Shown here: positions 1 through 42,243 of the stretch, piece after piece | Numbering within the stretch: position 1 is the stretch's first letter | Layout: each line of letters opens with the position of its first letter | IMG/VR virus record: IMGVR_UViG_3300037189_014142 | Location: 1 to 42,243 of that record | DNA: 42,243 bases | Source of the DNA: a virus | Reading direction: 5' to 3' (one strand) | Translations under genes and position numbers: made by a program | Notes under the pieces: model-generated | Told to the model about the DNA's origin: nothing | What the model saw: the letters and a program-made list of their open reading frames with translations, nothing else | Databases searched by the model: none

Positions 1-3
1 AGT

Positions 4-678
4 TTACCACTCTAGATTGCTACCAGTTGACTCTGAGCCTTCGCTCTTTTCGTTGTCACCAAATAGATAGAATGATTCTTGATCTGCGTATGCAAGATCA
101 CGTACTGCTGTCTTTTCAAGCTCAAAGATTTCAAGCTTTGAAGAGTCAAAGTCTACTTCATCCTTAGCAAGCGGAATGATTGTGTAGCTTGTGTCTGTTT
201 TTGTTCCTGAACGCTTGATACGCCACATGAGATTTGTAATGCTTCCCATTTCTCCAGCGTATTCAATTAGTGTAGGTGTAATTGTTTTTCCGCTGCTTCC
301 CTGTGAAAGAATTGCAACGTATGGTTCTTCCTTGCCGTCATCAACCAATACGTTGATGTAAAGTCGTGAACGACCCTTCCAGCCAGCCTTGTAGTCCTTA
401 CGATGTTGTTCGCAGCCCCAGCACTTTCCTTGGTCGTCAATTGAGCACAATGCCTTGCGACGATAATCCTTTGGGTTTGTGTGTTCTACTGCAATAAATC
501 CTAGACCCAACTTATCATTGTATGTTGGTGAATCTGGATCAAGTTCTTGAAGAAATCTTACCTTTACGCTTTCGCCGTCCTCTAGCTTTACCCAACGGCC
601 CTTAACGCTATCGCCACCTGAAGACTGTGGCTTGTCTAATGTTTTATTTAAATCCTTTAAACCTTTTACGATACCCAT
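4..678 (-). CDS. gp32-like single-stranded DNA-binding protein
   Basis: This 224-residue protein probably coats ssDNA during phage replication. A zinc-site arrangement is visible: His66, Cys78, Cys86, Cys89. It closely follows the T4 gp32 spacing (His, about 12 residues, Cys, about 9, Cys, 2, Cys). The core is rich in basic and aromatic residues, and the C-terminus is an acidic/serine tail ending in Trp, as expected of SSB proteins that recruit partners. The ATG has an AGGAA site 6 bases upstream. It is the last gene of the replication block and has its own promoter at the end of the primase gene. Its codons look more optimised than those of the tail fibres, which fits a protein made in quantity. 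The family call rests on the zinc pattern and context, not on a search. Confidence 0.8.
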   Translation of the reverse strand: MGIVKGLKDLNKTLDKPQSSGGDSVKGRWVKLEDGESVKVRFLQELDPDSPTYNDKLGLGFIAVEHTNPKDYRRKALCSIDDQGKCWGCEQHRKDYKAGWKGRSRLYINVLVDDGKEEPYVAILSQGSSGKTITPTLIEYAGEMGSITNLMWRIKRSGTKTDTSYTIIPLAKDEVDFDSSKLEIFELEKTAVRDLAYADQESFYLFGDNEKSEGSESTGSNLEW

Positions 679-730
679 AATATATTCCTTTTTCTAATGT
701 AGTTGATGGTGTATATCCATCTATGTAATT

Positions 731-759
731 ATTATATCATTCCCAGCTGACATATTCAA
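731..759 (-). promoter_or_regulatory. Promoter for the ssDNA-binding protein gene
   Basis: On the minus strand TTGAAT (754-759) is followed after 17 bp by a perfect TATAAT (731-736). The base triplet before the -10 is TGA, an extended -10. The -10 starts directly after the primase stop codon, and the site leaves a leader of about 45 bases before the SSB start. It lets SSB be made independently of the replication operon. Assigned by sequence match only. Confidence 0.65.
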
Positions 760-1732
760 TATGCGACACTGAGTTATTTATACAGGTTTTAATCTCTTGG
801 TCAGTCATATCCCCTGCGTCTTTTGCATCATGTGGATATATCTTACCATATTCATAAGAAGCCCACAATACATCTTTATTGCGTAGTTTATTGAATATGT
901 TATTGCCAAGAGCTCTTCCAGCCTGGTCATTATCTGTCATTATAATTATTCTATTAAAGTATCTATTCAATAAAGAAAGATTATTTGAAGATATGTGCCC
1001 TCCAAGGGTTGCTACAACATTTGGGAATCCCGCCTGATGTACTCTCATTGCATCGAAACTAGACTCCACAATGATACAAGTTGCACCAATGCGTTTAGCA
1101 CGATGAATATTGAAAAGAGTAGAATTACGAGGGAGTCCTGGTGAGTTCTTAAACTCCTTCTCCTTGATACTGCGGCCAACAACGCCAACACAAATCCCAT
1201 CTGGACTGTGCACAGGAACTGTAACCATATTGCGGTTGCTAGAATAGCCAACATTAAAATACTCCAAAGTCTCGTCTGTAAATCCACGACCATGCATATA
1301 AACTCTTCCATCTTCATACTGTTTCATTTCAGATGTAAGCTTTTCAATTGTTGTTGAATCAAACTCAATAAAGTCTGGCTTCTCTTCCAATGTGTCTTCT
1401 AGAAGATCATCAAAGTCTGCAAGAACTTCTGCTTCCTTAACACTTATAAATCTAAGTGCTTCATAGTCGTTTCTGTTTGTTATTCTTTTTACTAAATCTA
1501 TTAACGTTCCACTTTCGCCGCATGCAGGATTAAAACACAACCATGCACCAAACTCTTTGCTTACGCTAAAGCTTGAGCTGTGTCTATTTGAATGAAATGG
1601 ACAGTATGCCAAAAAATCGTTACCAGTCTCACCCACCACTGAAACATTAAGAGATTTTAGAATTGACTTAATGTGTGAGGGCGTGTATCTCGTGGAATCA
1701 ATTTTCCTTGCGTAATACCCTCTGATTGCCAT
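737..1732 (-). CDS. DnaG-type primase (zinc-binding and TOPRIM domains)
   Basis: The 331-residue protein makes RNA primers for phage DNA replication. The N-terminus carries a CHC2-type zinc motif (Cys44, His47, Cys66, Cys71, with C-P-F-H). The TOPRIM half has the Glu motif V-E-S-S-F-D (222-227), where the usual Gly is Ser, and the metal-binding T-D-N-D motif (266-269). It lacks the long C-terminal helicase-binding domain of bacterial DnaG. I chose ATG 1732 (protein begins MAIRGYY) over the longer reading from 1783 because an AGGAAAGAAGAAGG ribosome site lies just before it. The start is buried in the tail of the preceding small gene. It probably works with the DnaB-type helicase encoded just upstream. 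Confidence 0.9.
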   Translation of the reverse strand: MAIRGYYARKIDSTRYTPSHIKSILKSLNVSVVGETGNDFLAYCPFHSNRHSSSFSVSKEFGAWLCFNPACGESGTLIDLVKRITNRNDYEALRFISVKEAEVLADFDDLLEDTLEEKPDFIEFDSTTIEKLTSEMKQYEDGRVYMHGRGFTDETLEYFNVGYSSNRNMVTVPVHSPDGICVGVVGRSIKEKEFKNSPGLPRNSTLFNIHRAKRIGATCIIVESSFDAMRVHQAGFPNVVATLGGHISSNNLSLLNRYFNRIIIMTDNDQAGRALGNNIFNKLRNKDVLWASYEYGKIYPHDAKDAGDMTDQEIKTCINNSVSHIEYVSWE

Positions 1733-1959
1733 GCCTTCTTCTTTCCTACGTGCACACTGTGCATTGTTAATATAAAGGACCAAACTTCTTGGTCATATGA
1801 TACAGAGAATGTAGGATCAATGTCAAGAACTCTGACAAATCCTTTATCTCGCATTTCCTGAATTAAGAGTGACTCATATTGAGCACGGACTCTAATGATA
1901 TCTGCATCACTATTAAATTGTGCTCTGACCTGGAATCTCTGTATACGCTGATGGGTCAT
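1657..1959 (-). CDS. Small conserved-looking protein between helicase and primase
   Basis: A 100-residue protein of unknown function. Its ATG overlaps the helicase stop codon as ATGA, a typical coupled start. Its last 25 codons or so overlap the primase start in another frame. Residues 1-60 look structured, with regular charged and hydrophobic alternation (QRFQVRAQF at the start, then EVWSFILT further on). The last 30 residues look unstructured and may be dictated by the overlapping gene. Position between helicase and primase suggests a role in replication, but nothing in the sequence identifies it. Confidence 0.65.
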   Translation of the reverse strand: MTHQRIQRFQVRAQFNSDADIIRVRAQYESLLIQEMRDKGFVRVLDIDPTFSVSYDQEVWSFILTMHSVHVGKKKAWQSEGITQGKLIPRDTRPHTLSQF

Positions 1960-3182
1960 TTCTGAATATTTTCATATATCTCCTTAATTATACCCCGATT
2001 GATATCCCAGTCCAAATAGAATCCAAAGCCATCTCCATGGCGGTTCTTTCTGGACACAATTTCAATCATATTTGTGTCAGTGTATCTATGGATGGCAATT
2101 GCCATGTCAGCATCATATTCAATAGCCTTTGACCAAGCAACCTGCGAAAGCATTGGTGGGTTGTCTTGGTCTGAGACATCGTCCATTGTTGCTGCAGTGA
2201 TATCAATAATTGGAATATTATTGTTCATTGCAAGCATCTTAAATTCACGAGAAACGTTCATATTTCTCTCTGTAGCTCCAGTGCTTCCCTTGGTGTCTGA
2301 GAATAACTGGTGGTAATCCAGAATTACTAGGTCTGGCTTATGCTGGTCAATTTTTGCCTGAACAGTATTAGCATTTACAGAACCCATTCCTTCATTTGAG
2401 ACTAGAACAAATCCGTTCTTACCCTCAAAATTCTTTTTACTCCATGACCTAAAGTCGTCAACGTTTACATCACCTCTTGAAAAATCGCTAGCCTTAAAAA
2501 GACCAGAACCCATCATGGTGTAAATACGGTTACGCATATCTTCTGGTGACATTTCAAGCGAGATGATCATTGGCTTGAATCCCTGTTCCCAAGCTTTGCA
2601 AGCAAGGTATGAGGTAAACCATGTCTTACCACGACCTGGCCAACCAATTGCAACAATTAAATGTCCTGGTGCCATACCAGTTGCATATGCAGTATCCATT
2701 GCCTTGAATCCAGTTGGGATTCCTGGGCTTCCGCCCATTACGCTAGCACGTTGTCTAACCTGCTCAAAATATTTTTCTGCAGATTCAAAGTCTGTTACAT
2801 CTAAGTCTCTAACGTTACTTGTAAACTTAGAAAGACTTGCAAGGTCTGATTGCATCTGTGCAATAACTCTTGAAGGAGCATCTTCTTTTAGACCTGCGCC
2901 TGAACGCAAGATAATAGTCTTTAGTTTACTTGTTAGATATTCTGCCTTAAGCTGTTCAAGATAGTATCCAGTTTCTGCTTTTACCTCTGTAGATTCAAAA
3001 TCTCTAAATCTATCTGTTAGTACGCCAACTTCTGGAACTGCTTTAAACTTATAGTAATAAGATTTTAGCCCGTCCCAGACGTCTTTGTGGGAAGTAAATA
3101 GGTCATCAACATTGTCTGCAAGGATTGTTGATATGTCTTTATTCTTGCAGATTGCTGATATCAGCGTTGCTTCCGTGTTCAC
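1956..3182 (-). CDS. DnaB-type replicative helicase
   Basis: The 408-residue protein should form the hexameric helicase that unwinds the phage fork. It has a short DnaB-like N-terminal helical domain (1-110), then a RecA fold with Walker A G-W-P-G-R-G-K-T (180-187), the DnaB-typical S-L-E-M (208-211) and Walker B L-V-I-L-D-Y (285-290). The C-terminus has S-R-K-N-R-H-G, typical of the DnaB C-terminal motif. The start is GTG with AGGCGG upstream; it overlaps the preceding gene by 44 bases and the following gene by 4. Length and motifs agree with phage DnaB-family (SF4) helicases. Confidence 0.92.
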   Translation of the reverse strand: MNTEATLISAICKNKDISTILADNVDDLFTSHKDVWDGLKSYYYKFKAVPEVGVLTDRFRDFESTEVKAETGYYLEQLKAEYLTSKLKTIILRSGAGLKEDAPSRVIAQMQSDLASLSKFTSNVRDLDVTDFESAEKYFEQVRQRASVMGGSPGIPTGFKAMDTAYATGMAPGHLIVAIGWPGRGKTWFTSYLACKAWEQGFKPMIISLEMSPEDMRNRIYTMMGSGLFKASDFSRGDVNVDDFRSWSKKNFEGKNGFVLVSNEGMGSVNANTVQAKIDQHKPDLVILDYHQLFSDTKGSTGATERNMNVSREFKMLAMNNNIPIIDITAATMDDVSDQDNPPMLSQVAWSKAIEYDADMAIAIHRYTDTNMIEIVSRKNRHGDGFGFYLDWDINRGIIKEIYENIQK

Positions 3183-3516
3183 TTAACCGCCTTTCTCTTT
3201 CTTCCACCATTGCCTTAGTCTTAGATCTTAGCATATCTCTATGCACTTTGTCATCTTCTATATCTTTCCAAAGCTTATCAAGCTTATCAAAATTATAAAA
3301 GAACCACTGTAGTGGGTGACCAAACTTATTTAAGGTAAAATAATATTCAATCAAATCCCTTGCACGTTCATACCCTACGGTATCAATAACATCTTGCATT
3401 CCCCACTTTTCCCTAAATCTATTAAGGACTGGGTCTTTGCTATATCTATCCTTATACAAAGATATATAAAATGTTAGCAAGGAATGCGGTTGCTTATTAT
3501 CTACCTTACTTGCCAC
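3139..3516 (-). CDS. Unknown protein upstream of helicase
   Basis: A 125-residue, highly charged and probably all-helical protein, rich in Lys, Asp, Glu, Tyr and Trp. Its first residues overlap the previous gene by 11 bases and its end overlaps the helicase by 44 bases, indicating a coupled operon. A small helical protein encoded directly upstream of a DnaB-type helicase could be a helicase loader, but I see no diagnostic motif. Treat that as a positional guess only. Confidence 0.75.
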   Translation of the reverse strand: MASKVDNKQPHSLLTFYISLYKDRYSKDPVLNRFREKWGMQDVIDTVGYERARDLIEYYFTLNKFGHPLQWFFYNFDKLDKLWKDIEDDKVHRDMLRSKTKAMVEERERRLSEHGSNADISNLQE

Positions 3517-3721
3517 CCTTTAATTCCTCTTCCATTTCCGCCGTTTTTTCAATTAATTTTTCTTCTACAAACTTATACACTCTGTCTGTAGCTGAATCTG
3601 CATTTTCACCCTGACGAACAATATCCTCAACGCCAATACCGATTCTGATGCTCTCGTAGTTCCCCAGGTTTCTCGTGAACTGGAGATCTACTTTGACTCT
3701 TGTTGGTGATGATTCTGTCAT
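3506..3721 (-). CDS. Small conserved phage protein (71 residues)
   Basis: A 71-residue protein with a beta-rich first half (V-K-V-D-L-Q-F-T-R-N-L-G-N-Y-E-S) and an amphipathic, acidic helix at the C-terminus. The R-N-L-G-N-Y-E-S pattern resembles small proteins I associate with actinophage replication regions, but the family has no function that I can name. It starts inside the preceding gene (96-base overlap) at an ATG with GGAAGAAG before it. The regular amphipathic pattern supports this frame as the main coding frame of the overlap. Confidence 0.75.
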   Translation of the reverse strand: MTESSPTRVKVDLQFTRNLGNYESIRIGIGVEDIVRQGENADSATDRVYKFVEEKLIEKTAEMEEELKGGK

Positions 3722-3941
3722 CTTCTTCCTCTTCCTCTACTCCAAAGCCCAAAGAATGTTTTTTCTTTGGCATAAACTCTTCCGATAATCTATCTGCAAC
3801 TTGCATCCAAGCTGCTGCTACAGTTATCAAACCTTCTATGTCCTTCCTTTTATTTGCATGCACTGATGCAAGGTCAAGGTTGGCTGCTGCACGTTCTAGC
3901 GCAGTGGTTTCACTCAATATATCAAAATCTTCTTCGTTCAT
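3627..3941 (-). CDS. Small helical protein with acidic linker
   Basis: About 104 residues from ATG 3941, which overlaps the preceding stop as ATGA; an upstream in-frame TTG at 3953 is less likely. Residues 1-55 are a probable helical bundle, followed by a short basic patch (PKKKHS) and a Glu/Asp run. The last 30 residues lie over the next gene in another frame and look low in structure. The helical part resembles short phage proteins of unknown function. No catalytic motif is seen. Confidence 0.65.
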   Translation of the reverse strand: MNEEDFDILSETTALERAAANLDLASVHANKRKDIEGLITVAAAWMQVADRLSEEFMPKKKHSLGFGVEEEEEDDRIITNKSQSRSPVHEKPGELREHQNRYWR

Positions 3942-4426
3942 TCTGCTTTCCAAACTGGAACAAACTCCCCTGATGTTGTCTTAGTATACAATATAACGTT
4001 GTGTTTCATCAAGGCCTTTAGCTCATTTTTTGTAGGCAATTTTTCAATCTCTCTTCCCGCAGAAAGTATATATTCATGCAAGTCAAGCACATCATCTTCG
4101 CTAAACATATACTGAGACCAAGCTTTGCTTTCTGAGTTTCCAATTGGATATACTTTTTGAGGAGCCTTAATTTTGCCCTCTAAAATATAATCTTCTATGG
4201 TAACCTTATGCTTTCCAATCATTGTTGAAACTTGAGTCATAGTGTATGCATTTTGCATATACTTAATTACGTCAGCATTAGAATAAAGAACTCTAGATTT
4301 ATCTTGATATGACCAAGCAATCATCTGATCCTTAACTCTAGAAGACTTTAAAACTTTGTGCAGTTTTCCGTTTAGGAAGAAATACCGAAAGCTTTTCTGT
4401 GGTCTGTTTCTCTTTTGTCTAACCAT
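3938..4426 (-). CDS. Helix-turn-helix DNA-binding protein
   Basis: A 162-residue protein with a basic N-terminus (V-R-Q-K-R-N-R-P). Residues 60-95 look like a MerR/excisionase-type winged helix-turn-helix: T-M-T-Q-V-S-T-M-I-G-K-H-K-V-T-I-E-D-Y-I, then a wing leading to K-A-P-Q-K-V-Y-P. The start overlaps the zinc ribbon gene by 55 bases; the N-terminal sequence still looks structured (R-Y-F-F-L-N-G-K-L), so I keep ATG 4426. It is a candidate regulator of early/late switching or a DNA-binding replication accessory. Its target cannot be told from the sequence. Confidence 0.75.
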   Translation of the reverse strand: MVRQKRNRPQKSFRYFFLNGKLHKVLKSSRVKDQMIAWSYQDKSRVLYSNADVIKYMQNAYTMTQVSTMIGKHKVTIEDYILEGKIKAPQKVYPIGNSESKAWSQYMFSEDDVLDLHEYILSAGREIEKLPTKNELKALMKHNVILYTKTTSGEFVPVWKAE

Positions 4427-4560
4427 TTTCCAAAAGCACTCGTTTCCTTATTAATCATCCAACGCTTTCCACACAACAAGCAATAAACTTCCATGTGTAA
4501 CTTCTGAGAGAATACTCTATCTACAAATACTCTCCCTCCACAATTTCTACATGTCATCAT
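4372..4560 (-). CDS. Small zinc ribbon protein
   Basis: A 62-residue protein with two Cys-x2-Cys knuckles, Cys4/Cys7 and Cys27/Cys30, separated by a beta hairpin. This is the classic zinc ribbon pattern. The rest is basic and helical. The ATG overlaps the stop codon of the phosphoesterase gene (ATGATG), so translation is probably coupled, and its end overlaps the helix-turn-helix gene by 55 bases. Such ribbons bind nucleic acids or proteins; the partner is unknown. Confidence 0.75.
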   Translation of the reverse strand: MMTCRNCGGRVFVDRVFSQKLHMEVYCLLCGKRWMINKETSAFGKWLDKRETDHRKAFGISS

Positions 4561-5360
4561 AGCGAGAAAAACTTTCCGTCAACTACACATGTATAGTTTG
4601 GCGAAACGTGAATCATCTGTACGTGAGGGTATTCTCCGTTCTCAATGTGAGCTATTGCAAAACCCTTTTGCCAATCGTGATGCTGTGTATATTTCATACC
4701 TGGACCTTTTTCATCACACATGTGTCCAATCTCATACCCACGAAGAGTTTCTCCCTCTCCGTTGTTTCTCAACTCATATGTCACCATGTGAGAAGCAATT
4801 CTATGGGAGTGCCCACGAATCAAAGAAACCTGCATGTCTTCCATATCTTTTCGAACTGAACCAGTTGCTGAAATTGAAATTCCATGGTGAACATGGATAT
4901 CTCCAAACCTGCGCTTTGGCAAAGAGTCATAATAGATATAGTCGTATCCAAGAGAGTCTAGCGACCACAATGATTCTGGCGTTACTTCATTTAAATAATC
5001 TGGCAACTTTGCATCTACGTAATTAAAGATTCTTACGTCGTGATTTCCAAGAGCAGAGAAGAGCTGTGCATCTGGAAGCATCTCTCTAGTCTTGGCATAA
5101 AAATCTCTTGCGCCTTTTGCTTCATGGCGCATCATAGGAACAATGAGATCACGACTATCGTCCTTATGTAACTGCATAAACTCTGCTGAGCGGCCCTCGG
5201 TGTACTTGCTGTAGCATGCCTGATCATCTGTGTCTCCTAAATAGTCAACAACATCTGGCTTAAACCACTTCATTACCTTAAACCACAAAGCAATCATCTT
5301 ATCGTCTTGATAAGGGAATTGCTGGTCGGATGATAACATCCACTTTAAATCATTACTCAT
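4557..5360 (-). CDS. Calcineurin-like metallophosphoesterase
   Basis: A 267-residue enzyme of the binuclear metallophosphoesterase superfamily. Motifs in order are S-D-Q-Q (D12, with Gln14 where the canonical D-x-H has His), L-G-D-T-D-D (41-46), G-N-H-D (105-108), V-H-H-G (157-160) and G-H-S-H (183-186). The family cleaves phosphodiesters or phosphomonoesters; in phages such enzymes sit among DNA metabolism genes and could be nucleases or phosphatases, but the substrate is unknown. It is the first gene after the late-region terminator and opens the replication operon. AGGAA lies just before the ATG. The Gln at the first metal-ligand position is worth noting. Confidence 0.85.
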   Translation of the reverse strand: MSNDLKWMLSSDQQFPYQDDKMIALWFKVMKWFKPDVVDYLGDTDDQACYSKYTEGRSAEFMQLHKDDSRDLIVPMMRHEAKGARDFYAKTREMLPDAQLFSALGNHDVRIFNYVDAKLPDYLNEVTPESLWSLDSLGYDYIYYDSLPKRRFGDIHVHHGISISATGSVRKDMEDMQVSLIRGHSHRIASHMVTYELRNNGEGETLRGYEIGHMCDEKGPGMKYTQHHDWQKGFAIAHIENGEYPHVQMIHVSPNYTCVVDGKFFSL

Positions 5361-5375
5361 TATATTCCTAACACG

Positions 5376-5400
5376 AAAAAAGTCACGAGTCCGTGACTTT
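5376..5400 (-). terminator. Rho-independent terminator after the tail genes
   Basis: A 9-bp perfect stem (AAAGTCACG / CGTGACTTT) with a GACT loop is followed on the minus strand by a T run (six T counting the stem end). It lies between the last tail gene and the phosphoesterase. It should end transcription of the structural region, although a promoter-like site sits immediately upstream of the hairpin. Confidence 0.75.
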
Positions 5401-5409
5401 GGTTATATT

Positions 5410-5437
5410 ATTTTACTATTATTCGCTAGTTTGTCAA
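5410..5437 (-). promoter_or_regulatory. Promoter ahead of the replication operon
   Basis: A perfect -35 TTGACA (5432-5437) is followed after 16 bp by TAAAAT (5410-5415). The predicted start, near 5403, lies immediately before the terminator hairpin, so the first 25 bases or so of the transcript would form that hairpin. It may be a real promoter whose new transcript escapes the terminator, or the hairpin may attenuate or protect the 5' end. Confidence 0.6.
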
Positions 5438-5440
5438 GCC

Positions 5441-5872
5441 CTATGAAGACTTTGCAATTGCAAAGTAGTGGACCTTTACACCAGATGGGGATGTGATTGC
5501 TTTGCCAGTGGCATTAGCAGATCTAGTTAATATTGCTGTACATCCGCTTGAGCTTGATCCACTTTTAAGGAAAACAATTATCTCTGAGTCTGTAGAGCTT
5601 GTTTCAACTGTTAGTTGGATTGATGCTGGAGCAGCAGTAAGTGGTGGGCTAAAAGAAATTGGAACCTCTTTAAATCCAGATGTAAGATTAAGACCAGGAA
5701 CAGAAACTGTTCCCATAGTCATCTTTTGGGCAATTGCCTTATCTGCTAAAGTACCAAATTGTCCTGGCAAAGACAAAGCCTGTGAGTTAACTTTATTTAC
5801 ATACTCAACAAGTTTTCTTAATTCAGATGCACTAATTGGTGCGCCATCCTCAAAATTAAATGTGTCTGCCAT
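5441..5872 (-). CDS. Small tail-tip or receptor-binding-like protein
   Basis: A 143-residue protein. The N-terminal 35 residues are helical and could form a short trimeric coiled coil (S-E-L-R-K-L-V-E-Y-V-N-K-V-N). Residues 50-143 are a beta-rich domain ending V-H-Y-F-A-I-A-K-S-S, a layout used by small phage fibre or knob proteins. The start is coupled to the preceding gene (GGAGG, then TATAATG with overlapping TAA stop). It is the last gene of the structural region, directly before the terminator. Function is inferred from architecture and place. Confidence 0.65.
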   Translation of the reverse strand: MADTFNFEDGAPISASELRKLVEYVNKVNSQALSLPGQFGTLADKAIAQKMTMGTVSVPGLNLTSGFKEVPISFSPPLTAAPASIQLTVETSSTDSEIIVFLKSGSSSSGCTAILTRSANATGKAITSPSGVKVHYFAIAKSS

Positions 5873-6072
5873 TATACCTCCACGTCAGCAATTGCTTCCA
5901 TTTGCTCCAATAGCTCCTGATTATATTCTGCAACTGCGTTAATCTTATCTTCTTTTTCTTGTACTAATGTTGTTATTTCTGCACGAAGCACTGCAATCTG
6001 TGTCTCATAATTTGAGACAATCTCGCCAATTCTTTGCTGTAGAGCAGCTATAACTAATTGAGACTTATCCAT
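5872..6072 (-). CDS. Small coiled-coil protein
   Basis: A 66-residue protein that is almost entirely predicted coiled coil, with heptad-like Leu/Ile/Val spacing from residue 5 to 62 and no Pro or Gly except one early Gly. It sits between a second coiled-coil protein and the small knob protein, with tight spacing on both sides. It could trimerise or chaperone fibres, but there is no direct evidence. Confidence 0.65.
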   Translation of the reverse strand: MDKSQLVIAALQQRIGEIVSNYETQIAVLRAEITTLVQEKEDKINAVAEYNQELLEQMEAIADVEV

Positions 6073-6297
6073 TTACTCCACCGATGTCAGGTCGTCTTTT
6101 TGTGAATCTAATACTGCTTTCTTTGCATTAAGATCTGATAGTCTAGAATTAAGTGAAGCTAGGTATCCAGAGTCTTTATCTGCAACAACATCGTATTCAA
6201 GAATATCTAGCTCTAAACCATAAATTGCATATTCAAGATTTTTGATATGTTGATTGAGAATATTAAGCTTATCCTCTGTTGTTAGTAGTGTTGTCAT
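6073..6297 (-). CDS. Small coiled-coil protein
   Basis: A 74-residue helical protein with two predicted coiled-coil segments (about 6-38 and 47-70) broken at A-D-K-D-S-G. It has a strong GGAGG site 5 bases before ATG and is the first gene after the promoter at 6315-6343. The next gene starts right at its stop codon. Small size, helical content and location at the end of the fibre block suggest a fibre accessory protein, possibly a spanin-like or lysis helper, but it has no signal peptide or membrane segment. Confidence 0.7.
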   Translation of the reverse strand: MTTLLTTEDKLNILNQHIKNLEYAIYGLELDILEYDVVADKDSGYLASLNSRLSDLNAKKAVLDSQKDDLTSVE

Positions 6298-6314
6298 TTG
6301 TTTCCTCCTATTGT

Positions 6315-6343
6315 ATTATAGCAAAATAACCTTATGGGGTCAA
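6315..6343 (-). promoter_or_regulatory. Promoter for the three small tail-end genes
   Basis: TTGACC (6338-6343), a 17-bp spacer and TATAAT (6315-6320) on the minus strand, with TGC just before the -10 (extended -10). It lies in the 54-base gap after the 1502-residue fibre gene. The match is among the best in the window. Confidence 0.75.
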
Positions 6344-6351
6344 TGCCTATT

Positions 6352-9300
6352 TTAAACTCCAGCGTTTGTACCGCTGACTTGTGTTACCCCAAGACCGTCT
6401 GTAGCAACTTTTCTAACCTTTAACCATCTAGGGTTTGAAGAAGCATTTGCAACCGTTAAAGTAAGCGTTTGCGCTGTAATTGTTGAACTAAATGCTCCAA
6501 ATCCAGTATTTGGACCTGCCGAACTTATAGACCACTGATATCCCGTTGCCGTTCCATTGGTAACAGATCCAGTAGTCCAGTTCCAGGTTTTTGTAGACGT
6601 TGATCCGCTTCCTGAGTTTCCAACAAATGTCACGGTTGGGTTTGTAAAAGATACATTTTTTGCTGTCCATTTTGCATATAGAGTAATGTCATTTGGTGGA
6701 GTATAGGTAGCTGATGCTGAATAATTTGTGCCAGTTCCATCTGAAGCTGTATTCCAGCCTCCAAAATCACAGTTAGTTCTTGTAATTGCCGCTGCTAAAG
6801 TAACTGAGCCGCCTGCAGTTGATTGTGTAACAGAAGAAGGAGCGGTGCCTCCAGATCCATTTACGTTGAAAGTTACAGTATAAAAACTATCATTATTTGT
6901 GGTTGCTGACCCATAGTTTGATGAAGATGTTCCATCGGCATTAGTTGCTCTAACATGCATATAATATGTTGTATTTTTAGTTAAGCTACTAGTAGTTTTT
7001 GATGTTGTTGAGTTTGCTGTCCAACCAGAAGTTGGAGTAGTAGAAGAACTTGTAAGAGCGTATTCGTAGCCAGTGGGAGAATCATGTGTTGAGTCAGCAG
7101 ATGGCGCAGTCCAACTCCAATCAATGCTTGTATTTGTTTTAGTTCCTGCTGTAATTGAAGTTGGCGGATTTGGTGGCTTAGAAGTTGTTGTGGTAAAGTC
7201 TTTGCTAGATGGTGTTACAGTTTCTAGACCTTCATAACTCATTGCTTTCATATAAACAGTATAAGTTGTTCCTTCTGAAAGTCCAGTAAGTGCAATTGGG
7301 CTGCTAGATGTTTCTGTCCAAGCACCACTTCCAATTTTATAATATCTCTTATAAGTTCCAATAGAGCCAGAAGTTTCGTTTGACCAAGGTATGCTGGCCG
7401 TTGTTTTTCCAACAGTTATTGTTCCAATTGTTGGTGCACCAGGTGCAGTACCAGTAGCATAAACATATACAGGGCTTGCAAGAGATCCTCCGTCTGAGTA
7501 TGCTGCACTATTTATATCTGTTCCAACTCTTGATCTACCAGTTACACGATAAAAGAAATAATATCCAGCACTGTATGTCTCTGTTCTAGTTGGCTCATAA
7601 ACATAAGGTGCAGCTGCAAGGCTTCTTAGGACGGTCCATGTTGTGCTAGCTGTTGGGTTTGTTGTTGGATGATAATCTCTTCCTTCAATTTGCATTTCAT
7701 ATCTGTCTGCACCACTAGACTGATTCCAGTTTATTACAACGCTTCTGTATCCACCAGATAGCGTTCCTGCAGTAGCACCTGTAATAGAAAAAGCACCAGC
7801 ATTACTAGATGTTGTTGCTGATCCAGATGCATTTCCAGAGGAAAGATATCCGTCTTTATTTTCAGACCTCAAGTAAACTGTGTAAGATGTTCCAGTTGAC
7901 AAACCAGTTATTGATATTGGATTGCTTGTTGTTGTAGATGACCAAGTTCCACCTGAACCAACTTTATATTGGACTCCAGACAAAAAGTTGCTTCCTGTAC
8001 TTGTTGTATTTGTATAGGAAACGCTTAAACCAGTAGTTCCACTTGCAGAAACAGTAACTCCAGTAGGATCTGATGGGTCTGACCCAACAGCATACGTGTA
8101 GACATAGCTTGTTGAAGTTCCTCCATTTGCATAAGCTGCCACCGTTAAACTGTAGTCTGAACCCCTTGCTCTCATTGTTACTCTATAATATTTATAATAA
8201 GGAACATTAGAAAATGTGACAGATCCAGTGCCATAGTCAAAGTAAGGGGATCCGTTTAAGCTCCATGTTCTTGATACACCATCTCCATTATTAAAAGTTA
8301 ATATGCTAAATGTAGAGTTGTCTGTACTTCCTTCAACTTGAATTTCATATTTAACTGAGTTTGCTGATTGGCCCCAATTTATAACAAGCTGTCTTACTCC
8401 ACCATCAGTGGATGGTTTAGTTTTTGAAACAGATGTAACATTAAATGCACCAGGATTGCTTGGGGCATCAAAAAAGTTTTGATACGCTGTTCCAGCTTGA
8501 TTTAAAGTATTATAAGGTGTTACGGTTACGTAATACCTTGTTCCTCCAGTTAAGCTTCCAACGGTTAAAGGATTTGATGTTGCCGAATTTCCAGATGTAA
8601 AAAGTGAGCCAGAATAACTTCCAGTTCTAACTTCATAGTTATAATACGAGTATCCATTTAAACCATTAAAAGATATTGATATACCAGTAGAATTAACAGA
8701 CGCTGAAGTAACAGAAAGCATATTTGTTTCATATTGATTGGTTTGAGTCAAAATGCTGTGGTACCCATCATCTGCGGTTCCAGAATCTCTTGTATGGGTT
8801 ATAAAATTAAGTGGTGGAATTTGAGCTTGCGTCTGACCAAAGCTTCCCACTGATCCATTTAAATAAATTCTATAAGTAGTATTTGTTGATATAACATATG
8901 GTCCTGGAAGACCAGACATTTGTGAGTCTCCACTATACAAACCTATGCCAACTACAGTAGATGGCACTGAAGACCCTTTGTTACATATTAAAACATCTGC
9001 ATAGCCAGGATTTTGACTATCAAATTTTACCTGATATCTTAAAGCGTATGCTGCAACTCCTACGTTTTGATATTGATATCCAGAAAATTGAATATAATAA
9101 TATCTTCCATCAGAATAGTATCCAGTTGTTGTTTCTGATAAATCTAAAGGATACACTGCAATTGATCTTCCAGAACTAGGGTAAACAGTTGATGAGCCAT
9201 TATCTAAACCAATTTGACCATTTGTATTTGGATACAAATAATTGCCAAATGCAAAAGAATATGAGTTTGGAACATTGAATGTAACCTCTGAAGAATATGC

Positions 9301-10860
9301 GTATATATTTTCCGCATTTCTTGTTTTAACTCTAAATGTTTGATTTCCAGTTGGAACCAAAAAATCTTCATAAATATACTGTGGCGCATCAACCAATGTT
9401 TTTAAATCAATCCAGTTGCTTCCAGATTTATATTGAAGAATATAGTCAATAGTGTAACTTGCTGGTGCCCACGTTGCTCTTATATAAGCATATGAACTGC
9501 TATATGCAGAAGAAAACGAAATTGATGGAGTGCCTGATGCGGTTGGATTTTGATATATTGGCCCTATAACATTTGAATAATATGTGTCTGACTGTGTTCC
9601 AGCTCCATCTGCAATAGAATAAAATCTTAAATATTTACCAACCAAGCTTACTTCTGAAGAACCATTCCAAATTGTTGAAGGTATGTATAAATCATGATTT
9701 AAATTTTCATAATTTTCGTTGCCATAATAATTTGTGTAAATATAGGAATAGCTAATTGGGCTAAAATACCTTGTTTGGAATGTGCTCCATTGAAGATCTG
9801 GAGTTGTTGCAGAAGAAGCGTATTGAAATCCCCAATAAACTTTTGTTGGGGTTACGTTATACGTTCCAGTATTTCCACGCAGCAAATAGCTTACAGTTTG
9901 ATAGCCATCAACTTTTGAAAGAGATGGCATAGTAACAATTGTTGGTTTTGCCGATACCGAACTTCCAGTAACATATTGGTCTACAACTGGAGAACCATAC
10001 ATTGGAGACTTTGTAAAAGAGTTTGATGCATATGTTTTTATATATATGTAATACCCTACATCGGCTGGTTGAGGAACATATTCATCGTATCCAGAATATT
10101 CTGTTGTGTCGTCATACTCATTTACAGAATAAATAAACTCTGTAGACTGAACTAAATTGCTTTTATCTGATTGTGGATAACCCCTATACCACTCTATTAC
10201 AGAATCTACCTTATCTATAGACCTATAATACTCATTCTTATAAGAATAATTAAATTTAATTGGTGTTCCAGTTTGTGTAAGACTAGATGTTACACCATTT
10301 GTAGACCATCCGCCGCTTCCAAAATATCTAGATGGAGCATTCTTATGCAAAAATACTGGCAAGCTGTTTGCCGTTCCAACTTTTCCATATGTATTAGTAT
10401 AAACTGCTCTAAAAAATATATACAGTCCGTCATAGTAATCATCAAGTTCTGAAGATATAGAATAAAATGTATCTGTTGTTTCTTTTATCATCCACGCATC
10501 TTGACCATTTGCAAACTCTGAAACCCACCACTGATATTTTTGAGATGTAAATGGACCATTTCTCCAAGAAGCGGGGTTCTCTCTTCCATAAAGCTTTATG
10601 CCAACCCTGGATTCTCCAGTAGGTTCAAAGTAGCTTATAGAAGATGAAGATACGACTGTTCCAGTATATGAATCTAACCTGATTGTTGGAACTTCTGTTG
10701 AGTATGGAGCATTACTGGTAGTGTCAAAAATCTTTTTCCAAACACTGCCAGTTTTTATGTAGGCTTTTTTAATGGATGACCAGGCGGGGCCTGTTTTGAT
10801 ATACATCCGTTTTATTTTTTGCCAGGAACTTCCTGTCTTTATGTATGATTTACCAGCCAT
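6352..10860 (-). CDS. Giant multi-domain tail fibre (fibronectin III and InlB-like repeats)
   Basis: A 1502-residue adhesin. Residues 5-45 hold three copies of a short Y-I-K-T-G-x-x-W-x-x-I-K repeat, a motif seen at the N-terminus of many phage fibres. Then come several beta-sandwich domains rich in Tyr, Ser and Thr, with clear fibronectin III units from about residue 800 to 1320, including a 218-residue two-domain tandem repeat. Residues 1327-1400 match the Listeria-Bacteroides/InlB B-repeat pattern (F-N-V-N-G-S-G-G, then F-G-G-W-N, ending L-Y-A-K-W). A final beta domain ends the protein. There is no catalytic motif. It starts two bases after the preceding stop, with no Shine-Dalgarno site. 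Probable role: host-surface binding at the tail tip. Confidence 0.8.
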   Translation of the reverse strand: MAGKSYIKTGSSWQKIKRMYIKTGPAWSSIKKAYIKTGSVWKKIFDTTSNAPYSTEVPTIRLDSYTGTVVSSSSISYFEPTGESRVGIKLYGRENPASWRNGPFTSQKYQWWVSEFANGQDAWMIKETTDTFYSISSELDDYYDGLYIFFRAVYTNTYGKVGTANSLPVFLHKNAPSRYFGSGGWSTNGVTSSLTQTGTPIKFNYSYKNEYYRSIDKVDSVIEWYRGYPQSDKSNLVQSTEFIYSVNEYDDTTEYSGYDEYVPQPADVGYYIYIKTYASNSFTKSPMYGSPVVDQYVTGSSVSAKPTIVTMPSLSKVDGYQTVSYLLRGNTGTYNVTPTKVYWGFQYASSATTPDLQWSTFQTRYFSPISYSYIYTNYYGNENYENLNHDLYIPSTIWNGSSEVSLVGKYLRFYSIADGAGTQSDTYYSNVIGPIYQNPTASGTPSISFSSAYSSSYAYIRATWAPASYTIDYILQYKSGSNWIDLKTLVDAPQYIYEDFLVPTGNQTFRVKTRNAENIYAYSSEVTFNVPNSYSFAFGNYLYPNTNGQIGLDNGSSTVYPSSGRSIAVYPLDLSETTTGYYSDGRYYYIQFSGYQYQNVGVAAYALRYQVKFDSQNPGYADVLICNKGSSVPSTVVGIGLYSGDSQMSGLPGPYVISTNTTYRIYLNGSVGSFGQTQAQIPPLNFITHTRDSGTADDGYHSILTQTNQYETNMLSVTSASVNSTGISISFNGLNGYSYYNYEVRTGSYSGSLFTSGNSATSNPLTVGSLTGGTRYYVTVTPYNTLNQAGTAYQNFFDAPSNPGAFNVTSVSKTKPSTDGGVRQLVINWGQSANSVKYEIQVEGSTDNSTFSILTFNNGDGVSRTWSLNGSPYFDYGTGSVTFSNVPYYKYYRVTMRARGSDYSLTVAAYANGGTSTSYVYTYAVGSDPSDPTGVTVSASGTTGLSVSYTNTTSTGSNFLSGVQYKVGSGGTWSSTTTSNPISITGLSTGTSYTVYLRSENKDGYLSSGNASGSATTSSNAGAFSITGATAGTLSGGYRSVVINWNQSSGADRYEMQIEGRDYHPTTNPTASTTWTVLRSLAAAPYVYEPTRTETYSAGYYFFYRVTGRSRVGTDINSAAYSDGGSLASPVYVYATGTAPGAPTIGTITVGKTTASIPWSNETSGSIGTYKRYYKIGSGAWTETSSSPIALTGLSEGTTYTVYMKAMSYEGLETVTPSSKDFTTTTSKPPNPPTSITAGTKTNTSIDWSWTAPSADSTHDSPTGYEYALTSSSTTPTSGWTANSTTSKTTSSLTKNTTYYMHVRATNADGTSSSNYGSATTNNDSFYTVTFNVNGSGGTAPSSVTQSTAGGSVTLAAAITRTNCDFGGWNTASDGTGTNYSASATYTPPNDITLYAKWTAKNVSFTNPTVTFVGNSGSGSTSTKTWNWTTGSVTNGTATGYQWSISSAGPNTGFGAFSSTITAQTLTLTVANASSNPRWLKVRKVATDGLGVTQVSGTNAGV
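7190..8460 (-). repeat. Tandem two-domain repeat inside the giant fibre
   Basis: Two diverged copies of an A-B domain pair start at about 8460 (S-N-P-G-A-F) and 7806 (S-N-A-G-A-F), a period of 654 bases or 218 residues. Both A domains share V-I-N-W followed by Y-E-[IM]-Q-[VI]-E-G. Both B domains share Y-K-[VI]-G-S-G and T-Y-T-V-Y. This looks like an internal duplication of fibronectin III pairs. Confidence 0.7.
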
Positions 10861-10862
10861 AA

Positions 10863-13229
10863 TTAATCCGATGTACTAAATATAATGTCTCCAGATTGAC
10901 CAATCCATGAGTAGCCAGTGCCGCCGTAACCAGTCAAAATGTTTGCCTCTGTATTCTTAGATCTGAAGAAAGCTCTTCCTCTGCTAAGTGTACCATTAGA
11001 ACTAATGTTTAGGGTAGTAGGAATATCAGAATAACTATAATTATAGTGTGGAGTTGATCCAAGGCCATAAATTTTTATTCCGCCAGTTCTATTTGTATAT
11101 AGAGATATCACTCCACTATTAAAGTTAATATAAGAATTATATGTTCCGTCTGTAGCTCCAAATTTTGCAAGTCCGCCACTTGATGAAGACATCATCATAT
11201 ATGGGCCATCTGTACCGTTTGAACCACTTTTAATTATTCCTATTGTTTCTGACTTTAACAGTGTTACTGAAGTATTGTCAACATTAGCAATTGTTGTATT
11301 AGTATCAGATTCATTATCTTCAGATGCTCCAGAAGTTCCATCCCAGTTAAAAGAAGAATATGAGGAACTAAATCCAGTTCCAGCCATTGCTCTAATTTCA
11401 AATGAGTTTGTGTGCTGCTTATTAAATATAAGTGAGGCTGATGTGGTATCTGCATTAAACGCCAATGATCCTCCGCCAAATATAAACTCTCCAGTATTTA
11501 AATTAATTTGGCTTACTGGATATGAAGTACCATCAATTGTAATATTTTGAGTTGATTTAATTATTCCAGTAGATATTCTACCGCCATCAATTTTTGTGTA
11601 GTCTCCATACAAAAGTGTGTCAAGTCCATCATAAAAATCTACTAAACCTTGAAGAGTCTTGCTTTTAGCAGTAAGAGCAGAAGTAAGAGTTACAATTCCG
11701 CCAACATTTGTTTTCACATCTTCTAGATCATCATAAGTTTTTCCACTAGTAATTGTTATTGCGCCCTTAATATTTAGCGTAGAACCGTTCCACTGAAAAT
11801 AATGATTTGTCCCTAGGTCTGTTCCAAGTGTCAGTGTTCCAGAAGGTGTAAGCTGAAAATTACCAGTTGCGCTAGAACTACTCTTATGAATGATTCCATT
11901 TGTTCCATCAATCTCAATATGTGAACCACTTAAGGTTCCAGTAGAAAGTCTTCCATTTGTACTGTCTAATTGAAAGGTGTTATTATTTGCCTGAAGAGAT
12001 GTTTCATCAATTGTAAATCCGCCAATAGCTCCAGCAACTGCTCTAAGAACTCCACTAGAACTTACGCTAAACGGATACTTGTTGTTGGATATGGTTCCAA
12101 CATTTAAAGCACCTTTAAATGTTCCAGTTGCACCAGTTAGCTCTCCACCAAACTTAACATTCCCAGCAAGGTCTGCGCTAAAAGCTTCTGTTGTTCCGTC
12201 TGACTTATAAATTCTAAATCCAGGATCTACGCCATTATATGTTGTTGTAAGTCCGCTAAGAGTTACTCTTGCACCGCCTGGCGTTCCTGCCAACAAATAG
12301 GTTGTAAAGTTTCCGTTTCCAGCAACAAGGTTTTCAATAGAAATAATTCCGTTTGCAAGATCGACAACATTTGCTTTTATTGGCCTAACACCAATAGCAT
12401 TAATTCTTGTCCATCTTGTTACATTAGAACTATCTTTATATAAAGTGCCATCTGTATTAGATGCAATGTAATAAAAATAAGTATCAAAATCATATCCTAC
12501 ATATGCGCTTAAACCTATATTTGCCGCATTAAAAGAGTTATTGACAGAAAGCTGTGCAACTGGTGCACCTGGTTCTGTTGTAACGGATGGACCCAAATTT
12601 GTTGTAGACGCATTAATGATAATAGATTTAAATCCTGCAAATGACTGGTCTGAATAAGATCCATCCCAAGTAGCTCTAACACCAAATGCTACTGGGGTTA
12701 CAGCTAAACCGCTTGGCAATGTTGGTTTTTGTACAACTGTTCCTACGCCTTGAACTGTAACTGTAGAGGTTGAGCTAAATAAAGATGTTGTTGTTCCATC
12801 TGGTCTAACAGCTTTTAGTTTAACAATGTAATCTCCTGCTGGAGCTGTAATTGTTTTTGTTCCAGGAGAACTAAATGAATCTGCAGGCTTTGATCCATCA
12901 AACGGGGCACCACTGATATAGATATCAACTCTTGAAATATCTTGTATGGTTCCGCCACTACTGTCTAGTCCAGAATAACTAACCGCTATATATCCTGGAC
13001 CACCTAGTGCTGTCATTGCTGGCTGACCAGGTGCTGTAATTTGAGAAGTTAAAACCTCTCTGTTTGCAGACCAGCCACTTTTTGTACCATCGGCAAACAG
13101 CCATTGAAATTGGATACCGTAAAGTTGACTTGGTTTTAATCCTGGGATCTTTACATCCCAATAGTTTTTATCTGACGGATCTGGTGTTCCGCTAAAACTT
13201 AGATCCGCTGGGACTGTTACATCTGCCAT
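10863..13229 (-). CDS. Large tail fibre protein
   Basis: A 788-residue protein. Residues 1-280 form about three fibronectin III-like domains (A-P-G-Q-P, D-Y-I-V-K-L-K-A-V, G-V-R-A-T-W). From about 330 to 600 it has short, regular beta repeats of the type G-x-[FL]-x-G-x-[LI]-x-[VI]-G-T (for example A-T-G-T-F-K-G-A-L-N-V-G-T), typical of fibre shafts. The C-terminal 150 residues are Ser/Gly/Tyr rich and could be the binding tip. The start overlaps the preceding stop (TGATG). The N-terminal domains probably dock on the hub and the C-terminus reaches the host. Confidence 0.75.
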   Translation of the reverse strand: MADVTVPADLSFSGTPDPSDKNYWDVKIPGLKPSQLYGIQFQWLFADGTKSGWSANREVLTSQITAPGQPAMTALGGPGYIAVSYSGLDSSGGTIQDISRVDIYISGAPFDGSKPADSFSSPGTKTITAPAGDYIVKLKAVRPDGTTTSLFSSTSTVTVQGVGTVVQKPTLPSGLAVTPVAFGVRATWDGSYSDQSFAGFKSIIINASTTNLGPSVTTEPGAPVAQLSVNNSFNAANIGLSAYVGYDFDTYFYYIASNTDGTLYKDSSNVTRWTRINAIGVRPIKANVVDLANGIISIENLVAGNGNFTTYLLAGTPGGARVTLSGLTTTYNGVDPGFRIYKSDGTTEAFSADLAGNVKFGGELTGATGTFKGALNVGTISNNKYPFSVSSSGVLRAVAGAIGGFTIDETSLQANNNTFQLDSTNGRLSTGTLSGSHIEIDGTNGIIHKSSSSATGNFQLTPSGTLTLGTDLGTNHYFQWNGSTLNIKGAITITSGKTYDDLEDVKTNVGGIVTLTSALTAKSKTLQGLVDFYDGLDTLLYGDYTKIDGGRISTGIIKSTQNITIDGTSYPVSQINLNTGEFIFGGGSLAFNADTTSASLIFNKQHTNSFEIRAMAGTGFSSSYSSFNWDGTSGASEDNESDTNTTIANVDNTSVTLLKSETIGIIKSGSNGTDGPYMMMSSSSGGLAKFGATDGTYNSYINFNSGVISLYTNRTGGIKIYGLGSTPHYNYSYSDIPTTLNISSNGTLSRGRAFFRSKNTEANILTGYGGTGYSWIGQSGDIIFSTSD

Positions 13230-14104
13230 CAGAAATTAAGCCCCATTCTATATTCAATATCTGCTGGTCTTCCAGCCTTCTTTTCTAAAGTTGATGTTAA
13301 AACAGAACGTGCAATTAGTCCAAATCTTGGGTCAAATGTATCTTCATCATTAATTCTCAATCCATCTAAGTAAACAGTTGTGGCTCCAGTGCTCTTAGCA
13401 GTTACTTCTATTCCAACCTTTGTGATTGATGTTAAGTCTGGAGTTCCATAGGTTGCAAGAGACCCTACGCTAACACTCTTTATGTTTTCCCCAATGGTTG
13501 TGAGACCATTTAAAGTTGCATATAAGTAGCTTGTGTCTGAACTATAAAATTTAATTTTAATCGATGAAACATTTGTGTCTGCCTGATTAAATGCCAAAGT
13601 AACTGTATCATTTGTACTATATCCAGACATATTAAATGAGTCATATTTTGATTTGTATTCTTTGCTTGAAGAGGATGGCGCCTGTACCTTAAACATTGTT
13701 GCACCAATTCTTGGAGAAGGTGTGCTTACAATTTCTGGATTAATTTCATTTTCATCTACCCAAACTAAATTATTCTCAAAGTCTGAAATAAATTTGCTAT
13801 CAAAGTTATTTATAGAATCTCTTGATGAAGGGTAAAGACCAATTTCAGTAATTTTTCCAGCAACATCTTGTGGCAGAGTTGTTTTATAAACTACTGCATA
13901 CGTACTGTCTCCATTTTCATCTGTTTGAATATCAATAGTTCCTAGTGTTACTGGAAGTCTATAGAATTCAAAACCAAGCCTTGTATCGTTTCCGCTTGTA
14001 TTTGCAGCAGTTGAATCAATGCCTACTGCAAGGTCTTGTGCGGGAAATCTTACATTGCCAGCCAAGTATTGTGCTAAAAATCTTTTTCCAAATTTAGTTA
14101 TCAT
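13229..14104 (-). CDS. Tail baseplate/fibre attachment protein
   Basis: A 291-residue protein. The N-terminus (F-G-K-R-F-L-A-Q-Y-L-A-G) and residues 25-80 (L-A-V-G-I, then R-L-G-F-E-F-Y-R-L-P-V) follow a pattern seen in phage proteins that link fibres to the baseplate. Residues 130-255 look like a beta-sandwich domain with alternating strands (T-L-A-F-N, I-K-I-K-F-Y-S-S, T-T-V-Y-L-D-G-L), similar to carbohydrate-binding folds. The ATG overlaps the preceding stop (ATGA). The role is inferred from place and pattern. Confidence 0.6.
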   Translation of the reverse strand: MITKFGKRFLAQYLAGNVRFPAQDLAVGIDSTAANTSGNDTRLGFEFYRLPVTLGTIDIQTDENGDSTYAVVYKTTLPQDVAGKITEIGLYPSSRDSINNFDSKFISDFENNLVWVDENEINPEIVSTPSPRIGATMFKVQAPSSSSKEYKSKYDSFNMSGYSTNDTVTLAFNQADTNVSSIKIKFYSSDTSYLYATLNGLTTIGENIKSVSVGSLATYGTPDLTSITKVGIEVTAKSTGATTVYLDGLRINDEDTFDPRFGLIARSVLTSTLEKKAGRPADIEYRMGLNF

Positions 14105-14541
14105 TGTTTTGGCACCAGCGCATTCAGTCCTACGACTTGTCTTCCAGTTGAATTATGCACTCTGAATGTTACATTAATTCTTGGTGGGGTAACGCTGAAA
14201 TCAACCTCCTGGCTTTTTATTTGTATATCTGAAAGATCTGGCGGAAAACCAACTACAGTAATAGTGTAATCTGATTTTTCTGTATCTGGTTTATCCCATG
14301 GATTAGGTGGAGGATCTCCTGGACCTGGGTCTGGCCCTGGGCCTGGCCCTGGGTTACCGCTGCTTCCACCAAGCGACTCACCACTACCCCAGTATGAATC
14401 TCCGCCATAATTTTTTAATTTTCCTGAACCAACTATTCTAACAAATAGTGGATCAAGATCTACTAATTCTGGGGAGCCTTCAACAAGGAATATCGGAGCA
14501 TTTTTTCCGACTTCATTACTGGAGATATTTTCTTTGGCCAT
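14101..14541 (-). CDS. Proline/glycine-linker tail protein
   Basis: A 146-residue protein with three parts: an N-terminal segment (about 1-60), a P-G-P-G-P-D-P-G-P-G-D-P-P linker (about 67-83) and a C-terminal beta domain (88-146). The proline/glycine hinge suggests a flexible connector between the hub and a fibre. There is no Shine-Dalgarno site; instead a -10 element lies 6 bases before ATG (see the promoter entry), suggesting leaderless translation. Function unknown. Confidence 0.7.
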   Translation of the reverse strand: MAKENISSNEVGKNAPIFLVEGSPELVDLDPLFVRIVGSGKLKNYGGDSYWGSGESLGGSSGNPGPGPGPDPGPGDPPPNPWDKPDTEKSDYTITVVGFPPDLSDIQIKSQEVDFSVTPPRINVTFRVHNSTGRQVVGLNALVPKQ

Positions 14542-14547
14542 TTTTTT

Positions 14548-14556
14548 ATTATACCA
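14548..14556 (-). promoter_or_regulatory. Leaderless extended -10 promoter
   Basis: On the minus strand TGG is followed by TATAAT (14548-14553), six A and then the ATG of the proline-linker gene. A transcript starting about 7 bases after the -10 would begin at the ATG itself, and the gene has no ribosome site. No convincing -35 is present. Nearly the same string precedes the gene at 33791. Confidence 0.55.
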
Positions 14557-14557
14557 T

Positions 14558-15958
14558 TTATGAGCTATAAATAGATCTAGCTGTCAATTCGGTACTTAAT
14601 CCTTCCCCCCATGATTGAGTTACATTAGTTACTACAAATTTTTGAGTTCCGTCTAACCCATTAAATGGATAATTTACAGACACCACATCTCCAATTGAAA
14701 TAAGTGGGTTTGCAAAAGTTCTAATTTTTATTACACTTTGCTTATTTTTCCACTGATTTGTAATCCAATCATAAAGATTTTTAGCATCATCTATTTTTTG
14801 AATCCATTGAGAGTCAAAAGAAACTGGCTCAACTGGTGAGTATGGATCTGATGTTTCTTCTGTATATGTAAGTGGGCTAGACTGGACAACACTGTTTCCA
14901 ATAATTGCAAATGAAGTGCCAGCAGAATCATCTAGTGGAACATAAGTTCCAGAATTATTTAAAACATACATCTCTCCAGTAAATGTTGAAAGGTTTGAAG
15001 CAATAACAGATACAGCTTGATTTACCCCAGTTGTTGCATATTTAGGGTAAGCTGGAGTTGCATCATATCTTACCTTTACAGTTCTTATCTCTCTTGCAAC
15101 TGGACCAAACTCTTCTATATAGCCTTTATCTGTTTGTTCAACCTTTCCAATTCCAGTGACAAAAAGATCTCCATATGAATTTGTTACAGCAGTATTTGCA
15201 AACTGTCTTTTATAAACATTAAATAACTCTGCATTATCATACTGATCTTTTGTAATTGGAATTGCATAGGCATAATCAAAAGAAGCTGAACCTTGTCTTG
15301 CATAGATTCCAATTATTCCAGTTGTAGGCAGCTTGGCTATAGTAGAAGTGGTTCCCGCTGCCGTATATTTTGTACCACTATCTGATGCTGTAATTTTAAA
15401 TCCATTAACATAGCCAACAAACTCAACTTTGTTTGTAGACACTTTTACATAAACGTCTATCTTATATGCAGATCCGCCATACACTGCAGTTAACTTCTGA
15501 GCATCTTTTACTCCCTGAGAGTCTTCTAATTGAGTTATGTTACCCTTATATACCTTTAAGAACTTAAATTCATTACCGCCTTGCGCTGCTGCAGTAGATG
15601 TAGTTCTAATTTGAACGTAATATCCAGTTGCTCCAGCTCCGCTAATAAAGAATCCCAACCCAGCATTTTGTTTTAAATCCTCAAGCGTGGGTTTAAAAAA
15701 CATTGTTGTTCCAAAAGCATAATACTGGCTTTCTGTTGAGATTTGTGTTGCCTTTGAAATAATTGAAACAGTGCTATCTGATTGATCAGTATTTACTGTT
15801 AGCAAGGACCTTTCTACTGTGAAGGCTTTATCTATTTCATAAGAAGCAATTTCTTCAACTCCATCATATGATGCTGAAGAAGTATCAGCTACTCCATATG
15901 AACCAGTAGAACTATATCCTGCGTAACCGCCATCTAGTACATCCCATGCTACTCCCAT
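14558..15958 (-). CDS. Tail hub-associated minor tail protein with LamG-like insert
   Basis: A 466-residue protein. Residues about 45-240 look like a concanavalin/LamG-type jelly roll (G-L-G-F-F-I-S-G, Y-Y-V-Q-I-R-T-T, G-I-I-G-I-Y-A-R). The C-terminal 60 residues (N-P-L-I-S-I-G-D-V-V-S-V-N-Y, F-V-V-T-N-V-T-Q-S-W, then L-T-A-R-S-I) have the look of the last domain of phage tail-hub (Tal/gp27-like) proteins. The start is ATG 15958, overlapping the previous stop as TAATG; an in-frame GTG at 15967 is less likely. With the preceding gene it may form a hub made of two chains. Confidence 0.65.
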   Translation of the reverse strand: MGVAWDVLDGGYAGYSSTGSYGVADTSSASYDGVEEIASYEIDKAFTVERSLLTVNTDQSDSTVSIISKATQISTESQYYAFGTTMFFKPTLEDLKQNAGLGFFISGAGATGYYVQIRTTSTAAAQGGNEFKFLKVYKGNITQLEDSQGVKDAQKLTAVYGGSAYKIDVYVKVSTNKVEFVGYVNGFKITASDSGTKYTAAGTTSTIAKLPTTGIIGIYARQGSASFDYAYAIPITKDQYDNAELFNVYKRQFANTAVTNSYGDLFVTGIGKVEQTDKGYIEEFGPVAREIRTVKVRYDATPAYPKYATTGVNQAVSVIASNLSTFTGEMYVLNNSGTYVPLDDSAGTSFAIIGNSVVQSSPLTYTEETSDPYSPVEPVSFDSQWIQKIDDAKNLYDWITNQWKNKQSVIKIRTFANPLISIGDVVSVNYPFNGLDGTQKFVVTNVTQSWGEGLSTELTARSIYSS

Positions 15959-17940
15959 TATTTCCACACCGCCCCTGATTTTCCTACCCAGCCAGCAGCT
16001 TCCTGCTTGGCATTTACATAGTGATTTGCAACAGTTGTTCCAAATGCACCTCTTGTTTTTACTCTGTATCTTCCAGTTGGAATAAATGTTGTTGAAAACT
16101 TTGGACCATTTTGTATAATTGTTGCCTTGCCACGATATTTTAACAAGTCTGATTCTCCAGCAACATCTATTGTTGCTGGAAGTCCAGTTGAGATATCAGT
16201 ATACTGATATTCAATTGCATCGTACTCAATAATTTCTGAATCTAAAAGAAAATGTCCAGCAAAACTATAAACAGTTTGTTCTTCTGAAAGAGTGTTTAAT
16301 GTTATTGGTTTAATTGTCATGTATACTTTTGTTCCAGTAGATGGAACTTCTGAATCCAATAAATTTTCTGTAAGAGCAGCAGCAGCAAGCCAAGATGTTC
16401 CAGATGACCATAGTGGTGCACTGCTTTGCTCATAAGAAGATGTTACTGTGCTATAGTAAACAACCTTTACCTGATTTGCCGATGGAAGATCCATTTTGTT
16501 AAAAGACTCAATATTTGGCTGCTCTAAAATATTTCCCTGTCCATCTTTTAGAGCATCATATCTAAATGTCCAAGCTGAATCTGATGTTCCAAACAAATAT
16601 TCTCTTGTATAAAATTGAAGTGTTCCAAACTCATCTACAAATGCACTCATCTGAGAATCTCTGCAAAGTGACTGTAAGTTCTCCCAAACAGTGCCTGTGC
16701 TATCTGACCACCAGTAGTTTGGTGAAATAATAGAGTTGTCATTTTCCTTATATTTAAATGCATAGTTAGTAAATCCAACTGAGTCTAGCAGCCTTCTGAT
16801 AATTGCAATTGATGAATAACCTTCACATAATAGGTCTGGGGCTAATGTGTCCTGAAGTGTTTTTGCTGCATCTAAAAGGTCTAGCGTTGCATCTCCAAAT
16901 TCAGAAATTGACCACTGGTCTAAATAAAATACTCCCTGTTGGATCTTATAGTATTTACCACGAGTATCCTGAGATTCTCCGCCTGCATCATATAGCTTCA
17001 TAAATAAATTAACTTCAGCATTCTTATATAAATAAATATTTGATGTATCTATTACATCTGATTTAGAATAAGATTTAAATGAAATTGTTGACCCTGAAAC
17101 AGCATTCTTATAATTATTTAAGTTTAATGTAAGAGAATTTGCAGTAATGTTTCCAACTGGCACAAGGGCTTCTGTGCTTGCAGAAGATTCTTTTCTTAGA
17201 TCAAAGTCTACTACATACTGAGATATATCTGTTACATAGTGTGGTGCTAGTTCAATTACTCCAATATATCCGCCTGGATTTGCAGCCGTCATAGCCAAAG
17301 TAGTAAATGATTTAAATGCTGATAGATTTAGGTCTGAAGCATTCTTTGACCATGTTGTTCCATTGTAGTATATTGAAACTGTTCCTGCGTCATTTCCAGT
17401 GCTTGTAAAGCTTTTAATGTCTGCAGCAGTGCCAGATACTGTTGTCCCGCCAATATTAATTGTCCAGGCAGAAGGTGTTGCATGGCTTATCTCAAACTTA
17501 AGAGTTACCTTATTTGCGTAAACTGTTTTAGGGTATGTTATGGAAACTGAAGCTGGAGTATCAATTGGCGTTAGCCAATATTTGTAGTATACAGAATTGC
17601 CTGGATAATAAGTTCTGTATTTAACAACATTTGCAGATTGTGCTGAAGGCTTATAATCAACTGCCTTTGGGTCAGCATATGTCTTAGTCTGAACATCTCC
17701 AGAAATTCCATATTTAATTCCTGCAAGCTGGGGTCTTGAAGGCTTAATAATTGTATCTAGTGGGAATAGTTTTTTAAATGGCTGACGTCCATTAATTGTT
17801 TGATACTCAGTTCCAGTAATTGATGTAGGTGTAAAAGAAACCATAGAATTAACATTAATATCCATTGTGACGCCAACGTCCATGGATATAGATGTATTTT
17901 TATTTAGTAGGTCTTTTACGCCTTGAGCAACTGGAATCAT
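15958..17940 (-). CDS. Tail hub (Tal-like) minor tail protein
   Basis: A 660-residue protein encoded second after the tape measure, where hub proteins lie. Residues about 235-460 carry hub-like features: I-S-Q-Y-V-V-D-F-D-L, then a segment with L-L-C-E-G-Y-S-S-I-A-I-I-R-R-L-L-D-S-V-G-F and W-E-N-L-Q-S-L-C-R-D-S-Q-M-S-A-F-V-D-E-F-G, which fit the 'pick a reading frame of axes, then evaluate in its own basis' hub domain of siphophage tail proteins. Residues 120-225 could be a carbohydrate-binding insert. No lytic domain is evident. ATG overlaps the preceding stop (GAGGTATAATG). Confidence 0.65.
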   Translation of the reverse strand: MIPVAQGVKDLLNKNTSISMDVGVTMDINVNSMVSFTPTSITGTEYQTINGRQPFKKLFPLDTIIKPSRPQLAGIKYGISGDVQTKTYADPKAVDYKPSAQSANVVKYRTYYPGNSVYYKYWLTPIDTPASVSITYPKTVYANKVTLKFEISHATPSAWTINIGGTTVSGTAADIKSFTSTGNDAGTVSIYYNGTTWSKNASDLNLSAFKSFTTLAMTAANPGGYIGVIELAPHYVTDISQYVVDFDLRKESSASTEALVPVGNITANSLTLNLNNYKNAVSGSTISFKSYSKSDVIDTSNIYLYKNAEVNLFMKLYDAGGESQDTRGKYYKIQQGVFYLDQWSISEFGDATLDLLDAAKTLQDTLAPDLLCEGYSSIAIIRRLLDSVGFTNYAFKYKENDNSIISPNYWWSDSTGTVWENLQSLCRDSQMSAFVDEFGTLQFYTREYLFGTSDSAWTFRYDALKDGQGNILEQPNIESFNKMDLPSANQVKVVYYSTVTSSYEQSSAPLWSSGTSWLAAAALTENLLDSEVPSTGTKVYMTIKPITLNTLSEEQTVYSFAGHFLLDSEIIEYDAIEYQYTDISTGLPATIDVAGESDLLKYRGKATIIQNGPKFSTTFIPTGRYRVKTRGAFGTTVANHYVNAKQEAAGWVGKSGAVWK

Positions 17941-18398
17941 TATACCTCTTCCAGTGCAATATTAACATCCCAAAATTCTTGTGCAGCATCAGATGTTTTT
18001 GCCTTAACATTTCTTTTTACAATAGTAAAATTGGCAGTTGTAAAAGAAACTGTAAACTCTTCAGTTCTTGCTGCACTATATGCAATCTTAATCTTAAATG
18101 CTCCTTGGCCTTTTGCGCTGTGATAAAAAGACCTAATGTCTTCTGCGCCCCATCCACCATCTACAGTCATTGTACTATATGATGGTAGCATTGACCATGC
18201 TGTATTAAAATTCTTTTTATCCGCTATAAATATTTTTCTCAGGGTTCCGTTGGACATTCTTTGAACCTTTTCAAATCTTTCTGTGTCAACAGCAATTGCA
18301 GCTCTATTATGTTCAGTTACCTTCTGCCATGTAGCAGCGCCTGATGTTGAATTATCAATAAATAATACTGATCCTTGTGGAAGATATATTGCACCCAT
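17940..18398 (-). CDS. Distal tail-like protein
   Basis: A 152-residue beta-rich protein directly after the tape measure, the usual place of the distal tail protein that caps the tube and carries the hub. Central residues (T-M-T-V-D-G-G-W-G-A-E-D-I-R-S-F-Y) and F-T-V-S-F-T-T-A-N-F look like a tube-ring fold, but it is shorter than many Dit proteins. AGAGGAA and a TAATG overlap link it to the tape measure gene. Confidence 0.6.
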   Translation of the reverse strand: MGAIYLPQGSVLFIDNSTSGAATWQKVTEHNRAAIAVDTERFEKVQRMSNGTLRKIFIADKKNFNTAWSMLPSYSTMTVDGGWGAEDIRSFYHSAKGQGAFKIKIAYSAARTEEFTVSFTTANFTIVKRNVKAKTSDAAQEFWDVNIALEEV

Positions 18399-21300
18399 TA
18401 AAAGTTCCTCTGTTTTCCAGACATTGAGATTTGTCTATTTTGTTCTACCATTAGAGCCTGTGCAATTTCTTGTCCAGTCAAATTAGTTCCATTTACTGTA
18501 ATATCGTTATTAATTACTACGCTTGTTCCAATAGCATTTCCAGCCATTCCGCCATCATGGAATCTAACTCTTCCTCCTGCTGCATATCTGTTTACATTTC
18601 CGTAAGATGAAATCATTCCGCCAGAAGCATATCTCATTGAGTTAATTGCCTCCATTGTTCCAACTCCATACTTTTGAACTGCAGAAGCCTTTACAACAAA
18701 CTCTCCGTTTGAAAGCATTGCTGGAATTGAATCAGATGTAGATGTTCCTGCGCCGTAAATCATTCCGCCATCAGCAGCAACTACCTTTGGACCAGCAACA
18801 ATATCTGTTGCACTCTTAACCCTATATGATCTTCCATCATAGTTAAAGTATTGTCCAGCCTTTAATCCATAGTCTTTTACAATTGCTTGCTTTGATGGAT
18901 CGTCAAGGTATCCCTTCTTTGGATCATTTTTATATTTTGCGCTGTATCCAATATCAACAGCATCATTTCTAGACTTTGCTCCGCCAGCAGCAATCTTAAA
19001 ATCAACAACTGCTTTTTGGAAATCGGTTACAGAGCCACTAAATACTCCAGTTGCTTTTGCATTTTCTAAATTCTTATCGGCCAACTGCTTTATTACAGAA
19101 GAATAATCTGTTGGCTTTGTTGATAATGTTGACCCATTGTAAGCAACTGTAGTTGGCATAGCAATAGCATTTGCTGCGGCAACCCCAGCTTTGCCTAATT
19201 TTCTAAGTGCATCTAATTGATCTCTAAGTTGATATCCGTATGCTTCAATCTTATCCTTGTCATTTGTGAGTCCAGCATTTGTAATAAGGGTACCAATTGT
19301 TGACTGAATTGATTTAATTGTTGAATCTCTTTCGGCTGCAATAGATGCCTTCTCTGCCGCTGCTGCTGCCGCTTTTTGAGCTGCAGCAAGCGATGCTTCT
19401 AGTCCAGCTTTTTTGTTCTGAAGAGCCTCTGTATCTTTATTGGCCTTGTCTTCAATTGAAGCTTGTGCAAGCTTTGTCTGGTGTTGTCCAGTAAGTCTTT
19501 GAATTTCAATTTGTGCTGTAGCAGCTTCATTCATGTTACCAGTTGCTAAAGCATTTTGATATCTGAGTTGCTGCTCTTGTATTGCAAGTCCTACGTCTGC
19601 AGCCTCTTGTTGTTCTTGAAGAGCCTTCTTTCTTGCGTCCGCTTCTTTTTTAATTGCAGCAATCTTCTTGTCAATTAAATCTGCTTCTTTTGAAATATCT
19701 CTTTGTGCGGCTTTAGATGCAGCAGCAGCTTGTGCTGCGGCATTCTTTGAAGCTTTTGCTGCTTCTGCACCAAGTCCTGCAAGTCCTGCAAGAGGGTTAT
19801 TTTTTAATCCTGTATCTGTTGTCATTGAACTTGCACTCTTTGACAAAGCATTTTGTACTGCTAGCATTGCTTGAGCTTGAGATCCACTAATCTTAGAAAG
19901 GTCGTCAGCCACTCCAGATGTATACAGCTTAATCTTTGCATAGGCATCTGCTGTTGAATCTGTTGCGGAAAGAATTCCCTTAAGCTCTGGCTTCTGCTTA
20001 AGAATAAGACCTAAATTATATTCGCCAAGCTTTTTATTTGTTGATGCAGATCCATTTAGTTTATCCATTGTCATCTTTAATGCTTCTGTTTCTGTGATGA
20101 TTTTACCAGTCTCATCTTTTGAACCAACTAAGCTATTATAGTAAGCATCAATTGCATCCATTGATCCTTCAAATGCTGCTGCTAACTCATTTCCATTTAC
20201 GCCATATACGCCCATGGCTTTATTGAATGTGTTTACAGAAACTGTTGCTGCTGAAACTTTATCCTTAATTTCCATAAATGGCTTGGAAGAAATTGCAGCA
20301 ACTGCTTGAGACGCCTTATTAGATTGAGTGATAATTGCAAATATCATCTTGGCAGCCTTGTCTGCAGCCATTCCACCTGCTACCAACTGCGCTTTCATTG
20401 CAGCTGCATTATCAACAACATCGCTTCTATCCATAGCATCAAATAACTTAATTACGTCTGGCTGTGACTTCTTTGCTTGAGCTTGCATATCTTTAAGCTC
20501 TTTAATTGTCATAGTCAATCCGCCAGTTCCGCCTGCTACTCTATTTGTTTCTAGAACAGCTTGAAGAATTTGTCTTTGTCTTTCAGCATCCTTTTGTGCA
20601 CTCTTTATTTTTGCACCAAGGCTTGTGTACTTTATACCTAGTTGTCCAGCAATTTTTTCATTTGCCTTAAATGATTGTGCTGCGGCATCAGATTGAGCTT
20701 TAGCTGTTTTCCACATGTTAAATAATTTAAGTCCAAGCATTGCAACACCAGTTGCGGCTAGACCCCATGGAGTAATTCTAAGAGCCATGCTCATCATCTT
20801 AAGTGTATTTACAAAACCTGCGCCTGTTTTAATTCCCATCGCTAGAGCTTTTGATACTCCCATAATTCTTGAAAGGACTGCTGGGCCAATTAAAGATCCA
20901 ACAATTTCTCCTCCAGGAACACCAGTCATTCTTCCAATTGCTCCGCCTGCAAGTGAGCCACCAATATTCCCAGCCATGCCCATAGGTTTGTAATATGGAT
21001 TTGCAGCAAGCTTTGCTTCCCTTGCTGCCTTCATTGCTCTAACCTTATCTCCAATTGCAGTAATTCCAGTCGCAAAACCTGGGATCTTACCGCCTGCATT
21101 CATAAACGCAATTGCACCTTCGTTACCAGCTGTTGCTGTTTTTGTAACAACAGATTCTCCTGGCTCAAGAAGTGCTGGGATTGTGTCTCCTCCGCCGTAA
21201 CCAGGAAGTCTTGTTACTCCTGATTGGAAAGGCATTGGCTCCATTCCACGGTTTCTTGTATGTGCATCATAGCCAAATACATCTCTGACTGGTCTCATGC

Positions 21301-24300
21301 TTGGCATAAATCCAGATCTTAGTGCTCTAGTAGAAGCGTTGTTCATCATCTTACCAAACACTGCTTCTGTTATTGGGCCAGTATGATTTGCAACCTTATT
21401 ATTCAAAACTTGAGCTGCTCTATTTGCAATTGCCATTGCTTGAGCTGGCCTAATGCCTCTATCTTTTAAGAACAACAATAAGCTGACCATATCTTCACCA
21501 GTTACTGGTCTCCATGACGCTGCTGTTGCAGCTCCCTTTGTTAGTCCTGTATTAAATGCACCAGTATTCTTTACAAAAGTAGTTGGAAGTAATTGCAATT
21601 GATCATTATGTGCAAGAGTTTTTGGATCCATTTTAAGATTAAAATCTGAGTATTGATCTCTATTTGCAACAGGGCCTGAGCCAGACTTTGTAAGACCCTT
21701 AGTTCTTGCAAGGAATGCTGGGTTCATTCCATGAATAAGAACATCGTCTCCTTGTGTAGGCGTGATACCATAATCCATATAGTCTTGCTTTTTATAGATT
21801 CCAGAACCTCTTTTATAAAGTTCTCCAAACGTTACTCCAGCATCTTCTTCTCCGCCTACTCTTGTTGATCTAGAACCAACCTTTCTTAGTCCGCCAATCT
21901 TTGAAGATCTTTCTGAGTATTCTCTTAACAGTTTTGCAGCAGCTGCTGCCTTTCTCATATCTGTAAACTTAGGCAAGAATTTGCCTAGAGCTGTTACACC
22001 AGTTGCAAATTTAATTCTTCTTACAGATGTTCCAACTGCTTTAGCTATCTTACTTGTAATTGATCCAGCTCTTCCTGCGCCTGAGCGAAGAGTTGAACGC
22101 ATATTGTAATCTGTATTCTTGTCAATTGCTGTACCAGTTGCAATTGTTGTTCCTGTTCCAGGAACCATTGTCATTCTATCTACAGGTACACCTGAAGCAA
22201 TCGACAAAGCATTCATTCTTTCAATCATCTTTGCATTAATTGCTGTAAGAGCTGCTTGCGATCTTTCTACTGAAAGGATTCCAGCTTCCGCAGCTGCCGC
22301 TACACGAGCACTTGATGCTGCAGCTGTTGAAGTAATTGCTTCCATTTTTGGAAGAATATGACTAAAGTCTGCCATAAATTCTGCTGGAAGCTTACCAGTT
22401 GAATCAATAATTCTTTCAACTGCTGCCATTTCTTCTTTTGAACGCATTGCCATTACGGTCATTTGGGTATGCCATCTAGCTGCCTCTGTTGCATTAATTG
22501 CTGTGCTTGCGCCATTAATTGTTGTGAGTCCAGGAACATTTGGAACATTTGATCCTGGCATAGCCATCATTTGTGGATTCTGGCCAATCTTTTTATTTGT
22601 TGAAGGGTCTAGAGGAACTGAAGTATGGAATGTTTGAGCAAGTCTTGCCTCTTCAGACAATTTAGACTGTGGATTGTAGTGTGCAAAATCATAGGATCCA
22701 ATTCCCACTCCTTCTGCAGCGCCTGCAATAATTGGCTTAGCTGTAACAGTTCCATTTCTAGATAGTGTTGCAATTTGCTGCATCTCTAAACGCATTCCGC
22801 TTAGCGCTGTTGTTAAAACTTTTGCTGCGGCTGCATCAGAATAAAATGTTTTTTCTACTAAAGTACCAGCTTCGCTAGCTGCCTTCATTTCTGGAGTAAG
22901 TAATTTAAATCCTTCTGCATGGCTAAAGAATGCTCTAATGCCAGCAAAGCCCTTCATTACATAACCCAGGAAGTTAGCAAACACACCAGTCAACATAATA
23001 ATTGGACCAGCTACTGCTGTAAGTCCGCCAAGCAATGTAACCATTTTTTTAATCGGGTCTGGCATCTTATTAAATGCATTTACAATTCCATCTGCAAAGT
23101 TCAAAAGCTTTGTTGCAATTCCAAGGAACTGCTCACCCACTGTTGCAAGGTCTGCCTTTAATGACTCTAGAGCTCTCTTATACTTACCAGAGGCAGACTC
23201 TGTTGTTTGAGCTAATTCTCGACCAGCTACCTGAGCAAGTTCGTCCGTGCTTGCCTTCATCAAATCTAATACCTGTAATGTTTGACTTCCCTTTTTACCC
23301 AGGTTGTCAAACAATGCACCCATACGAGCAAACTGATACTTACCAAATAAAGTTTCAATTGCCTGTTGCTTTTGCAATGGATTTAATTTTTCCATTGCTT
23401 TCTGAAGCTCTATGATTGTGCCTGTAATATTTCCAGCATTGCTTTCTACAATACTTTGCAGACTAATACCAAATCCAGCAAACTGTTCTTTTGCAACCTT
23501 TGTTGGATTAATAAGAGAACCAAGCGCTGACTTTAATCCGTTAGCTGCTGATGCTGCATCTACTCCGCCTTCTTTCATTGCAACCATCATTAAAGCTAAG
23601 TCTTCTACTCCGCCGCCCAGACCCTTTACAACGGTACCAGCTCTAGGAATTGCTTCAACTAAATCTTGGAGGGTTGTTGATGTTTGGTTTTCTACTGCGT
23701 TAAGGAAGTTAATTGATTTTGCAAGTCCTTCTGTGTCTTGCTTAAATGCATTTTGAATTGCAAGTGTTGCCTTCATTGCTTCTTGCTTATCAACTTCACC
23801 AAGAACAGATAGTCTCGTTGTTTCACGAATTGACCCTAGGAGATCATTTCCTTGCTTACCTGTTGCAGCAATATCTGCAGCTAAAGATAAGGTATCTTTA
23901 AAAGAAACTCCATAGGCTGCAGAAAGTTCTTTTGCTGTTGCAATTGCATCTGCTCTAACCTTGCTAAGTTCTGCATCTGAAGTTTTTGAAAGTCCGCCAT
24001 AAACCTTTGTAAGTCTTACTAATTCTTGATCTGCTTCTCTAAAAGCTTTTGAAGCTGCAGCACCAAACGCAGCCATTGGAACTGTTAATCCAACTGTTAG
24101 CTGACGTCCTGCCCACTGTGTATTCTTACCCCAGTTAATTAATTGATTTGAACCTTCTTGCATAACCTTATTAAGGATAGACATTTCTGTTCTTGCAATT
24201 TTTGTTTTATTAGCAAGCTCATTTATACCTGTAGGGACATGAACATTGAACTGCATTTGTCCTTGCTGGTTTCTTCCCATTGGCTGGACAATTGCATTCT

Positions 24301-24652
24301 GAAGTGCTGTTTGCTGTTTTGCAAGATCACGGATCATACCACCAGCCTGGCGATGGTATTGCTGCCAGTGCTGATAGTAATCTCTTAATTTTAATTTGCC
24401 TTGATCTAAGGCTTTACCAAACTTTTCAGTATCACTTGCTAGTGTTACAAAGTGGGTATTGAATTGATTGCTTTTTCTAAGTATGTCTGAGAAAGCATTG
24501 TTTGTTGCTGCTATCTGTTGAGTAAGCGCAACATTTGAAGATCCAAGTTTTTGCTGTAAAAGTGTGAGCTGTGATACTGCTTTATGTATCTGACTTATTA
24601 AGCCAGAGAAATCAGCATTAGCGGTTATATTAGTATTAATATTTTCTGACAC
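18398..24652 (-). CDS. Tape measure protein
   Basis: A 2084-residue protein that sets tail length and is ejected with DNA. It begins with a coiled-coil region, then residues about 180-480 carry the conserved phage tape-measure core (S-A-A-Y-G-V-S-F-K-D-T-L, N-G-L-K-S-A-L-G-S-L). A hydrophobic stretch near 540-570 and others near 1240 and 1310 could cross the host membrane. Ala/Lys-rich coiled coils follow near 1700-1800. Two copies of the D-[ST]-I-P-A-[ML]-L-x-x-G-E-x-V-V motif occur, near 1160 and the C-terminus. The start is GTG with GAGGAG 6 bases upstream. At about 0.15 nm per residue, the tail would be near 300 nm. No lytic motif was recognised. Confidence 0.93.
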   Translation of the reverse strand: MSENINTNITANADFSGLISQIHKAVSQLTLLQQKLGSSNVALTQQIAATNNAFSDILRKSNQFNTHFVTLASDTEKFGKALDQGKLKLRDYYQHWQQYHRQAGGMIRDLAKQQTALQNAIVQPMGRNQQGQMQFNVHVPTGINELANKTKIARTEMSILNKVMQEGSNQLINWGKNTQWAGRQLTVGLTVPMAAFGAAASKAFREADQELVRLTKVYGGLSKTSDAELSKVRADAIATAKELSAAYGVSFKDTLSLAADIAATGKQGNDLLGSIRETTRLSVLGEVDKQEAMKATLAIQNAFKQDTEGLAKSINFLNAVENQTSTTLQDLVEAIPRAGTVVKGLGGGVEDLALMMVAMKEGGVDAASAANGLKSALGSLINPTKVAKEQFAGFGISLQSIVESNAGNITGTIIELQKAMEKLNPLQKQQAIETLFGKYQFARMGALFDNLGKKGSQTLQVLDLMKASTDELAQVAGRELAQTTESASGKYKRALESLKADLATVGEQFLGIATKLLNFADGIVNAFNKMPDPIKKMVTLLGGLTAVAGPIIMLTGVFANFLGYVMKGFAGIRAFFSHAEGFKLLTPEMKAASEAGTLVEKTFYSDAAAAKVLTTALSGMRLEMQQIATLSRNGTVTAKPIIAGAAEGVGIGSYDFAHYNPQSKLSEEARLAQTFHTSVPLDPSTNKKIGQNPQMMAMPGSNVPNVPGLTTINGASTAINATEAARWHTQMTVMAMRSKEEMAAVERIIDSTGKLPAEFMADFSHILPKMEAITSTAAASSARVAAAAEAGILSVERSQAALTAINAKMIERMNALSIASGVPVDRMTMVPGTGTTIATGTAIDKNTDYNMRSTLRSGAGRAGSITSKIAKAVGTSVRRIKFATGVTALGKFLPKFTDMRKAAAAAKLLREYSERSSKIGGLRKVGSRSTRVGGEEDAGVTFGELYKRGSGIYKKQDYMDYGITPTQGDDVLIHGMNPAFLARTKGLTKSGSGPVANRDQYSDFNLKMDPKTLAHNDQLQLLPTTFVKNTGAFNTGLTKGAATAASWRPVTGEDMVSLLLFLKDRGIRPAQAMAIANRAAQVLNNKVANHTGPITEAVFGKMMNNASTRALRSGFMPSMRPVRDVFGYDAHTRNRGMEPMPFQSGVTRLPGYGGGDTIPALLEPGESVVTKTATAGNEGAIAFMNAGGKIPGFATGITAIGDKVRAMKAAREAKLAANPYYKPMGMAGNIGGSLAGGAIGRMTGVPGGEIVGSLIGPAVLSRIMGVSKALAMGIKTGAGFVNTLKMMSMALRITPWGLAATGVAMLGLKLFNMWKTAKAQSDAAAQSFKANEKIAGQLGIKYTSLGAKIKSAQKDAERQRQILQAVLETNRVAGGTGGLTMTIKELKDMQAQAKKSQPDVIKLFDAMDRSDVVDNAAAMKAQLVAGGMAADKAAKMIFAIITQSNKASQAVAAISSKPFMEIKDKVSAATVSVNTFNKAMGVYGVNGNELAAAFEGSMDAIDAYYNSLVGSKDETGKIITETEALKMTMDKLNGSASTNKKLGEYNLGLILKQKPELKGILSATDSTADAYAKIKLYTSGVADDLSKISGSQAQAMLAVQNALSKSASSMTTDTGLKNNPLAGLAGLGAEAAKASKNAAAQAAAASKAAQRDISKEADLIDKKIAAIKKEADARKKALQEQQEAADVGLAIQEQQLRYQNALATGNMNEAATAQIEIQRLTGQHQTKLAQASIEDKANKDTEALQNKKAGLEASLAAAQKAAAAAAEKASIAAERDSTIKSIQSTIGTLITNAGLTNDKDKIEAYGYQLRDQLDALRKLGKAGVAAANAIAMPTTVAYNGSTLSTKPTDYSSVIKQLADKNLENAKATGVFSGSVTDFQKAVVDFKIAAGGAKSRNDAVDIGYSAKYKNDPKKGYLDDPSKQAIVKDYGLKAGQYFNYDGRSYRVKSATDIVAGPKVVAADGGMIYGAGTSTSDSIPAMLSNGEFVVKASAVQKYGVGTMEAINSMRYASGGMISSYGNVNRYAAGGRVRFHDGGMAGNAIGTSVVINNDITVNGTNLTGQEIAQALMVEQNRQISMSGKQRNF

Positions 24653-24655
24653 TTA

Positions 24656-25326
24656 TTACTCCTCGGTATACCCCAGTCCTTGATTTATACCGAAACCTTT
24701 TGTTGCAGCGGCTTGACCACGAAGTCCGATGATATCGTTTTGCAGTCCGTTGATTCCTTGTGCTCTCATCTGAATCTCTTCAAAAGTTGGGTGTTCACTT
24801 TCTTCCTCAACCGTTGCATCCTCCCCTAGATTTATTCCTTGCAGTGAAGCTTGGAACTTTCTATCTTCATCTTCCTTTTTACTTATACCTTTTAATAATT
24901 GTACAAGCTCTGGCATTGAAAGACTATCTTCTAACTCTTCAAAGTTTTTCCATTTACCAATTAGAAAAACTTGCGCTTCTAAGGCGGCTAGATCTAGTTC
25001 TGACCAGCCAGAACTGCTGCCGCCAGAAGATTTGGGTCGTCCATCTTCATTCCGCCACATACTTCAAGAATACGATTGATTGTTGGCACGTCCAACGCAT
25101 CTTCAAATGCATCCTTGTCTGCGACAAGCTCTGGCAATTGCTTTTCTAGTGCGACACCACATGCTTCAATAAGAATGTTTAGAGTATCGTCTTCGCCTGT
25201 AACTTCTGCTGTCTTCTGAATGACAGTCATGAACTTTCTAAGTTCCTTAATTGTGAGCGGCTTGAGCTTCACCTTTGCGCCATTTTGTAGTTCAATTTCT
25301 TGTACATCGTACACTGTTGTTGCCAA
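24656..25326 (-). CDS. Tail assembly chaperone, frameshifted long form (gpGT-like)
   Basis: The 223-residue product joins residues 1-99 of the short chaperone to 124 residues of the -1 frame, through a CCCAAAT slip site at 25030-25036. The extension starts S-S-G-G-S-S-S-G-W and ends G-Y-T-E-E; it is acidic, helical and has no good start of its own. Its only ATG lies inside the overlap and lacks a ribosome site. In lambda-like phages the long form holds the tape measure while tube subunits assemble around it. Its position right before the tape measure is as expected. Confidence 0.85.
24994..25326 (-). CDS. Tail assembly chaperone, short form (gpG-like)
   Basis: The 110-residue unshifted product, acidic and helical, as usual for gpG-like chaperones (L-T-I-K-E-L-R-K-F, then E-D-D-T-L-N-I-L-I-E-A-C). 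The start codon is TTG, with a near-perfect AGGAGG only 5 bases upstream, so TTG is well supported. It lies between the tail tube and tape measure genes, and has its own promoter. The short form is made in excess over the frameshifted form in known systems. Confidence 0.85.
   Translation of the reverse strand: MATTVYDVQEIELQNGAKVKLKPLTIKELRKFMTVIQKTAEVTGEDDTLNILIEACGVALEKQLPELVADKDAFEDALDVPTINRILEVCGGMKMDDPNLLAAAVLAGQN
24997..25014 (-). other. Possible frameshift-stimulating hairpin
   Basis: A perfect 6-bp stem GTTCTG / CAGAAC with a 6-base loop lies 15 bases after the slip site, ending just before the zero-frame stop. The spacing is longer than the usual 5-9 bases, so it may act weakly or as part of a larger fold. 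Confidence 0.4.
25030..25036 (-). other. Programmed -1 frameshift slip site CCCAAAT
   Basis: In the zero frame the ribosome reads GAC CCA AAT. Slipping back one base lets both tRNAs re-pair on CCC AAA, the canonical X-XXY-YYZ pattern. The zero-frame stop comes 11 codons later, and the -1 frame stays open for 124 codons. The slip codon is Asn99 at 25032-25030. Confidence 0.85.
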
Positions 25327-25352
25327 TTTATCCTCCTAGGATCGTCCTTATC

Positions 25353-25380
25353 ATTATAGCAAAAATACCTGCATAAGCAA
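25353..25380 (-). promoter_or_regulatory. Promoter for chaperones and tape measure
   Basis: TTGCTT (25375-25380), a 16-bp spacer and a perfect TATAAT (25353-25358), with TGC before the -10. It lies just after the tail tube terminator hairpin and 26 bases before the TTG start, leaving room for the AGGAGG site. Confidence 0.7.
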
Positions 25381-25387
25381 ATAACAA

Positions 25388-25405
25388 ACCCCCATTTCTG
25401 GGGGT
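25388..25405 (-). terminator. Hairpin terminator after the tail tube gene
   Basis: A 6-bp GC-rich stem (ACCCCC / GGGGGT) with a 6-base loop follows the tail tube stop by about 35 bases. The downstream T tract on the minus strand is interrupted (TTTGTTATTT), so termination may be partial and the hairpin may also protect the mRNA end. Confidence 0.7.
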
Positions 25406-25439
25406 CTGCTCTCAATATTAAATTGTTATTTAATTGTAA

Positions 25440-26081
25440 TTACGCTTCAATCAAACGGTCAATAATCTTGCCGTATTCTGCCCCTGCGTATGCTGCATCA
25501 GGAAGAAGACGGAAGGTTACTGGAAATACTGTTGGGTTGTTACGTGCTAGTGTGAATTGTGATTGCTGTACAGAAAGTACACGACGTGCATAATATACAC
25601 GCTCACGCTTCTTATTAGCTGCTGAACGTGGTGCAAGACCGACAGCGATTAGCTGACGTTCTGTAGGCTCCTGTCCAAGAGCTCCTGCTTCCAATCCGAG
25701 TGCGTCGTTTGAAAGAGTTGATGCTCCCTGACCAAATACCTTGAGAACGTTCTCAAGTGTTGCTTCAGTGAATTCAGTTGCAAGCATAACTTCCATAGAC
25801 TCCTTGAACAACTTTGCTGTGTCAAGAAGCTGATCTACTGTTACTGAACCGTATGTTGGGTTGTAAGTAATCTGAAGACCGTTATTTGTGTAACCAACGT
25901 TTGCATAAGATGTACCTAGTGCACCCTTAAGTTCACGGGTGTCTGCGTCGTAAATTGATGTGTTAGCTGTTACGTTTGATCCTTCTGGAAGAACAGTTGC
26001 GTAAGATGATTCTGTTGAATCCTTCTTTGATAGGAACAGTGGTGCTGCTCCAACGATAATATTCTTAGCTTCAAATGCCAT
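25440..26081 (-). CDS. Major tail tube protein
   Basis: A 213-residue protein in the expected place between tail terminator and chaperones. The start I-I-V-G-A-A-P-L-F, the central N-N-G-L-Q-I-T-Y-N-P and the end V-T-F-R-L-L-P-D-A match the style of phage major tail proteins. It has a very strong AGGAGG site, its own promoter and its own terminator. Codons favour CGT for Arg and C-ending forms, unlike the fibre genes, which points to high expression. Many copies stack to form the tube around the tape measure. Confidence 0.85.
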   Translation of the reverse strand: MAFEAKNIIVGAAPLFLSKKDSTESSYATVLPEGSNVTANTSIYDADTRELKGALGTSYANVGYTNNGLQITYNPTYGSVTVDQLLDTAKLFKESMEVMLATEFTEATLENVLKVFGQGASTLSNDALGLEAGALGQEPTERQLIAVGLAPRSAANKKRERVYYARRVLSVQQSQFTLARNNPTVFPVTFRLLPDAAYAGAEYGKIIDRLIEA

Positions 26082-26154
26082 TTATTTCCACCTCCTGGAA
26101 AGTTAAAAATTTTTGTAAAAACAGTGCTGGCTAGGCGGGTTTCCTCTTAGTACA

Positions 26155-26183
26155 ATAATAGGCCAAAATGGTTCATAAAGCAA
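26155..26183 (-). promoter_or_regulatory. Candidate promoter for the tail tube gene
   Basis: TTGCTT (26178-26183), 17 bp, then TATTAT (26155-26160), in the only 100-base gap of this region. The -35 hexamer is the same as in the chaperone promoter. The gap has no gene and no other clear signal. Confidence 0.5.
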
Positions 26184-26185
26184 GG

Positions 26186-26695
26186 CTAATTGAACCTGCC
26201 ACTGACAGATACATCTCTAGAATACTTGATTTCTACTATTACATCTGTAGAAAGGAATCCTAGGACCTCATCTGATGGGGCAGTAGGTGAAATATCTCCA
26301 ATATAGACAGTATGGAATCTAAACTTTGAAGAATTTCCAATAAAATTGTTGATATCTCTGGCAGATTCATCTGATCTTCTGAATAAATCTATAATAAAGT
26401 TTCTCATCTCATTGATTTCTGAGATATCTGTGGCATATAGAGTAAACATAACCTGCTCACTGCATATAAGCCATGTGTCATCATAGGTAATGCCAGTCTT
26501 GTCATAAACTATATGCTTCTTCCCGCTCAAAAATTGATTGAGTTCTGGCAATTGCTGAACTGGGATAAGTGGGACAATAGTGTCATTTACATTGTCTGAG
26601 TAGTAGTCTGTTTCATCAAATATGTCTGCTGCCTTAAACTCATTCCACAAAAACTTTCTAAGCTCATTTACTGCATCTAATTTATAGTTTGCCAT
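26186..26695 (-). CDS. Tail terminator/tail completion protein
   Basis: A 169-residue alpha/beta protein directly before the tail tube gene. The order helix (A-V-N-E-L-R-K-F-L-W-N-E-F), strand (H-I-V-Y-D), strand (E-Q-V-M-F-T-L-Y-A) and helix (I-N-E-M-R-N-F-I-I-D-L-F), ending with a strand (V-I-V-E-I-K-Y-S), is that of tail terminator proteins. It probably caps the tube where it meets the head. The start overlaps the preceding stop (GGGAGGAACATGTAATG). Confidence 0.75.
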   Translation of the reverse strand: MANYKLDAVNELRKFLWNEFKAADIFDETDYYSDNVNDTIVPLIPVQQLPELNQFLSGKKHIVYDKTGITYDDTWLICSEQVMFTLYATDISEINEMRNFIIDLFRRSDESARDINNFIGNSSKFRFHTVYIGDISPTAPSDEVLGFLSTDVIVEIKYSRDVSVSGRFN

Positions 26696-27435
26696 TACAT
26701 GTTCCTCCCGTTAGTCTGTACGGCTGCCTGAGCCAGGTTTCTTACAGATGCTGGAGAATAGCTATAAGCTTTTGCCTTTACAAGTGGTGGCAACATCATG
26801 GATTTTCTAGTCACAAGATGGAATGCCTGCTCTACGCCAGAATTTTTAATTGAATTTTGAATTAGATTTCCTTGTACAAAAAACTTGTATGTGTTGCCAA
26901 ACCCCATCTTGGCATATTTGCCTCCTGGATTTTGAACTTTTACGGATCTACCCTGTTGTAAAACAATATTCTTCCCATCTACAACAAAAGCCAGTCTGCC
27001 ACTTGGTGTTCTTGGGGTAATTAAAACTGGATTTCCAGCTTCCATAACAAAGGCTTTATTTTTAAATACATAATTTTTACCTTTAGTTGTTTGCTTTGGC
27101 ACTGAAGATTTAGACATTTTAAATTTATATGACATAGAAAAGTTAAATCCGCCTTTAGTTTCTTTTGTTAACTGAAACAGTCTTCCAGACTTTTCTCCAA
27201 CCTTTCCCCACTCATAAACATGGTGTAAATACTTTGGCTTTGATCTTGCTTGCATATCAATATAATTTCCAAGATCCTTATTAATCTGATTATAAATTTT
27301 ATTAACAAATCCTTCTTGAATACATTCTTCTGTAACCATGTGAGACATTACCTGAGTTTGGTAGTAAAGGGCCGCAGAAATTTTTTGAACCGCTCCGCCA
27401 TGGTCTATGACCCCTGACGGCTTTGAGCCTCTCAT
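26695..27435 (-). CDS. Neck protein (HK97 gp10-like position)
   Basis: About 246 residues from ATG 27435, which has a perfect AGGAGG 4 bases upstream. A longer reading from TTG 27489 (18 residues more) touches the preceding gene but has a weaker, distant ribosome site. The protein is basic and rich in Lys, Gly and Tyr, with a central beta region. It sits between head closure and tail terminator genes, the slot of gp10-like neck proteins. It is longer than typical members, so the family call is by position. Confidence 0.65.
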   Translation of the reverse strand: MRGSKPSGVIDHGGAVQKISAALYYQTQVMSHMVTEECIQEGFVNKIYNQINKDLGNYIDMQARSKPKYLHHVYEWGKVGEKSGRLFQLTKETKGGFNFSMSYKFKMSKSSVPKQTTKGKNYVFKNKAFVMEAGNPVLITPRTPSGRLAFVVDGKNIVLQQGRSVKVQNPGGKYAKMGFGNTYKFFVQGNLIQNSIKNSGVEQAFHLVTRKSMMLPPLVKAKAYSYSPASVRNLAQAAVQTNGRNM

Positions 27436-27478
27436 AAGGCCTCCTAGGGCGTTAGAAGCTGACTGTAGAGCCGCTGCA

Positions 27479-27907
27479 TTACTCGCCAATTGTCTGGTTC
27501 TCCGATCTTTGCGCTAAAAGATTATACCCAAGTATATTTCCGAATGGATCAGTAATTGGTGTATTTCCAACTACCTCAAAAACCGTTGGAGTATTTGTAG
27601 GATAATTTAATTCAAACCAAATTACCTGGCCATTTGAATTTCTAATATTAGATATCTTATCTCTATGTGAAACAAATTGATCTACACGAATTTGAATTGC
27701 TTCGGTATCTTTAAATCTTGTAGAATATTGCTGCTTGTCATTTCCACGTCCGCCAGTTGAATTAATGCTTCCTTTTGCAAAACATGAAACAGTTCTTGTA
27801 AAAGCCCAAGTTTTCTTTAAGGCGCCAGTGTCTTCATCTTGGACATCCATCTGAGAATACACATCTGCCTTCATTGACAGAATTGAGCCAACTAGATCTA
27901 CATTCAT
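27479..27907 (-). CDS. Head closure (stopper) protein
   Basis: A 142-residue beta-rich protein. The opening D-V-Y-S-Q-M-D-V-Q-D-E-D-T-G-A-L-K-K-T-W and the later F-E-V-V-G-N-T-P-I-T-D match the beta-barrel style of siphophage head-tail stopper proteins. The ATG overlaps the preceding stop (TAATG). It should close the portal channel between the adaptor ring and the tail. Confidence 0.75.
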   Translation of the reverse strand: MNVDLVGSILSMKADVYSQMDVQDEDTGALKKTWAFTRTVSCFAKGSINSTGGRGNDKQQYSTRFKDTEAIQIRVDQFVSHRDKISNIRNSNGQVIWFELNYPTNTPTVFEVVGNTPITDPFGNILGYNLLAQRSENQTIGE

Positions 27908-28899
27908 TAGATCACCAGCATTTGTTTGATAACATAATTAGACAAAATGCTATCTACGAAGAAGTTTCCTGTTCCATTATAAACTTGTGGGTCAAACTCA
28001 AATTGCCAGTCGAAGGTTTGGATTGACTTTACATATTTATGCTTCCATTGAGTGTCTTTATTGAAGAAGTCTTTCATCAATTCTACTGTTGCAATTGATA
28101 CTTCATCTGGGACATAGTCCCACCCAAATTGTCCTTGAATTCTATAGGCTACACCTTTTTGGAAAAACCCCTGAAATCCAATATCATATACAGTGGGAGA
28201 AGTCATACCGTTTGCAAGGTAGACAACATTATCTCTGTTTAATGCGTCTCCACGATCAACCTTTAATCCATACCCACTTGAAACTGGGACAATATTGTAG
28301 TTGATATTATTTACGCTATTTGGATTATCTATTAAAAGAATATCATTTGCATAAAGCTCATGCAGCTGATTAACCTTATACAAAGTCTGGACTGAATCAT
28401 CACCAGCACCATATACGGTTACTACATCATCATACAGATAGAACAAATCATTTGTATAATTTTCAATTAGCTTTCTTGCATATTTTTCAGCAAGCATCAG
28501 CTCTTCGTATGATTTGTAATTTTCATCACTTGGATCCACGCCAATACCCAGGGCGTCGATTGCCTCTGAAAGATTTACATATGGAGTTACAACATCGACA
28601 TAAGTTGTATTGCTACCAGCATTTCCTTGAACCTGATATGACCAAACAAGCTTTAGCTTTCTGTTTCTAGAGGTAACAGAAAATGGCATAACCAATTCAT
28701 AGTTGCCATTGTCTGTTTCTAGGTTTGTAGCAGTATAAGTTCCAATTGCTACCGTTGGGCTTATTGATGGGCTCACGGCTGGATCCTGCGTTATATCGTA
28801 AACAGTAACGGTTACGTTCCCATCTGCATCTACTGGCTGACCTCCCCAGTAAATCTTTTGGCGTATTGCTCCGTTACTATTTACATATAATTCTGCCAT
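27907..28899 (-). CDS. Head-tail adaptor with N-terminal beta domain
   Basis: A 330-residue protein. Residues 1-105 look like an extra immunoglobulin-like domain (Q-K-I-Y-W-G-G-Q-P-V-D, V-T-V-T-V-Y-D-I, K-L-V-W-S-Y). Residues 110-330 carry an adaptor-like helical core (A-R-K-L-I-E-N-Y-T-N-D-L-F, F-G-W-D-Y-V-P-D-E-V), the part that docks on the portal. This is longer than the usual 100-160 residues, so the N-terminal domain may decorate the neck. The ATG lies 12 bases after the preceding stop without a Shine-Dalgarno site. Confidence 0.75.
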   Translation of the reverse strand: MAELYVNSNGAIRQKIYWGGQPVDADGNVTVTVYDITQDPAVSPSISPTVAIGTYTATNLETDNGNYELVMPFSVTSRNRKLKLVWSYQVQGNAGSNTTYVDVVTPYVNLSEAIDALGIGVDPSDENYKSYEELMLAEKYARKLIENYTNDLFYLYDDVVTVYGAGDDSVQTLYKVNQLHELYANDILLIDNPNSVNNINYNIVPVSSGYGLKVDRGDALNRDNVVYLANGMTSPTVYDIGFQGFFQKGVAYRIQGQFGWDYVPDEVSIATVELMKDFFNKDTQWKHKYVKSIQTFDWQFEFDPQVYNGTGNFFVDSILSNYVIKQMLVI

Positions 28900-28911
28900 T
28901 TTAAATTTTCG

Positions 28912-29310
28912 TTAAGCGTAGAAGTCCTGAACCTCTGTCGCTGTTGCTAAACGAAAACCCTCCTCTTTTTCAAAAATTTCTTCTGCTTTTTCTGAAGGCA
29001 TAGCTACGAATGGATGTTCCTTTGTAAATGTAAATCCAAGAGTGTCGTATCTAAAGTTGGCTCTTGTCATCTTTACTAGAACAGTATTTTCTGGCTGCTC
29101 CTTCTTTGGATCAAACTTTGGAAGGACTTCTTCCATTTCTACTGCTTCATCTTCAATATTTTTAATTGTCTTTTGGTATACGTCCCATGTAACGCCTTCT
29201 TCTGCGAGGGCTGCAACGATTTCCGCTTTGTTCTTTGAGTTTGGTAAATCAACCGCAAAATCTTCGGCAATCTGACGAAGCTCAGCAATTTTTAATGTCG
29301 TAAATGACAT
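28912..29310 (-). CDS. LEM/HeH-like small head protein
   Basis: A 132-residue protein. Residues 4-38 (L-K-I-A-E-L-R-Q-I-A-E-D, then S-K-N-K-A-E-I-V-A-A-L-A) form a helix-extended-helix of the LEM/SAP kind. Residues 75-132 are an alpha/beta segment (V-L-V-K-M-T-R-A-N, F-T-F-T-K-E-H-P-F). Phages often have such a protein between capsid and connector genes; its role is unproved. AAAGGAG and a promoter precede it. Confidence 0.75.
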   Translation of the reverse strand: MSFTTLKIAELRQIAEDFAVDLPNSKNKAEIVAALAEEGVTWDVYQKTIKNIEDEAVEMEEVLPKFDPKKEQPENTVLVKMTRANFRYDTLGFTFTKEHPFVAMPSEKAEEIFEKEEGFRLATATEVQDFYA

Positions 29311-29332
29311 ACATTCTCCTTTGTTCTCATTA

Positions 29333-29361
29333 ATTATAGCATTTGAATGTTAAAAGGTAAA
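29333..29361 (-). promoter_or_regulatory. Promoter for the connector genes
   Basis: TTTACC (29356-29361), 17 bp, then a perfect TATAAT (29333-29338) preceded by TGC (extended -10). Its -35 end overlaps the foot of the capsid terminator, so transcription is stopped and restarted in the same 60 bases. Confidence 0.65.
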
Positions 29362-29392
29362 GACCCCCGAAATATAAATTCCAGGGGTCTTT
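29359..29392 (-). terminator. Hairpin terminator after the capsid gene
   Basis: A 9-bp stem AAAGACCCC / GGGGTCTTT encloses a 16-base AT-rich loop and lies about 18 bases after the capsid stop. A broken T tract (CTTTACCTTTTAA) follows on the minus strand, so termination may be partial. Confidence 0.7.
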
Positions 29393-29409
29393 AATAGTAA
29401 TTCCTTAAA

Positions 29410-30459
29410 TTAAGAAGCTACCTTAACGTTCTTTACGACTACCCAAGCATCTGCTTGTTCAATCTGAACGCCTACACGAGTGTAGAGTGTGTACTCGACT
29501 GAGTCCTTACGTGGCCAGAAGAATCTGTAAACAGTTACATCACGCTTAATTCCAATAACTACGTTATTTGGGAATGAAAGGTGGATGTCACCGTGATCTC
29601 CTGATGCACCTGTATGTGTACCAGTCTGAGTTTCCTTTAGAAGTGGAACTTCAACGATTGGAATACCGAATGCAAATGGTGCTACATAACCAGCTGGTCC
29701 ACCAAGTGGAGCCACATCACCACGGATAACGCTTGAAGCGATATCTTGTGGGATTGTCTGATTTGTACCAATGCTTTGCTGGTATAGGAAGTCCTGGATA
29801 AGGTTAGATCCTGCAAGGAAGCGAAGGTCTGTACGACGTTGCTTGTACTTACGTGGAAGTGCCTTAAGTGCGCTGTTGAATACTGCACGAGAGATATTAG
29901 CTCCCGCTGCATCTACAACGTGACCGTTACCCTTTGCTCTCTTAACAACACCATCAAATGCCTTGTATAGGTTATCTGATGATAGTGAAGTATCTCCATT
30001 GAGTACTAGGTCTTCAATGTCGTTACCTGCCTGTGTTGCCATAAGACGTGCAATATGATCTTCAAGATCTGGACCTTCGATGTTGTCTTCTAGAGACTCT
30101 GTTGAGAGTTCCCAATCAAGACGAAGCTTCTTTGTGGTCAAAGAAATCTTGGAGAATGTAACGCCTGCATTTGATCCTGTATCTTCAGCTTCTGAAGCGA
30201 CTCTCATCAACTTCTCGCCTACTCCGATACGATCAATCTCAGTTGTGTCTGCCTTCATTCTAACTGTACGTGCTACTTTACCGATAACGGTTGCATCAAA
30301 TACATAATCTAGAAAGCGAGCTGACTGCTCTGGGTTGAGGAGACCACCTGTTTGGGTAGCTCCGACGTGAATGCCAGTTCCTGAAATGGAACCGCCGTTC
30401 ATGCCTGTAGATACAGTAGTATTTGCTGCTACTGCCTTTTCTAATAGTTCATTGCTCAT
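29410..30459 (-). CDS. Major capsid protein, HK97 fold
   Basis: A 349-residue protein. The N-terminus has no long delta-domain scaffold, which fits the separate scaffold encoded upstream. The core shows HK97-like features: L-L-N-P-E-Q-S-A-R-F-L-D-Y-V-F near 40, the E-loop region around T-D-T-S..S-K-I-S, I-A-R-L-M-A-T-Q-A-G-N-D-I-E-D, and a late P-domain strand V-V-I-G-I-K-R-D-V. Codon choice is strongly optimised (CGT, AAG, TAC), as expected for the most abundant virion protein. AGGTG precedes the ATG, and a terminator follows. Confidence 0.9.
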   Translation of the reverse strand: MSNELLEKAVAANTTVSTGMNGGSISGTGIHVGATQTGGLLNPEQSARFLDYVFDATVIGKVARTVRMKADTTEIDRIGVGEKLMRVASEAEDTGSNAGVTFSKISLTTKKLRLDWELSTESLEDNIEGPDLEDHIARLMATQAGNDIEDLVLNGDTSLSSDNLYKAFDGVVKRAKGNGHVVDAAGANISRAVFNSALKALPRKYKQRRTDLRFLAGSNLIQDFLYQQSIGTNQTIPQDIASSVIRGDVAPLGGPAGYVAPFAFGIPIVEVPLLKETQTGTHTGASGDHGDIHLSFPNNVVIGIKRDVTVYRFFWPRKDSVEYTLYTRVGVQIEQADAWVVVKNVKVAS

Positions 30460-30479
30460 TTATTTTTTCACCTGCCTTT

Positions 30480-31022
30480 TTAATTTAGAATGTCGTTCAC
30501 GGAACCGAGGAAAGCGCCGCTCCATTTTGATTTCTTTACAAACTCTGTTGACCCGCCAAGGTCAGCAGACTTCTTGATTGCAGTCTCGCCCTCTACTGCG
30601 TCGATTCTCTTTTCTACTGAACCGATTGTTTCACGAATACCCTTTACGGTCTCGCTTAAATTATTGTGCTGTTCTGCCAAATCGACGATTCTTGCTTCAA
30701 CACTCTTGCTAAAGGACTCCACAGTGTTTTTAACTTCTGCAACCTGTGCTGCATTTGTTTCTGCTGCCTTGCTAAGTGTATCGGACAAGAAGCCCTTAAG
30801 GTCCCCTAGCATCTTTGCAAAATCAAGCTCTTCTGAAGCTGCTTCTGCTGCTGGTTCTCCTGCGGTATCGGCGGCAACTGAATCCTCAGCTGGTGCTGAT
30901 TCTTCTGCAACTGCTGGCGCCTCTTCTGCTGCTGGTGCTTCTGCTACTGGAGCTTCTGCCACTGCTTCTGCGACTGGTGCATCAACTGTTGTTTCTTCTG
31001 TCATTGTTGTTTCTTCTGACAT
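30480..31022 (-). CDS. Nested in-frame scaffold protein
   Basis: From an internal ATG (Met263 of the protease-scaffold) the same frame gives a 180-residue acidic Ala/Glu-rich protein with a C-terminal coiled coil, a typical scaffold composition. An ideal AAAGGAGGT site, coding Lys-Gly-Gly, lies 6 bases before the ATG. The layout repeats the lambda C/Nu3 arrangement, where free scaffold outnumbers the protease fusion. Evidence is the ribosome site plus the domain border; expression is inferred. Confidence 0.75.
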   Translation of the reverse strand: MSEETTMTEETTVDAPVAEAVAEAPVAEAPAAEEAPAVAEESAPAEDSVAADTAGEPAAEAASEELDFAKMLGDLKGFLSDTLSKAAETNAAQVAEVKNTVESFSKSVEARIVDLAEQHNNLSETVKGIRETIGSVEKRIDAVEGETAIKKSADLGGSTEFVKKSKWSGAFLGSVNDILN

Positions 31023-31808
31023 TGTTGTACCTCCTTTATTTACTTCGGTGTTGTTTTCAAGTTCATTTGCAGAACTAGAAATCTTATTTACATGCTGTTC
31101 GTATACATAACGAACTGCGTCCGCCTTATTAACTTCATTGTTTTCAACCCATCCAATGATCTCCATTGAATTGCCGCATGCTGTGCAATCACGAGATTCA
31201 AGAACTTCTGAAACAACAATATTGTCTGCTTCACAGAAAAATACATTTGCCGCCATAGTTTCTGCTGCAAGACCTTTAAATACCAATTGACCATTTACCT
31301 TTTCAATTGAAAGAACATTGCAAAGTTCATTTGCTGGAGAATCAACAAGAGACAATTCAACAAGGTCGTAATCCTTAATGAATCTTACAGACTCACCGTT
31401 TGACTTGTTTACTTCTGTGTCTGCATCATTAATTCTTCCGCCAATAGAAAAACCAGAAAGAGTGCCATCAAGCACTTTCTCCCAAGTTGCTTGTGCACCC
31501 TTTGAAATGTATGTACTCACCCAAATTCCATCATAGAATGATTTTGAGATTGGATCAAAGAAAGTCTCTGACTTAAATGACAAAATCTTGCCTACGGCAA
31601 TTGGCTGATGCATTTCACGAATGTTGCCTCTAAAGTTTTCAAACGCTTTAAGGCTCGCTTCCGCTGTGACAACATCGCCTGTTTGGTCTACATTGTTTAA
31701 TGTAGCAAAACCTGAAACAGTTCTATTTTCCTTATTGACCTTACTGAAAGGGACGCCAATAGACAGGCGATTTCCCTTACTTGACCAATTTGTTTTTTCA
31801 ATGTTCAT
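30480..31808 (-). CDS. Prohead protease fused to scaffold
   Basis: A 442-residue protein. Residues 1-175 are an HK97-type (S78/XkdF-like) prohead protease: G-F-A-T-L-N-N-V-D-Q-T-G-D (33-45), the probable catalytic His67 in E-M-H-Q, Ser121 in S-G-F-S-I-G-G, and L-V-E-L-S-L-V-D-S-P-A-N (149-160). Residues 190-225 hold a small possible metal knuckle (Cys192, Cys208, Cys211). Residues 263-340 are Ala/Glu/Pro rich and 340-425 form a coiled coil, as in scaffold proteins. It cuts itself and the scaffold after prohead assembly. No ribosome site is seen at ATG 31808; a near-leaderless promoter is possible. Confidence 0.88.
   Translation of the reverse strand: MNIEKTNWSSKGNRLSIGVPFSKVNKENRTVSGFATLNNVDQTGDVVTAEASLKAFENFRGNIREMHQPIAVGKILSFKSETFFDPISKSFYDGIWVSTYISKGAQATWEKVLDGTLSGFSIGGRINDADTEVNKSNGESVRFIKDYDLVELSLVDSPANELCNVLSIEKVNGQLVFKGLAAETMAANVFFCEADNIVVSEVLESRDCTACGNSMEIIGWVENNEVNKADAVRYVYEQHVNKISSSANELENNTEVNKGGTTMSEETTMTEETTVDAPVAEAVAEAPVAEAPAAEEAPAVAEESAPAEDSVAADTAGEPAAEAASEELDFAKMLGDLKGFLSDTLSKAAETNAAQVAEVKNTVESFSKSVEARIVDLAEQHNNLSETVKGIRETIGSVEKRIDAVEGETAIKKSADLGGSTEFVKKSKWSGAFLGSVNDILN
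31029..31037 (-). promoter_or_regulatory. Internal ribosome binding site for scaffold
   Basis: AAAGGAGGT, one of the strongest Shine-Dalgarno sites in the window, lies inside the protease-scaffold frame with ATG 6 bases downstream. The protease's own start has none, so initiation here should exceed that of the full-length protein. Confidence 0.75.
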
Positions 31809-31817
31809 ACTGTATAA

Positions 31818-31846
31818 AGTTTATCAATCTGTGCTTAAAAAGGCAA
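31818..31846 (-). promoter_or_regulatory. Candidate near-leaderless promoter for the protease gene
   Basis: TTGCCT (31841-31846), 17 bp ending in TGA, then TAAACT (31818-31823). The -10 ends 9 bases before ATG, giving a leader of two or three bases, and the gene has no Shine-Dalgarno site. Both hexamers are only 4 of 6 to consensus. Confidence 0.4.
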
Positions 31847-31866
31847 ATAATGATTGACTAAAATCC

Positions 31867-33459
31867 TTACTCTACTTGCCTTCCGTCGCCTTTTGCATTT
31901 CTACCTTCTCCAGATTTATCTGGGGAATTTGCTGCTCTTTCTCCATCTCTGGCTCTAGTCTTTCCAGCCTGAGCTGTTTGCTCTGCAGCAGCTTCACCCT
32001 TTAAATCTACGACTTCGTCTCCTCCGTCTAGAGGGATCATACCCTTTCTAATTCTAACTTCATTAGGGGTAATAACCTGCATTCTCAAATATCTTTCATC
32101 AATCTTAGACTGAGTATCTTCATCAGTAAGGCTGAGTTCATTAAATTTAATTACTAGAGCATCTGTCTTTTCTTCAATAATTGCATTTAATTTCTTCTCA
32201 AGTCTCATCTGTGCTGGACGGCAAACCTGCTCTTTAAATGTTTTATCCGCATCACGAGCTACTGCTAAATTAACTCCCTCTGGAGTTCCAACCTTATTAA
32301 TTGGAACACGGTGAGCCAATAGCATTTCATCTCTATTTGCCTTACGGTATTTATCAAATGAGCCTTCCTGTGTTCCAGCTTCAATTGGCTCCATCTTAAA
32401 TTCAACCTTAGATTCTGGAGTATCTGCTGGAAGAGGAATATAAAGGGATCTGTGGTTCTTTCCTTTAAGACCTACCTGGAAAAATTCTAGAAGCTTTCTT
32501 TCTGATTCTGGTGAAAGCTTTGCTCCCTTTGCTGTAATAATATATCTTGGGACCGCCTTGTTTTCAAAGTAGTCCAGGTTGTACTTTGCAGCAAATTCAT
32601 TTCCAGCTAAAGAGTTCTGAGCTGCAACAATATCTGGCACTCCGTAATACTGATTTACTGGCGTATACTTCTTTAGGTGAATAATTTCGTTAGGTCTGTC
32701 ATTTCCACCCAAAATTGGATTAGGGGTTTCTTGGTCTCCGTAATTTCTAAAGAAAACAATCTTTCCAAAAAGAAGCTGAACAAAACCATCTCTTAGTCTG
32801 CGGACTCGCATTGTCTTTGCGGGGATATGACCAATGTATCCAATATCTCCACGAACAGTTCTACCAACTTCTAAATAGCCGTTACCTGTTGCTTCATAAT
32901 CTGTCCAGACCTTGATCAAAGTCTCCTGGAATGTGTCTTCGCTGTTGCACTGATCTAGCCAGTCCTGAAGATCTTGCTTAAGCTTTGAAAGCTTTCTACG
33001 TGCTCTTTCCAACTGCTTGTCATCGCTAATTCCATCAAGAGCGTCGTTTGTTTTTCTTGTTTCTAAAAATTGATATCCTAGACCAACAATATTTGAGGTC
33101 TTAGCATTACATGCTGCATAATTATATGTAGAAATTTCATAAAGTCTTGATAGATATTCTAGGTTATATACTGGTTCAATAACATCAAGGAATGCGTATC
33201 CTGTGATTGCTTGTGCTAAAAGGCTCTGCTGTGTTTCCGCCCCATCTTTTCCAGTAAAAGCTTTTGACAACTCTCTGCTAAGTTTACGTCTAAATGCTGG
33301 AGACATTCCAGACATCTTCTGCATCTCTTCTGCAGAAATCTTAAACTCGTCTGGGGATCCAGACTCTTGAGCTTTTGTAAATCGAACCATATCAGCATAT
33401 GTGCTTAATCTGATTTCGTTGTCTAAAGACTCTGTATCTTCTTCGTATTGAGCTTTCAT
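31867..33459 (-). CDS. Portal protein
   Basis: A 530-residue protein of the PBSX/SPP1-like portal superfamily. Motifs: I-S-T-Y-N-Y-A-A-C-N-A-K (wing), Y-Y-G-V-P-D-I-V-A-A-Q-N-S-L-A-G (about 265-280) and F-E-N-K-A-V-P-R-Y-I-I (about 292-302), which are typical of portals, then E-E-K in the clip/crown. The last 50 residues are charged and unstructured, with Gln/Arg/Gly. Twelve copies form the DNA channel at one capsid vertex. The start overlaps the preceding stop (ATGA) with AAGGCAGG upstream. Confidence 0.9.
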   Translation of the reverse strand: MKAQYEEDTESLDNEIRLSTYADMVRFTKAQESGSPDEFKISAEEMQKMSGMSPAFRRKLSRELSKAFTGKDGAETQQSLLAQAITGYAFLDVIEPVYNLEYLSRLYEISTYNYAACNAKTSNIVGLGYQFLETRKTNDALDGISDDKQLERARRKLSKLKQDLQDWLDQCNSEDTFQETLIKVWTDYEATGNGYLEVGRTVRGDIGYIGHIPAKTMRVRRLRDGFVQLLFGKIVFFRNYGDQETPNPILGGNDRPNEIIHLKKYTPVNQYYGVPDIVAAQNSLAGNEFAAKYNLDYFENKAVPRYIITAKGAKLSPESERKLLEFFQVGLKGKNHRSLYIPLPADTPESKVEFKMEPIEAGTQEGSFDKYRKANRDEMLLAHRVPINKVGTPEGVNLAVARDADKTFKEQVCRPAQMRLEKKLNAIIEEKTDALVIKFNELSLTDEDTQSKIDERYLRMQVITPNEVRIRKGMIPLDGGDEVVDLKGEAAAEQTAQAGKTRARDGERAANSPDKSGEGRNAKGDGRQVE

Positions 33460-33791
33460 CGGTTGCCTGCCTTTTTCATTTCATCTTTATAGACACCAAT
33501 ATCTAGCTGGTCTGGGACCAGTCCCCATTCAAGTCTTTGCTTTTGATATTCAAACTCTTCGTCATCAATCTTTCTGCGACCAGAAAGAAATTTTGGCTGA
33601 CCCTCATAGATTCCAAAAGATCGGACTTCTCTAGCAAGCATGTCCATCTTTACACGGTTGCCCTTCATTGATGTTACAGAAAGAAAGTTTCCATCGTCAT
33701 CACCAATCCAGCGACCATCTGGCATTTCCCATACGTAAATTCCCAAGGTCGTCTCTTCGATGACCTGCTTTTTCATGCTTTTAATGTCCAT
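33456..33791 (-). CDS. Small protein upstream of portal
   Basis: A 111-residue charged protein of unknown function, with a beta-rich middle (G-I-Y-V-W-E-M-P-D-G-R-W-I-G-D-D, then F-L-S-V-T-S) and a helical basic C-terminus. It is coupled to the portal gene by an ATGA overlap. There is no Shine-Dalgarno site; a -10 element lies 6 bases before the ATG, as for the gene at 14541. It may be a head-assembly or DNA-packaging accessory, inferred only from position. Confidence 0.7.
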   Translation of the reverse strand: MDIKSMKKQVIEETTLGIYVWEMPDGRWIGDDDGNFLSVTSMKGNRVKMDMLAREVRSFGIYEGQPKFLSGRRKIDDEEFEYQKQRLEWGLVPDQLDIGVYKDEMKKAGNR

Positions 33792-33797
33792 TGTTTT

Positions 33798-33806
33798 ATT
33801 TTACCA
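33798..33806 (-). promoter_or_regulatory. Leaderless extended -10 promoter of the head operon
   Basis: TGG then TAAAAT (33798-33803), AAAACA and ATG. The 22 bases from AAATGG to ATGG differ from the 14541 site in only two positions. A transcript would start at the ATG, which lacks a ribosome site. The 60-base gap upstream also holds other AT-rich -10-like strings, so the exact start is uncertain. Confidence 0.55.
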
Positions 33807-33851
33807 TTTCATGTTATATAAGTCCATATCTTGTCAACCAAAATGACAAAA

Positions 33852-35606
33852 TTAGGCACTTGAGACTATTAAATAGTCTTGATTGTATGTTGATACTGAA
33901 GATTCTGTCAGCTGCATTGACGAATCTGAGACTGATACCGCTGGTTTTCCACAATATAGGTTATAGTGGTTTAAAATCATTGGCTCTAAAACCTCATACT
34001 TATACAAAGCAATATTTTGATAATTGCAGGCTGGACCAAAATTGGATGAGGATGTGTAGTTAAATTGAAGATCATTTAAAACAGGCCCTACAAAAACAAT
34101 AAATACATGGTGTGGCTCTCCAACAACAAATTCATTTTTAAGGTTTGTAGACCCAGTCTTATCTACTCCGTTTACATAAACCTTAGATATATTAGATTTA
34201 ACAGACCCAGAATTAGTCCAGCCTAGTTTTACTTCTGGATATGAGCCAGACGGACCACAATAAAAAATTGTATTGTCTGAAACAGAAGATGGGGTAAACA
34301 TAAACTCCACAGATCGCACTTCTTGGTCTACTGCAACCTTGAAGCCTCCAGTACCTTTTGTCTTAATTCCAACATTTGGATGTCTAATTAAAACTGGGTA
34401 GCTAAAGTTGGCAAAATCATATTCTTTATTTGATTCTGCATAGTATCCATAGTTATGGGCATACAACTCTTTTTTTGAATAGAATGAAATCTTAAACAAA
34501 GATAACCTTGGCAAATCTTTTGAAGTATCTTGGCTAGACATTGCTATTCTTAAATAAACAATATTTTCTCCAGTGTAGGACTCTTTGTTAAATTGTGGAA
34601 GAGATGATCCATTTGTGCAGGACTCATAGGTAATTCCATCTAAAGATGTTTCAACAGATATATTTTTATCTCCCCGCCATTCTACTTTAGAAGAAACAAT
34701 TGGTATCCCAGAAGGAATATGAAAAACATCATTAATTATAAACTCTTTTGATTCTACAGTATTTGTTTGGTTAAATCCTATATACTTTTTCTTTTCATCA
34801 TAGTATGTATTTTCATCTAAAAACAACTGCCATTGAGAATCTTTAGTATATTCATAGACAAATATAGGTGCAATGTTTTGACCATGTAATCCAAGAAGAA
34901 GACCGTCGTCTGGGGCAACAATATGCACTGGCTGGGTGTGGTCTAGTCCAGCGTAATAATGCTTATAGACTTGCATTGCTGAAAGTCCATATCTGTAGAT
35001 AGCTGGAGCATCTATAAGAAAACTATCTGCAGCATTTGTTGTTGGACCAGAAACAAATGAAATTGAAGAATTAGTAAACTTAAAGTTAGATACAGATTTT
35101 GATGTAATCAATCTGCCGTCAATATAAATTTCCATTGTATGCACATTATATTTAGCAACAATATGCATTGCCTTTTCTGAAAAAGAAAGCTTGTGAGTAA
35201 GGGATTCTGAGCCTAGGTTAAAAATTATATTTCCATTTTGATAAAACAATCCAATTAAATTTGTTGAATCTGCAATGATTGGTGTGAGTCCAGAAGTAGT
35301 TATATTTTGTTTAAACCATACCTCTAAAGAAAAATCATTGTCAGAATATTGAGATGTTGCAAATCCGCCATAGCCAGAATTTTTATAAAAATTTTTGTTT
35401 ACAGAATATGAAATAGAAGATGTATTTTTTATCTTTGTGGCAAAAGAGCCTCCATAAACTAAAGGCATTATGTTTGAAGAAAAGGAACCGCTGTAAGATC
35501 CGTGGTTTCCGCATCCAGAAATGTCATTTGCTGTTGTAAATGTAGACTCGTCCAATGGCCAAAAGCCAAGTGGATTATCTTTTATTACATTTAGATAGTA
35601 TGACAT
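33852..35606 (-). CDS. LamG/concanavalin-like adhesin
   Basis: A 584-residue protein. Residues 1-215 are a LamG-type jelly roll: P-L-G-F-W-P-L-D-E (12-20), D-I-S-G-C-G-N-H-G (28-36), F-S-L-E-V-W-F-K (about 91-98) and I-Y-I-D-G-R (about 155-160). Residues 390-545 resemble a second, weaker unit of the same kind (K-V-Y-V-N-G-V-D). Such folds bind glycans or surface proteins, so it probably contacts the host. GGAGAG lies 4 bases before the ATG, and it follows the PASTA protein gene by 9 bases. Confidence 0.75.
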   Translation of the reverse strand: MSYYLNVIKDNPLGFWPLDESTFTTANDISGCGNHGSYSGSFSSNIMPLVYGGSFATKIKNTSSISYSVNKNFYKNSGYGGFATSQYSDNDFSLEVWFKQNITTSGLTPIIADSTNLIGLFYQNGNIIFNLGSESLTHKLSFSEKAMHIVAKYNVHTMEIYIDGRLITSKSVSNFKFTNSSISFVSGPTTNAADSFLIDAPAIYRYGLSAMQVYKHYYAGLDHTQPVHIVAPDDGLLLGLHGQNIAPIFVYEYTKDSQWQLFLDENTYYDEKKKYIGFNQTNTVESKEFIINDVFHIPSGIPIVSSKVEWRGDKNISVETSLDGITYESCTNGSSLPQFNKESYTGENIVYLRIAMSSQDTSKDLPRLSLFKISFYSKKELYAHNYGYYAESNKEYDFANFSYPVLIRHPNVGIKTKGTGGFKVAVDQEVRSVEFMFTPSSVSDNTIFYCGPSGSYPEVKLGWTNSGSVKSNISKVYVNGVDKTGSTNLKNEFVVGEPHHVFIVFVGPVLNDLQFNYTSSSNFGPACNYQNIALYKYEVLEPMILNHYNLYCGKPAVSVSDSSMQLTESSVSTYNQDYLIVSSA

Positions 35607-35615
35607 ATCTCTCCA

Positions 35616-37907
35616 TTATATCGTAATTTGTACAGAAGAACCAGTTATTGAAGTATTGTAGTCTTCATTCCAGCCATAAGCTGTTAATCTATATGTTCCA
35701 GCTGCAATATCTGTTATGTCGTATGAACCAGATACGTTATTTGTAGATTGATCGTATCCAAAATATTGAGCAACTGCATTAGAAACAGAGCCGCCAGAGG
35801 TTGTTTCCAATATCATATAAAGAGCTTCAGTATTAGAACCTTTTGTTGCTGTAAAGTTAATTGCATTTCCAGACTTTGTAACCGTATTTAAAACTGGTGT
35901 TGCAGAAGCAGCAGCCCAAGTGGTAGACAAGACATTGCTGGTTTTTGAACCAGTAGAATACTCGTTGTTATTATTTCCAAATATCTGAATATAATAATTT
36001 GTTCCTGCTGTAAGTCCAGTTATTGAAGTTGACTCTGTTGTAACAATTTTTGTTGTTACATAAGAAGCTGTTCCTGGCTTGTACACACCAATAAAGTAAA
36101 ATGGAGAATCTCCTCCAGACCACCTTATATTAAGCTGAGTTGATTGTCTTGCATTTGTTAGTGCGTAATCAATAGATGTTGGTTGAGCTAATGCTTTAAT
36201 TGGACCATAAGAATTAGTTGCAGAAACATAGGAGCTTGTTCCAACTGCGTTTGTTGCTGCAAGCTTTAACCTTACAGATCTAGAGACCGCTGAAGTTCCA
36301 ACAGTAAACGTTGCTGCTGTGGCATTAATAAAATTATTTCCATTTGTGTCATACCATTGATATGCATATGATGTTGGGCTGTCTGTCCATGATCCAGGAA
36401 CTGCCGCAAACCTTGAACCTACATAAAGATTGTCATACGTAATGCTTGGCAGTACAGTGTTTGTTGGAATGGCAACAGAACCAGTGTAGTCTGAATAATT
36501 AATTGTAATTTGTGTATTAACAAGTGCTGCCGTTCCAGAAACTGGGCTTTGTGCATAAATCTGTTGATAAACTTTATTTGGGTCTGATGTTGTAACATAA
36601 GATATATTTGAATATCCAGCTTGCTGAATTCTAGTTACAGCTTCTGAAAGAGTCAATCCAATAACATTTGGCACAGTTCCATATGATGGAGCGGCTAAAT
36701 ATTGAGTAAAGTCAAGTCTTACGGTTCCTCCACCAGATAATGTTGCGCCTGATGTAGGAGATTGTGCTGTTACATATCCACCAGAATAATCAAGATAAAA
36801 CTGGTTATTTGAAGCAGACACTGTTCCATCTCCATATACATATCCAGACGCAGTAATAATTGATTTTGCCGAGTTTAAAGAAATACCTGTAAGTTCTGGA
36901 ACAATCTGAGTTGTTGAAATCGTTTGAATATTACTTGAGTTTCCATTACCAACAGAGTTGACTGCTCTTAAACCAACTTGAAAAGTTGATCCTGGATTTA
37001 ATGAAGATACTGTAATTGGACCAGTATTTGTAAAATCATTTGTCCAAGTAACTCCATTATCAAGTGTGTGCTGGTATCTAATAATTTCTGTGCCACCGTT
37101 ATTTGTTGGCGGAGTCAAATCAATTCTGAAAGAAGTATTTGTAATAAAAGATACTGTAAATGTTGGTGCTCCTGGCACTGTTAACTGACCTCCACCAGAT
37201 CCACTAGTAGGAGCTTTTGTTACGCCAGCAGAAGAGGCAGAATTTCCTTTAATGTTAACAGCTCTAATATAAAATGTGTAGTTAGCTCCATTTGTTAAAC
37301 CAGAAACTGTAAAAGTATTATTTAAAGGAAGATTTACATTTATCCATGTTGCTCCATTTGTTATAGAATATTCATATCTTGTTATTGCTGAGCCGCCATT
37401 TGCTGGAGTTAAAAATGTTAATGTTACAGAAGAATCACCAGATGTTGCATTTGACCACAAAGGGGCGTTTGGAACTGTGCTATTATCAATTGGTGTTGTT
37501 GTATAAAGAATTACGTCCATTCTAACGCTGGAACCAAAAGCCAATAGTGTTCCTGAAGACAAGGACGGTGCTGGTGCTTGTGCTGCCACATAACCACCTT
37601 GAGCAAGGTACTGTTGAAAACCTATGCTGTTAGAATACACATAGTTTGGATCTGGTGTAAAACCAGCATTTCTTAAAATAAGAGAAGCGGTTTCAAAGTT
37701 AAGGCCAATAAGAGAAGGCACATATCCAAGAAGCTGTCCTGTGCCTGTAGCAATTTTAATGCCAGATCTTTTAATAATCGTGTGAGCATTTACTGAGTTT
37801 AAATTTGTGTATCCATATGTATCTGGATAATTAGTGTTCCAATTAAATATATTTTTAGCTTTTATATTTAGTGTATTTATTACATTTCCATATTGTCTGT
37901 ATGCCAT
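35616..37907 (-). CDS. PASTA and fibronectin III tail adhesin
   Basis: A 763-residue protein with a mixed domain string: PASTA-like 62-135 (V-P-S-L-I-G-L-N-F-E-T-A), fibronectin III 143-235 and 244-333, PASTA-like 335-405 (V-P-E-L-T-G-I-S-L-N-S-A) and 410-478 (V-P-N-V-I-G-L-T-L-S-E-A), an Ig-like domain about 482-575, fibronectin III about 575-668, and a final beta domain. In bacterial kinases and penicillin-binding proteins PASTA domains bind peptidoglycan pieces, so here they may bind the Gram-positive wall. No signal peptide or enzyme motif is present. Confidence 0.75.
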   Translation of the reverse strand: MAYRQYGNVINTLNIKAKNIFNWNTNYPDTYGYTNLNSVNAHTIIKRSGIKIATGTGQLLGYVPSLIGLNFETASLILRNAGFTPDPNYVYSNSIGFQQYLAQGGYVAAQAPAPSLSSGTLLAFGSSVRMDVILYTTTPIDNSTVPNAPLWSNATSGDSSVTLTFLTPANGGSAITRYEYSITNGATWINVNLPLNNTFTVSGLTNGANYTFYIRAVNIKGNSASSAGVTKAPTSGSGGGQLTVPGAPTFTVSFITNTSFRIDLTPPTNNGGTEIIRYQHTLDNGVTWTNDFTNTGPITVSSLNPGSTFQVGLRAVNSVGNGNSSNIQTISTTQIVPELTGISLNSAKSIITASGYVYGDGTVSASNNQFYLDYSGGYVTAQSPTSGATLSGGGTVRLDFTQYLAAPSYGTVPNVIGLTLSEAVTRIQQAGYSNISYVTTSDPNKVYQQIYAQSPVSGTAALVNTQITINYSDYTGSVAIPTNTVLPSITYDNLYVGSRFAAVPGSWTDSPTSYAYQWYDTNGNNFINATAATFTVGTSAVSRSVRLKLAATNAVGTSSYVSATNSYGPIKALAQPTSIDYALTNARQSTQLNIRWSGGDSPFYFIGVYKPGTASYVTTKIVTTESTSITGLTAGTNYYIQIFGNNNNEYSTGSKTSNVLSTTWAAASATPVLNTVTKSGNAINFTATKGSNTEALYMILETTSGGSVSNAVAQYFGYDQSTNNVSGSYDITDIAAGTYRLTAYGWNEDYNTSITGSSVQITI

Positions 37908-37931
37908 GGGTATTCACCATTTAACCCTAGT

Positions 37932-38288
37932 TTATGCTTCAACTGGATTAAATATTTCCACTCCAGAAATAATCATATTTAGTCCATTGGCAACATTTGC
38001 ATGTGCGTATAAAGATTCTCCAGTGTATACAACCTGATTAAGGTCAATTGTTAATACAGTATTTGCGTCAACCTGTACATCTCCAAAAAGCTTGTACTGC
38101 TCTTTCAAAACCTGTCCTGATGGAACAAGGTACAAAGAAAATGTAAGCAAGCCATTAAAAATATTTGAAACAAGTAGCTGCTTCATGATTGATTTTTGAT
38201 CGAATGTATATAGGTTTACTGGGGTTGTTGTAAGGGTAGTAGGATCTCCAAATCTTTCTGGAGAATAATACTCATATGATACTGTCAT
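37932..38288 (-). CDS. Small unknown beta protein
   Basis: A 118-residue protein that looks all-beta, with alternating hydrophobic strands (L-L-V-S-N-I-F, L-T-F-S-L-Y-L-V-P-S-G, N-M-I-I-S-G-V-E-I-F). It is Cys-free and starts with the strong AGGAGGGG site. Location between two adhesins suggests a virion decoration or a fibre part, with no direct support. Confidence 0.7.
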   Translation of the reverse strand: MTVSYEYYSPERFGDPTTLTTTPVNLYTFDQKSIMKQLLVSNIFNGLLTFSLYLVPSGQVLKEQYKLFGDVQVDANTVLTIDLNQVVYTGESLYAHANVANGLNMIISGVEIFNPVEA

Positions 38289-38296
38289 TACCCCTC

Positions 38297-39025
38297 CTAG
38301 CTACCGTAAGAAATTGACCACTTTGACATCATGTCACGCTCTACGCCTGAAATTTCAGATGTAGTCAACACTCTGTTATAAATTAAAAGTTCTCCTATTG
38401 CAAAGTTTCCAAATGATGATAGATACTTTCCAAGCGATTGCCCTGTCATTCCAGTAAGCAATCCAGATGCTGCACCAAGACCTTCGTCTGCAGTATTTCT
38501 TCTAATTCTTCTTTCAAATGTTGATGAATCAAATGTTACCAAATATAGCTCTGGAACACCTGCGTTAACAACGTTAACAATTGCGTTCTGGTCATCATTT
38601 CCTAGACCAAATTTGTATGTGTTTGAAGAAACGTATCCCATAATAAGGTTATTTCTTGTACCAGTTCCCTGTCCGCCAATTACGTACTGATTTGCTGTTC
38701 CAGCCGTTTTAGTTGCAACATATGCAATTGTAAATGAGCTATTAGCAATATAAGAAAGTGTTTGATCTGAGAATGGCATATTAAATGCTGCCCCATCAAA
38801 ATAAACTGCTCCTAGACCGTTAATTCCAGTTGGAAGATATGTTGGCTGCTGAGCTGCTGTAGATTGAACAAAGTTTCTTGCATTAAGAGTCTTGTCTTTC
38901 CAAAGAGAAACTTTATTTGAGCCATCTCTAGTTACTGTTCCTGGAAGTGATGCATCTACCCAAAGCTGTAAACCCTTTTGAGTAAAACGATTTCTTTTAA
39001 ATATTGAACGCTGATTACCTAACAT
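38297..39025 (-). CDS. LamG-like adhesin
   Basis: About 242 residues from ATG 39025, which overlaps the preceding stop as TAATG; an upstream in-frame ATG at 39061 has no ribosome site. The first 12 residues are basic. Then a LamG/concanavalin-like domain: G-L-Q-L-W-V-D-A-S, V-S-L-W-K-D-K, Q-P-T-Y, V-Y-F-D-G, and late I-G-E-L-L-I-Y-N-R-V-L. This layout is common in phage and bacterial glycan-binding proteins, and it is likely a virion surface adhesin. Confidence 0.75.
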   Translation of the reverse strand: MLGNQRSIFKRNRFTQKGLQLWVDASLPGTVTRDGSNKVSLWKDKTLNARNFVQSTAAQQPTYLPTGINGLGAVYFDGAAFNMPFSDQTLSYIANSSFTIAYVATKTAGTANQYVIGGQGTGTRNNLIMGYVSSNTYKFGLGNDDQNAIVNVVNAGVPELYLVTFDSSTFERRIRRNTADEGLGAASGLLTGMTGQSLGKYLSSFGNFAIGELLIYNRVLTTSEISGVERDMMSKWSISYGS

Positions 39026-39429
39026 TATTCTGCTGATTCCTCCAATGGCTTGTTTGGCCATTCAATCTTTGAGATTGTCTCTGCTGACTTTTTAATAGAT
39101 TCAAGCGCCTTGACATAGTCTTTGGCCGCCTTATCTTTTCTGCCCTCCATTGAAAGAAGTTCAAAATCCACATGGGCTTCAATATTTGATTTGATTTCTT
39201 CTGCAGAAAGTTTTTCTTTTTTTACAGAATATACTTTTTTACCTTCTACATATGGTTCTACAGAAACTAATTTTTCTGTATCTGAATCATATTTAATTGT
39301 TGTAATAACCTCTACAAGATCATTGTCTTTAATTACATTTTTGATTCCAGACTCACCAATAGAAACATTTAATATCTGCTCTACTGTGCCGTATGCGACA
39401 ACCTTGTTGTCTTCAACTACGGCGTACAT
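39025..39429 (-). CDS. Small protein following a glycine-rich fibre
   Basis: About 134 residues from ATG 39429 (MYAVVED); a GTG at 39438 would add three residues. The N-terminal half is a beta sheet like that of its neighbour at 40861 (A-V-V-E-D-N-K-V-V versus A-L-V-K-N-N-N-V-E). The C-terminal half is a charged helix, probably coiled coil. Its partner-like place after a fibre gene suggests a fibre chaperone or clamp. Confidence 0.65.
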   Translation of the reverse strand: MYAVVEDNKVVAYGTVEQILNVSIGESGIKNVIKDNDLVEVITTIKYDSDTEKLVSVEPYVEGKKVYSVKKEKLSAEEIKSNIEAHVDFELLSMEGRKDKAAKDYVKALESIKKSAETISKIEWPNKPLEESAE

Positions 39430-39430
39430 A

Positions 39431-40411
39431 TTATGCACTCTCTTTTATGTAGTATGTAATTAGGCAGGTACCTGATCCACCGACTCCAGAAGTTGCACCA
39501 TTAGAGCATCCTCCGCCACCGCCACCAGTTCCATTAACTCCTGCAGAACCGCTTTGTCCGTAAGGAGAGTAAGACACACGAGATCCACCTTGTCCGCCTC
39601 CATTAGATCCTGAACCAACTCCGTAATCTCCGCCGCCTCCGCCGCCTCCGCCAAAGCCGTAGGTTCCATAACCGCCATTTCCGCCACAGCAATTTTGATC
39701 TGAAGAAGAACCAGATTCCATTCCAGTTCCACCAGAAGATGCTCCATCTCCACCGTTTGCACCAGTTGGAGTATAAGATCCGTATCCTGGTCTTACATAC
39801 CAGTATGCATGGTTCATAAAGCAGTAACCTCTTTGACCAGACTGTCCAGCTCCACCTCCGCCACCGCCTGCTGCATGGTCTCCACGAGATCCTCCACCGC
39901 CTGACGATCCTCCTGTGCCCTGCTGTCCAATCTGTCCGTAAGCTCCTCCGCCACCGCCACCGCCAGCAGTAAGGTAAGATCCAAATGTAGAGTTTGTTCC
40001 ATTTCCACCATTTGTGTTTGAGTTTCCAGAAACGTTTGTTCCTCCGCCACCAATTGTGACAAGAATGTTACTTCCTACTGGAGTTGAAGAGATATCAACA
40101 AAGCGGCGAATAACTTGTCCGCCACCTCCGCCACCGCCTGAGTGACCTGAAGCATGGCAACCTCCGCCACCTCCGCCACCGCCAACAAGGATCACTTCTA
40201 CTGAAGACATTGTGTTTGCTGGGCGTGTCCAGTTAGCTGTAGAGTTAAACTTTACTGTTACTGGCTTAAGCAGTTTTGTAGAAACTCCACCAGTTGCAGA
40301 AATAACTGACGCTAATGTAGCATTTGAGTTTAGTGCAACCTGCATATTGGTTTGCATGGTTGTATCTAGTCCTGGTAGAACTGTTAACTTAGTGGTGGAA
40401 TTGACTGCCAT
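39431..40411 (-). CDS. Glycine-rich fibre protein 2
   Basis: A 326-residue protein. Residues 1-85 are an ordinary N-terminal domain with V-K-F-N-S-T-A-N-W-T-R-P and S-S-V-E-V-I-L-V-G, followed by over 200 residues with long Gly runs. Cysteines are kept in the same places as in the paralogue at 41217: one near the Y-C-F-M-N-H segment, a Cys-Cys pair in N-C-C-G-G, and a final one in T-C-L-I-T-Y-Y. The Gly-rich part may pack as polyglycine-like helices, as in phage S16 gp38. AGGAG and an ATG 10 bases later begin it. Confidence 0.75.
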   Translation of the reverse strand: MAVNSTTKLTVLPGLDTTMQTNMQVALNSNATLASVISATGGVSTKLLKPVTVKFNSTANWTRPANTMSSVEVILVGGGGGGGGCHASGHSGGGGGGGQVIRRFVDISSTPVGSNILVTIGGGGTNVSGNSNTNGGNGTNSTFGSYLTAGGGGGGGAYGQIGQQGTGGSSGGGGSRGDHAAGGGGGGAGQSGQRGYCFMNHAYWYVRPGYGSYTPTGANGGDGASSGGTGMESGSSSDQNCCGGNGGYGTYGFGGGGGGGGDYGVGSGSNGGGQGGSRVSYSPYGQSGSAGVNGTGGGGGGCSNGATSGVGGSGTCLITYYIKESA

Positions 40412-40423
40412 TTATATTATCTC

Positions 40424-40861
40424 CTATACGTTTAGATCAGCAAAAGCATACGATCCGTAAACCGTTGTTCCACCGTCTCTTGTGTAAAAATTAAGTACTG
40501 TTGTATTTGTTGAAAGAAGTGGTGCTACGTTAGAAGCTCCACCACCATCCCACTTAACTGCTGATGGCCATGTGATTGTGTATGACCCACCAGATTTAAT
40601 TTCAACCTGCCAAAAGGCTGCCTTGCCAGTTGTTGGAATGTTTGAAAATGCTACTGTTGCATTTCCTGCTACTGTAAATGCAAAAACGTTGAATGCTGAA
40701 ATGTCGCATGTTGCTGTACCATTTGCTGCAATTGTTCCTTTTGCTTCTACTGCTGAAGGGATGTTAAAATATGTATACCCCTGGCCATTAATTGGAGCCT
40801 GTAAGTATGTGTATGTCCAAAGCGCTGGTGCAATGGATTCTGGTATCGATGTAATTGGCAT
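40424..40861 (-). CDS. Small beta-rich protein
   Basis: A 145-residue protein with a long beta region (I-A-A-N-G-T-A-T-C-D-I-S, F-A-F-T-V-A-G-N-A-T-V-A-F, Y-T-I-T-W-P-S-A-V-K-W) and the end L-N-F-Y-T-R-D-G-G-T-T-V-Y-G. This pattern is seen in tail-fibre heads of many phages. It begins with a TAATG overlap and AGGAG upstream. It lies between the two glycine-rich fibre genes. Confidence 0.7.
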   Translation of the reverse strand: MPITSIPESIAPALWTYTYLQAPINGQGYTYFNIPSAVEAKGTIAANGTATCDISAFNVFAFTVAGNATVAFSNIPTTGKAAFWQVEIKSGGSYTITWPSAVKWDGGGASNVAPLLSTNTTVLNFYTRDGGTTVYGSYAFADLNV

Positions 40862-41217
40862 TAGTTATTCTCCTCTCGTGGGCCTGTAGCCCCTTCTGGC
40901 AATGAGGTTAAATCTGGATTTTCTCCTCTTGCAGCGTCTGCTGCAAACTTTGCCAATGATTTTGCAATATCTTCTTCTGTAATTGTGTTTGGTGTTGGCT
41001 CTGGCTTTACAAACTTTCCATCAACATAAGAAAATCCTGGACCAACATGTGCTGTTGGAGTTTCTGTATCTTCATCAACCCAATCTGATGCATCAATTAA
41101 TTCTGCGCCAAATTGTGCCTCGATGTCTGGTTTTAATGTATCTAAGTTTTCTTCATCAACAATGATAACATTTTCAACATTATTATTTTTTACAAGCGCC
41201 ATTCTTTTTTGTGTCAT
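40861..41217 (-). CDS. Small acidic protein following a glycine-rich fibre
   Basis: 118 residues from ATG 41217, which overlaps the stop of the fibre gene (TAATG) and has GAAGGAG upstream; the reading from 41253 adds 12 residues that lie in the fibre gene. The start A-L-V-K-N-N-N-V-E-N-V-I-I-V-D and the acidic middle are like small fibre-partner proteins. The C-terminus is Pro/Glu/Asp rich. Function unknown; a fibre chaperone is a guess. Confidence 0.7.
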   Translation of the reverse strand: MTQKRMALVKNNNVENVIIVDEENLDTLKPDIEAQFGAELIDASDWVDEDTETPTAHVGPGFSYVDGKFVKPEPTPNTITEEDIAKSLAKFAADAARGENPDLTSLPEGATGPREENN

Positions 41218-42185
41218 TATGCTGTCTCCTTCAACCAATATGTGATTACGCATGTTCCATTACCACCACGCCCTGATGTGCAACCATTGTCTGCTCCACC
41301 ACCGCCACCGCCTGTGCCGTCAATTCCTTGCACTCCGTTACATCCAATTCCGTTGTAACCTGTTGCATTTCCTCCAGAGCCTCCACCGTTTGCACCGTTT
41401 CCTGGGCCATGATAGCCTGCGCCACCACCGCCTCCTCCAAAGCCGTAAAGTCCTGGACCTCCGTCGCCACCGCAGCAACCTTGATCTGAAGAGCTATCTG
41501 CAGATTGTCCTTGTCCGCCAGCTGATGCTCCTTCATCTCCAGTTGGAGTATGTGCAGAATGTCCTGCACGAATATACCAGTTGTAATGGTTATGTGAACA
41601 GAATGCATGTCCCCCTGCTCCACCTGCGCCACCGCCGCCTCCTGCGCCTGAGTGAGAGTTACGTGATCCCCCGCCACCAGTTGAACCAATTGATTGTGGT
41701 GCATGTTGTCCATAACCTGCTCCTCCGCCACCGCCACCAGCAGTTAAGAATGAACCAAATGTTGATTGTCCACCAGTTCCACCATTATTGTTTGCGCTTC
41801 CGCTAACTGCTGTTCCACCTGCACCAATTGTAACTAGAATTGTTGAAAGTGGTGCAACAGAAGAAATATCAACATTACGTCTAATAACTTGACCTCCGCC
41901 TCCACCGCCACCAGCGTGTGAAGATGAATGACCTTGTCCGCCACCACCGCCGCCTCCAACAAGAATAACCTCTACTGAAGATAGTGTATTGGCTGGACGT
42001 GTCCAGTATGTTGTTGAGTCTATCTTAACTGTAACAGGCTTAACTACTTTTAGTGGAATATTTCCCACAGAAGCCAACACAGCTTGAAGTGTTGTGTTTG
42101 TATTTAGTGCTGAATTTAGATTGCTTTGTACAGCAGCATCTAAGCCTGGCACCATTATTTGTGTAGTTGAATTTGCTACAGCCAT
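41217..42185 (-). CDS. Glycine-rich fibre protein 1
   Basis: A 322-residue paralogue of the protein at 39431. The N-terminal domain (to about 80) has T-Y-W-T-R-P and S-S-V-E-V-I-L-V-G. The remainder is Gly-rich with His/Cys clusters (A-F-C-S-H-N-H, a Cys-Cys pair in G-C-C-G-G-D-G-G) and the end T-C-V-I-T-Y-W-L-K-E-T-A. AAAGGAG precedes ATG. It is likely a receptor-binding or shaft protein of the tail. Confidence 0.75.
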   Translation of the reverse strand: MAVANSTTQIMVPGLDAAVQSNLNSALNTNTTLQAVLASVGNIPLKVVKPVTVKIDSTTYWTRPANTLSSVEVILVGGGGGGGQGHSSSHAGGGGGGGQVIRRNVDISSVAPLSTILVTIGAGGTAVSGSANNNGGTGGQSTFGSFLTAGGGGGGAGYGQHAPQSIGSTGGGGSRNSHSGAGGGGGAGGAGGHAFCSHNHYNWYIRAGHSAHTPTGDEGASAGGQGQSADSSSDQGCCGGDGGPGLYGFGGGGGGAGYHGPGNGANGGGSGGNATGYNGIGCNGVQGIDGTGGGGGGADNGCTSGRGGNGTCVITYWLKETA

Positions 42186-42202
42186 TTGTTAAACTCCTTT
42201 AA

Positions 42203-42243
42203 TTAAATACTTGTGACTTTTACACCAGAGATAAAGTATGTGA
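42203..42243 (-). CDS. C-terminal end of an upstream protein (partial)
   Basis: The last residues of an open frame entering from the right edge, reading T-Y-F-I-S-G-V-K-V-T-S-I and stopping at TAA (42203-42205), just before the AAAGGAG of the next gene. The other two frames stop early or run into the ribosome site. Its strand-like end suggests another fibre protein, but too little is present to name it. Confidence 0.45.
   Translation of the reverse strand, partial: TYFISGVKVTSI

Follow-up and report, generated by a model that had tools for sequence, protein, structure and literature searches.

Leaderless genes make up more than 20% of genes in Actinobacteria, where they are defined by TA-like signals ~12 bp 5′ of the start codon (PMC3160421). 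In mycobacteria, an RTG at position +1 is both necessary and sufficient for leaderless translation (PMC4633059). Among phages, leaderless mRNAs have been predicted for the Corndog/Cluster O promoters PL1, PR2 and PL2, the last of which lies in the structural operon (PMC4351075), and lambda cI and E. coli prophage regulators are also expressed from leaderless mRNAs (PMC4681348). We found no description of leaderless starts in Stanwilliamsviridae in the open-access literature.

The stretch analyzed here (IMG/VR record IMGVR_UViG_3300037189_014142, 42,243 nucleotides; hereafter the window) contains sites that compare closely with these systems. Their architecture and its conservation, both read directly from the sequences, make it very probable that sigma-70 promoters are fused to start codons at virion operons, yielding leaderless mRNAs (0–2 nt leader). 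As in the actinobacterial TA-led and mycobacterial leaderless genes (PMC3160421, PMC4633059), a TANNNT element lies ~12 bp upstream of an ATG with no Shine-Dalgarno (SD) sequence; unlike the TA-led genes, these are virion-operon starts with a near-invariant TGGTAWAAT whose position is kept across a viral family. Corndog and Cluster O (PMC4351075) belong to another phage cluster, their sites were predicted without a family-wide spacing test, and PL2 serves a leftward gene inside the structural operon rather than head or tail genes. Lambda cI and the E. coli prophage regulators (PMC4681348) are likewise phage-encoded and leaderless, but they are regulatory genes in a proteobacterial setting. Closest are the Stanwilliamsviridae (Gilson, TunaTartare, StarPlatinum, Coruscant) and the Rhodococcus phages Peregrin, NiceHouse and Dorin, which share the gene order and the -10-N6/7-ATG arrangement, but differ in the dyad and in TGGACTT, and the records consulted for them make no mention of leaderless status. 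The window sites are an unusually well conserved case of already known leaderless genes.

Two strings on the minus strand define these sites: AAATGGTATAATAAAAAAATGG at 14559-14538, before a tail gene, and AAATGGTAAAATAAAACAATGG at 33809-33788, at the start of the head operon. The initial annotation had described them as alike at all but two of 22 positions, and we counted the same two mismatches, at positions 9 (T/A) and 17 (A/C). Their likeness is limited to the extended -10, the A-rich spacer and ATGG. At both genes TGGTAWAAT is followed by exactly 6 nt and then ATG (at 14541 and 33791), as had been noted, and TGG precedes each hexamer (Table 1); measured against the extended -10 consensus TGnTATAAT, the tail site reads TGGTATAAT and the head site TGGTAAAAT, with one mismatch. 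Both place a TANNNT-like -10 at 10–12 bp 5′ of the start codon, the range of TA-led genes. For a sigma-70 promoter the -35 is dispensable or separated by 16–18 bp; the tail site lacks a conserved -35 and the head site has TGGACT-N17. The reported lack of a ribosome site also held, as we detected no SD sequence before either gene by anti-SD duplex energy in the 20 nt upstream (-2.9 kcal/mol at each, with most window genes between -5 and -15 kcal/mol). A chance match in an AT-rich genome might be entertained given the window’s G+C content of ~38%, but its probability is negligible: a pattern search allowing up to three mismatches recovered only these two sites in the 42-kb window (expected 0.00), 100 shuffles gave 0 matches, and the motif is retained both by ~75 to 80 relatives and by phages with 41–50% G+C, which already refutes chance.

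Table 1. Promoter, start and gene features of the window.
Feature	Position	Strand	Remarks
Predicted tail-operon leaderless promoter/start, AAATGG-TATAAT-AAAAAA-ATGG	14538..14559	-	invariant AAATGGTATAAT in relatives
-10 hexamer TATAAT, TG extension at 14556-14555, no conserved -35	14548..14553	-	
146-aa tail-cluster protein gene, predicted leaderless start	14101..14541	-	between minor tail proteins
Predicted head-operon leaderless promoter/start, AAATGG-TAAAAT-AAAACA-ATGG	33788..33809	-	
-10 hexamer TAAAAT, TG extension at 33806-33805	33798..33803	-	
-35 element TGGACT, 17-bp spacer	33821..33826	-	TGGACTT nearly invariant in relatives
Dyad TTTTGTCA-N7-TGACAAGA, centre ~-50	33829..33851	-	putative operator, or weak terminator of upstream gene
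phrog_9394 gene, opens head operon, directly before portal gene	33456..33791	-	
Portal protein gene	31867..33459	-	
Predicted third promoter, TTGCCT-N17-TAAACT-9 nt-ATG, before prohead protease gene	31809..31846	-	
Prohead protease gene, predicted near-leaderless start, no SD	30480..31808	-	
TATAAT-GGAGAGAT-ATG before phrog_11584 gene (33852-35606)	35607..35620	-	-10 abuts SD-like GGAGAG

The initial annotation had made its reading depend on the motif being present in relatives, and it is found at both genes in essentially every one. The tail gene lies between a minor tail protein gene and the gene for the phrog_9983 tail protein, and its product had no PHROG or Pfam match. The protein has a proline/glycine-rich middle and is very fast evolving; in the relatives examined the gene is flanked by the same two tail genes. 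With environmental loci anchored on the downstream tail gene, TG(G/A)TATAAT was found 5–8 nt before the tail-gene ATG in 80/80 viral relatives, as TGGTATAAT in 79 and TGATATAAT in one; the spacer is 6 nt in 73 loci, 7 in four, 8 in two and 5 in one. Across the 59 unique tail-site sequences AAATGGTATAAT is invariant or near-invariant, and no conserved -35 was seen. The encoded proteins fall to 16–28% identity with distant orthologues while the motif is kept, and the promoter therefore outlives the protein sequence.

The tail gene starts just 16 nt past an upstream stop (TAA), so an alternative to be weighed is that there is no promoter at all, and that a long polycistronic mRNA is translated by termination-reinitiation, with the A-rich stretch acting as a weak SD-independent translation enhancer. 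The leftward orientation of all main window genes, a unidirectional block, fits such a transcript. We nevertheless consider this improbable, because invariance is centred on TGGTATAAT rather than on the A-rich part, and because cultured Streptomyces phages keep TATAAT-N6-ATG at the tail gene, with a -35 at 17 bp, despite longer intergenic gaps (~30–54 nt). In Boydwoodruffvirinae, moreover, a strong intrinsic terminator stands before the head-gene box, which also argues against polycistronic reading.

The head site shows a similar pattern. The head-operon label given initially is borne out by the gene order, phrog_9394, portal, head maturation protease and virion structural protein, with phrog_9394 immediately preceding the portal gene. 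Among 75 alignable environmental relatives, 74 carry an extended -10 located 6–9 nt before the head-gene ATG, and the single exception (relative L036) was anchored at another start. The box has the form TGGTA...., or TGATA.... in two relatives, and the spacer is 8 nt in 58, 9 in 11, 7 in three and 6 in two. A nearly invariant TGGACTT (spacing pattern N13) puts the -35 at 17 bp. TTGACA occurs 28 bp 5′ of both -10 boxes and was considered as a shared -35, but it is coincidental: relatives do not keep it at the tail site (L083 has TTAGTA, L084 TTAACA), and the copy near the head promoter overlaps one arm of a dyad.

That dyad, TTGTCA-N7-TGACAA, is centred near -50 in most environmental relatives, and its place is taken in Boydwoodruffvirinae by the terminator. 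In some relatives the arms covary (TTGTCC/GGACAA, TTGTAC/GTACAA). From its sequence it may be an operator or a weak terminator of the upstream gene. We rejected it as a genome-wide operator: the exact form TTGTCA-N5-8-TGACAA occurs only about once per contig, which indicates no regulon. Of 10 relatives, seven carry it at the head promoter, as the window does; another two have their only copy at a different location, and one lacks it.

Bacterial RNA polymerase initiates ~7 nt past the -10, so that with a spacer of 6 nt the predicted start is the A of ATG. Most head orthologues have spacers of 8 or 9 nt, and the window protease gene one of 9 nt, which makes a leader of 1–3 nt possible. It could accordingly be proposed that the promoters are real but that the mRNAs, those of the head and protease genes at any rate, carry a very short leader (1–5 nt). 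The 7–9 nt spacers in many head and protease orthologues favour this, as does the A at position 8 in head sites with a 9-nt spacer, where a 2-nt leader could result. We hold it to be a secondary and rather doubtful reading, given that the tail-site spacer is so strictly 6 nt and that, in mycobacteria, RTG initiation is more efficient at +1 than at +2 to +5 (PMC4633059). The composition of the lengthened spacers also speaks against it. Where a spacer is longer than 6 nt, pyrimidines predominate from position 7 onwards (in the 8-nt head group, C in 21/26 followed by T in 26/26). The polymerase would thus meet its first favourable initiating purine at the A of ATG, which fits selection for starting at that base.

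Fusion of promoter and start codon may extend to further virion genes, and up to four virion units in the window may be headed in this way. At the prohead protease gene, most relatives have a 7-nt spacer (TAAAATTAAGCATATG), a -10-like box lies 6 nt from the ATG in Gilson, TunaTartare, Coruscant and StarPlatinum, and the -35 TTGCCT is kept from environmental relatives to Streptomyces phages. Before the phrog_11584 gene (ATG at 35606), TATAAT stands 8 nt upstream with GGAGAG between; because the -10 abuts GGAGAG (TATAATGGAGAGATATG), an SD would coincide with the transcription start or precede it. Its orthologues have spacers of 6–9 nt, and some lose the SD, with the spacer down to 6–7 nt. Window promoters before 6297, 25326 and 29310 leave space for an SD-bearing leader.

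The closest cultured relatives are Stanwilliamsviridae Streptomyces phages (portal ~60% identical) and Rhodococcus phages. In eight Streptomyces and two Rhodococcus phages the head gene is preceded by -10-N6/7-ATG (TATAAT/TACAAT/TATGAT/TAAGAT), namely TATAAT-N7-ATG in Gilson, Belfort and TunaTartare, TACAAT-N6-ATG in Wakanda and Circinus, TATGAT-N6-ATG in Coruscant and StarPlatinum, TAAGAT-N6-ATG in NootNoot, TGTTATAAT-N6-ATG in Peregrin and TGGTACAAT-N6-ATG in NiceHouse. The tail gene carries GATATAAT-N6-ATG in 6/6 Streptomyces phages, with a TTGACT placed 17 bp upstream in several of them, and TGATACTAT-N6-ATG in Rhodococcus phage Dorin. Flanking sequences at these sites differ from those of the window. 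In StarPlatinum gp48 the ATG at the conserved distance lies 15 nt upstream of the annotated start, and in NootNoot gp42 6 nt downstream, in frame in both; these annotated starts are likely misplaced, as can happen when SD-based gene callers meet such genes. MAG contigs pointing to a host were limited to two short ones, one assigned to Actinomycetota, with a portal relative, and one to Cytophagaceae, the latter probably misbinned. Given the cultured relatives and the single Actinomycetota contig, the host of the window phage is likely an actinobacterium.

A phage-encoded sigma factor was considered as the reader of these promoters and set aside, since nothing matched over the cut-off: no Sigma70_r2 gene was found in 10 relatives, and Sigma70_r4 gave two sub-threshold matches. 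The host primary sigma factor is therefore the likely reader. The transcription start, the choice of sigma factor and leaderless translation would then follow from the promoter architecture. RNA polymerase of the host, carrying the primary sigma factor, would bind the extended -10 TGGTAWAAT, assisted at the head operon by the -35 TGGACT, and RNA would start ~7 nt downstream of the -10, at the A of ATG. The mRNA would open with AUG and be translated without an SD, a mode common among actinobacteria. Each site may open its own transcription unit (the phrog_11584 gene; phrog_9394-portal; protease-capsid; the distal tail genes), such that virion genes would be re-promoted along the long leftward block. 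These sites offer precise predictions of where transcription and translation start in about four virion operons of a large actinobacteriophage family, cultured phages included, and a natural set for asking why phages retain leaderless starts. We think it unlikely, though worth stating, that virion operons across this family are systematically leaderless as a late-expression programme. Were this so, virion proteins could form during remodelling or shutdown of host translation, because initiation would need neither an SD nor free 30S subunits, and virion genes would be poorly translated from read-through mRNA.

We also assessed promoter-to-start spacing genome-wide, for an environmental set (the window and ten large environmental relatives), four Streptomyces phages and two Rhodococcus phages. 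TATAAT-to-start distances show one sharp peak, at 6 nt: the environmental set has 51 TATAAT sites at this distance from an ORF start versus a mean of 7.7 at distances 10–60, and 29 versus 3.0 for TGNTAWAAT, while the counts for TATAAT are 18 versus 1.0 in the Streptomyces phages and 8 versus 0.5 in the Rhodococcus phages. Nominal Poisson P values of ~1e-7 to 1e-25 overstate significance because homologous sites were counted more than once. The 6-nt TATAAT sites are spread over many unrelated gene families; a consensus -35 accompanies some of them, others carry an extended -10 instead, and just 1/57 combines the two. This peak, along with the motif in relatives and cultured phages, supports the leaderless class of starts proposed initially, but calling it phage-specific overstates the case, since ordinary leaderless genes of actinobacteria are built in the same way. 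Among the sites is that of the phrog_9507 gene, which starts with TTGACA-N17-TATAAT-N6-ATG. Here (L105:10080-10160 and orthologues) the promoter spacer contains a palindrome, TTTTAGTTGACTAAAA / TAGTCGACTA, which from its sequence is likely a repressor operator, and words similar to GTTGAC/GTCGAC recur near other promoters.
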